From Watersipora subatra (Eukaryota; Bryozoa; Gymnolaemata; Cheilostomatida; Watersiporidae), in the NCBI RefSeq assembly GCF_963576615.1, contig NC_088712.1:27681870-27745869 (forward strand): a DNA stretch of 64,000 nucleotides, written 5' to 3'. A model generated the notes under the pieces. That model saw only the letters and a program-made list of their open reading frames with translations. It was not told the origin of the DNA and did not search any database. The position numbers and the translations under genes were made by a program. Every line of letters starts with the position of its first letter. Positions within the stretch are counted from its first letter, which is position 1. This document shows positions 1 to 64,000 of the stretch, in pieces.

Positions 1-142
1 CTAATCATCCTTGAGGTGGTCAAGTGTATCCAAGTACATAGATACCTCGGTAACATTCTCCATATTTAGATAGTTCCCATAGGTAGTTCCGGAAGTATCA
101 CCGGACACGCCAAACACAGCAAACGTTTTATGAGGAAAGAAA
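1..142 (-). CDS. Terminal coding exon of an unrecognised gene (partial)
   Basis: Read on the minus strand, a CAG acceptor at 145-143 opens a 142-nt exon. It has one leading base, then 46 codons, then TAG on bases 3-1. The peptide begins FFPHKTFAVFGVSGDTSG and ends YLDTLDHLKDD; its balanced composition looks like real protein, not a translated repeat. The incoming phase is 1 nt. I could not identify the family, nor find convincing upstream exons to the right on the minus strand, so they may lie far away or be very short. The pyrimidine tract before the acceptor is weak. A chance ORF is possible but less likely, given the in-phase acceptor and the coding-like composition. Confidence 0.5.
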
Positions 143-989
143 CTGTGTCACGTCTGAAGTGCGTGAAGAACTCATGTCACCTACCGCTGTCTCAAAAGAG
201 ATATTATGATTACTTGAAAATGGTTCCATGGCGCTGCATAAACCAAGTATAATACTGACTAAGTTGAATCTATGTATATATAACTCAAAGTTTGTCTGTA
301 TATCTGTGGTTCGTCTGTGTGATTATAGTGATAAAGTTTTAGCAATGAAATATACTTACGTAGTTAATTTGAACTCGCGGCATTTATATCCCAAGTCTAC
401 TAACAAGCGTGCATAACCACAAGACTGTCTTATCATTTCTATTGCTTTCACCATGTACTGTATATCCTTTTCGCGATCGCTCACGCCAAATTTGCAATTT
501 TATTCGTAATAAATGATCAAAATTTGTCAAAATTAAACGCCAAATTTGTATTAAATGGTCCGCCCTCGGGTTACGATGACCTTGCTATTCAATCCTTTTG
601 CCGAAGTAGAACATAATATTTTATGTTTTCGACATAAGCGGAAAAAGTTTTTCGGTTTTATCCGCCATATGAGATCAACAGAAAATGAAAATTTGGCGGT
701 CGACGTGCTGATAATGGTGATATAACAAAGATGCCGATATGCTATTCGATATAGAAAAAACAAAACCGAAAACAGATGAGTGATAAAGTTTTAGCCCTTG
801 TCAAGGTCAAAGTTTAGTTCAGTAAAATACATACTAAATCTCAGCTTTAAGTATGCGTTTAGTAAACTAAATTCATTTAGGTTAAAGTTTTAGTATAATA
901 TTCATGTTATGCGTCTGTCTGTCTGTCTGTCTGTCTCGAAGGTAAGAATGCCCTAAACACCCAATACCAACACTGCAACGAATTAAAAT
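143..989. other. Non-coding stretch with transposon debris
   Basis: No gene seen. Bases 800-910 match the interior of the TA-flanked MITE family (compare 5040-5110 and 59930-60010), and a short (GTCT)n run lies at about 914-937. The open frames at 228-416 and 551-763 have biased, repeat-like composition and no supporting splice structure. Confidence 0.5.
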
Positions 990-1240
990 TATATACCTGT
1001 ATACCAAATCATTTTTTATTGTAATTGTAGCAAATCAGACTTTATTTAGCCATTACTTGCTAATTATTTCACATTCACATTAAATCAACATTGAGGTTGT
1101 TTTATTTTTTGTCTTAATTTATTTGAACTGCACAAAACACTTTTCTCATAATATTAAGTTTAAAAGTTAGAATGATTACGCTTGTTAAATGTTAAATACA
1201 AACAAATTTTCTATACAAAGACGTTTTTTTTATTTGAAGT
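990..1240 (-). repeat. Fragment of the CCCGG-box/tRNA-tail composite element
   Basis: Bases 990-1240 are the reverse complement of the 5' third of the dispersed element seen at 4089, 17360, 23236, 44213 and 50095. They share the segment around the run AACTGCACAAAACACTTTTC and the stretch on TAGC plus ACTTGCTAATTATTTC. The CCCGG box itself is lost. Confidence 0.6.
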
Positions 1241-1249
1241 ACCCATCTG

Positions 1250-4088
1250 AATTATAAATTTACCACCTTCTAATCAGTAACAGTATTTATCATATATGAA
1301 TAAATACTATTAGTATTTATTGAGATATGAAAAAATATAATTATAGTTATAATTTATTGAGATATAAATACAGAATATCATATTTATTAAGATTTAAAAA
1401 GTAATAATATTTATTGAGATAAAAATGAATAGTAATAGTATTTAGTGAGAATAAAATTAATGATAATAATAGTATTTATTGAATTATAAATAATAATATT
1501 GACTGAAATATCAATAAACAATAGGCCCTAATAGTACTTATTGGCATATAAACAAATTTATTTTTCTGCTTCATAAAAATCAGAGGTTTCATAAATAAGA
1601 AGTTGAACAACCAAAGTGAACTTTTGTTGTTCAACTTCACAATTTGTGTCTTAATTGACACCATTTACGGTAAATTATAATATTCTAGAATTCACAAACA
1701 TATTGGAATGTTATGTAATAGGATACAAGATATTTATTGATTTATCAATAAACCTAATGATGCATCCTGAAGCTAGAAGTATAAATATTTCTGTAAAAGA
1801 AAAAAGCCCAACCAACCTGACAGCAATAGGCTTCATATAATGATATACATTATAAACAATTTTATGGTCAATCATTGCTTTAGAGTCTAGTGTTACAGTA
1901 GTGGAGCCATGTTTGAAAATTATTCTTTTGGAATTCTAACCCGTAGGCAAAGATAATTCTTGGAAAAACAATAACAGGCTGTCAACCACCTGATGGTTTT
2001 TACCAAAACATGTTTGTACACTGGAGAAAGTTCCATTAAAAGCTGGTCAATGTATGACTTTCCTTTTCAACCTCTTTTTGCTGGAAAACTGTTTACAGTT
2101 ATTGCCAAAAAACTGGACTTTAGTTTGAAGTCTTTATTTGTGTTACTTTGACAAGAAGTCGAACAGCCAAAGTAAATAGCCAAAGGTAATCTCACTGTCT
2201 GGATGTTGTGACCGCTGTCAAGGTGTTTTTTCCATGAATCGCAACTACGTATGTCTACAGCAGAGCAATATATAAAACAATAATAATAGTTTTGTGAAAA
2301 GTGTGAGAGAATTATTTTATTTTTTGTTACAATTGCGATAAGCTACTTCTCACTGTTGGTTCCTATTGGATAACAGCTTTTGATTACAAAAAGCCACCTC
2401 AAGACCAAGTGGTTTTTTTTATAAAGAACATAGCTGCTGTTATAGTTTTTATGCATTTGTTTGGTTAGACTGGTTTAAACTGGTTTCAACTAGTAAACAC
2501 CAGTTTAACAATCTCTAAATACAGAATCCCTAAAGCCTTCCCATGAGAAAAAGGATCTGCACGGTACCCTTATTGATTTATGACAAATCAATATCTTTAG
2601 AATAATCAAATGGTTAATATTTTGATCTGAAAACTGATCTGAATTTTTGTTTCTTTATTATATATTAGTAATTGATTAAAAAAGTTAAATATCTAACTAA
2701 GAATGAAATAATAATATAATACAGTGTAACGGCGTTAAAAATTGTTTGACTAAATATAAATCTAATCTGAATATAAATCTAAACTTGTTTCTCATTTGTC
2801 ATCTGTGTATCCAGTTATAGCAGTAAAGTTATTAGAACAATCTGACCACTTCATGCTAGCATTGAACATAAAACAATTGTTCTGTTGTTTCCAATGAAAC
2901 TGGCTCAGAAATAAATGGCTACGTCCCTTAAAGGAGTTCAGTTCACTAGGCCAGATTAGTTTGACACAGCGGCAAGGATAGCTACGCACGAGCTGTTGAC
3001 ATACAAGTAATGATTAATAAAACACCTGGTCACACCTGCTGTCAGGTCAGCAATGGTAAAGAACTCTCTGTTGTTTCAGGTGACCTAAGATGGCATGGAA
3101 ATATTTTTGTATTGTTAATTGTATTGTAATTGCTGTCAAGTCGAGAGTCATCCACAGGGTTTTATGTTTTCATCATTCATTTTTTACTTTTTAAAACCAT
3201 ATAATTGTTATTTGTGCTTTTTATTTTTTAGCAAAATTAAAAATCGGAAACCATTTATAGGAAAAATAGGAAATAATTTATAAGATAGAAATAAATTATA
3301 CTCAAATGTGGCTAATATTATTACTAATATTATGAATATTCTCTTGTAGGTAGCTAACAATCATAAACTGCTTTTTTGAACTTTTTCACAGAAAAAAGAT
3401 CTTATGCAATGAAATTCAACAAAATACGTTATTAAAACTGTAGGCCTAATTACAAAAACCTTGAAATTGTAAAATCTATTTTTATATTTCATTGAATAAA
3501 CTGCAATGAAGATAATGTCTCAAATAATTTGTGTTTTATACAAATTTTATAGTGTGAACATGGAAATGTTTCCAAATATTTTGTAAAAATTTTACCTGAT
3601 AAGTTTTTTGATTTTATCCATTTTATTATTTTTTATTTTTGATCTGAATAAAATTGTTCAGTTAGTTTAATAAGATGATTTGTAATCCACAATAACTTAA
3701 TATTTAATTATTTAATCACAATAATTTAATATTTAATTATTTAATCACAATAATTTAATATTTAAATCTGTACCGAAAATAATCAATAATCTGTAAGTAA
3801 ATGTAATTTATCGCTTCAGTCAATACTGGTGTTGCCCTACCTTACTTGGTGCGTTCCCTTATTGGTTATAAGAGCGTGTGACTTGAAGCAATAATTGTTA
3901 CCTAAGCAGAGGTTAAACATGAACAGTTTGTTTTAACAGAGATATAATTTCTCCGTTTAAAATGCTTTATCAGCTCCTTAACCGTTTGACCTCATGAATT
4001 TTTGACCTTGTTTGAAACTCATGCAGATAAGTGCCAGTAATTAGCCACAAGTATCTTGTAATTTGCAAGTATCTGTGTTCAAATAATA
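1250..4088. other. AT-rich gene-free stretch
   Basis: No gene supported. It holds a diffuse array of AGTATTTATTGAGATA-like units (about 1270-1560) and a 29-bp unit repeated about three times (3690-3770). The minus-strand open frame at 2792-2989 has cysteines and tryptophans but no recognisable family and no clear exon boundaries. Confidence 0.45.
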
Positions 4089-4480
4089 AGTAAATGCCCG
4101 GCGTTGTCCGGTAATAAAAAAGCCTTAAGATAGAAATTTTATTTTTAACATATACAACATTTACCATTCTAACTTTTAAACTTCATATCATTGGAAAAGT
4201 GTTGTTTGTGTTTTTTAGTGTTTTTTTTTTCAAATGAAGTTCAAATGACTTAAGAGGATAAATAAAACAACTGTAAAAGTTTCCTAATTTTTTCAAACAG
4301 CTGTAACTTTCACATTTCCCATCATGAAAGAAGTGTTATTGTTGAAATAAATTAGGAGGAAAAATAAAACTGTAAAGGTGTTTGAATGTAAATGTAAAAT
4401 CATTAACAAGTAATGGCGAAATATAGTCTGTTTTGCTGCGATTACAATGAAAAATTATTCGGTATACAATTATAAAATTT
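4089..4480 (+). repeat. CCCGG-box composite element, 5' part
   Basis: It starts with AAATGCCCGGCGTTGTCCGG followed by a GTAATAAAAAAG-type run, and continues through the conserved AACTGTAAAGG and TGTTTTGCTGCGATTACAAT blocks. The 3' tRNA-like tail is absent here. Confidence 0.65.
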
Positions 4481-4501
4481 TAATTTGTTTCAGCGTTGAC
4501 A

Positions 4502-4836
4502 TCATAAAGCAAAAATATTGTATAGACGTATAGAGTGTTTTAGAAATTCACAGTAGTTATTCATTGCAATCACTGCCTGGTAAAAATCATCATCCTTGGA
4601 AAAATAATAACTTATCAACCATAGTAGTAGTTAGTAGTTATAGTTACCTACAATAACTTTAGTGCGTTTTGTGGTAATACTATGCGTATTACTGTGAAGA
4701 CGTCTTACTTTTGAGACACATATGTAACATAAACGCATAAAGCAAACATAAAGCATAAAATGATGTAGAGACGTATAGAGTGTTTTAGAAATTCACAGTA
4801 GTTATTCATTGCAATCACTACCTGGTAAAAATCATC
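4502..4836 (+). repeat. Local direct duplication of about 70 bp
   Basis: The segment beginning AGACGTATAGAGTGTTTTAG at 4525 recurs almost unchanged at 4769, including the downstream CCTGGTAAAAATCATCA. The two copies are about 245 bp apart. Confidence 0.75.
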
Positions 4837-4839
4837 ACA

Positions 4840-5160
4840 ATCATCATCATTAAAAATTAGTAACAAAAGAAAATGTTAACCTTAGTAACTAGAGAAATTA
4901 CCTACCATAAATTTAGTGTATTTATTTATTATATTTATTTAGTGGCTATGATCTGCAATTAAATTATTAAATGTAACATTACAATGTATTACGTGCAGTA
5001 CATACCGTGGGAAGTTCTTACCCTCAAGACAGATGTGTAACATGAACGCTGAATCTAACTTAAATGAATTTAGCTTACTAAACATACTTGAAGGAAGTTT
5101 AGTATGCATTTTAGTAAACTTTAAACTTTTAGCTAAAATTTTATCGCTTATCTGTTTGCG
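4840..5160 (+). repeat. Internal fragment of the TA-flanked MITE family
   Basis: It matches internal parts of the full elements at 36182-37323 and 43636-44085: GGCTATGATCTGCAATTAAA, then the segments on AGTTCTTACC and on CTAAACATACTTG. No terminal inverted repeats remain. Confidence 0.55.
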
Positions 5161-5524
5161 AACCCGTTTTTACTATAACGAATGACGTGAACTGAGACGA
5201 CGAGCAATGTATATCTCTTTCCGGCGTTGTAGGGGTATTTCGGCAAACAGCATACCAACATTTTTATTATTTTGTCGTAATCAGTACAACAATCGCCAAA
5301 TTTTAATTTTGGGAGACATTTTTGTTGATATCATACAGTGGAAAATAAATTCACCTTAGTATGGCAAGAACAAAACAGCACTGTGCTACTCAGAGTTAGG
5401 TGAAAAATATGTATATTATTAAAATATTTTATAACCAGTAGATGTAATGTATCAATTAATACACCAGTTAGTTAGTGTGTGCAATTGAAAAAAGGACATA
5501 CGGTATATGATAAAAGCAATAGAA

Positions 5525-5684
5525 TTGTAAGGACTGTGTAGCTCAGTGGTTAGATGTGTGGTTAGAAAATTGTGATACAATCTTGGGTGAGTACAAATCC
5601 AGCATGATTCGAGCTTTTCATTCTAAGATTTTAATAGTTATGGCAGAACTCACCGATTCACAGAATCGCCAACGACACACAAAT

Positions 5685-5690
<6 letters not shown>
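5525..5690 (+). repeat. tRNA-like tail of a dispersed element
   Basis: A tRNA-like A box (TAGCTCAGTGGTTAG, about 5538) and a B-box-like GAGTACAAATCC (5589) are followed by the family's standard 3' tail. It then runs straight into a TA microsatellite at 5689. The A box and B box point to a pol III SINE-like origin. It does not fold as an intact tRNA. Confidence 0.6.
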
Positions 5691-5728
<38 letters not shown>

Positions 5729-5840
5729 TATATGTATATATAAAAAAATATATATATATATATATATGTATGTATGAGCATATATATATATATATATATG
5801 CTCCCTATATATACTATATATAGGGAGCATATATAGTATA
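5689..5840. repeat. TA microsatellite and palindrome
   Basis: (TA)n tracts at 5689-5800 end in a palindrome, with GAGCATATATA arms around CTATATATACTATATATAG (about 5795-5850). The open frames here are microsatellite translations. Confidence 0.8.
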
Positions 5841-6110
5841 TGCTCCCTTACTTCGGTTAGGTTGAGCACTCTGTGAGAGGTGCGGCACTACTAGCCTTTG
5901 TGCAAAGCTCATCACTTTTGTGATTTGAGCACTCTGGTGCCAGCACATTGACTTTCTTAAAGTCTGCGAGGCAACTTAGTTGTTTCGTGGCAGGAAGTCA
6001 ACTCTCATTGGTAATGGGATTTGTGTCCCTTGCCTAAGCTCTGAGCTGCGCTGATGAGGCTTCAATAGCCGAAACAGTACTGTCTGTAGCATGAGTATAT
6101 ATATACATTT
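5841..6110 (+). mobile_element. Hammerhead-bearing retroelement fragment (Penelope-like?)
   Basis: A 250-bp block of ordinary base composition lies between TA-rich tracts and ends in a hammerhead ribozyme (6045-6090). Hammerheads with very short stem III are known from the terminal repeats of Penelope-like retroelements and from retrozymes. I infer this is a terminal-repeat fragment of such an element. No reverse transcriptase or GIY-YIG coding sequence is visible nearby. Confidence 0.55.
6045..6090 (+). ncRNA. Type I hammerhead ribozyme
   Basis: All elements of the hammerhead fold are present in order. Stem I 5' strand GCTGCG (6045-6050). Core CTGATGA (6051-6057). Stem II GGCT/AGCC with loop TCAAT (6058-6070). 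Core GAA (6071-6073). Stem III ACAG/CTGT with a two-base loop TA (6074-6083). Cleavage-site C at 6084. Stem I 3' strand TGTAGC (6085-6090), which pairs fully with GCTGCG using two G-U wobbles. The self-complementary stem III (ACAGTACTGT) resembles minimal hammerheads thought to work as dimers. Cleavage would be expected after 6084. Every catalytic-core base is intact. Confidence 0.8.
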
Positions 6111-6830
6111 TCTAATATATATAATATATGCAAATTAGAAAATTAAATAGTTTACTTATCTTTTTCAGCTACTAGCAGTTTTTGCTTGCGCAATCATCAG
6201 GCTGTAGACTTCAACTACCAGATAGGAGTTGAAATGCTAATAGAGTTGATGGGAGTTAATTTTCTAATTTATACTCCATCCTATGTTCAGCACTGTGATT
6301 TTAGTTGTAAGTATGATAAATTTAAATACATAAATATATATTTGTTGAACTCACAAGTATGATGTTTATAGGTGATGCTGGGAAATGCACACGTCAGCTA
6401 TGTACTTGGCTCATTTAAAGGACATTCTCTTCCAAAGGTTGAACCAAATTAAAAACTTCCAAGTTTTTGGTAACTGACAGCTATGACACATTATCAAGCA
6501 CACAGGTATGTAGTGATCACCTGTTAGTAGTCTCAATTCTTGACCTCTCCAGTAATGGTACCTCATGCTATGTACGTATGTCACATCTCCCCACAGACTC
6601 TTAGTAGGTAATAATTGATGTTATGATTAGTTCTATGAAAGGCAGCTCCAGATGTTTCCTAGCTGACAAAAGTGTTTTCACTTTGACCTTGTGTCAAGTA
6701 CACCTTATGTAAACCTTTGTATATGTACCTTATATAAACCTCATGTAATATCTCAGAGTTTTGTCCAACTGGAATTTATAAAAGGGAAAGCTATTGCTAG
6801 GTTTGCTGTTGCTAGGTTCCAAGAACTTGT
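6110..6830. other. Gene-free stretch
   Basis: Nothing coding is seen. A small inverted repeat (AAATTAGAAAATTAAA near 6131 and its complement near 6255) brackets a segment whose reverse complement contains CTGATGATTGCGCAAGCAA. That is a hammerhead-like but core-damaged string. Confidence 0.4.
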
Positions 6831-8202
6831 TACCCTAGGACACTTATGTATTCGCGGCATCTAACTTTCGCGTTTTCGTGGTGTCATCCTCTCGCGAAAG
6901 TTTCATGTGCGAAACTAAACTATCATAACAAACGAGCGAAAAAGCGAAACTAAATAGCTTTGTTCATTGATACTGTAGAATGGAATTTTATAACGACATT
7001 TATTTTAACGTTTTTAACGACCACTATAGCATCGTTAAAATATAAACCAACAAAATAATTTGACTATCAAAATTTATTACGTTATTATTTTGCAATTAAT
7101 TATGATTATTTTCCCATTAAGAATGATTTATAATGATAGGAATTTGATGTCAATGCACACGAATTAGTAGATTATCGTTTGCTGGGGACATCAATCAATG
7201 CAGTGAGCACCGTGTGTTGAAAGAAAATAAGACACATGCAATGACACTCGCAGTACTACACAAGCAACATGGCTCTGGATTCACCACTGGCACCTCTTCA
7301 ATAACTTGTAATTTTTTGAGATTTGTTCTGTTTTAAGTGATGTGACTGACGAGACGTTTTTAAATTAAAATATGCAAAACATGACCGCAGTTAAAATGCT
7401 CAGAAAAAGACATCTTTTTCTTTTGAGCGTTTTAACAAAGATCAATTTTGCGGATTTTATTTTAAGTTCATTCGGAGGCTTTTACGTTTTCGATGGGACA
7501 TGGCCAAGCGGGTGTTTGATAAAACTTAATCTTCTGCAAACCTTTATAAAAGTCATTAACAAAAATATTTTGCCTCTGATGATGATAATAATGATGCCTA
7601 AGAACTACTAGAAGTTGAGGTTTGTCTCTATGACTTGGAATGAAGTGATATTCCACAGCGATAAAAACCGCGTCCATGGCCGTTGGGCAAATAACTTTTC
7701 GAATAAATGATGTTGAGGTCGAGTTATCTGAAGGAATTTATCATTGCGTTGGAATTGACCAAACAAATCCGTTTGAGTTGACCTTGTGTTTGAGATGAAA
7801 TGTTACATTTTATCCGAGGGCGAGTTATCCAAGTTGGACTGCACTTACCGTAAAAAATTCCCAAAAAGTTGGGGCGGCTCAGCCGGCCAGCTAGCTGCCC
7901 CAGTGAAAACGGGCCTGTTGATAGTTCAAGAAACAAATGGCAGCAAGCGATCAAATTGCATTATCGACCTTGCCCACACCATTCTACCTGCGGTTCACAA
8001 TTACAACCTAGTCGCAAATTGAAATTTTTTTTTATCGGTGAACTGAACCTGAGGAATCTAATTATGTTTGTTCCACTGCATTTATTTTCACATCACTATA
8101 TTTTCGCACTCATCAGAGCTGCGAAATTAAGTTGCTCCGAAATTTTAGTCTGCGAGCTACTCACGAAACTAAATACTAGCGAAATATAAGTGTCTTAGGG
8201 TA
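6831..8202. mobile_element. TA-flanked DNA transposon, CCCTAAGACAC ends
   Basis: The left end TA|CCCTAGGACACTTAT (6831) is mirrored by the right end ATAAGTGTCTTAGGG|TA (to 8202). This gives inverted repeats of about 15 bp or more with a TA on each side, the target duplication of Tc1/mariner/pogo-type elements. Subterminal GCGAAA/TTTCGC motifs occur near both ends. The interior (about 1.35 kb) keeps only broken open frames (7372-7611, 7786-8022) with no recognisable DDE domain, so it is a non-autonomous or decayed copy. Confidence 0.75.
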
Positions 8203-8249
8203 GGCTGTAATTTTGAGCAGTATTTTACCGTTCAATCAAATATTTGGGT

Positions 8250-9262
8250 CATGATCACAGAAACCATAGTTAAGTCGGGATTGTAAGATTTGGAGTTATC
8301 TACATTAGCAGAAGGAAAAGATTCTCACAGTTATTTTGCAAATAAAATTGATTTTTGCTTAATTACAGCAGATTTTATGGTCAATAAACTGGACGGCGCG
8401 TTTACCATTAGTGCGAAAACATAGTTCCAAGAAAACTGGTGTTATAGTTTGAGAAACGAAAACCAATGCACAATTTTGTTTACATTTCAAAACGTCATAG
8501 CAACCAATATCAAGAAGTTGTGATATTGATCTAGATTTCTGTGTTTATATCAAAAAAAAATATGCTGAATTTAAAAATCTTAACAGATTTTAGTTGGTTG
8601 TCGTTGAAATAGCTGTATATTTATAAGAAAATGTATTACTTAATTTCGCAGGTGATAAAAACGGCTTGGCAGTAACACGATATCGGGCACAGCCAAATCC
8701 TCAACAAATTCTTTAAAAAAAATAACAACAGTAACATATTGCACACCATCAATCACTATATACTTTGATCTTGGAAATTTGAATAATTATTCTTATAATT
8801 AAATCTGATAATAATCTTATAAAATCGAATAATTATTCTTATAATTAGATATTGTAATAATATTTTAAGAATCTTTAGGAAAATATCATCGTAATTCCCT
8901 TTACTTTTACTGTTTTTGACATCAGTTGGAATACCTGAGTACTCATTATAATTGTCCAAAATGTCAGAGTTATCTTTAAAATCGGCAAAAAAGAAACGAT
9001 TATATTTACTGGACGCCATTTTTCAGTACTTCCTGTTTAGCATAGCAACGGTTTTCGGTTTTAAGAGTTTTTTTTTTCAAGGGTCAAAGACTTCTATTGG
9101 CTATACTGACTTCAGATCCAGAAAGATCTCTCTTTGATTGGTCCAGATGCACATGTTACAAAAATCGTTTACCAATATTATAAATTCAGTTGGTGCAACT
9201 TCAAAGTCGGATAACTTAACTTCGTGATTTGCGATTTAACCATGGTTTCTGTGACCGCGACA
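8250..9262. mobile_element. DNA transposon with TCACAGAAACC inverted ends
   Basis: The left end TCACAGAAACCATAGTTAAG (8255) matches the reverse complement of the right end, TCACAGAAACCATGGTTAAA (ending about 9254). A minus-strand open frame at 8756-9019 starts [19 protein letters not shown] and may be the decayed start of a transposase; I do not recognise it. The interior has a second copy at 30028-30375. Confidence 0.65.
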
Positions 9263-10719
9263 CACTTGGTTCATTTAATACATCAGTCTGAACTGGCTTA
9301 GTTGTTCATCTTGTATCAAATCATACGGAGTGTGTTTGAAAAATTTTATTTTTCACCATAGGACGTGAGGAGCTTGACTTGTCTTTTGTATTTGTGGCCT
9401 AATGATCGCAATTTCCTAAATGTTTCTTTGAAAATATTTCAGTTAAATACTGTTCCTCTTGTGTGAATGCAGTTCTTTACTTCTCTATTGTGAATGTTTT
9501 TTTAAGCTAAATGAACAGATAATTTTTAATTTTAATTTCTTCTTTAATAACTTTTGGGATGTTTTGGTTGATGTAGCTTATATTATTAATTGGAGTCATT
9601 TCTCCTCGATTATGCTAAACGCTCTCTTCATATTGTTAGCATTTTAAACTTATACCTGAACAATAGTATAACTATTGCATTGTCAAAGGTCTACATTGCT
9701 AATCGTTCAATACATTGATAGAATGAGAAAAATGGAACAGCTAAGAATAAAACTGAATAACCGTAAAACCTCTAATTGAACGCTACCTCTAATAGAACGC
9801 CACCGTAGGAGAAGGGTTGAAAAATACAGTGCCATACTTTAATCTAGGCAAATGACTTGCATACTCAACTTCTCTACATTCTAATCAGATTTTCTTTTCA
9901 TCTCTCCACCGAAGTCGTCAATTTTTTCTTAGTAACTTTATCTTATGGGTTCCTTTAACATTAAATTGAGCAGTAACTTTATTTGAACGCCATCTCTATT
10001 TGACTGCCACTGTCAGATCAGTGTTGAAAATAGTGCCACCCTTTAATTGAATGTCACACTATTAAAGTGCTATTCTGACTTCTTTAACCTTTACGAACTC
10101 ATTTGTAATTAGCAGAAATGTGTCCACAAAATAGTACTAATAATGACCCAGTTACATCGATAACAATTAAACTCTTTGGTTATTGCTGTAGTGCTACCAT
10201 GGCTTTATTGACAGTGAACCTGAGAGAACGTATTGTCACAATAATCATAACTACACTCTGATTCGAAGTCAATGTTATCTAAATTAAATCAATTTGTCTT
10301 CAGATTTGTCCATAATATAGTTTGCAATCTGACCTGAACACTTGAAAGCATTTTGATGAACGATGAGAATACTCATCGGGAACACCATACGATGAACTAG
10401 CAGCCGTTGATGTTGGTGTATCGAAGTCTGTTTTCCAACTTCAAAGTTTAGTTTTTCTTTAGAACTTCAAAACCTCCAAACTTTTCTTTTGTGTTTCAAG
10501 TTCTAAGAAGTGGGAGGAGTTGTGAGAAAAATATAATTCCTACAAAATCATACAAAGAAAGAGTAGAAAAAGTTATCAGGTATATTTGGACCAATTATTT
10601 CAAAAAATATTTGCCGGTATCAAGCAGTTATTATGAGGAAAGTGAAAGTAATGCAGGTAAAACAAAAATATGAATATGGAAAGGCTATATAAAAGTCATT
10701 ATAATTATAATCACCTCTA
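9263..10719. other. Gene-free stretch with a transposon-end block
   Basis: Bases 9762-10150 contain AAAACCTCTAATTGAACG and several GAACGCCA-type repeats. They match, in inverted orientation, 16975-17160. No gene is supported elsewhere. The minus-strand frame at 10300-10440 is only 46 codons. Confidence 0.45.
9762..10150 (+). repeat. Transposon-end-like block, left member
   Basis: AAAACCTCTAATTGAACGCT at 9765 and AGAAGGGTTGAAAAATA downstream match the reverse complement of 16975-17160. Shared order includes GTGTCCACAAAAT at the inner edge (10130). GAACGCCA-type motifs recur within the block, as transposase-binding repeats often do. Confidence 0.6.
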
Positions 10720-11925
10720 CTTGTAATCGTCTCAACATACAATCAGACCTTTACTTATGATCACCTTAACATACAGTCAAACCTCTACTTATGACCACCT
10801 CAACATACAGTCAAACCTCTACTTATGATAACCTCAACATACAGTCAAACATCTACTTATGATCACTTCAAGATACAATCAAACCTCTACTTATGATCCC
10901 CTCAACATACAGTCAAACCTCTACTTATAATCATCTCAACATACAGTCAAACCTCTACTTATGATCACCTCAACATACAGTCAAACCTCTACTTATGATC
11001 ATCTCAGCATACACTCAAACCTCTGCTTATGATCACCTCAACACACAATCAAACCTCTACTTATGATCACCTCAACATACAGTCAAACCTCTACTTATGA
11101 TCACCTCAACATACAGTCAAACCTTTACTTATGATCACCTCATCATACAGTCAAACCTCTACTTATGGTCACTTCAACATACAGTCAAACCTCTACTTGT
11201 GATCACCTCATCATACAGTCAAACCTCTACTTATGATCACCTCAACATACAGTCAAACTTCTACTTATAATCACCTCAACATACAGTCAACCCTTTACTT
11301 ATGATCACCTCAACACACAGTCAAACCTCTACTTATGATCACCTCATCATACAGTCAAACCTCTACTTATAATCACCTTAACATACAGTCAAACCTCTAC
11401 TTATGATCACCTCAACATACAGTCAAACCTCTACTTATGATCACCTCATCATACAGTCAAACCTCTACTTATAATCACCTTAACATGCAGTCAAACCTCT
11501 ACTTATGATCACCTCAACATACAGTCAAACATCTACTTATGATCACCTCAACATACAGTCAAACCTCTACTTGTGATCACCTCAACATACAGTCAAACCT
11601 CTACTTATGATCACCTCAACATACAGTCAAACCTCTACTTATGATCATCTCAGCATACACTCAAACCTCTGCTTATGATCACCTCAACACACAATCAAAC
11701 CTCTACTTATGATCACCTCAACATACAGTAAAACTTTTACTTATGAACACCTCAACATACAGTCAAACCTTTACTTATGGTCACCTTAACATACAGTCAA
11801 ACCTCTACTTATGATCACCTCAACATACAGTCGAACCTCTACTTATGATTGCCTCAACATACATTCAAACCTCTACGTAAGATCACCTCATCATACAGTC
11901 AAACCTCTGCTTATGATTGCCTCAA
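10720..11925 (+). repeat. 34-bp minisatellite, about 35 units
   Basis: The unit is TTATGATCACCTCAACATAC followed by AGTCAAACCTCTAC. Variant units (ATCTCAGCATACACTC, then CTCTGC, then CAACACACAATC) occur at 11001 and again at 11647. That spacing of 646 bp is exactly 19 units, so a 19-unit block was duplicated. The array ends about 90 bp before the CCAAT box of the TGF-beta-like gene. The upstream in-frame ATG at 11811 falls inside it. Confidence 0.95.
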
Positions 11926-12010
11926 TGTGCAGCTGCATGTGCATGGTAGCTTGCTTGCTCACGATAGACCAAAATTCCTTTAAAATAGAAAGTGTACCGC
12001 TTTACAGTAG

Positions 12011-12015
12011 CCAAT
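12011..12015 (+). promoter_or_regulatory. CCAAT box
   Basis: CCAAT lies 41 bp upstream of the TATA box of the TGF-beta-like gene, a usual position for a proximal promoter element. Confidence 0.5.
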
Positions 12016-12055
12016 CTATAGTTGTTTATCTTGGCAGCAACAGCATGAGAGAATG

Positions 12056-12063
12056 TATAAAAG
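12056..12063 (+). promoter_or_regulatory. TATA box
   Basis: TATAAAAG is a near-ideal TATA box. Transcription would start about 30 bp downstream (about 12084-12090), just before the ATG at 12102. That gives a very short 5' UTR and supports the 12102 start over the in-frame ATG at 11811, which sits upstream of the promoter inside the minisatellite. Confidence 0.7.
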
Positions 12064-12101
12064 CGCAGCTTTTAGCTGTCTCTATCAAAAGAGCCAGAAT
12101 C

Positions 12102-12211
12102 ATGCAGCCATTCTTGTTATTATTGATTGCTGCCAGCATCAGCATACCACTTGTCTACTGTCGACCTGAAGATTCAGCTAGTCAGCAAGATTCCTCCAAA
12201 ACATCTGACAG
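12102..12211 (+). CDS. TGF-beta-like ligand exon 1: signal peptide and spacer
   Basis: 36 codons plus two bases (AG), then donor GTAAAG. It encodes the signal peptide and the start of the acidic, serine-rich spacer RPEDSASQQDSSKTSD. The split codon AG|T is completed as serine by exon 2. Confidence 0.85.
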
Positions 12212-15200
12212 GTAAAGTCAATTTCTTTACAAAGATATTAAAAATGAAAGACAATAAATGTTATAGTTTACTTTTATGGTTTATTTAGCTGAGTATCTAT
12301 TATATATTATATGTCATAAATACATATTATATGTCATAGTTACATATTATATGTCATAGTTACATATTATATGTCATAGTTACATATTATATGGCATAAT
12401 TACATATTATCTGTCATAGTTACATATTATATGTCATAGTTACATATTATATGTCATAGTTACATATTATATGTCATGGTTACATGCTATATGTTATAGT
12501 TACATATTATATGTCTTAGTTACATATTATATGTAATAGTTACATATCATATGTCATAGATACATATTATATGTCATAGTTACATATTATATGTCATTGT
12601 TGCATATTATATGTCATATTTACACATCATTTATCATACTAACATCATAGTAACAGAGTTTGAAATTGAAAAAAACATTGTATACATATTATGAAACATT
12701 ATCGGCAATATTCAGTGAAGTGGCTGGCACTAGGCCGATAGCTGAATTCGTACATGGTTGGCAGTGAAAGGGTTAAATGAATAGGGAACGCAATAAAAAT
12801 CGTTATGACCAAATACAAATCAGTACAACAGTCGCCAAATATTTATTTCGAGAGAAATTTTTGTTGAAATGGTTTAGCGGAAAGCACTGTGTTTTATAGG
12901 GGCATATTGACCTGTGGACGCAATGCATCGATAAATACATCATCTAGCATAAATTTATATCATTTATCTGTTTGCAAAACCGATTTTACCATAACGAATA
13001 CCGGTGAACTGGCCATGGGGAGCATCTTTTACTAACGTATATTATAAAACACAAATCACCAAATTGTAGATTCGATATAAATAATTGTTAATATCTCAGG
13101 GCGAAACAATTTTTCCCTAACGAAGAAAGGCGAAAAAGCATCCTTCTGCATATACTGAGGTCCCAAAATATTGTTAATCAGGGGTATCGTAATGTGTAGG
13201 CGCAATGCTAAAATAATTCTACTTTGCATACGGTATACGATATATGATAACAACTGAGATCATTATGCCTTGCATGGCTCATTGGTAAAGTGTTTGGATT
13301 CAAATCTTGCGGTACCAATGTCCGCGAGTTCAAATCCATCAGTTCGTGGACTTTAAATTCCAAGATTGTAATAACTATAGTTGGACATATAAAATGATTA
13401 AAAATTTTAAAATCGATTGTATCGATGTATATTGATTCAAAGAAATTGTATCAAGCCGTATAAATCCCTAAGAAGTCACTATAAATAAACTAACTACCAT
13501 TTCTTTGATGTATCATTTACTTACAGTGATTTTTTAGCACTCATCTTACGTTCCACAATCATTAAATGCGAAAAAGATCTGCTTTTTTATATAGATTACC
13601 TTTTGCATTTGTTAAGTGTTTTCAAGTTATAATCATTACCTTTTTAATTTGTAATTTTTAAATGTGCTTTCTCAATTGTGTGACTATAACAGCACAAATT
13701 CAAACTTCAATTTTCAGTTTTTCCAAAAGGCATTTGCTAGAAATTGCAAAACTAAAAGCTGTCCACATCGAAACTCTCGAGTAAGATTTGCCACAGCATT
13801 TTCTCTCCATTCAGTCAGACAAAGTACCTTTGTGCGCTTAACTGGTATGTTTAATTTCAATATCTTGTTTTTACGTTTAAATCTGTATTGAAAAGAAACA
13901 GTATCTGTCATATTCAAAGTTTTGATAACTTTTGCTGTAGCAGCAACTTTTTGTATACACACTCGTCCTAATAATACTTTTTATTATTAATCTATATATA
14001 TTTATTTATATTATTTACCATATATATTTATCAAAGTTTGTCGTCTGTCTGTCTATGTCTGTTGGGCTATCTGTCTCCTGGCTATAGCTATTAAAGTCTT
14101 GGAATTAAAATCTCGCAACCTGGATTTGAACTCACAGTTATTGCGAAAACAGGTTTGCAATCCAATTGTCTAACCTCTACGGAAGCTTTTACTGTATACT
14201 TTGTACACTTTTTCATCGATTTTATACGCTAATTGATGTAAGAGTACAAACTCTATTAACTCTATGAAACACGATGCTTTTTCAACTTTTTCTGAACTTT
14301 TATTTCCGGTTTTTTTTGTAAGGTTTACTCACAGGTTTCGATACATGCATCTACATGTAGGTACCTGTATCTACATGTAGATACATGTAGGTACATAGGT
14401 ACAAGCATTTAGCTTTTACAGATTTGCTGAAACCGGAAATATGAGCAGAGCATTTAAAATTTAAATGGCCCATTTGAGAGTTACAAATTAAAAAATAGAA
14501 TGTAATGGTAAAAATATTAGCTTTTAAAGAATTTCAAAAATAAATAACACATGCGAAAGATAATGTTAATTAATAATAAAAAGTGTACATTTCACATGTG
14601 CAATCTAAAAAGGATATACAGTAAAAGGTGAGAGCGACGGAAACGATAAGAAAGGTGGTTGCGTGCACTTGTTAGTATAGACGCGCTACTTGAATGTCGT
14701 GGTTTCAAATCTAGTATGAAGGTGATTTTTCGTTGCTATAACTTTATCACAATAAATAGATAGACAAAGAGCAGACAACAGACAAACACTGACTTATATA
14801 AGTTTATAAAAATATAAATTAGCTTCAAGATTTATGCCGTCATAATAATTATCGGTGAATTGCTGCCAAATATAATTTTACTGGATCAGAGTCTATTTTC
14901 AACTGTTTTCCATCATAGCTAGATCTTTTATTTTTTAAATCAGACATTCAAAACATTTTAAATATCAATAAAGCTTATTTATTACGACTCGAAATCTTTT
15001 CAAATTTAAAATTTTTTGATAAAAAAAATTGTTTTTTATCAAACCTGTTTAATTAGTACAAAGTGGTCGTTGGAAAATTTTTCATTTCTGCTGGCACTAA
15101 AAATTTGATGTTAGTCTATTCCTGGAATTTGTACCTGCACTAGAAATATGACATTAGCCAATTTGAAAACTTTGATTTGCGCTAGAAATATGGTATGCAA

Positions 15201-18065
15201 CCTTGCGATTTTTTTATACATGTTCATAAAACGCATTATATAGCTGGTCAAACTCACGAAGTCATCGACACAAGCATGTCAGTGTATCAGACAGAAGGAG
15301 ACAATTCTATATTAATTTTTGTCATACCTAAATACAGCTATTAAAAAGCAATGTCTCCTTTAAATCAATGATTGTGCAGTGCAATGAGGGTAACTTTTTT
15401 ACACCAGATCATAACTTGTTTTATTTTCAGTAGAAAACCAAGATTTTGTGATCAGGGAGAGAAGGGGTGCTGTCTCCATGAGTTCTCCAGAGCAGCCCGT
15501 GATCTTTCCATCAACATTATTCAGCCAGCACGCATTCAGATGAACTATTGTGATGGTCATTGTGGTGAGTTTCCTTTCTAACCTTCAAGATATATTAAAT
15601 TTAGATTACAGACTTTCAACAATAACTTGGGAGATTGCAAGATTTTGAAATGTTCATTTAATTTGTCTCATACTAATATTTATGGAAAAAAAAAAAATTT
15701 TACAAAGTTTTCAGCAATATTAGAAAATGCATTTTGACATGTGAATCGTGAAATTTCAGATAACTACTATATTTTGGAACAATGTTTTATTTCAAAAGAA
15801 ATTCATTTCATTTGTAGTATTACATTTTATAATACATTTTCACGAATTTATCATAAAACTGATTGATTGTCATGTCGCTCTATTTTTCAACCTTTTATAG
15901 GTCAATTGGAGGCAGCATTCAAATACAGGCTGGCCGTGTATTTTTCAATTGGCTCGTCAGAACTTTTGGAAGATTAATTTAGCCTTATTGCGGGCAAAGC
16001 GAATGTTGCCTATATTTTGCTCTCTTTTTTGGCCGGTGGAGCAATATTACACCTTTCGGATGCAACAAATCTGCTAACTTACCTCCAACTTGTCAAAGAT
16101 TTCCTAATAATTAATATGCATCGAGGAACTGAAAAATATCTCTACCAGTTGATATCTATTGCTTGCAATTGATCTGCAATAATATTACAGGCTGTGACTT
16201 TCTTTGCTATTTAATGCCCTTTTCAATTTTTATTACATTCTAAATTTTGAGATATTTTTTATATCTATATTTAACAATGTTGAATAAACGCTCATTGCAC
16301 TCATTGATATGTTTGCTACAGTTTGCAGCCAAAACTAGCTTTTTATGTGCAGTAGAAGTAGAGTTATGAGCATCGATCCATTCTAAGCAAGGATGCTATT
16401 AAATAACATGCTATAAATATGCATACTTATAATTTATATAATGATAATCCATCAAATGATAGAAATATATATTCATCAAAAAGTGGCATAAATGAACCAT
16501 ATTTAAATTACATGCAGAAATTAAATTTAACGTTTTTAAAACAAAAATATTTCCATCGTTTGCTTAGATAGTTGCGTTCTGATTGTTGCTTTTGATGGAG
16601 CGAACAGCTTCTAGTTGTCCAATATCTTCCACATTATCCTCTGGCCTCACCTCTCCCTGTGCATTGCTGAACTAGTCGATATTAGCGTCCAAACAACTTT
16701 TAATCGAGCAAAACCTTTATGCGTTGCATTTAGCCCAAACGCAATGCGTAAATGTTTACTCGCTAAACGTAAGCCTTGGCCCAAAACTTGCAAACCATTT
16801 TTAAATGCATGTTCTTCGAAGTATTAGGACCGCTGTAAACAAGCAACTACTATTAGCCTGAGACAGTTATTGATTATTTCTATGGTGTTGCTTTCAAAGT
16901 TTTAACAACAAAAAAAGTGAAAAGCTTAGGAGTTGGACAACAAAATAATTTATTGTTATTAATAGTAAAAAATTATTGTTATTAATGTAAACAATTCATT
17001 ATTAACTCAATTTTGTGGACACTTTTCTACTGGTCACTTGATATTATGGGTTCATACAGATCAAAGATAGTCAAAGTGGCGTTCAGATGGAGGTGGCGTT
17101 CAAATAGAGGGTGGTATCTATTTTTCAACCCTTCTCTTCAATTGGAGGTTTTATGGTAAATTTTATTACATGACAACTTACAAGGGTTTTTACAAGGGCT
17201 TTTTGTGCAGTTAAAAAAAAATAAATCAGAAAAATAAAACAACTCTAAAAATTTTTGTAACTAAAATTTTAGTGCTATAATCACACAGACAAACCACAGA
17301 TGTACAGACAAACTTTGAGGTTTATATACATAGATTTAACTCAGTCAATATTATACATGACTAGGTAAATGCCCGGCGTTGCCAGGGTAATTAAAAAGTC
17401 TTTAGACAGAAAAATTGTTTTTATTTAACACATACAACTTTTTCCGTTCTAACTTTTAAACTTCTTATCATGGGAAAAGTGTTTTTGCGCAGTTCAAATT
17501 TAGATAAATGTAAAACAATTGTATAAGTTTTCAAACTTTTTCAAACTGTAACTTTTAAATTTTCATATATAGTTTCAATCAATACGTCATTAAGCGTGTG
17601 AAATTGGAAAAGGGTGGATACAGTATACAGTAAGAGCCATGCATTGTAAGTCTTTGCAGACTCATGGTAAGACGATTACCATTAATTAACAATTAAGGAT
17701 TGCAAACCTCTGGTTGCCATCACCGTGAGTTCAAATCCAGCACAACATGAGATTTTAATTCCAAGATTTTAATAGCTTTAGCTGGACATACCGAACTACA
17801 GACAAACTTCGAGATTTATATATATATATATAAATATATTATATATACATGTATATATATATATATACATGTACGTATATAGATTACTTTATTGGTAGAT
17901 CACACCCTATCAAGCTACGAACAAGCCCTTATGGGCCTGGTACCTGTCAGCTCGTGCTGCCGCGCCACAGAATCTATTGATGTCCAGCTGCTGTACGCTG
18001 TCAACGATACTGTAATGACACATTGGCTTCCTAAAAGAACTGTCACACGTTGTGGATGTTCCTAG
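12102..18065 (+). CDS. Minimal TGF-beta superfamily ligand without prodomain (3 exons, 136 aa)
   Basis: Exons 12102-12211, 15431-15564 and 17899-18065 join in phase (2, then 1) into 136 codons ending TAG. Residues 1-20 are a signal peptide (MQPFLLLLIAAS...VYC). A hydrophilic spacer of about 21 residues follows, ending in RKPR, an RxxR furin-type site. The cystine-knot domain then has nine cysteines: FCDQGEKGCC, NYCDGHC, SSCC, and RCGCS at the C-terminus. The C-x6-CC start and CGCS end are as in activin/TGF-beta-type ligands. Oddities: there is no prodomain of some 200-350 residues; the paired tryptophans after the first CC are missing; and only about 19 residues separate CDGHC from the second CC, against about 28-32 usually. 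Family members signal through serine/threonine-kinase receptors; whether this one does, or acts as an antagonist, is unknown. An unseen phase-compatible exon could lie in the 3.2-kb intron 1. Confidence 0.85.
12295..12640 (+). repeat. 20-bp minisatellite in intron 1 of the TGF-beta-like gene
   Basis: The unit TACATATTATATGTCATAGT is repeated about 17 times with few changes, starting 84 bp after the exon 1 donor. Confidence 0.9.
12750..12776. mobile_element. Possible orphan piggyBac-type end
   Basis: GGCAGTGAAAGGGTTAA resembles the end plus TTAA target of the piggyBac element at 61055-62113 (GAAAGGG|TTAA). No partner end is seen nearby. Confidence 0.35.
12790..13395 (+). repeat. Dispersed repeats ending in a tRNA-like tail
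   Basis: Bases 12825-13010 match 5160-5345 (AATCAGTACAACAGTCGCCAAAT and the TTACCATAACGAAT block, there in another order). Bases 13268-13395 carry the tRNA-like tail: ATGGCTCATTGGTAAAG, GAGTTCAAATCC, then the conserved ending TAATAACTATAGTTGGACAT. Confidence 0.55.
13600..14170 (-). repeat. Composite element, inverted copy or copies
   Basis: The reverse complement matches 23680-24060 (the segment on AAAGTTTTGATAACTTTTGC and the CTCTCCATTCAGTCAGACAA part). Bases 14040-14165 hold an inverted tRNA-like tail (GGATTTGAACTC as B-box complement). The ORFs at 13664-13891 and 13714-13962 are within this repeat. Confidence 0.55.
14430..14815 (+). repeat. Composite element, 3' part
   Basis: It matches 23945-24310 in order: TTACAAATTAAAAAATAG, TAATGTTAATTAATAA, the tRNA-like region with GTGGTTTCAAATC at 14699, and a tail ending in a TATATAAG-type run. 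Confidence 0.6.
15431..15564 (+). CDS. TGF-beta-like ligand exon 2: first half of the knot
   Basis: The acceptor is a strong TTTTATTTTCAG. The exon encodes RKPRFCDQGEKGCC through NYCDGHC, i.e. cysteines 1-5, and ends with a single G before donor GTGAGT. Confidence 0.85.
16975..17160 (-). repeat. Transposon-end-like block, right member
   Basis: The reverse complement begins TACCATAAAACCTCCAATTG and carries GAACGCCA repeats and GTGTCCACAAAAT, matching 9762-10150 in opposite orientation. The pair brackets exons 1 and 2 of the TGF-beta-like gene. Confidence 0.6.
17360..17880 (+). repeat. CCCGG-box/tRNA-tail composite element
   Basis: It begins AAATGCCCGGCGTTGCCAGG and continues through AAAAAGTCTTTAGACAGAAA to a tRNA-like tail (GTGAGTTCAAATCC, 17727; CAAACTTCGAGATTTATATA, 17802). 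It then passes into TA/CATG microsatellite ending just 19 bp before exon 3 of the TGF-beta-like gene. Confidence 0.75.
17899..18065 (+). CDS. TGF-beta-like ligand exon 3: second half of the knot
   Basis: The acceptor is TTTATTGGTAG at 17888-17898. The first two bases complete the split codon as GAT (D). It encodes HTLSSYEQALMGLVP, then SSCC (cysteines 6-7), a two-strand finger LLYAVNDTVMTHWLPKRTV, and terminal RCGCS (cysteines 8-9), followed by TAG. Phase, cysteine pattern and C-terminus all agree with the family, which is why I prefer it to the read-through at 15902. Confidence 0.85.
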
Positions 18066-18230
18066 TTTATAGCCTCTGTAATCGACTCTCATTCTTGATC
18101 TATGACATTTGTCTAAGGAATGGACTTGTCCGCTGCTACATTTTTCATTGTGCTGCTACTTTTGTGTATAGAATGTACTTGACAGCTTCTAAATTTTTCA
18201 TGTTAGTCGAAAGATTTTTTGTTTAAAAGA

Positions 18231-18236
18231 AATAAA
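18231..18236 (+). terminator. Poly(A) signal of the TGF-beta-like gene
   Basis: AATAAA occurs 165 bp after the stop codon. A T/G-rich stretch (TTTTAGTGTTTTGTTT, from 18252) follows, as expected for a downstream cleavage element. Confidence 0.6.
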
Positions 18237-18299
18237 TAATGACAATTATATTTTAGTGTTTTGTTTATTCTTGGTCAATTAACTTTGTTTTTATTATGA

Positions 18300-18445
18300 A
18301 GTAGAAAGTTGTCTATATAGCACTCTATAGAGTTGGTTATATAGAGTGCTATATTATATATAGCACTCTATATAACCAACTCTATAGAGTGCTATATATT
18401 ATATATAGCACTCTATAGAGTTGGTTATATAGAGTGCTATATAGC
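18300..18445. repeat. Nested palindromes
   Basis: TATAGCACTCTATAGAG and its complement alternate around AGTTGGTTATA, giving three or four overlapping inverted copies. They can fold into a long hairpin or cruciform just downstream of the TGF-beta-like gene's poly(A) site. Confidence 0.8.
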
Positions 18446-19811
18446 CATATGCATAGCAATAAGGAAGTTATCTAGAAAAGCATAGCTATCATGGCAGTAC
18501 AGTGTAATAAATCTATAGAAGTAAGGAGTATTTTACATAGGTTGTCACAAGCTATATATGATGTACTCGATATCGAAGAAAGCAGATATACATGTATGTA
18601 TTATAGTGTCTTTATAGATGTGGCCGTGCAGTGCGAACACTGACAATATATTCATTGATAATCGTTAAAATGAAGTTAGCTTACAATTGTTGGACATATA
18701 TAAAACAAACATTTGGCTAGAGGGAGTTATACCACTTATGCATCAACACAACTCAAGTGGAAATAAATTATACTTGCGCAAAGAGATGTTGTGTATTACA
18801 AGTTATGTTACCAAGTCATGTTACTTGAGAAGGTAATAGGCCTTCTCTTTTGAAAAGCCACATCGCTTGTGAAAAGTCACGTCTCTTTTAGTAACTCACA
18901 TCACGGGTGGAAGCATTAATCTTCGAAAAGGTGGACCTACGCTAGAAATGTCATGATGTCATCAGTGAACATGAAATGTTATTCACAGAAAAGGAGTTCT
19001 CAAACTCTTAATGTCTAAACTGCTTCAATATATGTAGAAATTATCCCTCCTTGTCTCGGGCCAAGCTTTGAGCAATCATTGAGCCCATATATACGCAAAA
19101 CAGGGAGTTGTCCTCCATATATTGCTATTAATGATAGAAATTGGCATGGCTACTAACGAGCATGATAAAGGAAAGTTCTCCAATGTTTTAAACATTTACC
19201 TAGAAAATCTCTAAATACAGCAAGTGGTCTGTTAGTCTAGTTTCCAAACATTAAACACTGACAAATATCTCAGGCTACCCATTTCATGTCAGCGGGGCAC
19301 GAATAACTCTATGTCTGTTTGGGAAATGCTGGCAGGAAGTACTGTAATTCCTCTACAATAGCTCAGAGAATGGGATCAGAATAAAAACTCCTTGTTTAAT
19401 CCTATGGCCATATGTATAGAAAATCAGAACTAACCACTAAAATATCAAGTCACTTTACATTCAATTGACCAGCTATTGTTAAAAATGAAAGAATATTATT
19501 AATGACAAATGTAATTAAATACATCATTTATTAATTACAAAATGAAAAGGGCATAACATCCTTCTGTCCAGTAAAACTATAAAAAGATCAATTGAAGTGC
19601 TGAAACAAGCCGAAACTGATCAGCTATAATATTAATGTAATTGTTATATTTTTCTTTATATAAAATATTTACTCATAAGATTGATTTAACCAGAAGACAG
19701 ACGTTTGTGTAGAAGACTGAGCTCAGCTGCTCACCAGAATGATTCCCTAACCACCTGGTTTACATGAGTTCTCTGTCTCATCAGAAACTCAACAAAACCG
19801 TCTGCAGATAA
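18446..19811. other. Convergent intergenic region
   Basis: It lies between the 3' ends of the TGF-beta-like gene and DNAJC17. No coding exon is seen. AATAAA on the minus strand (TTTATT at 19527-19532) is a candidate poly(A) signal for DNAJC17, about 280 bp after its stop. Confidence 0.5.
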
Positions 19812-19952
19812 TCAAGTGTCACCTTCGGCATTTTTCGGCGGTTCCACAACTTTTTTCCTCTCCTCAGCCTGCCGCATTTTAAACATAACCAGTTCTTCAA
19901 AGTCTCCATCACACGCCTGGTTTGGCACAGCCTCCTCTCTAGCTGAGTAGGT
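19812..19952 (-). CDS. DNAJC17: DNAJC17 exon 8, C-terminal helix
   Basis: 46 codons plus [21 protein letters not shown] matches the conserved ESLVMMRMRQAAERQ tail of the family. Confidence 0.9.
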   Translation of the reverse strand, partial: TYSAREEAVPNQACDGDFEELVMFKMRQAEERKKVVEPPKNAEGDT

Positions 19953-22900
19953 CTACACATAATACAACACGATTAAATGGTTGGTACGGGCCGAGAGTTT
20001 AGTGTTAGGTTTAGTGCGTTGCCGCGGCTCCTGACAAAGCCTTGGCATTTGACCAAGAGCCAATGCTTTCGCTTGGTGAGTAGTTAATTAATCGGCCTAT
20101 CATATCTGTATTAAACAAAAAGAAACAATAATTTGCCAGCGTTGAGCCAATAGAAAAGATTTTTACATCCCACCCTGAGCTTAGTTTCGCTTTGCACAAG
20201 CTTTTATTTTGTATCTCAATTTCCTTCTTGCAATGACCAGTCGTGTCAGATGCATTACGGCTCTGGAGGTTTCACTAATTGTAGCCGCATAGACTTTGGG
20301 TGATTATTTACTGAACAATAAAGTTACTGAGAGATTACTTTTAGCAATAATAATGCCGAAAGCTGTAATAATATTGGTAGCTTGTCCAACTCGGAACACG
20401 CTCAAGGTCCTAGCAAAAATGGTTGAAAAACTGTCCGAGCTCCTCTCACATATTTGTGACATTTTTATGGCATCAGTTGATGTAAAATTTCATGCTGATT
20501 AACTTGGTATCAAAATATTTTTTCAATAGTTTTTATGGCAGTTTATTAGCGCCTTCAAAAAATATTAAGTTTCAACGAATATTTAATTGTGTGCAGATGG
20601 AGAACTACTTTGGTGGTGAAAGGGTACAGGTACTTATAAAGGAGGTTTGAGTCAGGCGGTGAGCATCTCTAAGAGCAAACTGAGGAACTGTAGACTGAGA
20701 ACTATCGGGCTACACCACGGTCATCTATAGACAAGTACCAATAGAAGTACCAATAGAAGTACCAACAGAAGAATTAGAACCAATAGAAATGTGCATTCAC
20801 AAAGTCCTTTATTGAAACAGCGCAGGCTCTTTTTTAGGATCACCATCTTTATTATAACATGAGTCGTGTCCAAGTGTTTGAAGCCACGGTGGAAGGTTGG
20901 AAACAACATTGCATCTTACGGGATTGAACAAGTTGATATAAAAACTTAGACAGGGCAGTTAGCAAACAAGGAGAAATGTGTTGAAAACATACCTTGTGTT
21001 TAGCTGCTTCCGGTCCAGGGCGTGAAGTTTCTTGCTCGCCCGCGGTCTCTTGTTCTATTGGTCGACCGCTGAGCCATGTGACCGTAAGAGGATGCGTTTG
21101 AAAGCCTGTTTCAGTCTCCACATCGACAAGCTGAACAGATAGCAAGAACTTGTTATCATCATGTAAAGGTACAGAGGTCAACCTAGATAAACAACAGGAT
21201 ATGACCTACTTGTCAATTTGCCGGTCATTATGTTTATTCATGTAGACTTTATATTTAGAGTCTTGTAGCTAGTTACAGGAAAAAGTGTAAACAAGCGTTT
21301 ACAGAAACTGCTAATTAGATTTAGAGTCATCCCCTCATGGAATTCCTTTTTACATGCACACTGACATTTGGACATTACATTCAATGTTTTTGTAGAACTC
21401 TGTCTATAATTTACAACTTGACAAGTTGAACTTGTTTAGTTGCTAAACAATTCAGGTTTATTGTGTTTTACTACAACAGTATAAATCCTAATATGTCACT
21501 AATTCAACATTTCTAAATATTTCTAAAGTCACATACACTTACAATAAGTAAGTTTACAATGTGTCAATAAAATATGTTTCAATCTTACATATACAAAAAA
21601 ATGTAGAATTTTTCATTTTCAGCTCATCCCTAAAAACTGTCTGGTTTTGTAATGTCCTCCTGCAGTATACAGGCGTGTATTAAACCATAACTGTCACGTA
21701 CAACTTTTAACGTATTTTGTAAGTAAAACGGACACGCTGATTCCGATTTTGTACTCAAAATAAAGATTGGTCCACTACCTTTCAGAGTATTGAAGGCTTT
21801 TTACAGCGTTCTAATATCGGTCTCGAAAACGACACAATTGGCATAACAAGCTCCGCCCATAAATATGTGACAAAACCTAGCTTTTTCAGTAACGGAAATT
21901 AGAGATGTTTAGTCCGATTTAGAATAATAGAGATGGGTGTCTTAAAACCTATTATTAACTAAATTCAGCCTGTAATATAATCTGTCTTTTATGAAAGGTA
22001 TATAAACTATTTAAAATTGCTCGCAGCTTGTTTCATGATGTTCAATAGGCTGAACGCCGAGAAAAATTAGCTTAAAAAAGCACAATTTAATCACAAGCTA
22101 GCGTTGTTATCGCGCTTTTCTGAGCTCATTTTTAAATATGCAATGTTAAATAGCTTATTTACCTTTCAAGAAAAGACCGAGATTATTTTTAAGACTGAAT
22201 TTAGATAATAATGGATTGTAAAACACCCATCTCTATTATTCTAGATCGGTCTAAACATTCCTAAATTCCGTTCCTAAAAAGCTAGGTTACGTCACGTATT
22301 TATGGGCGGAGCTTGTTGTGCCGATCGTGTTGTTTTCGAGACCAATATTAAAACGCTGTACAAAAGCCTTCAATACTCTGAAAGTTAGTGGACCAATCTT
22401 TATTTTGAGTACAAAATCGGAAACAGCATGTCTGATTTACTTAGTAAACATGATAAAAGTTGTTCGAGACAGTTATGGTTGAACTATCTTTTTTGAACCT
22501 ATCTTGTCTTGAATCTATCTACTTTGTAGACAGCATTTGAAGATTCCACTACACAGACACAAATGTTGAGGATTTGTTTGCGACTGTAAGGAGGGATTCT
22601 GTCATGCATCCTTTAAACAAAGTGTATGTTTGTTGCACTCAACTACTGATACCTTTATACAGGACAGATGTCCTCTACTCTGACCATCCAGAAGAACACG
22701 AAAGCACTGACTAAACACACAGAAACCAATTAGACCCTGAAAATGTCTCCAATGGTTCTAGTGTTTTCACTAGCAATTTGTAATTTGTAAGTAATTTACT
22801 TTTAGCATTGACCAATAATACTTTAATAAAAAAGCCAACAGTAATTTAAGCAGGATCGGTCTGTCTGAATGAATGCCGATCAACATCGGAATAGGGGCAC

Positions 22901-25900
22901 ACCAGATTGCCACAGTAGTGCATGAACCAAGTACATATGTATATTGCAGTAGTACTTCAACCCAGTACAGATGTATTGGTGTAGTACTGCAACCCAGTAA
23001 ATATGTATTGCAGTAGTGCTTCAACCCAGTAAATATGTATTGCAGTAGTGCCTCAACCCAGTACAGATGTATTGCAGTAGTGCCTCAACCCAGTAAATCT
23101 GTATTGCAGTAGTGCTTCAACCCAGTACAGATGTATTGCAGTAGTACTGCAACCCAGTACAGATGATTTGCAGCATTGACAAATGCTAGTGACTATGTCT
23201 GGCAACTTCAAACTCTAGACTCTTTCTTTACATATGAGATACTAGATGAATGCACGGCATATTCCGGGTAATAAAAGTCTTTGCACAGAAAATTTATTTT
23301 CATTTAACATAATATTTATAGCAACAGTTACCATTCTAACTTTCAAACTTCATATCATGAGAAAATTGTTTTGTGCAGTTAAGAAAAAAATAAAACAACT
23401 GTAAAGGTTTTTCAAACTTTGTCAAACAACTGTAACTTCCAAACTTCATAGCATGAGTAAAATATTTTGTGCAGGTCAAATAAATTAAAAAAGAACATAA
23501 AAAACTATAAAGGTGTTTAAATGAAAATGTGAAATAATTAGCAAGTAATAGCTAAATTATGTCTGTTTTGTTATGATGACAATAAAAGATGATTTGGTAA
23601 TGATACAATTAATACGAACTGAAAAAATGAAATAAAAATCCTGAACATGTTGAATTAATAACAACAATTCGTGCATAAAAGTCTGTGTATAAAAAAGGTT
23701 ACTGTTCCGGGAGAAGCTATCTATCAAAACTTTGAATACGACGATACTGGTACCTCTCGATACTGGTACAAATGTAAAAATGAGATCTCGGACTGTCTTT
23801 GTCTGGTACTTTGTCTGACCGAACGAAGAGAAAATGTAGAGGCAATTCCTACTCGAGATAATACATCTTTTCGCGTAAAAAATATTTCCCCTTACTGATT
23901 TAGCAATCGAACCATACGGAAAACGGGAACTAGAAGTGTAATGCACATTTGAAATTAAAATGGCACACTTGAAAATTACAAATTAAAAAATAGGTAATAG
24001 AACCAAAAAGTTAGTTTTTAAACAATTTCAAAAGATAACAAATTTAAAAGGTAATATTAATTAATAAATAAGAGCTGCACATTTGTACCATATGCGTGTA
24101 CGTACAGTATATGGCATACGATAAGAGTGACATATTGATAAGGACTGTATAGCTCAATGGTTAAGCGCGTGGTTTGAAACTTGCGATTGCAATCACCCTG
24201 CGTTCAAATCCAATACGCAGAGCGCTTTTAAATTCCAAGATTTTAATAGTTATAGTTGGACAGGCAGACATACGGACAGACAGATGACAAACTTTCAGAT
24301 TCATATGTATAGACTAATGAAGAGAAATTCATCGAATGCTGTTGAATGTCTAGTATTGCTGTTGAGAGCTGATAGGAATTTCTAACAACTAACCATAGAG
24401 AGAAGAACATAGACATACCGATGACTCAGAAGAAGCAAACTCCAAAAGCGCAGTTCCATTTCTTTTTGTACCCACAACAACGGTTTCGACTGGACCATAC
24501 TGTAAAATAGCAAACACAGGAAACAAGGTGCAATAGCAGCTCAGCATAAACAGCCAAAACAGATTCGATGTAAACGAAAATTATCAAACAAATATTATAA
24601 TCCTACATTCCCACATCCTGTGATGAATGGTTTGACAATAGATCCAGTGATGAATGGAAATGATAACTTACAAATATTTCAACTGCCACACATGATATTC
24701 GGTTTGTATTGCAAGTTCTGTCATGGCTATTAATATGAATTTGTCAAGTTAAACATAATTCAACTTTGTTCTAATTTAAATTTGAAAAATTTAAAAACTG
24801 ACGGCACCACTTTTAATATTAATAACCTCTAATAAAAGAGTCATCGACACTTGAAATCTATAAATAAGAATTATCGATAAACTGATAAACACAAACTATA
24901 ATAGATCAATAACCAAGTATACCATGCGCAGTTTATTAGTTCATCGACCTACTTTGGTATGACCTACTTTCGTATGACCTAATTTGGTATGACCTAGTTT
25001 GGTTAGCAATAAACTAAAGTTTATGAAACTTTGTTACAGTACAGTTGGAAAACACAATCAGCAGTGCATAGATTTTTAGCAGTGAAGTTAATAACTTTCA
25101 TATTTTACAGATAGATCTCAAATCTATATATATTCTCATTTCTTATACTGTTGATAATTTAATGAGTTCAATTGTATCATTTGTTGGTCAAGTTAAACAC
25201 CATTCAATTCAACATGAAATTACGCACCATTTTAGTAAATTTTTTCATAAATTATAAGCATTTTTCTATCATTTGTGATTTTGTTTATGTTTGAGGTGAT
25301 CTGAATGCCAGGATGTTTCAAGATTAAAATCGATATAACTTGATCGCGGTTAAAACACTCACAAAAAAAGTCATTAGTTGGATGACTGTCTTTCTCGTTA
25401 TTGATAACACGATAAGCACTATTGTGTTCAAGTTGCAGGATTATGAGTCTATTCTGTCAGTCTCTTTCAGCTATGAAAACTTTCACAATCATACTTTCGC
25501 TTGAATCCGAGCATTTTGACCGCAATCAGGTTTTTTATTTAAATCTTGAAACATCCTGGCAGTCAGATCAGCTCGAACATAAAAAAATTTTGAGTAATAG
25601 AAATACACTAATACTTTCTGATTAAAACCTAATAAATTTTGCGTAAAAACATCTTTAAGGGAGCATATCTACAAGTACCACCAATTGTCGCATTTTAATA
25701 AGAGAACTTGTCCGATCAAAACTCCCAAATATTCTTTTCTTTCTAGAGGTTTACTCCTTCAAATTTAAATTCAACTTGAAGGGGATTGTTAAGTCACTAG
25801 CTGGAGGTTTAAATCCTCCAGCAAGTGACTTAACAATCCTCTCCAAGTTGAATTACCATGAAAATGGTTCAGTAAACGAAGATGTGATTAAACCTTTGCT

Positions 25901-28900
25901 CCGATATCTACAGTATCCACATGAAAGACAAATGAAATGACAAATTTGGTCCCAGTGGTGCCCCAAATATTTTGTTCAGCACTGTATATGTCTGGTACAT
26001 GAAAAAAAACACAACAATCATCTCTTCAAAAAAATGTTACTCGTATAAAACATATCATAGAAAATGCACTGACCATCAGGAGATCGATCATTGACAAGCT
26101 TAGCATGTGGTAAATGACAGGAGCAGACAGGTGCTAAGTCACACCATTGTATTGGCAAACACTGTAAACATTTAATATTTATTTTCATATTTCCACATTT
26201 TAATCAGTCTAAGAAATGTTGTTCCATCAGCACTTCAGCATTGACTGTGTTACACATAGCTACGATTCAGCAAGAGAGATATAAGACCAGTGAATGTGCT
26301 ATTCTTTTTGTAAAGCCATGTTGGGTGCTGCATAGAATAATCTGTTCAGCAACATGCTGCTGGCCAAACAAGTAATCCGATATGATGAAAGGAAACTGAA
26401 ACAGGCGGTCTAACATACTTATCATATTAAAATTGTTGAAGAGTTGCTCGCTATCACATTTTTTTCTTGATAAAAACTATTTGTCGAATTCCAAGCAGCA
26501 GCGCATTAGACAGCAGCATTTTTCATACCAGTCTATTCTGTGCAACTACCAGCATGGTTTCACAGAAAGAACAGCAGTGGTGAAAAAGTTTTAACTCTCT
26601 CCTGTCAAATGCTAGCGGTCCATAATAACGATGTTAACATTGTTCAAGGGATGCTTGCTATCACGTTCTTCTGGGACTTAACAATATTTTTCCAATTGTA
26701 AATGGGGGTCATCTCTAAGACCCTAAATCTTTACTATAATAAGAGACGTGACCGTCTGTTTGAAGCCATGGTCGAAGATTAGAGCAGAGCTGCTCTCAAA
26801 TCACCTCAAATCATGCTGATTCGAATATTCAAATATTTGAAAAAAATCATATGGTACTGATTTGACACAAATGGTGATTTGATTTGAAATATTTTTACGT
26901 TTACAAAATTAGCCAGAACTTTGGCAAGAAATACGCACCATCAATACCGAGGCGCACGCTTCCCTCTACAGAGAAAAGAAAAGGACCGTGTGTCGTGTGT
27001 GTAAAAGAAATCAACATGCGCAGCTGTGGTAAGTTGTTGCAAAGGCATGTACGTAATTGTGGCGCTGGCATTGAACACTTTGATGCCAATTATTTGATTG
27101 CTAGAAATTGGTTGTGACTATCCCACTCTAATATCACAGTCACTAGTAAAAAAAACTTGTGCTGTGCCCACGGCATGAATGAATGAATGGAATATCATAA
27201 TATATAGTATTATAATATATAATATTCTATACCATACTATTCCATGTCGCAAGCACATTCAATATTCACAACAATGACAATGTTTATGAATATAAATTAA
27301 TATATTATAATTGGGTAGAAATTGATTGATAAAATAAATAGAAATTTTATTTATTATATTATTAAATTAATATTAAATAAAATTTTACGTTAATTTATTA
27401 TTTTAAATAATAAATGAATAGCATTACAACATTTTACCCAAGTAGGTATAATGTAATAATTATATTATATGCATAGTTTTAACATTACCATTTATGTATA
27501 CATTATTATTATATTATATTTGAAAGAGTATTTCAAATCCTTCGCAAATGATTCAGGATTTGAATTGGTTATGGACCTGATTCAACTTAAGTTGATTTGC
27601 TTCGAATCTGCTGACAAGGGCGGGGGATTTGATTTGTAGTTCGCCGGATATGATTTGATTTGAGTCATAAAAAGTGATTTGAAAGCAACTCTGGGAAAAA
27701 GATCGCATCATTTGAGGTTCGAACTCCCAACTTTCAGCACATCAGACCAACACTCAAACACCACGCTTATACAATCAATGGCATTTCTGAATAATCTATA
27801 TATAAATCTGTGTTTGTCATCCCCATGTCCAATTATAGCGACAAACTTATAGGAATGAAAACCCGCTTCACAGTGGAATTGAACTCACAACCTCTTGTTC
27901 TGCAGACAGTGAGCTAACCACTCTGCTACAATGCCCTTGCCATACTTTGGAATAATCACGCACATACTTATTACACCGGTTATAATCGCATGCTTGAAGC
28001 GCTTGCAAAAATACTATTGTTTCCTACTAGCAGGCTTGAAGATCATGATTGCATTAGATATCATGGTGCATAACGTAACGATTACGAGCCTGCTTCACGG
28101 CTTTTAGACGAGCTTAAGTTACTAGCTTAAGATATTCGAATTTATTAGGTAAAGAAACTTAGCCAGTTATCCGTGCAAAGATCAGGCATTCAACCAGTTG
28201 TACATATGGTACAACTACATACATAGCTATTACACTTGACTATTTCGCACAGTACACTAGACTGCCAGCGACTAGTAAAGATAATGAGACATCCGAACTA
28301 ACTAAAACAATACAGAAAAAAATATTTTGTTTGTGCTGCAAATCGGTTTTGATCACATAGACAAAAATGATCCATAAATGTATAGATCTGACGAAAGTGT
28401 GATACTGTATCTTGTCCATTTAGACCTTAGTTGGCTTGATCAAGCACAAAGTTATACTATTGTCCGCTTTTATGATAAATTATGTTGTGTATGTCTCTGA
28501 CAGGTTTTTTGTGATTTGTGTTACTCTAACGCAAGATTCGGTGGTGCTTTTTATATTCACCTACTTTGAAAAGACAATTCATAACAAAATACAAAATCTA
28601 AGCTCAGTAAAACTGTTACGAAAACAGAGATAAAGCTTGGAGACAATACACAGGTCTGTCACTGAAAACTAAACACGATTTACCTTCTCAAAAATGCAAC
28701 GGATAACTTCTGAGCTGTAACCTCCATTAGTCGGGTCATCCTTGGGACACTTCCATCTAATCTTAACTCTCATTGGCTCACTGGGCTCTGCATCATACAT
28801 GAAACTTGCTGACTTGAATTTTAGTAAAATATAACATCTCTACTAACACTAACCGATCACTAAATGCTTGACAAACTCTCTTTAGTAAAAACTCTAGTTT

Positions 28901-31900
28901 TAGTACAAACTCTTTTCAGACGATAGTACATACCAATCTACAAAAGTAGGAGTTGTCTCATCTTTTGTTTTATTCTTGTTCATCTTTTTTTGTAAGCATT
29001 GGTACCTACATGTAGGTACCAAGATACCTTACATGTTAGCCTGTCTTGACAAACTGCTGTTTTTTGCGGAGTTGTCCTCCCCCCCCCCCCCCGTCAAGCG
29101 GGCGAGTAACACAACAGCTTGTCGCAAGACGTACTGCACCTGATGCATCAGCTGCACTGAAAAGGAGTTGTTTTCTTCCGTCTATGCGGCTCGGCTGCGA
29201 TGTTGTGGCGGTCGCTCCATTGGTAATCATAACGGATTTCTCGCAAAGATTTATGTAGAAAAAAATAAGATTACAACGTTTAACCAAAGACCAGTTTCTG
29301 TTGTAAACTTTAGTAGAACTTAAGAATAAAATAAATTGAAAATAAAATCCATAAGAACAAATAAAACTGACTGATACAAAAATAGAAATTAAACTGACTG
29401 AGCGCACAAATAACGACATATTTAGTCGCTGTTGTTGCCTAAGTTCTCAAGTTCTACTAAAGTTTACCGCAGAGACTGGTCGCTGGTTAAACGTTGTAAT
29501 CTTATTTTTTTCTACATAAATTTTTGCGCCAAATTCGTTATGATTACCAATGGAGCGACCGACATAACATCGCAACCGAGCCGCATAGACGGAAGAGAAC
29601 AACTCCCTATAAGTGCAGCTGATGCATCAGGTGCAGTACGTCTTGTGACAAGCTGTTGTGTTGCTCGCCTGCGCGACGAGGGGGACAGTTTATATTATAC
29701 TGTAACTATTCTACTGTACTAGAAATTCCCCTGTCATACAGCCCACGACCAAAGTGATATTGGAAAAAAAAGAAAGGGTACTGATGGTTGAGAAATGCAA
29801 TATTAGAAGTCAAATGGCACTGCAGTGCAATAGGATAACTGCAATGGTAGCTGTAATGTACTGGGTGTGGGTGTTATTATATACAACAAATAGCAATAAT
29901 GAAAAGAAAATATTATATGTTTATATCTCTCCCCTGCAATAGGAGAAATGCAATATTGGCCAATATTAGAAGTAAAATGCACTGATATTATTAGAATAAC
30001 CAATATTATTAATATAGTAATAATAGAAAACCAATGCACAATTTTGTTTACATTTCAAAACGTCATAGCTAACAATATCAAGAAGTTGTGATATTTATAT
30101 AGATTTTTAGAAAATCTATTTAACAAAACTATTTAGAAATAATAACAGTAACATACTGCCCATCATCGATGTTGTTAGTGTGACTATAACACTTCAATAG
30201 TCATCCAAACTTATAATTAAATATTGTAATAATCTCATAAGAATCGTTAGAAAAAATATCATCATCATTTCTTTTACTTTCACTGCTTTGGACATCAGTT
30301 AGAATACCAAAGTACTCAAAAGTTTCCAAAATGTCAGTTACTTTGAAATCGGCAAAAAAGAAACGATTTCTGTACTTCTACGTTAATTATTACAGAAACC
30401 TTAGGCAATTCGTCAATGCTATAGACTGGTGAAATGTGCACGTTATTCTTTCGTGAAATGCTGGGAGTGGTGGTGCACTCTTGTAATCCAACTACTTGGA
30501 AGCTAGGTTTGGTGGTTTCACCGACTTAATGGTTCTATTCTCTGTCGCTCGGCGGTTCGTTTGCCGGTCTTAATTTTGATAAAAGCAAGGCTTGGCAAGT
30601 TTTAATAACGATTTTCGGCCAAATTAATCTGTCTATCTGTGTATAATCCGATCAGATGGGTAAGGTTTAGGAATATGTCGACAATTTTCAAAGACTTGGT
30701 AACATATTTAAATATGTTTTTATGTGTTTTGTATCGTTATTATACATAAAAGACTCTACACAAAAATGGTTAAATTTGTTGATGAGATTTCGGTACAAGG
30801 GTTTGCGACGTTGTTGATGAATAATTTTTGTGAGTTGTGTGCACATGCATTTATCATAAAACTCTCAAACATTCGCTCCGCTCGTTTGGTCGTGGGATAA
30901 CCATTTAATGTGATTTTTTCTATTATCATTATTAACAAATAATGTCTTTCCAACTATTGGTTATTGATCATCACTGATGCCAGTTATTAAAATTCTTTTA
31001 TACTATTTTTATGCTTGTTTCTCCAATCGTCGATGAAACTGATTATAGAAATTTCATTGAGATGAGAAAAGTAGTTTAAGAATCTATGGTGATGTAAATT
31101 TCTGGTCAGACAAACAGACAAACGTACAGATAGAGTTTTTGTCTTTATTTAGTAGACTAGGCAAATACTCTGTGTTGCACGGGTATAAAAAAACGCTTAT
31201 AAACAGTGGCAGGTAATGTAGTTGCCAATGGCTAATTTGAGTAAGCTAGTATACTTTTGCTAAACTTACTAATAAGAACGGTGAGAGCAAGCTTTAGTGA
31301 TGTTGCGTGTAACGCAGAGTCACGATGCATATTGTAACCAAGATAATGACTCATATCGACCATTGAATCCATTGCACCTCGCGTAGCTAAATAAGTTAAT
31401 TTATTGCCTGGTGAACGAGAGATTCCGAATCTTCAAATCTTCTGTGATACAGACTTTCCATTGCTAAATACTAATCACTGGACAGACAGACAGACAGACC
31501 AGACGACAAACTTTGAGATTTATATAGATAACGCGTGAGGTAAACATATATAATCAATTAACTGGTGAGACCATGGATTGTCAAGTTGTAGCGGATTACG
31601 TACATATATCTTAGCCAGCAACAGGAATGATGCTGTGATAGATCTGAAATTTTGTGATTAGATGTAAAAGACACTGTACACAACATGGTGTCAGCAGATC
31701 AGTTCTTGTGAGATCTGTTTGGATAAAACAGTTAAATTTATAAGCTTACCATTCTAGCATTTACTAAAATTATTATTATAATTTTTCAATCTATCAAACA
31801 GTTAGAGAAATTTAATAAAAAGCTTTCACAAAAAAATTAACGAATAATTTAATAAAAAGTCATAAGCTAATAATTATCTACTTTAAGCATATACCACAAA

Positions 31901-34900
31901 AAAATTTTCATAGTGGCAAGCAAACATGTTGGGCCACATTTGATGATTTTATACACCTCAGTGCGCTTATGAAAGTCTCAAGATAATAATAAAGTAATAT
32001 TTTCTCAGGGCTCAGTCAGTTATCTTTAATTGTCAACAGACACAGAAGATATATTTACTTTATAAAAATTCCCATAGAATGAACATTGAATGAAATAAGC
32101 TGGTTTTATTCAAGGTACAATCATTAGCCTGTGTTTCCTCTTTGAACTAAATTTACTTCAAAGAAAAAAAATCTATAGGAATTTCTTCACACAGGTTTTT
32201 CCCAGAAACCACCCAATGTCGAAGTGTAAACGGACATACTATTTGTAGGGAGAGTCTCTGCCTCTGATTGTCGCTGTAGCTCCTGGCGCAGCAAGGATGC
32301 CTCTCTCTCCAAAAGTGCGCTTCCTTCCTTTCGTAGCCGCTCTACCTCGGCCATTAGGTTGTGTGCCGCCTGCGCTCTCTTCTGTTCGTCTGTTATACCT
32401 GCCTGTTCCCGTGCCTCCAACTCTAAAGTCATTTCAAGTAATATTTTAGTTCATAAGCAAAATTGTACAGGAAAAATACTCTACACACTATTTCTACCTA
32501 CATGCAGGTTCTCAGAGACTTCAATTCTTTATCCTACTAGCATAAAGGTGCCCTGCAAATGCAGCCAATAGCGATACCAATGCTTTTATACTCATATTTG
32601 TAATCAAAGTGGGTTATTTTTGAAAAAAAGGCTAAATCTTTACTAGAATAAAAGCCCATATACATTCGTCCATTTATCCGAAAACATGGCTGGAAGTTAA
32701 AAAAATTGCACATACAGAATTTGAACTCATGAAAATCAACTTGGCAGCCTGACAGTCTACCATCTGCACTAATCAACCACTGGCTAGATTTGTAGAATAA
32801 TAGTGGACACATTCATCCTCTGTACTTTCGTGACACACAAATGACCGTCTCTGACAGCACACTAGATGCCAGGGTATTAGTATACATGTATAACATGAAA
32901 GCACTTCACATGTAGGTCGTGATATCTTACATGTAAGTATTGGTATCTTACATGTAGGTAACATGAAGGTTGACCTGTAGTAGCAGGTGAACATGTCAAC
33001 ATTTCATTCTCAACTTTAGCTGAGCAATTGAATTGTATGAAGCGGAGTGAGAGCCAGACAGGGTCATATAATACTATATTCATATCCCCACACAGTAGAC
33101 TACTAGTCACACAGTAGACTACTAGTCACACAGTGGACTACTAGTCACACAGAATTACTTTTACATAAAAACCTTCACCAACACTTAATCTCATTTACAT
33201 AGCACTCTATTTGCTGTGTTTGTGTATAATTACAAACACCATGATTTTTGATTCCACAAACATACACGGAAACAATTTCTAAATTGAAGAAAGATTTAAT
33301 TAGTTAACAAATAACTTAGAGCTAACTTCGTAATAGGAGGGGGTATAATGGTGAGATACCGGCTAAATGGAATACTTCACCCGAGTAAGGCGGTAAGGTG
33401 CTATTGGACACTCTGGCCCCCCTTACCACACCCATCGCTAGTCTAAACTAACTCGTATATGTTCTTATCTTCTAAGAGCACATTACCAGTTCGATTTACC
33501 TGTAAGTTCTCTCTAACTGAAGAAGAACTGTCTCTACACTCACAAGCATTAGAGGCCATTAGTTTGATTCTACATTGTTTTCAAAGTATAGCCTGAGTAA
33601 CAACCATCAAGCGAGGGCCTCTAAAAACCGCTGCAATGCCATCATGGAAACAACCATGTCATTCCCATTCTATCATGGTTCAGTGTCGCTGTTTGGAAGT
33701 GACACCCTCACGCGATGCGCTGACTTTGTGCCATAGAAACCGACCTTAGCGACCAACAGTGTCGCACTTCTGAATGCGTATAGGTCTTGGGTTTCTAAGG
33801 CGTTGTGCCGCCATTGCTCTACTACATGTATGGAAACAGGATCCCTATGAAAACATGATCTGCTTGTCGGCCCAGTATAATGCTTAGGCACTGGTGCACA
33901 GGGTGTTGCTAGGCTATTGTTGGATGGAAACTTAATAATATTTCCGCATATGAAGAGCAGTTATGCGAATTCTCGAAGCAAGAATTATGAATATGCAGTC
34001 GTCTAACGACAGCCTTGTGCCTTCGCAAACGAAGCCGATAGTGACACTTTCATACTCATCGGCACTCGCGCAGCAAGCGGTAGATTATCAGAGCCTTTCA
34101 ATCTTTACAATAATAAGCCTGATCATCTGAAGCCACAGAGGGAGGCTGAGAAAAAAATTGCGTCATTTGGGATTTGAACCCGCAACTTCCTGCTCTGCCC
34201 CTGACACTCCACCAGTCATCTGCCTTTTAAGAGTTCGGAATTATTGTGCGTATCCTTATTGGTACATCTGACGATCGATCATGGCCCTAGAGTCCTGGTA
34301 TTAGTAAAGACCTCAGACTACGTTATAAGTAATGTGTAATCGCTGTCAGCGAGTCCTTGACCTACATACAGGTTCTCAGGGTCTTCAATCCTTACTACCA
34401 TAATTCTACTGCAATTCTAAGGGGTATGCAATTAGAGTAGAAATGCATATTCCATATTCGCAGACAATCTGATGACATCCTTATGTTTTTGGGTTATCAT
34501 AGAGTTATCATATTCATAGAAAATTAACATTGAAAATTTCAGTTACCACGCCATACAGAGATATAGAACAACAAACGTACCATGCTTTAATTTTTGTCTC
34601 TTCGCATCAAGTTTTCGTTCCCTTAACTTCGCAGCAGCTCGTGCTTTCAATACCTTGTCATAAGCAGCCTGCAGAAATTTAATTGTTGAGAGTTTTTGCT
34701 GTTCTAGAGAGAGCAGCAAATAGATCATACCAATAAAAAATTAGTTATTCAACAATCCTCATACGATGTACCCAAGTATCACAACAACTTGTAGAAACAT
34801 ATCACCATATCTATAACCAGACAGAAAAACCTCACGGCATTGAAGATAGACAAACGCAATTCGCATATCGGGAATGATGTTAAAATTTTGCCAGGCCCAT

Positions 34901-37900
34901 TGAAAAGGTGCTTTCAACCAATCAGCTTGCATGCTGACTGTCTTATGAAACAGTAACTTTTGAGGTACTGTTTCATCAGACAGTCGGCATGCATTGGTTA
35001 AATCGATTTGCTAGAAACCATTTGCTAAATAGAAGAATGTTGAGATGGAGGCCCACCTTTGCAGCTGGATCAGTTAGAATCTCCAAAGCTTTGGACAGTT
35101 TATGAAATACTTCAACCGCTGAGGCATCAGAGTTCTTGTCTGGATGGTACTTGAGAGCTTTCTTTCTGTAGGCTTTGATAACCTGTGGGAAATCAGTAAA
35201 GAAGCTTCAAGGAAATAGATCAATATGGATGGGTGTAACTTTACGGAATCTTTACTAAGATTTTTGTCATCTGACTTACCTTTTGAAATCAAACAAGATG
35301 TTACACACAGAGCATATTTTGACCCTACTAGTATCTCTACCCTACTAGTATCTCTACCCTACTAGTATCTCTACCCTACTAGTGTATCTACCTACTAATA
35401 TCTCTATCCTACTAGTATCTCTACGCTACTAGTGTCTTTACCCTACTAGTATTTCTACCCTACTAGTATCTCTACTACTAACTCAGGAATCAGTCAAGCC
35501 TGCGTACACTCAAGGAGTACAGGCAGATTCAAGAAATTGATTATTGGAGTTAACAGGACGACTGTACTTATTAGCATTTATCACAAACTATAATTAAGTT
35601 TGATCTTCTAAACTGTTGGTCCTGAATTGAGTTAGGTTAGTGGTTATACGCACGGCTTTGAGTTGAGATGCACTAAGTAAATTGTTTATAGTATTGACTA
35701 CGCTTGACTTCAACTTGAATTGTAGAATTTTGAAACTATGTTTGAACATCCTCGTTTCTAAAATGTAACTTGATTCAACGTAAAGCGTCAAGTTGGAACA
35801 AATTCCCATATTCAATTTGAATATCGAGAATTTCATAGTTACCCTTGAAACTAACGTTTCCTCTTTTGCTGCACTTGGGAGATAGAACGACGTGTTACCT
35901 ATTTAAACTAGTAGCCTACATTCAGAGTTTAGCGTGCCATGATAGATTATCGCATGATAAAGCAGAGTAGCTGTACAATTACTAAAAATAACTGAAGAGT
36001 CAATCGGTGCGAGTAATAGTGTTGGTCTACTAATCTGAATGTTACAAATTGGAGCCTCATGGAAATCAATCTTTTTATCCTAACCTCTAACCCCGGGTTT
36101 GGAAAAGCAGATGAGCAGAGAGACAGACATCGGTCTTATGATAGTAAATAGATGTGTTAATTTCACTCTATTTCAGACATACAGTCATACCTTGACAAAC
36201 GAGCTTAATGCGTTCTAGGACTGAGCTCGTATGTCCATGCGCTCAAATGTCAAAGCAATATTTCCTGTATATAGAGTTACTAAATACAAATTATCTACTA
36301 GTAATTTGTATACAAATTAAATGATGTATGTATTTAATGATGTCAAACACACCTCACCACTTTTGGCTATGAATGTTTTATTAGGTTGAAACAAATTTAT
36401 CATTTCATATGGAGCAATAAGTTTTGAATCAGATATACAAACTGAGGTGACATTTCAAATATATTGTGATGTCCACTCTATTGGCCTTGGTTCTGCAAGA
36501 GTCATTTCTCTTTGCACCCATCTATGGAGAGTATGATGTTATGTAATAAGTTATCTCAAGAACGTGTTTGAAACTTTGTAAAAGCTTAACAAAAAGTCAC
36601 AATACTCAGAACATTTTGTAGCTTTGTAATGTACTGACTGGATGTAACATTGTCTTTCCTTCATTGATGCATTGCTATACTATGGAAAAAACACCTATAA
36701 ATGGAATATTGCAACGGAAAAATGAGTCTTTTAATTGTTGTAATTTAGTACCTGCACTCACAATGTAAAACAATTACTATTAACCAATTCAGTGGTTATA
36801 ATCTGCAATAAAATGTAACATTATTATGTATAGTACTGTTTGGAGTTCTTACTTTCGAGGAAGACATAGTGACTAAAGGTGTTGTGAAGGAGCCTTCACA
36901 GCGACGATAGACTTTTGTGATTGTGATGCTACTAACATAACATAAACTTTGAATTTACGTTAAACAAATTTAGCTCACTAAACATTGTTGTAGAGTAGTA
37001 ATCTTTTATTAAACGTAACTTTAATTTTGCCATCGTCTTAATTTTTTATTATCCATTTTTGGCTTGATGCTTTGTGTTTTGCTCTCATTATAACTTTTAG
37101 CTGACCTAATTAGTCCTATTTTAAACTGATGCGATGAGGACCACCGATTGATGCTTTTCTCTGAAGCGACCTCTCAGCATACTTGGCCACTTCATGGCCA
37201 TCGAGAGCCGGCTCGTATGCGCATCTTAAAGTTTCTCCCACCTCAAGGCAGTAACTTGCTCCAAATTTTCCTCATAACTCGATTTTGCCGCATGTTGGGG
37301 CACTCATTGTCGAGGTATGACTGTAAAAACAATATTTTCATGTCCACTACAGACCTTGCTGACTGAAAAATCCTCGACTCAAATTTATATTCAAGGTGTG
37401 AGCTTCAATTACCTTGATGTAGAACACTAAACCAAATGAAAGTGACAAAAAAGGAGACAAGTTGTCAATACAAGCCAATACCACAGTTACCGTACAGTCA
37501 TTAAATTAAAAAGTTGTGTTTGGTTTTTCCTATTCAAAGGGCCAAGTGGAAGTTTGAGATGATTTTGGAATTTGATTAGAGTATTGCACTGTTCGTCTAA
37601 CGTAAAATTCCTATCATGAAAACGTTCTCAGAGCAGAATCTTTATGTTGTATCAGCGTTTACTGTACCTAAACTCAACATTAAAATGCGGAGCTTGCTGG
37701 CTTAAATCAAGGGCAGCCTAAGATGAGCTAGACCAAACACCGGCCTAGCTGACTAAAAGCAAGAGTCTCATTCATATGCATCAGTAATGGAGGAGCCGAT
37801 TTGACAGAGAATAACCCAATTAACTTGGCCATTAGCAAACCTGACCATTTTCGATCAAATAAAAGATTGAATCGATCATGCTTAGTTAGCAATATACAGA

Positions 37901-40236
37901 ATATTGAATATTTACTACCGGCTATTCCGATCATTAGCCAGCAATATACACTTACTGCTTATGGCTACTGAAGCGCAGCTACATGCGTTTTAGACAAACT
38001 AACAATTTTACACTGCATCAACCAAGTTTTCAACATGCCTGGTCTGTGCAAATTTAAGCATTAGTGTCTTTAGTTCATCGACACCATATAATTCTTTTTT
38101 AACTCGGCACTAGACGATGCCCTTCTGAGCGCTCACTATCTTTGAGGCAATTGGCTCAAATGTTCCAAAGTGTCCGAAACCTAAGGGACAGCTGAATGTA
38201 ACAACTGCAACAATTGCGTTTATAGTAAGACTAAACTTTTTTTGACATAGATTATACCGAAGTACTTAGCTTTTCTCATTAGCTCTCTTCAAGTGTCGCT
38301 AGTGTTACATTTTACTAGTTACTGATGTTTCTTTCAATAACCTGATTATAATTAATACTAACAATTACTGATCGTATTTCACTTAAAACAGTTACGAAGC
38401 ATTTTTCTTACTACATTTTTTTCGAGATTTATTTTCTTACTTTTACTCAAGTTTTGTAATCCACATCTGCACATATTAGCTAGGGGTGTAAGAGATGTGC
38501 CTCAGATAAATACCAGTGTAAACAATCTCAGCTCAAGTTTCCAAAAGCTAGATTCATTTTTAGGATTTATTCAGACCAGTACAGGCAAGCTCAGCCGTTC
38601 TTGTGTAGAGGTGTAACGTATTGTTGCTCTAAGTTAATAGTTTTTGATCTGCTAATTTCTTTAAAAGCTTTTGGTAAAAAGCTACAGTGAAAGACACGTA
38701 GGTTCAGATCAGACATTTTCCCACTAAAGTCCTCCAAATGAGGCGACAGCGTGGGAACTCTTTGCAAAAAATTATGCACACTGTTTTGATTTTACTTTTG
38801 TTAGTGGTTATGTATATACATATAGATATGAATTTTTTATTAATTAGTATAATTTATAATAGTAATAATTTGCAGTTTAGATTAAAGGTAAGACAGTACA
38901 GAAAATAAATACAATACTCTGCAAGTACCTCCCTCATCTACATCTAGACTTGGTTTGTCGCGAATGTCTCTGGTTGTTCTTGGCCAGAAAGAGTTGAATA
39001 ATGCAATAGTTTTTATAGCTGGGACAAACAAGCTTTTTTTGTCTTGTATTGTGTGAGTGCTTTTTAAAAATATCAATTGAGTCTTCTATGACATTGTTTG
39101 CTTTCACCTTTACAAAGAGATTTAGCCCTTTATCTTGTCTTCTCTTCGACAGTGAAGGAAAATTTGTGTCAGCTCGAAGGTAAAACTAACTGTATTTTTC
39201 AATCAAAAAATAAAACGAAGAGCTCTATTTTGAATTTGTTCAAATTTTTTTATGTCATCCCTCAGGTATGGATCTCAAACATGACACTCGTATTCAAGAA
39301 TTGGTTGAACAAGGGTCTCGTAAGTTACTTTTCTAGTTTTGATGTCTACATCTTTTAAAACTCTTTTAAGCATTCCAAGAAATCTGGAAGTTTTGAAAAA
39401 ACATTATTTATATGTCTTTCTTTATATAATGTATATCTATTTGAGATCATTACTCAAATCGAAACCTAAGTAGGGATGGAAATTGACATTCTGGAGCTGC
39501 TCTCCACTTACAAAAAAACGTTTGCTGTGAGTCTATTTCCCCCAATTAAAGTACTGAGCACTTTTTAGCATTAAAAAATAGTTGCCATGTTTTGGCCCAA
39601 AGCTCAAGTTTAGTAAGGTCAATTCGAAGAATGTTACTTTTATCTCGAATATTATAAAGTAATGCATCAGTCTTAAGTCAAGCAGACTCAAGACTTAAAT
39701 CTCAGACTGAAACATAACTCAGCCTAATGCTGGAATCTAGGTAAACCATAATATTAACCAAATTTTTACTTCTGAGACACTTTTTCAATGCCCCTGGGGC
39801 TAATTACAAGTGTACTATTACTATCGAGTAAGTATCGAGTAAGTATCATCTGCAAACAATCGACATTTAGATGTAATACCTGAAGGTAGATCTTTTGTTA
39901 TTTCTTTTCTATGAACATTAACAACATGCGTGTTACCTTTGATTTGGTGACACTATTCAGAATAATAACTAAAATAATCAACCAATTATTATAAACAGGC
40001 AAATAAATATATCACAATAATATCCCGAAACATTTGGTTGGACTATGACGATTCCTTGTTGACAACAATAGCTTGATGATTAGCTTGTCTTGGATGTTAA
40101 TAGCAAATATTATAACAGATTGATATCTAAAACCGTAAATGTGATAAACAACACTAACATCTTTCTCCGTTGCATCGGCGGCAATTCCAAGAACCTCATA
40201 TAAATCTACTTTTGTATAATCAAACGTCGCAGACAT
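19812..40236 (-). CDS. DNAJC17: DnaJ homolog subfamily C member 17 (8 exons, 312 aa)
   Basis: Eight exons join in phase: 40236-40159, 35182-35057, 34668-34581, 32422-32240, 28787-28684, 24499-24419, 21130-20993 and 19952-19812. They encode 312 residues, close to the roughly 304 of human DNAJC17. Residues about 10-75 are the J domain, with HPD in KYHPDKN. A lysine/arginine-rich coiled coil follows ([13 protein letters not shown], then EVERLRKEG). An RRM comes next ([43 protein letters not shown]). The tail [16 protein letters not shown] matches the conserved end of the family. DNAJC17 is a nuclear J-protein of the spliceosome (yeast relative Cwc23) that works with Hsp70. The gene starts head to head with the kinectin-like gene and converges on the TGF-beta-like gene. 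Confidence 0.93.
20000..20520 (+). repeat. Dispersed repeat, copy 1 of 2
   Basis: It shares an ordered set of blocks with 58800-59175: AATGACCAGTC, GATGCATTAC, CTTTGGGTGATT, AATAATGCCG followed by TGTAATAATATTG, and GACACGCTCA/GAACACGCTCA. It lies in DNAJC17 intron 7. The ORF 20296-20502 is within it and has no family. Confidence 0.6.
20725..20790 (+). repeat. Short 15-bp tandem repeat
   Basis: AGTACCAATAGA-type units occur about four times. Confidence 0.7.
20993..21130 (-). CDS. DNAJC17: DNAJC17 exon 7, end of RRM
   Basis: 46 codons, [19 protein letters not shown] then LSGRPIEQE. It aligns without gaps to the human segment ending NPLKISWLEGQP. Donor GTATGT. Confidence 0.9.
21683..22481. 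mobile_element. Long-inverted-repeat (foldback) MITE
   Basis: Arms of about 290 bp are near-perfect complements. The left end is AACCATAACTGTCACGTACA. The right end reads TTGTTCGAGACAGTTATGGTT. Shared inner blocks include AAATAAAGATTGGTCCACTA, AAGCTCCGCCCATAAATA and ATAATAGAGATGGGTGT. About 200 bp of unrelated loop separates the arms. There is no open frame for a transposase. It lies in DNAJC17 intron 6. Confidence 0.85.
22925..23170 (+). repeat. 32-bp minisatellite, about 7.5 units
   Basis: The unit is TATTGCAGTAGTGCTTCAAC then CCAGTAAATATG, with AAATATG/CAGATG variants. Confidence 0.9.
23236..24312 (+). repeat. Full-length CCCGG-box/tRNA-tail composite element
   Basis: This is the longest copy, about 1.08 kb. 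The diverged box GCACGGCATATTCCGGG is followed by GTAATAAAAGTCTTTGCACA, the AACTGTAAAGG blocks and a central region with short open frames (23557-23946 minus, 23671-23898 plus). The tRNA-like A box TAGCTCAATGGTTAAG (24148), B box GCGTTCAAATCC (24201) and end CAAACTTTCAGATTCATATG complete it. Confidence 0.75.
24419..24499 (-). CDS. DNAJC17: DNAJC17 exon 6, RRM
   Basis: 27 codons, [20 protein letters not shown] followed by FASSESS. It carries the RNP1-like strand of the RRM. Confidence 0.9.
25230..25660. mobile_element. Foldback element family, copy A
   Basis: The arm TTTGAGGTGATCTGAATGCC, then AGGATGTTTCAAGATTAAAA (25293-25330), is mirrored by TTTAAATCTTGAAACATCCT, then GGCAGTCAGATCAGCTCGAA (25540-25578). 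The outer arms carry CATTTTAGTAAA/AAACCTAATAAATTTTG. It has the same design as copies at 53371 and 55885. Confidence 0.7.
25767..25851. repeat. Near-perfect hairpin of about 80 bp
   Basis: TTCAACTTGAAGGGGATTGT, then TAAGTCACTAGCTGGAGG, is followed after TTTAAA by its complement. The stem is about 38 bp, in DNAJC17 intron 5. Confidence 0.8.
26690..27960 (-). repeat. tRNA-derived dispersed repeat, split by a hAT-like insertion
   Basis: Flanks 26690-26784 and 27694-27780 together match the inverted repeat at 34080-34210 (TCTTTACTATAATAAGAG, GAAGCCATGG, ATCGCATCATTTGAGGTTCG). A further inverted tRNA-like tail (GGAATTGAACTCACAACC) lies at 27871-27935. Confidence 0.6.
26785..27693. mobile_element. 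hAT-like DNA transposon, non-autonomous
   Basis: The ends CAGAGCTGCTCTCAAATCAC and, reverse-complemented, CAGAGTTGCTTTCAAATCAC form about 20-bp inverted repeats starting CAGAG, as in hAT elements. The interior has repeated GATTTGA motifs and one short frame (26884-27117) with GPCVVC and CGKLLQ cysteines. A clean 8-bp target duplication is not evident. It is inserted in a tRNA-derived repeat in DNAJC17 intron 5. Confidence 0.7.
28684..28787 (-). CDS. DNAJC17: DNAJC17 exon 5, start of RRM
   Basis: [18 protein letters not shown] through IRCIFEKYG-type helix end. It aligns with human LKLKWKCKKEDESKGGYSKD. Phase 1 in, phase 0 out. Confidence 0.92.
29040..29700. mobile_element. Long foldback element with poly(C) in one arm
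   Basis: The arms run about 29046-29330 and 29430-29690. Left TAACACAACAGCTTGTCGCA, then AGACGTACTGCACCTGATGC, is mirrored by GCATCAGGTGCAGTACGTCT, then TGTGACAAGCTGTTGTGTTG. The inner ends share AAGTTCTACTAAAGTTTAC. A run of 14 C at 29078-29091 is the expanded form of CCCC in the other arm. The two-strand ORFs here are arm translations. It lies in DNAJC17 intron 4. Confidence 0.85.
30028..30375. repeat. Second copy of the 8250-9262 transposon interior
   Basis: It matches 8460-9003 with deletions: AACCAATGCACAATTTTGTT, then TACATTTCAAAACGTCATAG, TATCAAGAAGTTGTGATAT, and AAATCGGCAAAAAAGAAACG. No terminal repeats are retained. Confidence 0.75.
31152..31530 (+). repeat. CCCGG-box composite element, short form
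   Basis: It begins AGGCAAATACTCTGTGTTGC, then ACGGGTATAAAAAAAC, and ends with CAAACTTTGAGATTTATATA (31507). It shares the TAACAGTGGCAGGTAATG-type middle with 50095-50470, so these two form a subfamily distinct from the longer copies. Confidence 0.65.
32240..32422 (-). CDS. DNAJC17: DNAJC17 exon 4, coiled coil
   Basis: AG completes GAG, then [19 protein letters not shown] through EAETLPTN and a split AAG lysine. The charged helical segment corresponds to the LEARER region of vertebrate DNAJC17. Confidence 0.9.
32500..32990 (-). repeat. Inverted tRNA-derived repeat
   Basis: It contains GAATTTGAACTCATGAAA (B-box complement, 32718) and ends in CATGTAGGTA/CATGTAAG-type short repeats at 32905-32965. 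It resembles 34080-34400, including ACATGCAGGTTCTCAGAGAC versus ACATACAGGTTCTCAGGGTC. Confidence 0.55.
33091..33147 (+). repeat. 19-bp tandem repeat, 3 units
   Basis: CACAGTAGACTACTAGTCA is repeated three times. Confidence 0.85.
34080..34400 (-). repeat. Inverted tRNA-derived repeat
   Basis: GGGATTTGAACCCGCAACTT (34159) and CCACCAGTCATCTGCC (34210) are the complements of a B box and an A box. It is the intact counterpart of the repeat split at 26785. Confidence 0.6.
34581..34668 (-). CDS. DNAJC17: DNAJC17 exon 3
   Basis: 29 codons plus [20 protein letters not shown] ends the J domain and starts the basic helix. The donor is GTACGT. Confidence 0.9.
34910..35000. repeat. Hairpin of about 85 bp
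   Basis: AACCAATCAGCTTGCATGCT, then GACTGTCTTATGAAACAGTA, pairs with TACTGTTTCATCAGACAGTC, then GGCATGCATTGGTT. It lies 57 bp from DNAJC17 exon 2. Confidence 0.7.
35057..35182 (-). CDS. DNAJC17: DNAJC17 exon 2, J-domain core
   Basis: 42 codons, [17 protein letters not shown] through EILTDPAAK. It contains the HPD motif needed to stimulate Hsp70 ATPase. The acceptor is TTTCCCACAG and the donor GTGGGC. Confidence 0.93.
35323..35482 (+). repeat. 17-bp minisatellite, about 9 units
   Basis: The unit ACCCTACTAGTATCTCT is repeated with small variations in DNAJC17 intron 1, about 140 bp from exon 2. Confidence 0.9.
36182..37323. mobile_element. TA-flanked MITE, full copy 1 (1142 bp)
   Basis: The left end TA|CAGTCATACCTTGACAAACG and right end TTGTCGAGGTATGACTG|TA are inverted repeats flanked by TA. 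The CAGT terminus and TA target are typical of Tc1/mariner-pogo type elements. Subterminal segments contain AGCTCGTATG-like motifs. The interior (36344-36640) is repeated at 41488-41775. The frame at 37148-37366 shows no transposase motif. It lies in DNAJC17 intron 1. Confidence 0.85.
38900..39910 (-). pseudogene. Decayed non-LTR retrotransposon (LINE) reverse transcriptase
   Basis: Read on the minus strand in shifting frames, it gives [19 protein letters not shown], with the catalytic FADD at 39856-39845. It then gives [20 protein letters not shown], then [12 protein letters not shown] with [20 protein letters not shown], then HSHNTR and [13 protein letters not shown]. These are, in order, motifs of CR1/Jockey-type LINE reverse transcriptases. 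Frameshifts, stops and an 11-bp duplication after FADD (39830-39847) show it is dead. It lies in DNAJC17 intron 1. Confidence 0.8.
40159..40236 (-). CDS. DNAJC17: DNAJC17 exon 1
   Basis: 26 codons from [18 protein letters not shown] to EKD, then donor GTTAGT (phase 0). It encodes helix I of the J domain. The next exon is about 5 kb away. Confidence 0.9.
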
Positions 40237-40717
40237 GTTACTTATTTTATCTCCTTCACACGAGAGTAAAAATATCCTTCACCTAATAGTTGGCGAATAC
40301 TCAGCCTTTGTTCTGAATGACTACCACGCATTATGACATCTCCCCGGTTAAAGACATTATTGTAAGTTCTCTCGACTAATTGTTACCAACAGAACACCGC
40401 TTTTGCTAAACTTTCTAAATCATTTGTCCCACAGGTTTTTACTATTAAGTTGGCCATACTGTATATTTTTGTTACTAACTATAATATATTTTGTAAATTT
40501 TTATAATTGCATTGGTTTTTAAAACTTAACATCAGCTGCATGTTAATGCAAAATGGTGTAAATAATGATAAACCTTTATTTTGTTTTATTTTAATACTGG
40601 AGTATGGCAGTTCTTGGTGAAAAGCAATTTTTGATTGTTTTAAAATACCAAACAAACAGTTTTTGATGTATGCATAGTAACACAAGCTGTAAATGCCGTT
40701 TCTTTTTTTCTCTTCAG
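40237..40717. promoter_or_regulatory. Shared upstream region of DNAJC17 and the kinectin-like gene
   Basis: The two start codons are 490 bp apart and point away from each other. A GTAAGT donor at 40372-40377 and the acceptor at 40717 suggest a 345-bp 5'-UTR intron for the kinectin-like gene. Its first, non-coding exon would then end at 40371, leaving roughly 100 bp as a bidirectional promoter. No TATA box is evident in either direction. Confidence 0.5.
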
Positions 40718-40725
40718 ATACAAAT

Positions 40726-40918
40726 ATGGATGCAGTAGAAGAAGTAGATTTCACCATACTGGTAGGCTGTATGGTCACTGTTGTTGTGGCGGGAGCGGTT
40801 ATGGCAATTATGAGATACAGTTTTGCGTCTCAAGAGGCTGAGTATGGTCACCACATTAGTACCCTTTATGGCAGCAATTCTTCGGCTAAGGTAGCAAAAG
40901 TACAAAAAAAGAAACGAG
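40726..40918 (+). CDS. Kinectin-like exon 2 (first coding): membrane anchor
   Basis: The exon starts at 40718 after TTTTTTTCTCTTCAG. ATG is at 40726. 64 codons plus G carry the transmembrane segment and the basic VQKKKR stop-transfer stretch. Donor GTATGT. Confidence 0.85.
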
Positions 40919-40954
40919 GTATGTTGTTTTTAGTAATTAAAATCATATAATTGA

Positions 40955-40998
<44 letters not shown>

Positions 40999-43900
40999 TC
41001 AATTTAGTTGAACTTGTGTTTTTTTGTAAAAATTCAAGATGTTTCAAAGTCTATATTTTATAAATTGCCTAAATATAAAAGATTATCATTTAACCTTTTA
41101 AAGGAAGTTTTACCTTTTATTACAACATTATTTACATTCTAGCACTATTGTTGTTTGTGTAATCTTTAGTAATAGATTCAGAGAGCTCAGAGGATTCTAG
41201 CGAAGATGAAGGTAGGATGCTGAAATCTAGACCAATCTGCAGAATATTTTTGTTTATTAAATTTATTCAAACTTCTGTATAATAATTAATAGTTACAAAC
41301 TCATCAGATGTTTTTCTTTGATGCAATTGCTCATTGTTAGATTCAGCTGAGTAGATTGCTTCTCTTTGGCTTCTAATTATTTCTGCTGCTTCAAAATTTC
41401 AACCTAAAGAATAGAAGATTTTCTTAAAACCAATTTGCCATGTTCCATGTTTAGTTGACATGTAGACTGAAATGATGACTAGATTGTCAAACACACCTCA
41501 CCACTTTTGACAATGAATGTTTATAAGGTTGAAACAAGTTTATCATTTCATATGGAGCAATAAGTTTTGAATCAGATATACAAACTGAGGTGACATTTCA
41601 AATATATTGTGATGTTCATTCTATTGGCCTTGGTTCTGCAAGAGTCATTTCTCTTTGCACCCATCTATGGAGAGCATGATGTTATGTAATAAGTTAGCGC
41701 AAGAGCGTGTTTGACACTTTGTAAAGCCGTAATACTCGACCTTTTGTAGCTCTGTAATGTACTGATGGAATTTAATATTGATTTTCCTTCGTCGATGTAT
41801 GAAGTCATATTAAAATTGAGTTTTAAATGAAAATTATTTTAGAATTATTAAAATTTGAATTTGCAGCAAGAGAAATAATTATAGGTATAATTATTACTAA
41901 CTATAGTTATAATTATTACCAATTTTGTTATAATTATTATATTTTGTCCATAATAATTACTAATATTGCTTTTATCTTTGCTTATCATAATGTGATGCCT
42001 GACAAGTAACATGAGTACATAACATAAGTCCGACGGTGTACAGACAAAGCATTGAAAACATAATTTTTTTTTCGGAAAAAAATAAAAATAGCTATTTAGA
42101 TACTCAAGACTTTGGAAAAAAATGAACACTCAAAATAATTTTGCCGTGCAGATTGGGCGTAAGAGAAAAGAACTCTTGTTCTGAATTAACCCATTGGTAT
42201 TACCCTCCGTAACAAATTAGTTTGTTTTGAGTGTTTAAAAAATCTTTGAGTGAACCTCTATACAGTTTATGCCGAGGCTTCTGGGATATGAGATAAAAGC
42301 TGAAATAAAGTCATGTGTTCATTTTGAAAAGAAGTTTGTTTGAGTTGATGCTCATCATCCTCTTCAGTAAGTTAGTAGGTACGGCGCTAAACAGGTAAGC
42401 ATATCAATTCAGTAAACAAGTTCTTATATCAGTTCAATACATTCCTGGATAGTTTTATTGTAAAGAAGCACTCCACATTTTGTCCTTAACCTTTTCGGCC
42501 TGAGATCTGAACATTTATTCCCATGCGTGAGAGCGATCACATACTACACGAAGGCGCCGAGGTTAATTGGTAACACTAAGTTTGATAACCATGGGCTCTG
42601 CTAGACACCCTGTCAGCTTTTGGTTTAATAATTTGGTAAAAATTTTTTTGAAATGTTATTTTGATATTTTTGAGTTAAAATTTTATAAAACACTGTGGCC
42701 AGCATATCTAGAACTACTCAAAATGAACTTCTGGTTTAAAGCAACCTCAGCACAATTTATTTGCAGTTTCAAATGTTGGTCCTAGTTTACGTAACAAAAT
42801 ACTGCTCCAGCTAAAGTGACTGCTTGGGTGGGTTAAGGACCCACTCTAGAAAACCTAACTGTTGACAAAGTGGAGAGTTTGTGATTGCTTCTGAGATCTT
42901 TCCTGTAGAGTTTACTGAATAAATGGGGTCAGGAACTGTTATTCATAGGCATTTGGATTATGGCTACTATCTTAGCTAAGCCATGGCAGTGTTGATTTTA
43001 TTGAGTATTAGGAGAGATGAAGTATTTTTGATAAAACTTGGTATTTGCTTAGGCCACAGGCTGCTCGTCGTGACTAAGATAAGACTTGCCTTCCGTCTGT
43101 TTGTTTATGATTGGTTGTGATGCGATGTGTCGCTCGCTTATCAAATTCTATTGATAATCGGATCTGTCTTCACTTTAAAATATTTCTGGGGTGCAGCCAT
43201 GGCCTGACCTGCAAGGAACAGGTTGGGTTTGATCCAGAAAAAGGCAACTGGTGGAGGCGGCAAGGACATCTAACCTGAAAATTGAGGTCTCCTTATTCAA
43301 TGGTCTCAGACATTTCTAGCCAAGGTCACAGTGCCATTGTTTGTGATCCTAAAACATGCTAAGCAGACATCGTTCTCGATTTTTGATGGATTGCTCATAC
43401 AGACATGTTTTCCCTCAATACTATCATTCATTCGAATGATCATATGACCACCCAAAGTAGAACTCTGGGTGGTCACATGATCCGGGAACCGTACCTCCTT
43501 TTATTACTTGACTCATGATTTTACCAATACAAACATTGACTACTGTTTAGGCAAAGTAGCAGTTTTTTGGGGCGTCTGTGGTTTCCCTAGTGCTAAAACA
43601 GTAGAATCAGTGTTGAAAGCATGATATTCTTATACCGTAACACCTTGAGATACAAGCTTGATGCATTCTGGAACTGGGTTCGTTTGTCAATTCATTCATA
43701 TGTCAATTCACTCGTATCTCAAATCAAATTTCACAATATAAAATAACTAAATGCAAAAAAAATCCGTTCCTATTATCTGAAAAAGCACTTGAAGCAGGAT
43801 ATTACTAGGAAAATTATTATTAGGAAAAGCAAGTTTTTAACTGTTCTAATTCACCACTTATGCTCACAAAGTAACAAATACTTATGTAGTCGTTATGATC

Positions 43901-46900
43901 TGCAATAAAATATAATTATTATCATTAACAGTACTGAATGGAAGTCGTACCTCACCTACTTAGACAGACAATAAGAGTGCAAGAGTTGGAGTTACTTGAT
44001 GACTTTTATTACACTACGTAATATGACATAAACTTTAAGTGAATTTCGCAAACTACGAACACTTGAACTGAGTTTTATAATCTTGTACTACACTAAACGC
44101 AATTCTAATTCTATTTTCATTATTTCACTTTGCTTCTTCCTTATATATAAGTATATATACAAACCCTGAAATAAGTCTATGTATAGACTTATATATAAGT
44201 CTATATATAGACCTACTAGCTGTGCTACCCGGCGTTGCCCGGGTAATAAAAAAGTCTTTGGACAGAAATTTGATTTGTATTTAATATATAACAACATTTC
44301 CCATTCTAACTTTCAAATTACATATCATGAGAGAAGTCTTTTGTGTAGTTGAAATAAATTAAGAGAAAAATAAAAACAACTGTAAAGGTTTTAAAACTTT
44401 GTCAAGCAACTGTAACTTTCAAGCTGTTAGCCTGGCACATTGCCAATAGAAAATTCCAGTAAGCTGCTTAATAAGATAGGCTTCTAATGACGGTAAGCTA
44501 TGACTTTGCGTCTGCATTGTTGTCCAGCTACAACTATTCTAATAATTGCTATAGCCGGACAATCAAACCTAGAACACACATACGGACATACTTTGAGAAA
44601 TATATATAATTATAAATATACAAATCCTGAAATAAGTCTATATATAGACCTATATGTAAACCTATATATAAGTCTATATATAGACCTACTAGCTGTGCTA
44701 CTCGGCGTTGCCCGGGTAATAAAAAAGTCTTCGAACAGAAAATTGATTTGTATTTAACATATAACAACATTTGCCATTCTACCTTTCAAACTACATATCA
44801 TGAGAAAAGTGTTTTGTCTTATAAACAATGAGAAGTAGTGAGAGTTGCTCGGTATTAACCCGCACTATCAGCCAGTACATTTAATAATGTAAGCGAACAG
44901 CTTCTCGCGACGTTAAGTTATGACCCATGTCGTATACAAATCTGTTGGGTATTTGCTCTCAAATCTGTTGGGTATTTGCTCTCATTGGCAAGGTAGCAAT
45001 TCAATTTCTGTGGTCTAGTAGATAGCGCGATGGTCTGTTGAATGGCAGGGTTCAAGATCAAATCCTCTTCGGTACAGGATCTTTATCCCAAGATTTTAAG
45101 ATTTATAGCCGGAATGCGTACCAACATATCCACATATATACATACAGACATACTTTGAGAAATATATATATATAGATATATAAGTCTATATATTGTTGTA
45201 TATACAAACCTATATATAAGCCTATATATAGATATAGGTCTAAACCTATATATGGTATATATAGGTCTATATATATGGACTAAAATAGAGATCTATATTT
45301 AAATGATGTTTCCGATCTTAAATTGATAGTAAGTGTAAATTCATACTGCTGCTAATATTTTCTGCTGCTCACTGAGACCCCATTCATAATCATTTGTGTG
45401 TAGTGATATATTATAATGAGTGAGGCCTCTCAGGAGTTACACATCCCTATGAAGAAGGTGCTATTTTGGAATCATCATCTCCATGTATTTGTTACTACAG
45501 TCATACTTCGACTTACGAGCTTAATGCGTTCCGAGATTGTGCTCGTATGTCAATTTACTCGCATGTTGGTGCAATTTATTTATATATAGAACAATTAAAT
45601 ATATATTAATTGGTTTCTATACTCTAAAAAATGCAAATAAAACACTCAAAACAAGATATTGTAACAGAAAAGGCATGTTGGTTATTGACCTAACTTACCA
45701 CATGCTTTCAAAAAGCAACAAATAAAAACAATGCAAGGAAATGTGATTAATTAAAAAGGTAAAATTAAATACGTACAGTAGCAGCTAACGCTAGCATTTG
45801 CCAGGGAGGGAGATATAAGTGTTATTCTGCATTACAACATTTGAATTTGATAAATTTGGATTTTATCAAAGTCTTAAAAAACAAACTTAAAAGCAAACCT
45901 AAAAGCAAACTTTCATTTTTCGTAATTAAAATTTCTTCGGCGTTCATAATTGGAAGTTTCTCACCGGTTAGCTAATTTTTCCTTTGTTTTCGCTTTCACG
46001 ACTAGCCGGCCGTTTTAAGATAAACCTATCTAAGGACGTTTGCCTTTGTCGCTCTTTCAACGTGTTGCGATTAGAACGAACACTGGTGTCGTCACAAAGG
46101 GTTAATGCACGACCACTAGCCAACTTGTCCGAAAGTCTATTTTTATAGATAGCACCGGCCTTTTCGCCTTTATTGAAACATCGTTTCAGTTACGCTGTCA
46201 CCCGCCAATTGTTTATCTTTTATGTTTTCCAATGCCTGAGCAGTCTCTCCATCAGCGGTCGTGAAGATCGCTGCGTCGTTTAGAAACGCATTATGGTTAG
46301 TCCTTTTGCAAACTAAATGCCCTGAAAATATCCCTTCGGTTTGATAATTGTAGATGTATTTCTGTCATATTGCTGAGCTAGATCAATCACGCATACACAT
46401 TTCGCATATTTTACAATAATTTTCCGTTTAATATCAATTGTTATCATTTGCTTTTTCTTTCCATTATCTTTCATTTTACTGGCAAACTTTCGGTCTACGC
46501 ACCGTACTTTTAATTCACATAATTCTGCACTGAAAATTGCGCACAGAAAACACGGTACAAAAGTATAACCAGAGTAGTTGAAAAATACAGAGTGATGCTG
46601 TTCTCATAAAACACCTCCGGCATACTTTACAACTGACTCACGTGCTCGTATCTCAAACATTGCTCGTATGTTAGTGCTAAAACTTGCTTAACTGCCGGCT
46701 CGTATCTCAAGTTTCTCGTACGTTAGAGCACTCGTAAGTTGAAGTATTACTGTATATATTATGTCTATGTAAGACCCGTAGCTGTTCAATCAAGTAGCTG
46801 ATGGAATCGCTCTTTACTCCTACAGCTAAGTTAGCCAAGGCCAAAGCCTCACTATCAGTAGGAGACAGCCAGCATAGTCAGCAACATGTAGCCATAGATC

Positions 46901-49900
46901 CTGAACCTGTTGTCCTTGGGGATGGCAAGAAGGAAGTCCCGCCCATTAAAGTTAAGGTGAGTAAATTTATGCAATTTTAGTTTCTAAATTTATAGCTTTT
47001 TCAAAAATTTAGTAAATTTAATAAACTAGGTGCTTTTGAGAGGAAGTTTACACTGAGACATTGAAATAGCGAAGAGACCTGAGTAGGGAAAGTAATTTTA
47101 TCATGTAACAGGTATGGAGCAGATAAAGGTCATAAGGTGGGTCTAGTGCTTTTTTGGTGCCGCCATTTTGACCCCATGTTTTGGCTCTTATTTTTATGGC
47201 TTTTGGCGTCATACAACTAAGGCCGAAATAAAAGAATCATTTTAGTGGAGAATAACAAATAGATATTATAATATTTATTATAAATGTTATTATATATTAT
47301 TTTTGCAGTGTATGGATTTAATTGAAGTAGGAAAGTGTTCACATTTTTATTTTGGCAATAAAGCATCAGCAAAAGGTCCTTCTCGCTATTCCTGTCAAAC
47401 ACAAATAAATAAACATTGAGACAGAATTTTGGTTTATCACTTTTGCTCAATATTGTCATTTCCATATTTGCTGATGGATAAAAAATCATCTGAAGTGTAA
47501 ACTAAAGAATTCTAAAAGCGATTTGGGTAATGAGTCGGCCAGCAGTAATAAACAGCACCAAACCGAGTAAGCGCCAACAAATCAGTAGCCTGGCCAAATC
47601 GATCCATTCCGTTCTGATGAAGGAAGAGGAGTCCCTAAAATGAATGCCAAAAGTCTTTCAGAGCACTCATCATGGAATTGTACATTACTAGCATATTTGT
47701 TAATTTGATTTTGCAATAACCATTGCTTGCACGCTTATAGCCAAGGAAACGAGCGTTATCCAAGTCAATTCTGCATAACAAGGATGAAGTTCCACTGGTT
47801 CAGCCCGAAGAGGTTGAGTCCAGGGAAGAGTTTACCCCTCGGACTGTTCCACTGGATGAGAGAGAACTTTACACTCGTCAACATTCTCATCAGGTACAAG
47901 AGTTTCTTTTATGGCAGGCTAGTACCAAACTTGACATCACACCGCTCCCGCCGTGTCAACTAACAGTTATTCATTGTCGAGTGGTTATGAGTGAGAAACT
48001 AAACGTAAAATGATGTGACAACACATGGAATTTTGGCTGTCATCCAATCACTGAACATAAAACATTCACAAATTACTTAGCTGTGTTTATTATTATTAAA
48101 AAGTTATTATTTATTTATTTAAAAATAATGTCAGCTCTGCCATAAAAGGTGTTGACTGTATGTTGAGAGAGTGTAAAGGTTTCTTAGTAGAGGTGTTGAC
48201 TGTATGTTGAGAGCATGAAAAGGTTTCTTACTAGAGGTGTTGACTGTATGTTGAGAGCGTGTAAAGGTTTCTTACTAGAGGTGTTGACTGTATGTTGAGA
48301 GGGTGTAAAGGTTTCTTACTAGAGGTGTCGACTGTATTTTGAGAGCATGAAAAGGTTTCTTACTAGAGGTGTTGACTGTATGTTGAGAGTGTGTAAAGGT
48401 TTCTTAGTAGAGGTGTTGACTGTATGTTGAGAGCATGAAAAGGTTTCTTACTAGAGGTGTTGACTGTATGTTGAGAGCGTGTAAAGGTTTTTTACTAGAG
48501 GTGTTGGCTGCATTTTGAGAACGTGTAGAGGTGTTTTAGTAGAGGTGTTGACTGTATGTTGCGAGCATGAAAAGGTTTCTTACTAGAGGTGTTGACTGTC
48601 TATTAAGAGTGTATAAAGGTTTCTTAGTAGAGATGTCGACTGTATGTTGAGAGCGTGTAAAAGTTTTTTAGTAGAGGTGTCGACTGTATGTTGAGAGCAT
48701 GAAAAGGTTTCTTACTAGAGGTGTTGACTGTATGTTGAGAGTGTGTAAAGGTTTCTTACTAGAGGTGTTGACTCTATGTTGAGAGCGTGTAAAAGTTTCT
48801 TACTAGAGGTGTTGACTGTATGTTGAGAGCGTGTAAAAGCTTCTTAGTAGAGGTGTTGACTGTATGTTGAGAGAGTGAAAAGATTTTTTCACATTGCGAC
48901 AGTTTGGCAGTTTTTCCTTCAAACAATGTCGTGTTTCTGTTTTATAGCCTACAAATAGCATGACCTCTTCTGATCCTGATCCTACTCCACCTGTCGAAGA
49001 TTCCGTAATTCCCACCCAAGTAACCAATCAAAATGCTAATCCTTCCTTGCCAGTTAAACATACCCCAGATGTGAGTTTTCATGCAGCTAAATTTATGCCT
49101 AAACTTGTAACTGTAGATATAAAATTTTACTTGCAAATTTGTAACTATGTATATAAATGAATTTCAATGTTTGTCATATGTTACTTTATAGTCATTAAGT
49201 TTTAGGAACAATAAAATGCGCTCCGTAGTGGATTTGAACTCACAAAGATTGCAGCTGCAAGTTTGCAAACACGCACACCTCAACAAGGCTAAGCCATTCT
49301 TATCGTTCTTAGCTATTCTATCTATGGTGTCTTTATCGCTAAAGGGGATGCATTTTGTATTATTAGTTAATATTACCTTTGCCGTTTGTATCGCTTTTTT
49401 ATTGTTTTTAAACGCCATTTCACAATTTATTACCTATTTCTTTAACTTGTAATTTTCAAATGTGGCGTTTCAATTTCAAATGTTCTATTGCCGGCTCCAA
49501 TTTCTAGTTCTTCCCCGTGGCGATCGCTGAGAACTATTAAATTTAAAACTTCTACCTGGACCTGCTTTTGTGTAGGAATGGCATCTATATTCCCTGTCCA
49601 TATGGTCAGACAAAGCATCCGACAAAAACGTCTGATATCTCATTTTTACGTTTGTACCCGTATCGAGGGCTACCAGTATCGTTGTATTTAAAGGTTGGAT
49701 GGATAGCTTCTGTTACAACAGTAACCTTTTTATACACACACTTCTATGTAGTTACTGTTATTATTAATTCAGAATATTCATGATTTTCATTTTGTTTTCT
49801 CAGTTGATAATAATCGTATCATTGTCAAATCATCTTTTATTGTAATCGTAGTAGCAAAACAGACTATCTAGCCAATACTTGCCAATTATTTCACATTTAA

Positions 49901-52900
49901 ACACCTTCACGGTTGGTTTTTTCTCCTAATTTATCTGAACTGCACAAAAAATACTTTTCTCATGATATGTAGTTTGAAAGTTAGAATGGTAAATGTTGCA
50001 TATGTTAAATAAAAATAAATTTTCTGTCCAAAGACTTATTACCCAGGCAACGTCGGTCATTCAGTTGGTATATGTATAATTGTATATACTAGCGGAATTC
50101 CCGGCGTTGCACCGGTACTAAAAATCAGCTTATCAACAGTGACAGGTAATGAAGTGGCCTGCCACTTGCCATTAGCCTGGCACATTGCCAATGACTAATT
50201 TGAGCAAGCTAGTAATGTAAACTTACTACTAAGAGCCGTGAGAGCAAGCTCTAGTGGCGTTATGCCCTAACATAATGCTATGCATATTTTAACCTAGATA
50301 ATCACTCATGTCGCCCAATGAATCCATCAATCTCGCGAAGCTTAGTTGGTAAGATTTGCCTGGCGAAGGGAGGTTCCGAGATCAAATCCAGCTGGGTGTA
50401 AGCTTTGACTTCCATGATTTTAATAGATATAGCTGGACAAACCGAAGTACACAAACTTTGAGATTTATACATATAGATATACATGTATACAGTATAGATA
50501 CTTGTATACAGTATATATACATGTATACAATCAGTATATATACTTGTATAGATGTATACAGTATATTTACATGTATACAGTATATATACATGTATACAGT
50601 ATATATACATGTATACAGTATATATACTTGTATGCAGTATATATACATGTATACAGTATATATACACGTACATGTATGCAGTATATATACTTGTATACAG
50701 TATATATACTTGTATACAGTATATATACATGTATACGGTATATATACATGTATATAGTATATAGGTATATACATATATACATCTATGTGCGTAACACACG
50801 TAAATGTACGTGAAAGCTCACTATTAATAATCAGACAATGATTGTCTGATGTTGTTTTGCAGACTCTGGTCTCAACGAATGCTGCCACTCTCAGCGCTGT
50901 CATTGCTTCTACTAGCCCTGCTGCCTTTGATGCTCAGCCAGCTAGCAGCGGCGCTAAAGGCAAGAAAAAGAGTCGAATGGCTGGAGTTCTTGAATCCATT
51001 GACCAATCAGAACTAAGTGCTGAAGAGAGTTGCCTGCTTGTGGAAGAACTCATAAAGAGACAGTCGCCTGCTCTCTGGGAAAAACAGGTAGTCAAGGCTG
51101 GGGGTTAGTCTAACCTAGATTAAGGCTCTCTAATACAGTGATATAAATAGAGTTACCAGAGGGACTGATAGCGCAAAATGTCTTCCCTTTTGATTTGTAT
51201 GTAAAGCCATATAAGCTGTTTGCTAACTGAAAAAATGTGGCTATCGTTTATCAAGTTTTTAATGCGGGTAGTTTTTATTCAGCAATGGAGTTACGTTCTG
51301 AGGACCCTGTCATTAAGTGATTCCATTGCTAAACACTTCTTCATGGCTCCCCTTCATGGCTCCCCTTCATGGCTCCCCTTCATGGCTCCCCTTCATGGTT
51401 CCCCTTCGTGGCTCCCTTTCATGGCTCCCCTTCATGGCTCCCCTTCATGGCTCCCCTTCATGGCTCCCCTTCATGGCTTCCCTTCATGGCTCCCCTTCAT
51501 GGCTCCCCTTCATGGCTCCCCTTCATGGCTCCCCTTCATGGCTCCCCTTCATGGCTCCCCTTCATGGCTCCCCTTCATGGCTCCCCTGTCTATTGGCTAC
51601 ATGGGCTACTAGCCGAATCAAATAAGGAAATAATTACTTAATGAATTTGAATAGCTCACCTCATAAGCTAGCAAAGTTACTAAAACAATTGCAGTGTTTG
51701 CAGATCATTTTAGTGTGTAATTGTCAATTGTGCTAGCTAAAGACTCCAAGCGCTTTAGTCTTAAGTATTTTAACTGATGTAATAACTGGTGCTTGGGTAG
51801 TCTAATAGTTAAGCTCACCGCCATTGGATCTGTAGGTCCTGAGATCAAAACCAACTCCATGTGAGATTTTGTTTGCTAGAATTTAATCACTTTAATTGAA
51901 TACAGGTTTAACCAACATAAAGACAAACACTGAGATTTGTATATAGATTTACACTCTATGGTACTTCTTCACCTTTTCCATTTTTCTATTAGGTCTTTTA
52001 ATAATAAGTTTAAACTTTTAACAAGTAAATTAAATTTTAAATTTTTTACATTAAGATTTTGTGATGTGTGCACAAGTATGTATACAAGTGTTAGGCTACC
52101 ATAGAGTACATTGTTGATGTTACATAATTTTACCTTTTCTTTATGTTTACATTCTCAGCATTTCCCTTTTCTAAATGTAAAGGGAAATGCCGAGAGTAGC
52201 CAACCTATAGCATATACTATAGCATTTTTCTATAATGGTTCAACTACGCCAGCTTGTCGATTAACACTCGGTATCGTACATGTATAAAAATGTACATGTA
52301 TAAAAGTAAGGTCATGGCTAGCATACAGGTGTACTATCTACACATACATGGTTACGTTAATGTTGTGAAGAAATATATATTCTTTTTATTTAACATATTT
52401 TGACACATTTAATACGGCGTCGTAACTCTGCCTCGTCGTTAAACGAAGTTTTCTTGTACGAACTACAATTTTGACATTGGTTTCATGGTTGATACACCCT
52501 TAATAAGTGTGGATTTGTTGTGAGCGTTGGGTACACACAATATTTGGATTCCAATTAGGCTCTCATCATAATGGCTGAGAAATGGCCGTAGCTTGGTCAT
52601 CATTTGTGTACATTTGGTCATCATTGGTCATTGATCGACACTACTAACCAATCTTTTGGAGGCTATGGTAGCCAATCGGTTGCAGTTGAGTTCGCTGGAT
52701 AGTCAAAGTGTTTTTACTGGATTCATCTTTTAATCGATGAAGTAATTAATGTGGGAATTGTGTTTCCTTGATAGTGATGTTTAGAAGATAATTTCAAGTT
52801 TACTAATATGTGTAGTCCTCAATAATTGCTCATTGCGTACCTTTGGCTAATTTTGGATAGTTTTTCACCTCGTAGGGAGTTTTAAAAGACTCAAAGTGCT

Positions 52901-55900
52901 TTGTTTCAATGTATCCAACTCTGAAGTTATGTTTATATTTCTCTACAAAAATTACCTAATAAGAGGTGTGGCCAACGGGAATAGGTGGCCAAAGAGGATG
53001 TGTGGCCAATGATACGCATGTCCCATGGATCAATGAAACGCGTAGTCCATGGAGCATGGACCAATGAGACGCGTAGTCCATGGACCAATGAGACGTATTG
53101 ATAAGATTATCGTAGGCCTAATTTCTATGAAATTTTATACTTCCATGTGCTGATGTTTATTATTGTTCAATCGCACTCGCAGTATTGTCACAATCCCATT
53201 CCAAACCCATTCAAGATCTCGCACAAAGTTTTATTTTCAAGACTTATTTAGTATCTGCTGAGAGAATTGGCAATAACTTTAGTTTTTCATTTACTTAGAA
53301 TTTTGGTTTGTGACAGAAATTTGAGCTTGATTTCTCTTTTTGGAAAACAATTTTGTCGATGTATAAACACACCTTGAAGATGAACTTGCCCAAGATTTTA
53401 GTAGATTTTATCAGAAAGTATCAGTATTTTTCTATCATTTGTGATTGTTTTTGGTATTTGAGGTGATCTGGCTGCCAGGATGTTTCAAGATTAAAATTGA
53501 CAAAACTTGATTGTGGTAAAAATGCTCAGATTCATGCGAAAGTGTGATTATGACTTCTGACTGACGGAATAGAGACGCGTAACGCTGCAACTTGAACTCA
53601 ATAGCCGATATCAATAAAGAGAGATACAGTCGGCCTACCAACTAGTGACATCATTTCAGCGCGTCTTTTTTTCGCATTTTAACTGCGATCTCAAGTTTTG
53701 TCAATTTTCACCTTTAATCATCCTGGCAGTCAGATAACCTCAAACATCAAAAACAATCGGGAATGACTATCAGAATTTTTATTAAAACGCTCAGATCAAG
53801 AGAAAGTGCTATTATGACATTTCTAGTGTTAAAGAGACCGACAGAATGGTGGTGTGTAACTCTGCAGCTCGAACGTAATAGCCCATATCAACTATAACAA
53901 CTAATTATGTCATTCCGGCAGTATTTTTCTTTTGAAAATTTCAACCACGATCAAGTTTTATTGATTTTAATCTTGAAACATCCTAGCAGTCAGATCACCT
54001 CAAACATCAAAAATAATTACAAATGATAGAAAAATACTTTCTGATAAAATCTACTAAAAGTTTGTTCAAGTTCAACTTTAGGCAAAGATATAGCTTGTTG
54101 GATACTTGATATAGCCTGAGGTGCTTTACCATAGCCTTAGGCTATTGACATGGCCTGAGGTGCTTACCGTGTTTTGTTTTGCAGAGCCGTGTCACCGACC
54201 TTACCGAACAAGTAGAAAAGCTTCAGATGGCTCTTGAGAGTGAGAAGACTAGTCTGGCTTGGACCAATGAGAAGCTACAAGAAGCCAACGGCAAGTTTGC
54301 ATTGGCTGAAAGAAATCAGATGACTGGAAAGGCTCAGATGCAAGAAATGCAGGTAAATATATTTGCAGTTATCTTCTCTCTACTGAATTTACCATTTTAC
54401 CTCTTTTTGTTTTTCTTTTTTGGGGTTCTAATCTAATAATAATTAGTTAGATAATTAGTCTTATAATAATTAATAATATAGTATAACTGTAATAATATAT
54501 ATAAGTAGTTCAATTATAATGTTATTATTATTATTACGCTTGCTAGGCATGTAGACAGCATGTTTTTACTTTAAAAATTTTTTAAAGAATTTGTGTGGGG
54601 AGAAAGTTTCAAAAAGTATTTGATTTCATTTATTCATAGAAGTTTGTGCCAAAGCCCACTTATTCATTAGTAGGGAAGTTGTCTTCCTCCTTTTAAAAAT
54701 ATTAGGAAATTATTTTATATGGCAAGTCTACTCATCACTTCTGCTTTCAAGCACTGCAAATACTGTTAGTATTACAAATAGCATGTTATAATATACACAT
54801 CGGATTAGTGGTGAAAAATTCATGCTTTATATCTATAGTCCAAGATGTGTAGAACAACATGTCAGCTCAATGTCACTTGTCCATGACAATTATGGGCAGG
54901 TATGCTATAATTGCAGGTAGTTTATGTATATTTCTTTATGCGGTAATAACTTCTTGGATACTACAGTTTCCTTTATACTCCTAATATGAACATGATTGAT
55001 ATTTTAAGAGAGAGGTTGGCGGCTGGTTTACTGTACTTTCCAAATTCATTTTTAGCAAATTTATATAGCGGTTCAGTGAAAAGATGGGGTATCTATCATT
55101 AGTAACCCTCTATTACTTGCTAAAAATTATCTAATTAATCATTTTTATCAAAATTAGGAAAAGAGGAGACAACTCTCAGTTTGCTAAACTTGAAGGTTCA
55201 TGAAATGTGCTAAAAGTTGTCTAGTATGACGGATTAGTAAACAAGTTGCTAATTGCCTTTTCTTCTCGTCATAAAGGAGTTGTCTACCCTCTTTTGCTTA
55301 TTCCAGCTATAAGTGGTGTAGGAAGTCCTGTAATTAAAGCTATTATGTTTTGCTATAGAGACGTCTGCAGCAACTTCACGAGCAGCACAGAGCCGAGGTG
55401 CAGGGCATTCAGCAAGCGAGGTTCCAGGAGATCCAGCGGGTGCAGCAGCACTCATCACAACTTAGAGAGGTCTTTGTTTTCTCTTTTCATAGAGTTGTTT
55501 CTCATGCCCATAGATTTACGAAGCTATCACATGAAGTTGAATCTAACAAATTTAGGCAATCTTTATAGTTTTAGCACTTGTGATTTTATTAGCCTGCAAA
55601 CTGATCACAGAAGGGGTCAAAGGTTATCTAATCATTTTTATCAAAATTAGGAAAAGAGGAGACAACTCTCAGTTTGCTAAACTTGAATGTTCATGAAATG
55701 TGCTAAAAATTGTCTAGTATGATGGATTAGTAAACAGGTTGCTAATTGCCTTTCCTTGTGATTTTATTAGCCTACAAACTGATCATAGAAGGGGTCAAAG
55801 GTTACTACTAGTTTCGTTATTCCTTTAAATATGTCAGTCGGTTTGCTTCTGTCATTCTATCTTCTGGGATCACATCAAATAGTAAAAGATGTTGTTAGAA

Positions 55901-58900
55901 AGTAGGGATATTTTTCCATCATTTGAGATTTTGTTTGCTGTTTTAGATGATTTTACTGTCAGGATGTTTTAAGATTAACATCAGTTAAACTTGATTGCGG
56001 TTAAATCCCTCAGAATAAAACTCTAAAACTGACGTCAGTTATCAGGCACATTGTTTATCAATGATACAAGTACGGTCTCATCAGATAATGATATGCTTAC
56101 ACAGCATTTAGAGTAACAATGAAACCATTTCTAATCAATCCATCTTTAAGTTATTTAGAACATCTATTGAAATGTATCAGAGACTATATTTTAAGTTTTA
56201 TTCTAACAATCATGAGCAAATGCAGAATGAAATATATTTCGATAAACATGCATAACACTGCAACTTGGATGCAATAGCCATAACAAGAGGAACAAACAGA
56301 AAACACAACTACTGATGTCATCTTTGGAGAGGTCTTTTTCTTCTGAGAGTTTTACCGCGATCAAGTTTTGTCGATTTTAATCTTGAAACATCCTAGCAGT
56401 CAGATGGCTTTAAATTCGCAAATAATAAAAAAATATCGATACCTTCTAATAAAAAAATATTTTGATAAAATCTACTAAAATTTTGTGTATAAGATCGTCT
56501 TTAATTTACTGATTTACTTCTGTTTAAATTAAAATATATATATATATTTATATATATTAAAATATATATATTTATATATATATATTTCAATATATTTTTA
56601 TATGTAATACAAATATTTAATATAGCATGTATATAAAATATATATATATACTGTATTAAATATATATATTTAATACAGTATATATATATTTTATATATAT
56701 ATTTTTTATATATATATAAAATATATTTATATACAGTATATATATATTTTAATATATATATCTTTATTATATATACATGTATATATATTTTATATATTTA
56801 AAATATATTTATATATATAAAATATGTCCAGAAATTAAAACAACACTTTTTGGAAATTTAGTAAGAGGTTCCTATGTTGAAGAGTAAGGACATTTAGCTG
56901 TGGTGTGTTTTGTTTTTATCACCGTTTATCCACCGCATGTTCAGGAAAATCAGAGGCTAAGGCAGGTCCTCCCCAACACTGACGAAATGGCGCAGATGAG
57001 GACACAGCTGCGGGTAGTAGAAGCAGAGCTAAAAGATCAGCAAAGGCATGTGGCGGCGTCAGAGGGCAAGTGTCAGGAGCTGAGCAGCAGACTCTCCAGG
57101 TCAGCATCATATTGCATCATTAATGTGGCCACATGATTACCGTAAGTCCTCATGCTCAAGCCGTGCGGCTTGTCATTGGGCGCGGCTTGTCATTGGGCGC
57201 GGCTTCTGGTTCAAGATCATAGGCCACGGCTTAAGGCCATTCTTTTAAAACTTACGTGGCGCTCAGGGCGGCTTTTTGATAATTGCAGTCTCTGCTCAGC
57301 TCCCGCGCTATAACCATAGAATCGCATTCGTGATACACTTTTATGTATGGGGGTTTTGGCGACTTACTCGTTTATTTTCAAGGTCATGTTTATGGAATAC
57401 TTTAGACTAAAGAAGAGTTTATCGCTGTAAGTCGAGATGAATTCGTGACACACGAGTGAGAGACAAGTGGCTGGGAGCGTGTTAATACCTGCTGACATCG
57501 AAGCAGAAACTATGGACCAAACTGAGTGCAAAGCAGTTTTTCTTATTCAAGAGGACGAGGGTATAACGAAACCCGTCTCAACACTCGCACCCGAAGGGGT
57601 CAAGGACAACAAAACCTCATTCGTTAGCCGCGGTCTGTGGGCATATGTGGCTTGTTGATAAGGGCTGCTAGATACCACAGACGGCTTGTTGGAGGGTTAT
57701 TTTTCCTTCGTGTGTCATCTGTTTGTGAGCACAAGCCGCGCGGCTTGAGCATGAGGACTTACGGTAAAGTGATCACTTTTAGATTATCAACTATAATTAA
57801 GAAAAAGTTAACACTTTCAATATAATTTTAATAGATTTTTCCGGTCTATATATCATTTTCTATTCTAAGATCAATGCTGCAAAGAAAAATGTTGTATATC
57901 TCTAAAACAAAGTAGAATAAAAATAAGTGTGCACTTTAATAATAGTTGACAGTTCTGTCTAGATAGCCAGGGTTAGAGGTAGGGTAAAAGATTGATATCA
58001 ATGAGACTTCATGTCGAGATATTCAGCTTGGTAGACCGACACTAACATCTGCACCAGTTGACTGCCTTTGGGTATATCTGAATAACTGTGCACATTATAC
58101 TATAGTGAAACAAAAATATATATATTTACTATTGTAAGAGCGGTGTCTATCTGTCCATCCAGTCGTCCATTTTTTCCGTCTGTTTTTTGAAGTCAGGGTT
58201 AGAGGATATAATAAAAGATAGATTTCAATAGGACTCCAACTAGGGACATTCAGCTTGGTAGACCAACACTCTAACATCTGCACCAGTTGACTGCCTTTGG
58301 GTATATCTGAATAACTGTGCGCATACTTATTCTCTGCGCTTTATTGACACACCTGACTATCTCTCACAGCGCATTAGACTGCCAGGGTTCTGGTTTATAT
58401 ACATGGAATAGTGATATCCCTGTACGTACTTTTCTCCATCAAGTGCGACAAGAGTAAAAAATGATATTTTCAAGACTTACTACGCGATTCTCATTATTCA
58501 AACCGAATTTGAGAATTTGCATCGGATTGATGTTTTACATTATATATCATTTTTTGCGCAATCATAAACCTTATATAAATTCTTTGTTAACCGGAATCTC
58601 TCCTATGATATGAACAGCATCTGTCTGTCCGGCTGTCTCAGACTTTGTCAAGAATTTTGTTCTCTTAGTTAGGATTAAAATTTTATTAGCAACAAAATTG
58701 CTTCCCACAGGAATTGAACTCGCGTGCTTTGATTTACATTCTGCTACTCTAACCACTACACCACTGAATCACATCTGGGCTTCAACGAAAAAAAAACAAT
58801 TATCTGTATGCGTTGAGCTAACAAAAATATTTTGACAACCCTTCCTAAGCGTAGTTTCGCCTTGAAAAATATCTTATTTTTATTCTGATTTAGTGTTAGC

Positions 58901-61900
58901 AATGACCAGTCATGCTAGATGCATTACAGCTACGAATTTTTACTAATTTTAGTTCTATGGGCTTTGGGTGATTGTTATTGAACAATGATACTACTGAAAT
59001 GCATTATTCTTGTTTTATCAGAAATAATGATGCCGCAAACTGTAATAATATTGCTAAATCGGCCGAGCCGGACACGCTCACGATCTTTGAAAAGGGCTGA
59101 AAATGTTTTCCTTATCCATTCTGCAACCCTTTTGTAGTATTTTTCATGGCATCAGCTAATGTAAAGTTTTATGATGATTAATTAGGTAACAAAACATTTT
59201 TATAGATGGTGTGGTTCAAAAGCTAGGGCGTTTCATGTATATGCACACCTGTCAAATATTAGGTTTTGTCAAATACGTTATTACGTTCCAGTAAAGAAAT
59301 TAATTTGGTAACGAAAGAGTTAATTATGCGCATACTTATTACAATAAGAGTGCAGAGAAGGAAAAGATGATGTGCTGAGTTTACAAGTTTAGATAATAAC
59401 AGGCTTGTGTTAAAGTATTGTCTACTGTAAAGTGTCTCTGGATACAATTACTATGATATACGGTTTTTCCACCTTATGAATTGGAACATGATGATTTTTT
59501 TCACCTCACCATACAAATTTTTTTCACCATACGAGTTCATCAAAAATTTCACCGGATTTCAAATTTGGCAAGATTATAACAAAAACATTGCAATGCTGTT
59601 CGCCGAAAATATTTTCGCAACACCTGAAAGAGACATGATGACCGATTTCTCTCAGTTCATCAATTCTTGTGTGTAAAATGGTAATATTTTCCCTTTAAAA
59701 CCGGTAACAAAATTGGAGTTGCGATCCTTTCAAAAAGAATAATTCAGTGGTCAGACAACTTTTCTTAACTCGTTAACAAAAATCCACTTCATTACAAAAA
59801 CAGCAGCATTCGGCTATCAGGTTGAATGAGGTTTTAATGAGACCAGCTAAAATTATAGGCCATTATATTAAAAACAAATAGAAAGTTGAAAATCAGTAAA
59901 GTATATAAAAATTCATACCAAAACTTAGCTTTAAGTTTGCGTTTAGTAAGCTAAACTTATTTAAAGTGAATTCAAAGTTTATGTTATACGTGCCTCTGTC
60001 TTGAAGGTAAGCACTCGCTACGACACGCACTACACAGCACATTGCAACATTACATTGTATTGCAGACCATAACCAATAAATACACTAAATACAATAAAGT
60101 TACTGTAGGTAAGTATAGTTACTAAGGTTAACATACTATTTTGTTACTCATTTTTAATATGTACGGCACTTATATAAAAAATTTTGATGATTCATACCAG
60201 GGGATGTTTGCATTATATAATTACTATAGTTTCTACACCCCTACATATGATTTATCTACATACGATGTCAACCCTGGAACAGATCAAAATCATATTCTGA
60301 GGGTGCGCTGTATATTATATATGTTTTGCATATGAGAGCTGTAAAATGATAAGGTGAGAAGATGCTATTTGTCTAGCATCTACAGTATGACCTATTGACC
60401 TTTTACCTGTTCATAAAGGAGTTTTTCCGACATATTAATATTTATGCTGGTGTCACCAGAAATTTTAACCAAACCTTTAAATCCTTAAAACGCCATAATT
60501 TTTATAACAAATTAAATTGAATAATATTATCAGTATTTGTATGTTTGCTGCTACAAGGTAGCACCCATCTTCAACATAATTTAATTATAAGTTCTGGTTG
60601 TAATCAAAAATGATTTATTTAGAAAAGGAAATTCTTGTGATGACCTTCGCACATGAGAATGCTTAACTGAACCTTTTTTGTAGGCAGATAAGTGTTCAGT
60701 CTTAAGAGTAAGTCCTCATATATAGGGGACTACTATCTGAGGGTATTCATCGCCTGTTATTTGGTTGCCCAGTAGTAACCAGGCTTTTGTAAACAAATGT
60801 TTTGTGTTTCTAAGGGGTCATGGAAAATCCACCAGCACGAATAATAAACACATTTGGTACAAGGTTGTTTAGTTCCTCAGAAACAAATTTTTTTATCTAT
60901 TTTAAAAATAGAAAATGTTTATAATATTTTAATAAATTTTTCGCCGATTTTATGGCGATTCTTATTTGTCATATTGGAATTACCTGAGCCGTTGTATTTC
61001 ATTCGCTGTTAGTCCACATAAAGTTACTCTCATTTGGTGATAAATTAGGTTAACCCTTTCGCGGGCAGTGCGACGTTTTTGTCGCTTTGCGATACGGCTG
61101 CTAATGGGCAGTGCGACGTTTTTGTCGTTTCGGTAACGTATTTTATTATTGCCGTTTCTGGTTAGCTAAATGCTGTTTTTTGTTTACTTTTTTTACCAAT
61201 AGCAAGCTACAATATAGTAGTTTAGGTTAGCCTCAAAATTTGACTTCAAGGTTGAAAAAAAACGATCGTTTTTAGCAGTGATGAATAAATAAACTTTCGA
61301 AAAAAATTAGAAAATTGTTCTAAATAATTTATTCACTTTTATTTTTCTTGTTTCGGTTTTAGCTTTTATTTACCGAATTTTTTGAGAGTTTGACTTTAGT
61401 TTACCGTCATGGCGATTTTTAAAACAACCTTCCGAGATTATTCTAATAAAGCAAGTACTAGTACCGAAATTACTAAGAGATTCAGAGCTGACAGTGACTT
61501 TTTAGATTTAGTAGCAAGAGATGACAGTGAATCAGGTTTGAATTGTGATTGTAATGACTTTAAATCTGGAAGTGACAGTGATAAAAAGGCTGGTAGCAGT
61601 AATGATGAGGATGTGAGTAGGAGTGATGCCAGTGCCTGGCAGAATATAACCAACATAAACAGAGATAAATCTCCTACAATTCAGCAGTTTATAGCAGTGA
61701 TAGGCCCAGTATTTACTCTAGTAGATGCTCAACCAGTAGAGTATTTTGAAAAGTTTTTTAAGCCTGTCAATCCAGGAAGTACATTTTTGTGGGAGCTCTT
61801 TGTTACACAAACAAGTACATGGTGCAAAGACTGTGATGTGGGCCTTTGTAAAGGAGAATGCTTTTGAAAATATCATTCGTAAATAGACAATTATTATGAA

Positions 61901-63523
61901 AAGCATATATTTTATGTTATACATTTTTATTTGTTTATAATATATATATGCCTATAGACATATACATGTATACATATGCACCTTTAAACATAGATGTATG
62001 CACATAATAGCACACAGAAAAGTGTATGAACCTTTTAAAAAAAATTGATATTTTGGAAAATTAATTTGCCCATGGGAGTCTGATTTAGTTTTGAAAATTC
62101 GCCTGCGAAAGGGTTAAAGAACAAAACACAGCATATAGTTCCAGTGTATAACCACTTGTTTTGTTGATTCTCATGAAAATTTTGATATTTTGCGATCAAA
62201 GTATCAAAACATAGAAAGTGACTCATCATTTCATTACTGAGAGCTCTGATGTAAATTAGGTATTTCCTAAGAGAAAATAATTTCTGTCTGTAAGCTTGTG
62301 TGCGATAAATTGGACTTATCTTTGTTAGGTCCAAACTTGTAGAAAAGTTATGCTCACTATGTATTTGTTTGAGCTGTTGCAGAAGTTATGCTCACTATGT
62401 TTTAAGATTGAGCTGTTGCAGGAGTTATGCTCACTATGTATTTGTTTGTTTGAGCTGTTAGAGGGGTTATGCGCACAATGTATTTTTGAGCCATTTGAGG
62501 ATTTATGCTCACTATGTATTTGTTTGAGCTGTTGCAGGAGTTATGCTCACTATGTTTTTAGTTTGAGCTATTAGAGGAGTTATGCTCACTATGTATGTGA
62601 TTATGTTAGTTCATGTGCGTATCTTGTAGTGCTAATGAGGCCTACCGACAGGAGAATCTGCGTTGCACTGAGTTTAGTAAGAGAGTGGAGGAACTTTCCT
62701 ACCAAAAATCTCACCTTGATAAAGAAATCTCGGAATCACAGGCTAAAGTTCTCGCGACAGAGGGGCAACTGCAGCAGCTACGCGAGCACCTAAGAGACAA
62801 AGATCTTGAGATCAAGGTGAGGACTGTTTTAGCTCGGAGGTCGTGAGGTTATATATACTTTTCTATATGTTGTATGCTTGGGTCGTCTAAAGGCCTGGGT
62901 CCTCCAAAGGCATGGTTACAAACACACATACAATTAGTTGCTGACATATTCTGTAGATATTTGTTGTGACTACATCCACCGATGTTACTAAATGTTGTTT
63001 TGACAAATAGATTGATCTATGAGATTTCGCTTCATGGGTGTGAAGACTATGCCATCTTTCCTATACTCTCCAATTTGCTTATTGAAGTTTAGGATGTTTA
63101 TTAGCCAATGTGGATTATCAAATATCTATTATCTAATACAGATTTACATTATTATTAAGATTATTAACAGATTATTAAGATATTGTTAACAGATTAACAA
63201 TAACATTAGTGCAGCCATTTGTATTGCTATATTTGTATTATTCATATTATTCCGTATTATTATTATATTCGTATTCCACAAGAAAAAAATGTTATACGTT
63301 TACAAGGAAAGTACAAAGATGCTATAAGTTGGTGACATACATTGTCTCAATTGTTTTGATAGAATGTTCTAATTTGTAACACGTAGTAACCATCGTATCG
63401 CTGTTACAAGCATCTTTCTACATTGTTTTAGGAGCTGCACTCAGAGATACTCGCTGCCAAGCAAACCGCTGCTGAAACAATTTCGACCACTTCTCTTGCC
63501 GACAACAATAAAATTCTCGAGCT
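40726..63523 (+). CDS. Kinectin / ribosome-binding protein 1 family protein (11 coding exons, 3' incomplete)
   Basis: Exons 40726-40918, 41170-41211, 46826-46956, 47741-47893, 48948-49070, 50863-51087, 54185-54352, 55359-55469, 56945-57099, 62630-62816 and 63432-63523 join in phase into 526 codons plus 2 bases. Residues about 9-32 are a hydrophobic anchor (FTILVGCMVTVVVAGAVMAI) followed by a basic stretch (VQKKKR) and an acidic serine run, the N-terminal plan of KTN1/RRBP1. A lysine/proline-rich linker with KSILHNKDEVPLVQPEEV follows. A Thr/Ser/Pro region and a long coiled coil (LTEQVEKLQMALESEK, RRLQQLHEQHRAEV, MRTQLRVVEAELKDQQ) then run to the edge. These ER-membrane proteins bind ribosomes, microtubules or kinesin. 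Which of the two it is cannot be told, because invertebrates usually have one co-orthologue. More exons must lie to the right. Confidence 0.82.
40957..40995. repeat. TA microsatellite in a palindrome
   Basis: (TA)n is flanked by TTGAGAA and its complement TTCTCAA, in the kinectin-like intron after the first coding exon. Confidence 0.85.
41170..41211 (+). CDS. Kinectin-like exon 3: acidic serine microexon
   Basis: A 42-nt exon encoding VIDSESSEDSSEDE, a likely CK2-type phosphorylation stretch. Phase 1 on both sides, so it can be skipped without a frameshift. The acceptor is GTAATCTTTAG and the donor GTAGGA. Confidence 0.7.
41488..41775 (+). repeat. MITE-family internal fragment
   Basis: Nearly identical to 36344-36660: GTCAAACACACCTCACCACT, then the TTATCATTTCATATGGAGCA block and CAAGAGTCATTTCTCTTTGC. 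It has no ends. Confidence 0.85.
43636..44085 (+). repeat. MITE-family left end and interior
   Basis: It begins TACCGTAACACCTTGAGATA, then ACAAGCTTGATGCATTC, the left end of the TA-flanked family. It then shares the ATGATCTGCAATAAAATATA and CATAAACTTTAAGTGAATTT blocks. The right end is missing. Confidence 0.6.
44213..45185 (+). repeat. Two tandem CCCGG-box composite elements
   Basis: GTGCTACCCGGCGTTGCCCG at 44221 and GTGCTACTCGGCGTTGCCCG at 44695 each open a copy (about 44213-44615 and 44690-45180). Both are preceded by the same TATATAAGTCTATATATAGA run. The second ends with a tRNA-like tail (AAGATCAAATCC, 45055; CATACTTTGAGAAATATATA, 45148). Confidence 0.75.
45185..45290. repeat. Palindromic TATATAGG/CCTATATA repeats
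   Basis: Short self-complementary units of AAGCCTATATATAGATATAG type extend from the end of the composite element. Confidence 0.7.
45498..46752. mobile_element. TA-flanked MITE, full copy 2 (1255 bp)
   Basis: TA|CAGTCATACTTCGACTTACG at the left and CGTAAGTTGAAGTATTACTG|TA at the right are 20 of about 22 matched inverted bases, with TA on both sides. Subterminal GCTCGTAT-type motifs recur at both ends (45540, 46638, 46665, 46700). No transposase frame is seen. Confidence 0.88.
46826..46956 (+). CDS. Kinectin-like exon 4
   Basis: Acceptor TTTACTCCTACAG. It encodes KLAKAKASLSVGDSQHSQQ through EVPPIKVK (phase 1 to 0), with donor GTGAGT. It begins only 74 bp after a full-length MITE (ends 46752). 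Confidence 0.8.
47741..47893 (+). CDS. Kinectin-like exon 5
   Basis: 51 codons in phase 0 on both sides between CGCTTATAG and GTACAAG. PRKRALSKSILHNKDEVPLV resembles the conserved linker of the KTN1/RRBP1 family. Confidence 0.78.
48148..48890 (+). repeat. 44-bp minisatellite, about 17 units
   Basis: The unit is GAGGTGTTGACTGTATGTTG then AGAGCGTGTAAAGGTTTCTTACTA. Units differ at GCGTGTAA/GCATGAAA/GTGTGTAA and at CTAG/GTAG, in a partly alternating order. It ends 58 bp before kinectin-like exon 6. Confidence 0.93.
48948..49070 (+). CDS. Kinectin-like exon 6
   Basis: 41 codons, PTNSMTSSDPDPTPPVEDS through LPVKHTPD, low-complexity linker. Phase 0 on both sides. Acceptor CTGTTTTATAG, donor GTGAGT. 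Confidence 0.75.
49140..50075 (-). repeat. Full-length composite element, inverted
   Basis: The tRNA-like tail is at the left (GTGGATTTGAACTCACAAAG, 49229) and the box at the right (TTACCCAGGCAACGTCGGTC, 50038). It is about 935 bp. Middle parts match 23236-24312. Short frames (49488-49783) are within it. Confidence 0.7.
50095..50470 (+). repeat. Composite element, short form
   Basis: AATTCCCGGCGTTGCACCGG at 50097 opens it. The tail GAGATCAAATCC (50378) and CAAACTTTGAGATTTATACA close it. It stands head to head with the inverted copy at 49140-50075. Confidence 0.7.
50470..50775 (+). repeat. 19-bp minisatellite, about 15 units
   Basis: The unit TACATGTATACAGTATATA is repeated and starts directly at the end of the composite element. 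It ends about 90 bp before kinectin-like exon 7. The long ORFs on both strands here are repeat translations. Confidence 0.92.
50863..51087 (+). CDS. Kinectin-like exon 7
   Basis: 75 codons, TLVSTNAATLSAVIASTSPA, KGKKKSRMAGVLESIDQSEL and LLVEELIKRQSPALWEKQ. It ends the linker and opens the helical region. Phase 0 on both sides. Acceptor GTTGTTTTGCAG. Confidence 0.82.
51340..51590 (+). repeat. 13-bp minisatellite, about 19 units
   Basis: The unit CTTCATGGCTCCC is nearly invariant. Because 13 is not a multiple of three and no frame contains a stop, long tryptophan/proline-rich ORFs appear in all three forward frames. I do not regard them as genes. Confidence 0.95.
53371..54085. mobile_element. 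Foldback element family, copy B (double)
   Basis: The arm AGATTTTAGTAGATTTTATC, AGAAAGTATCAG, then AGGTGATCTGGCTGCCAGGA (from 53392) recurs inverted at 53700-53760 and again at 53950-54075 (TTTTAATCTTGAAACATCCT, then AGCAGTCAGATCACCTCAAA). It looks like one foldback element plus an extra adjacent arm. Confidence 0.7.
54185..54352 (+). CDS. Kinectin-like exon 8: coiled coil
   Basis: 56 codons, SRVTDLTEQVEKLQMALESE through KAQMQEMQ, with clear heptads. Phase 0 on both sides. Confidence 0.85.
55128..55803 (+). repeat. Direct repeats flanking kinectin-like exon 9
   Basis: About 130 bp starting ATCATTTTTATCAAAATTAG (55138) recurs at 55634, about 495 bp later, with a few changes. A second pair, GTGATTTTATTAGCCTGCAA (55579) and 55758, overlaps it. 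Exon 55359-55469 lies between the 130-bp copies. Confidence 0.88.
55359..55469 (+). CDS. Kinectin-like exon 9: glutamine-rich coiled coil
   Basis: 37 codons, RRLQQLHEQHRAEVQGIQQA through HSSQLRE. Phase 0 on both sides. The donor GTCTTT is weak. It sits between two direct repeats of about 130 bp. Confidence 0.8.
55885..56505. mobile_element. Foldback element family, copy C
   Basis: Left arm GTTTTAGATGATTTTACTGT, then CAGGATGTTTTAAGATTAA (from 55939). Right arm CGATTTTAATCTTGAAACAT, then CCTAGCAGTCAGATG (56370-56405). Outer segments carry GATAAAATCTACTAAAATTT, as in copies A and B. Confidence 0.68.
56533..56825. repeat. TA-rich microsatellite
   Basis: TATATATTTAATATA-type sequence of about 290 bp ends 120 bp before exon 10. 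Confidence 0.9.
56945..57099 (+). CDS. Kinectin-like exon 10: coiled coil
   Basis: ENQRLRQVLPNTDEMAQMRT through CQELSSRLS, phase 0 in and 2 out. Acceptor CCGCATGTTCAG, donor GTCAGC. Confidence 0.82.
57137..57767. mobile_element. Inverted-repeat transposon with TTACCGTAAGTCC ends
   Basis: TTACCGTAAGTCCTCATGCT, then CAAGCCGTGCGGCTTGT, at the left is mirrored at the right (ACAAGCCGCGCGGCTTGAGC, then ATGAGGACTTACGGTAA), over about 38 bp. A TA/TA target is possible. The interior has higher GC than its surroundings, GGGCGCGGCTTGTCATT repeats and an unidentified frame (57467-57658). It starts 37 bp after exon 10. Confidence 0.8.
57955..58340 (-). repeat. tRNA-like dispersed repeat, tandem pair
   Basis: CATTCAGCTTGGTAGACC (58247 and a diverged form at 58020), CATCTGCACCAGTTGACTGC and CTTTGGGTATATCTGAATAA occur twice, about 240 bp apart. 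The last 70 bp are nearly identical. Confidence 0.75.
58590..58785 (-). repeat. Inverted tRNA-like element tail
   Basis: GGAATTGAACTCGCGTGCTT (58710) and CTAACCACTACACCACTGAA (58748) are the complements of a B box and an A box, and are among the best preserved in the window. Confidence 0.65.
58800..59175 (+). repeat. Dispersed repeat, copy 2 of 2
   Basis: Diverged copy of 20150-20520: CAATGACCAGTCATGCTAGA, GCTTTGGGTGATTGTTATTG, AATAATGATGCCGCAAACTG, CATGGCATCAGCTAATGTAA. Confidence 0.65.
59176..61050. other. Gene-free intronic stretch
   Basis: Part of kinectin-like intron 10. It contains an inverted MITE-family fragment (about 59900-60140) and no supported exon. The frames at 59476-59676 and 60141-60335 are AT-rich and unsupported. 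Confidence 0.45.
61055..62113 (+). mobile_element. Internally deleted piggyBac transposon
   Basis: TTAA (61051-61054) precedes CCCTTTCGCGGGCAGTGCGA. The right end GCCTGCGAAAGGG is followed by TTAA (62114-62117), an exact piggyBac-type target duplication. The subterminal motif GGGCAGTGCGACGTTTTTGT is repeated at 61074 and 61108. A transposase remnant lies inside (61409-61867). Total 1059 bp, against 2-3 kb for an autonomous element. Confidence 0.92.
61409..61867 (+). pseudogene. piggyBac transposase, N-terminus fused to cysteine-rich C-terminus
   Basis: The 152-codon frame keeps the acidic serine-rich N-terminus (DSDFLDLVARDDSESG, DSDKKAGSSNDEDVS) and the start of the conserved domain (QPVEYFEKFFKP). 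It then jumps to the family's C-terminal cysteine-rich motif (WCKDCDVGLCKGECF). The whole DDD catalytic core is deleted, yet the frame stays open across the junction. It cannot catalyse transposition. The retained zinc-binding end might still bind DNA. Confidence 0.85.
62346..62600 (+). repeat. About 40-bp tandem repeat, 6 units
   Basis: The unit GTTATGCTCACTATGTATTT, then GTTTGAGCTGTTGCAGGA, ends about 30 bp before kinectin-like exon 11. Confidence 0.9.
62630..62816 (+). CDS. Kinectin-like exon 11: coiled coil
   Basis: T completes AGT, then ANEAYRQENLRCTEFSKRVE through RDKDLEIK. Donor GTGAGG. It lies 5.5 kb downstream of the previous exon, after the piggyBac element and a 40-bp repeat array. 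Confidence 0.82.
63432..63523 (+). CDS. Kinectin-like exon 12: coiled coil (last seen)
   Basis: ELHSEILAAKQTAAETISTT through NNKILEL, phase 0 in and 2 out, donor GTAAGT. No further exon is seen before the window ends. Confidence 0.8.
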
Positions 63524-64000
63524 GTAAGTCAAGATTCTCTCAAGCAAATATCTTATTTGCAAGTGATTTGTAGGAAGAGGTACGATGTATTTTTGTGATA
63601 TTCAGATGCAAAGAGATGATTTCAACGAATGACAACTATTGTTAAGATATGCCGTGAGTTAGGTTGACACAAAAGAATTTGAAAATATTGGAAAAACAAG
63701 ATGATATTACTTGAAATTGGAGCTGAAAATAAAAATTTTGAAATCTCAACAGAAAATCATTCAAAAATAAGGAAGAAACTTGCTAAAAAAAAATTTTTTG
63801 TTGAAAATAGAGAATTTAGAAAAAAACAACTGTGTAGAATGAGAATAGGGTATAAAAAGAGGCGAGTTTTTGCCAATGAGTGAGTGATGGATGCTTCTAA
63901 GCACAAAGATGAAAGATGTATTTGATGTTTGAAGAGAAATAAAAACCAATTTAATGTGTTTTTTATATGTTCAAGCTATTGTAAGTTGGAGCTAATATTC

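Follow-up and report, generated by a model that had tools for sequence, protein, structure and literature searches.

A probable TGF-beta-superfamily ligand gene almost without a prodomain in the bryozoan Watersipora subatra

Gene Model and Surroundings

The window, i.e., the whole stretch of 64,000 nucleotides of Watersipora subatra DNA that was analysed, contains three exons (12102-12211, 15431-15564 and 17899-18065) that join in phase across GT-AG introns and encode a product of 136 amino acids ending in CGCS and a stop codon. A protein search with this product retrieved P0001 (99% identity, 100% query coverage), a 174-amino-acid protein of the same species predicted by NCBI as "uncharacterized protein isoform X2", which can be rebuilt letter for letter from window positions 6555-6607, 12038-12211, 15434-15564 and 17899-18065. 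As this reconstruction is exact, the joining of the signal exon to the knot exons is independently supported. P0001 belongs to a cluster of four member sequences, from which one predicted isoform was read; it is a predicted protein, and its naming as an isoform is an indirect sign of RNA support. The Ensembl annotation of this genome is described, in the available text of its report, as derived mainly from transcript alignments (PMC12902671); P0001, however, is an NCBI record.

The original prediction had proposed three exons with strong splice sites. The in-phase join is borne out by P0001, but the acceptor of exon 3 has 11 pyrimidines in 20 positions. As for the start and the exon set, the donor of exon 1 and the whole of exon 3 are the same in P0001, whereas its exon 2 starts 3 nt later and an upstream exon ending at 6607 places its start 39 residues ahead of the Met first proposed. 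The Met at 12102 is therefore internal to the P0001 model, and so is the hydrophobic, signal-like stretch (judged by eye) that sits after it. Given that this stretch follows that Met closely and that a TATAAA motif lies upstream, a short transcript starting near 12102 is possible, with the motif as its possible core promoter. At exon 2 there is a tandem acceptor, CAG at 15428-15430 and TAG at 15431-15433; P0001 takes the second AG and reads SDRKPR, and the version first proposed reads SDSRKPR. Use of both acceptors would yield two isoforms, one Ser apart, just before RKPR.

Among the 11 candidates of a protein search covering about 75-238 residues, P0001 was the one match, and no orthologue from another species was found among these and the 7 candidates of the search for longer proteins described below, both searches needing exact shared words. 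The gene is so far known from Watersipora subatra alone.

Several repeats surround it. A minisatellite with a 34-bp unit in about 36 copies occupies 10713-11925, in the first intron of the P0001 model; it is C-rich on the + strand, and GC skew is -0.41 over 10001-12000. A 45-bp tandem repeat of palindromic appearance (18314-18443) lies directly 3' of the gene, and two further tandem arrays are located at 48147-48886 (44-bp unit, about 17 copies) and 51339-51587 (13-bp unit, about 19 copies). The longest open frame outside the repeat arrays, 155 codons at 61400-61864, has no Pfam match; we take it to resemble the start of a piggyBac-type transposase.

Table 1. Features of the ligand gene in the window
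Feature	Position	Strand	Remarks
Upstream exon, coding part (MVPHAMYVCHISPQTLS...)	6555..6607	+	P0001 rebuilt exactly; followed by donor AG/GTAATA
Exon with signal-peptide-like stretch and start of spacer	12038..12211	+	ATG of the original prediction at 12102; donor GACAG/GTAAAGT
TATAAA, 46 bases 5' of ATG 12102	12056..12061	+	Motif match only; within P0001 exon
Intron 1 (phase 2), between signal peptide and knot	12212..15430	+	Sole room for a prodomain exon; none found
Exon 2: RKPR, C43, CC, CxGxC (finger 1)	15431..15564	+	Tandem acceptor CAG/TAG; annotated isoform from 15434
Exon 3: shortened heel, CC, finger 2, CGCS-stop	17899..18065	+	Translation and P0001 match
AATAAA, putative polyadenylation signal	18231..18236	+	Motif match only

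The Growth-Factor Domain

The 136-residue product consists, in this order, of a hydrophobic leader (MQPFLLLLIAASISIPLVYC), a short, serine-rich and mildly acidic spacer (RPEDSASQQDSSKTSDS), the tetrapeptide RKPR and a nine-cysteine knot of the TGF-beta type. A spacer of about 21 residues followed by RKPR had been proposed; the total holds, but it includes RKPR, the spacer itself having 17 residues after VYC (16 in P0001). Counted in the translation, the nine cysteines are arranged as proposed, as C43-x6-C50C51, C77xGxC81, C101C102 and C133xC135, and they include the C-terminal cystine-knot pattern C...CxGxC...CC...CxC. Pfam TGF_beta (PF00019) matches residues 50-135 with an E-value of 8.3e-11 and 43 bits, above the cut-off of 27, so that the knot is not a chance pattern; the HMM search that had been proposed as a check is thereby answered. 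The frame, the nine cysteines and both splice pairs are intact.

Two departures from canonical ligands that had been pointed out are also found on recounting. The tryptophans after the first CC are gone, the sole Trp of the product being W124, and the two finger 1 tryptophan columns hold I and N here, whereas all canonical rows but AMH (13 of the 14) have W in both. The heel is shortened, with 19 residues between C81 and C101. Structure prediction without an alignment gave a failed model (pLDDT 34); the structure model was built on aligned GDNF and GDF8/11 rows, and its fold depends on that choice.

The Missing Prodomain

About 20 residues lie ahead of the growth-factor domain, versus the 200 or more expected, canonical ligands having prodomains of roughly 200-350 residues. 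Since the prodomain of a ligand follows the signal peptide and precedes the knot, an exon encoding it would have to sit in intron 1. When the in-frame, stop-free cassettes of at least 60 nt in this intron were searched for within the donor patterns allowed, only four were found, the longest of 93 nt, and the latter consists of a 20-bp tandem repeat. The longest open stretch of the intron has 78 codons, versus a shuffle mean of 75, which is chance level, and no longer form of the protein was found in a search covering about 173-550 residues (seven candidates, P0001 being the one match). Cassettes longer than 93 nt are thus lacking in intron 1 within those donor patterns, and with the Pfam match and P0001 this upholds the central claim of a TGF-beta-type ligand gene without a canonical prodomain. 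The gene shows no canonical prodomain exon, although a prodomain spread over several tiny exons, or bounded by splice sites of an unusual kind, is still conceivable. The 20-bp repeat (TTACATATTATATGTCATAG, about 16 copies) spans 12300-12624, at the start of intron 1, and is the source of the two longest cassette candidates.

Myostatin/GDF11 and the activins have a large prodomain, and AMH, which is known from vertebrates only, has a very large one. In the GDNF family the propeptide is short, that of persephin being shorter still than that of GDNF: the residues before the knot have a median of 117 in 65 GDNF rows, isoforms and fragments included, versus 49 here. A short propeptide is normal for the GDNF branch, a circumstance that the original prediction overlooked, as it did the fit of finger-1 length and lost tryptophans to this branch. 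Ligand prodomains in general are given as about 250 residues in the available part of a review (PMC5979292). Six ligands of the sponge Halisarca dujardinii (A-D, G and H) have been described, in the accessible text, with a predicted signal peptide and a TGF-beta domain and with the propeptide missing or undetected, although the authors allow for a highly divergent propeptide (PMC8235796). With such sponge ligands in print, the lack of a prodomain alone is not unprecedented; it is a rare variant and not a new category.

Subfamily Position

The resemblance to the GDNF family and to the myostatin/activin group is about equal. A search of the PDB ended in a tie between GDNF (E 1.4e-5) and GDF11 (E 1.7e-5), and profiles gave the 136-residue product 27.6 bits for GDNF (48 domains) and 28.3 bits for GDF8/11 (32 domains); in the cross-scores, with three domains from each group, GDF8/11 reached at best 8.8 against the GDNF profile, and GDNF at best 12.3 against that of GDF8/11. 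With the cysteines held in place and the remaining letters shuffled, z-scores were 7.0 for GDNF, 5.9 for artemin and 4.2 for neurturin, and 7.0 for GDF8, 6.1 for activin A, 5.7 for BMP2, 5.7 for AMH and 3.6 for TGF-beta1. Kinship with GDF15 beyond the cysteines was rejected, z being 1.8 despite the common C-x6-CC; the GDF15 letters used were matched in full in the analysis.

The GDNF-family ligands (GDNF, neurturin, artemin and persephin) have in common with this protein the 27-residue spacing, seen here from C50 to C77 as in GDNF, NRTN and ARTN, the absence of finger tryptophans, CCR after the heel and the short propeptide, and they differ by seven cysteines in the domain, a longer heel and a finger 2 that is two to three residues shorter. 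Myostatin/GDF11 and the activins have the nine cysteines, IIxP...NYCxGxC, LLY and the RCGCS or ECGCS end in common with it, but keep the two finger tryptophans and have a longer heel. AMH has likewise lost both finger tryptophans, but its domain has seven cysteines and a longer heel.

Trees lean towards the GDNF family. The protein was grouped with GDNF-family ligands at 98/98 among 19 domains and at 96/89 among 22 (under both alignments in the latter case), and the other long branches, inhibin alpha, lefty and GDF15, remained with the canonical rows. Its position next to the family, outside it, received support of only 50/80 to 62/85; in the 22-row tree AMH adjoined the joint group at 48/49, and there the program issued a warning on the meeting of long branches, the row of the Watersipora protein being a very long branch. 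Under LG+F+G4 the GDNF placement exceeded the activin placement by a likelihood difference of 11.8, which stayed at 11.8 after five unverified rows were dropped, and fell to 7.5 without the two tryptophan columns, rose to 12.9 without the heel and was 7.2 without both; a mixture model gave smaller differences of 9.0 (19 rows) and 7.0 (22 rows). Thirty columns differ by more than 0.6, and 12 of these speak for the activin placement, the V of VTRCGC most strongly. When 60 data sets were simulated on the activin placement, the difference never came up to 11.8, the maximum being 5.7, although simulation tests of this kind are known to be over-confident. The AU test retained the activin/GDF8 placement (p 0.167 with 19 rows, 0.145 with 22 rows) and, with 19 rows, the pairing with AMH (p 0.07). 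Human and other vertebrate sequences make up the canonical rows, apart from one spider row (P0116) and P0080, and none is a known spiralian. In view of the AU p values, the long branch, the rows without a known spiralian and a domain with nine cysteines instead of the seven of the family, the protein is not filed as a GDNF-family ligand; the sequence leans to GDNF without proof.

Proposed Mode of Action and Competing Explanations

The reading that we consider probable as a whole is that of a real TGF-beta-superfamily ligand gene, almost without a prodomain, whose product is active at release and has an altered receptor face. The N-terminal hydrophobic stretch would direct the product into the secretory pathway, where the cystine knot and an extra disulfide of C43 would form and two chains would be paired through C101, the first cysteine of C101-C102. 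Trimming at RKPR is possible, this motif fitting only the minimal R-x-x-R, and the ligand would then be released in an already active form, without the latency of a large prodomain. Canonical ligands face type I receptors with the finger tryptophans and the heel helix. As the former and much of the latter are missing here, the standard type I/type II pair is most likely not used in the standard way; the receptor might be GFR-alpha-like, of the type that serves the GDNF-family ligands, which is the boldest candidate, or the ligand might contact a type II receptor only, without type I, and act by blocking.

How this reading is to be placed within the superfamily can be argued in two directions. 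A fast-evolving ligand of the activin/myostatin type, or another canonical one, that has lost its prodomain and type I face and serves as a type II-binding antagonist has a reasonable chance of being correct, somewhat short of even. It is the trees and the simulation, with their lean to the GDNF family, that speak against such an antagonist, together with the retained dimer cysteine, whereas among the man-made TGF-beta2 mini-monomers (5tx2, 5tx4, 5tx6 and 8dc0) the title of 5tx4 lists C77S, the loss of precisely this cysteine. Those same trees and likelihood differences, the C50-C77 spacing and the short propeptide would fit a protostome ligand inside the GDNF family or on its stem, acting through a GFR-alpha-like co-receptor and RET. 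We regard this as doubtful, given the nine cysteines with C-x6-CC, the placements retained by the AU test, the weakly supported position outside the family with AMH nearby, the activin/myostatin-like IIxP...NYCxGxC and LLY...RCGCS, the tied z-scores of GDNF and GDF8, a CC-to-CxC spacing of 31 versus 28-29 in the family, and the reservations on row sampling and simulation given above.

It could also be argued that the gene model is incomplete, with the prodomain hidden in small exons of intron 1, or that the locus is a decaying duplicate. One predicted isoform of a four-member cluster was read, the evidence for splicing is indirect, and no relative that could show selection was found; yet the cassette scan, the chance-level open stretches and the candidates without a longer form oppose an incomplete model, and decay is hard to reconcile with intact cysteines, splice pairs and frame, so that we hold either to be very improbable.

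Significance

Folding, transport and latency of canonical TGF-beta ligands are believed to rest on the prodomain; a naturally occurring ligand in which some 20 residues stand in for it therefore offers a direct test case of this dependence. The BMP pathway of bryozoans has been reported, in the available part of one study, to show unusual losses and duplications (PMC13121700), and a divergent ligand repertoire fits such a history. The GDNF family is described as originating in jawed vertebrates in the part of the review at hand (PMC5979292), and invertebrates have GFR-like and RET-like receptors, GDNF-family ligand genes not having been found there in silico according to the accessible text of another report (PMC3527400). 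The lean towards GDNF, if real, bears on the question of these receptors without found ligand genes. It is unlikely, though worth stating, that this is a GDNF-type ligand, and the first one from outside the vertebrates, as a protostome stem relative keeping the ancestral nine-cysteine pattern of TGF-beta; if it were, the RET and GFR-like receptors of invertebrates, so far ligandless, would gain a ligand.
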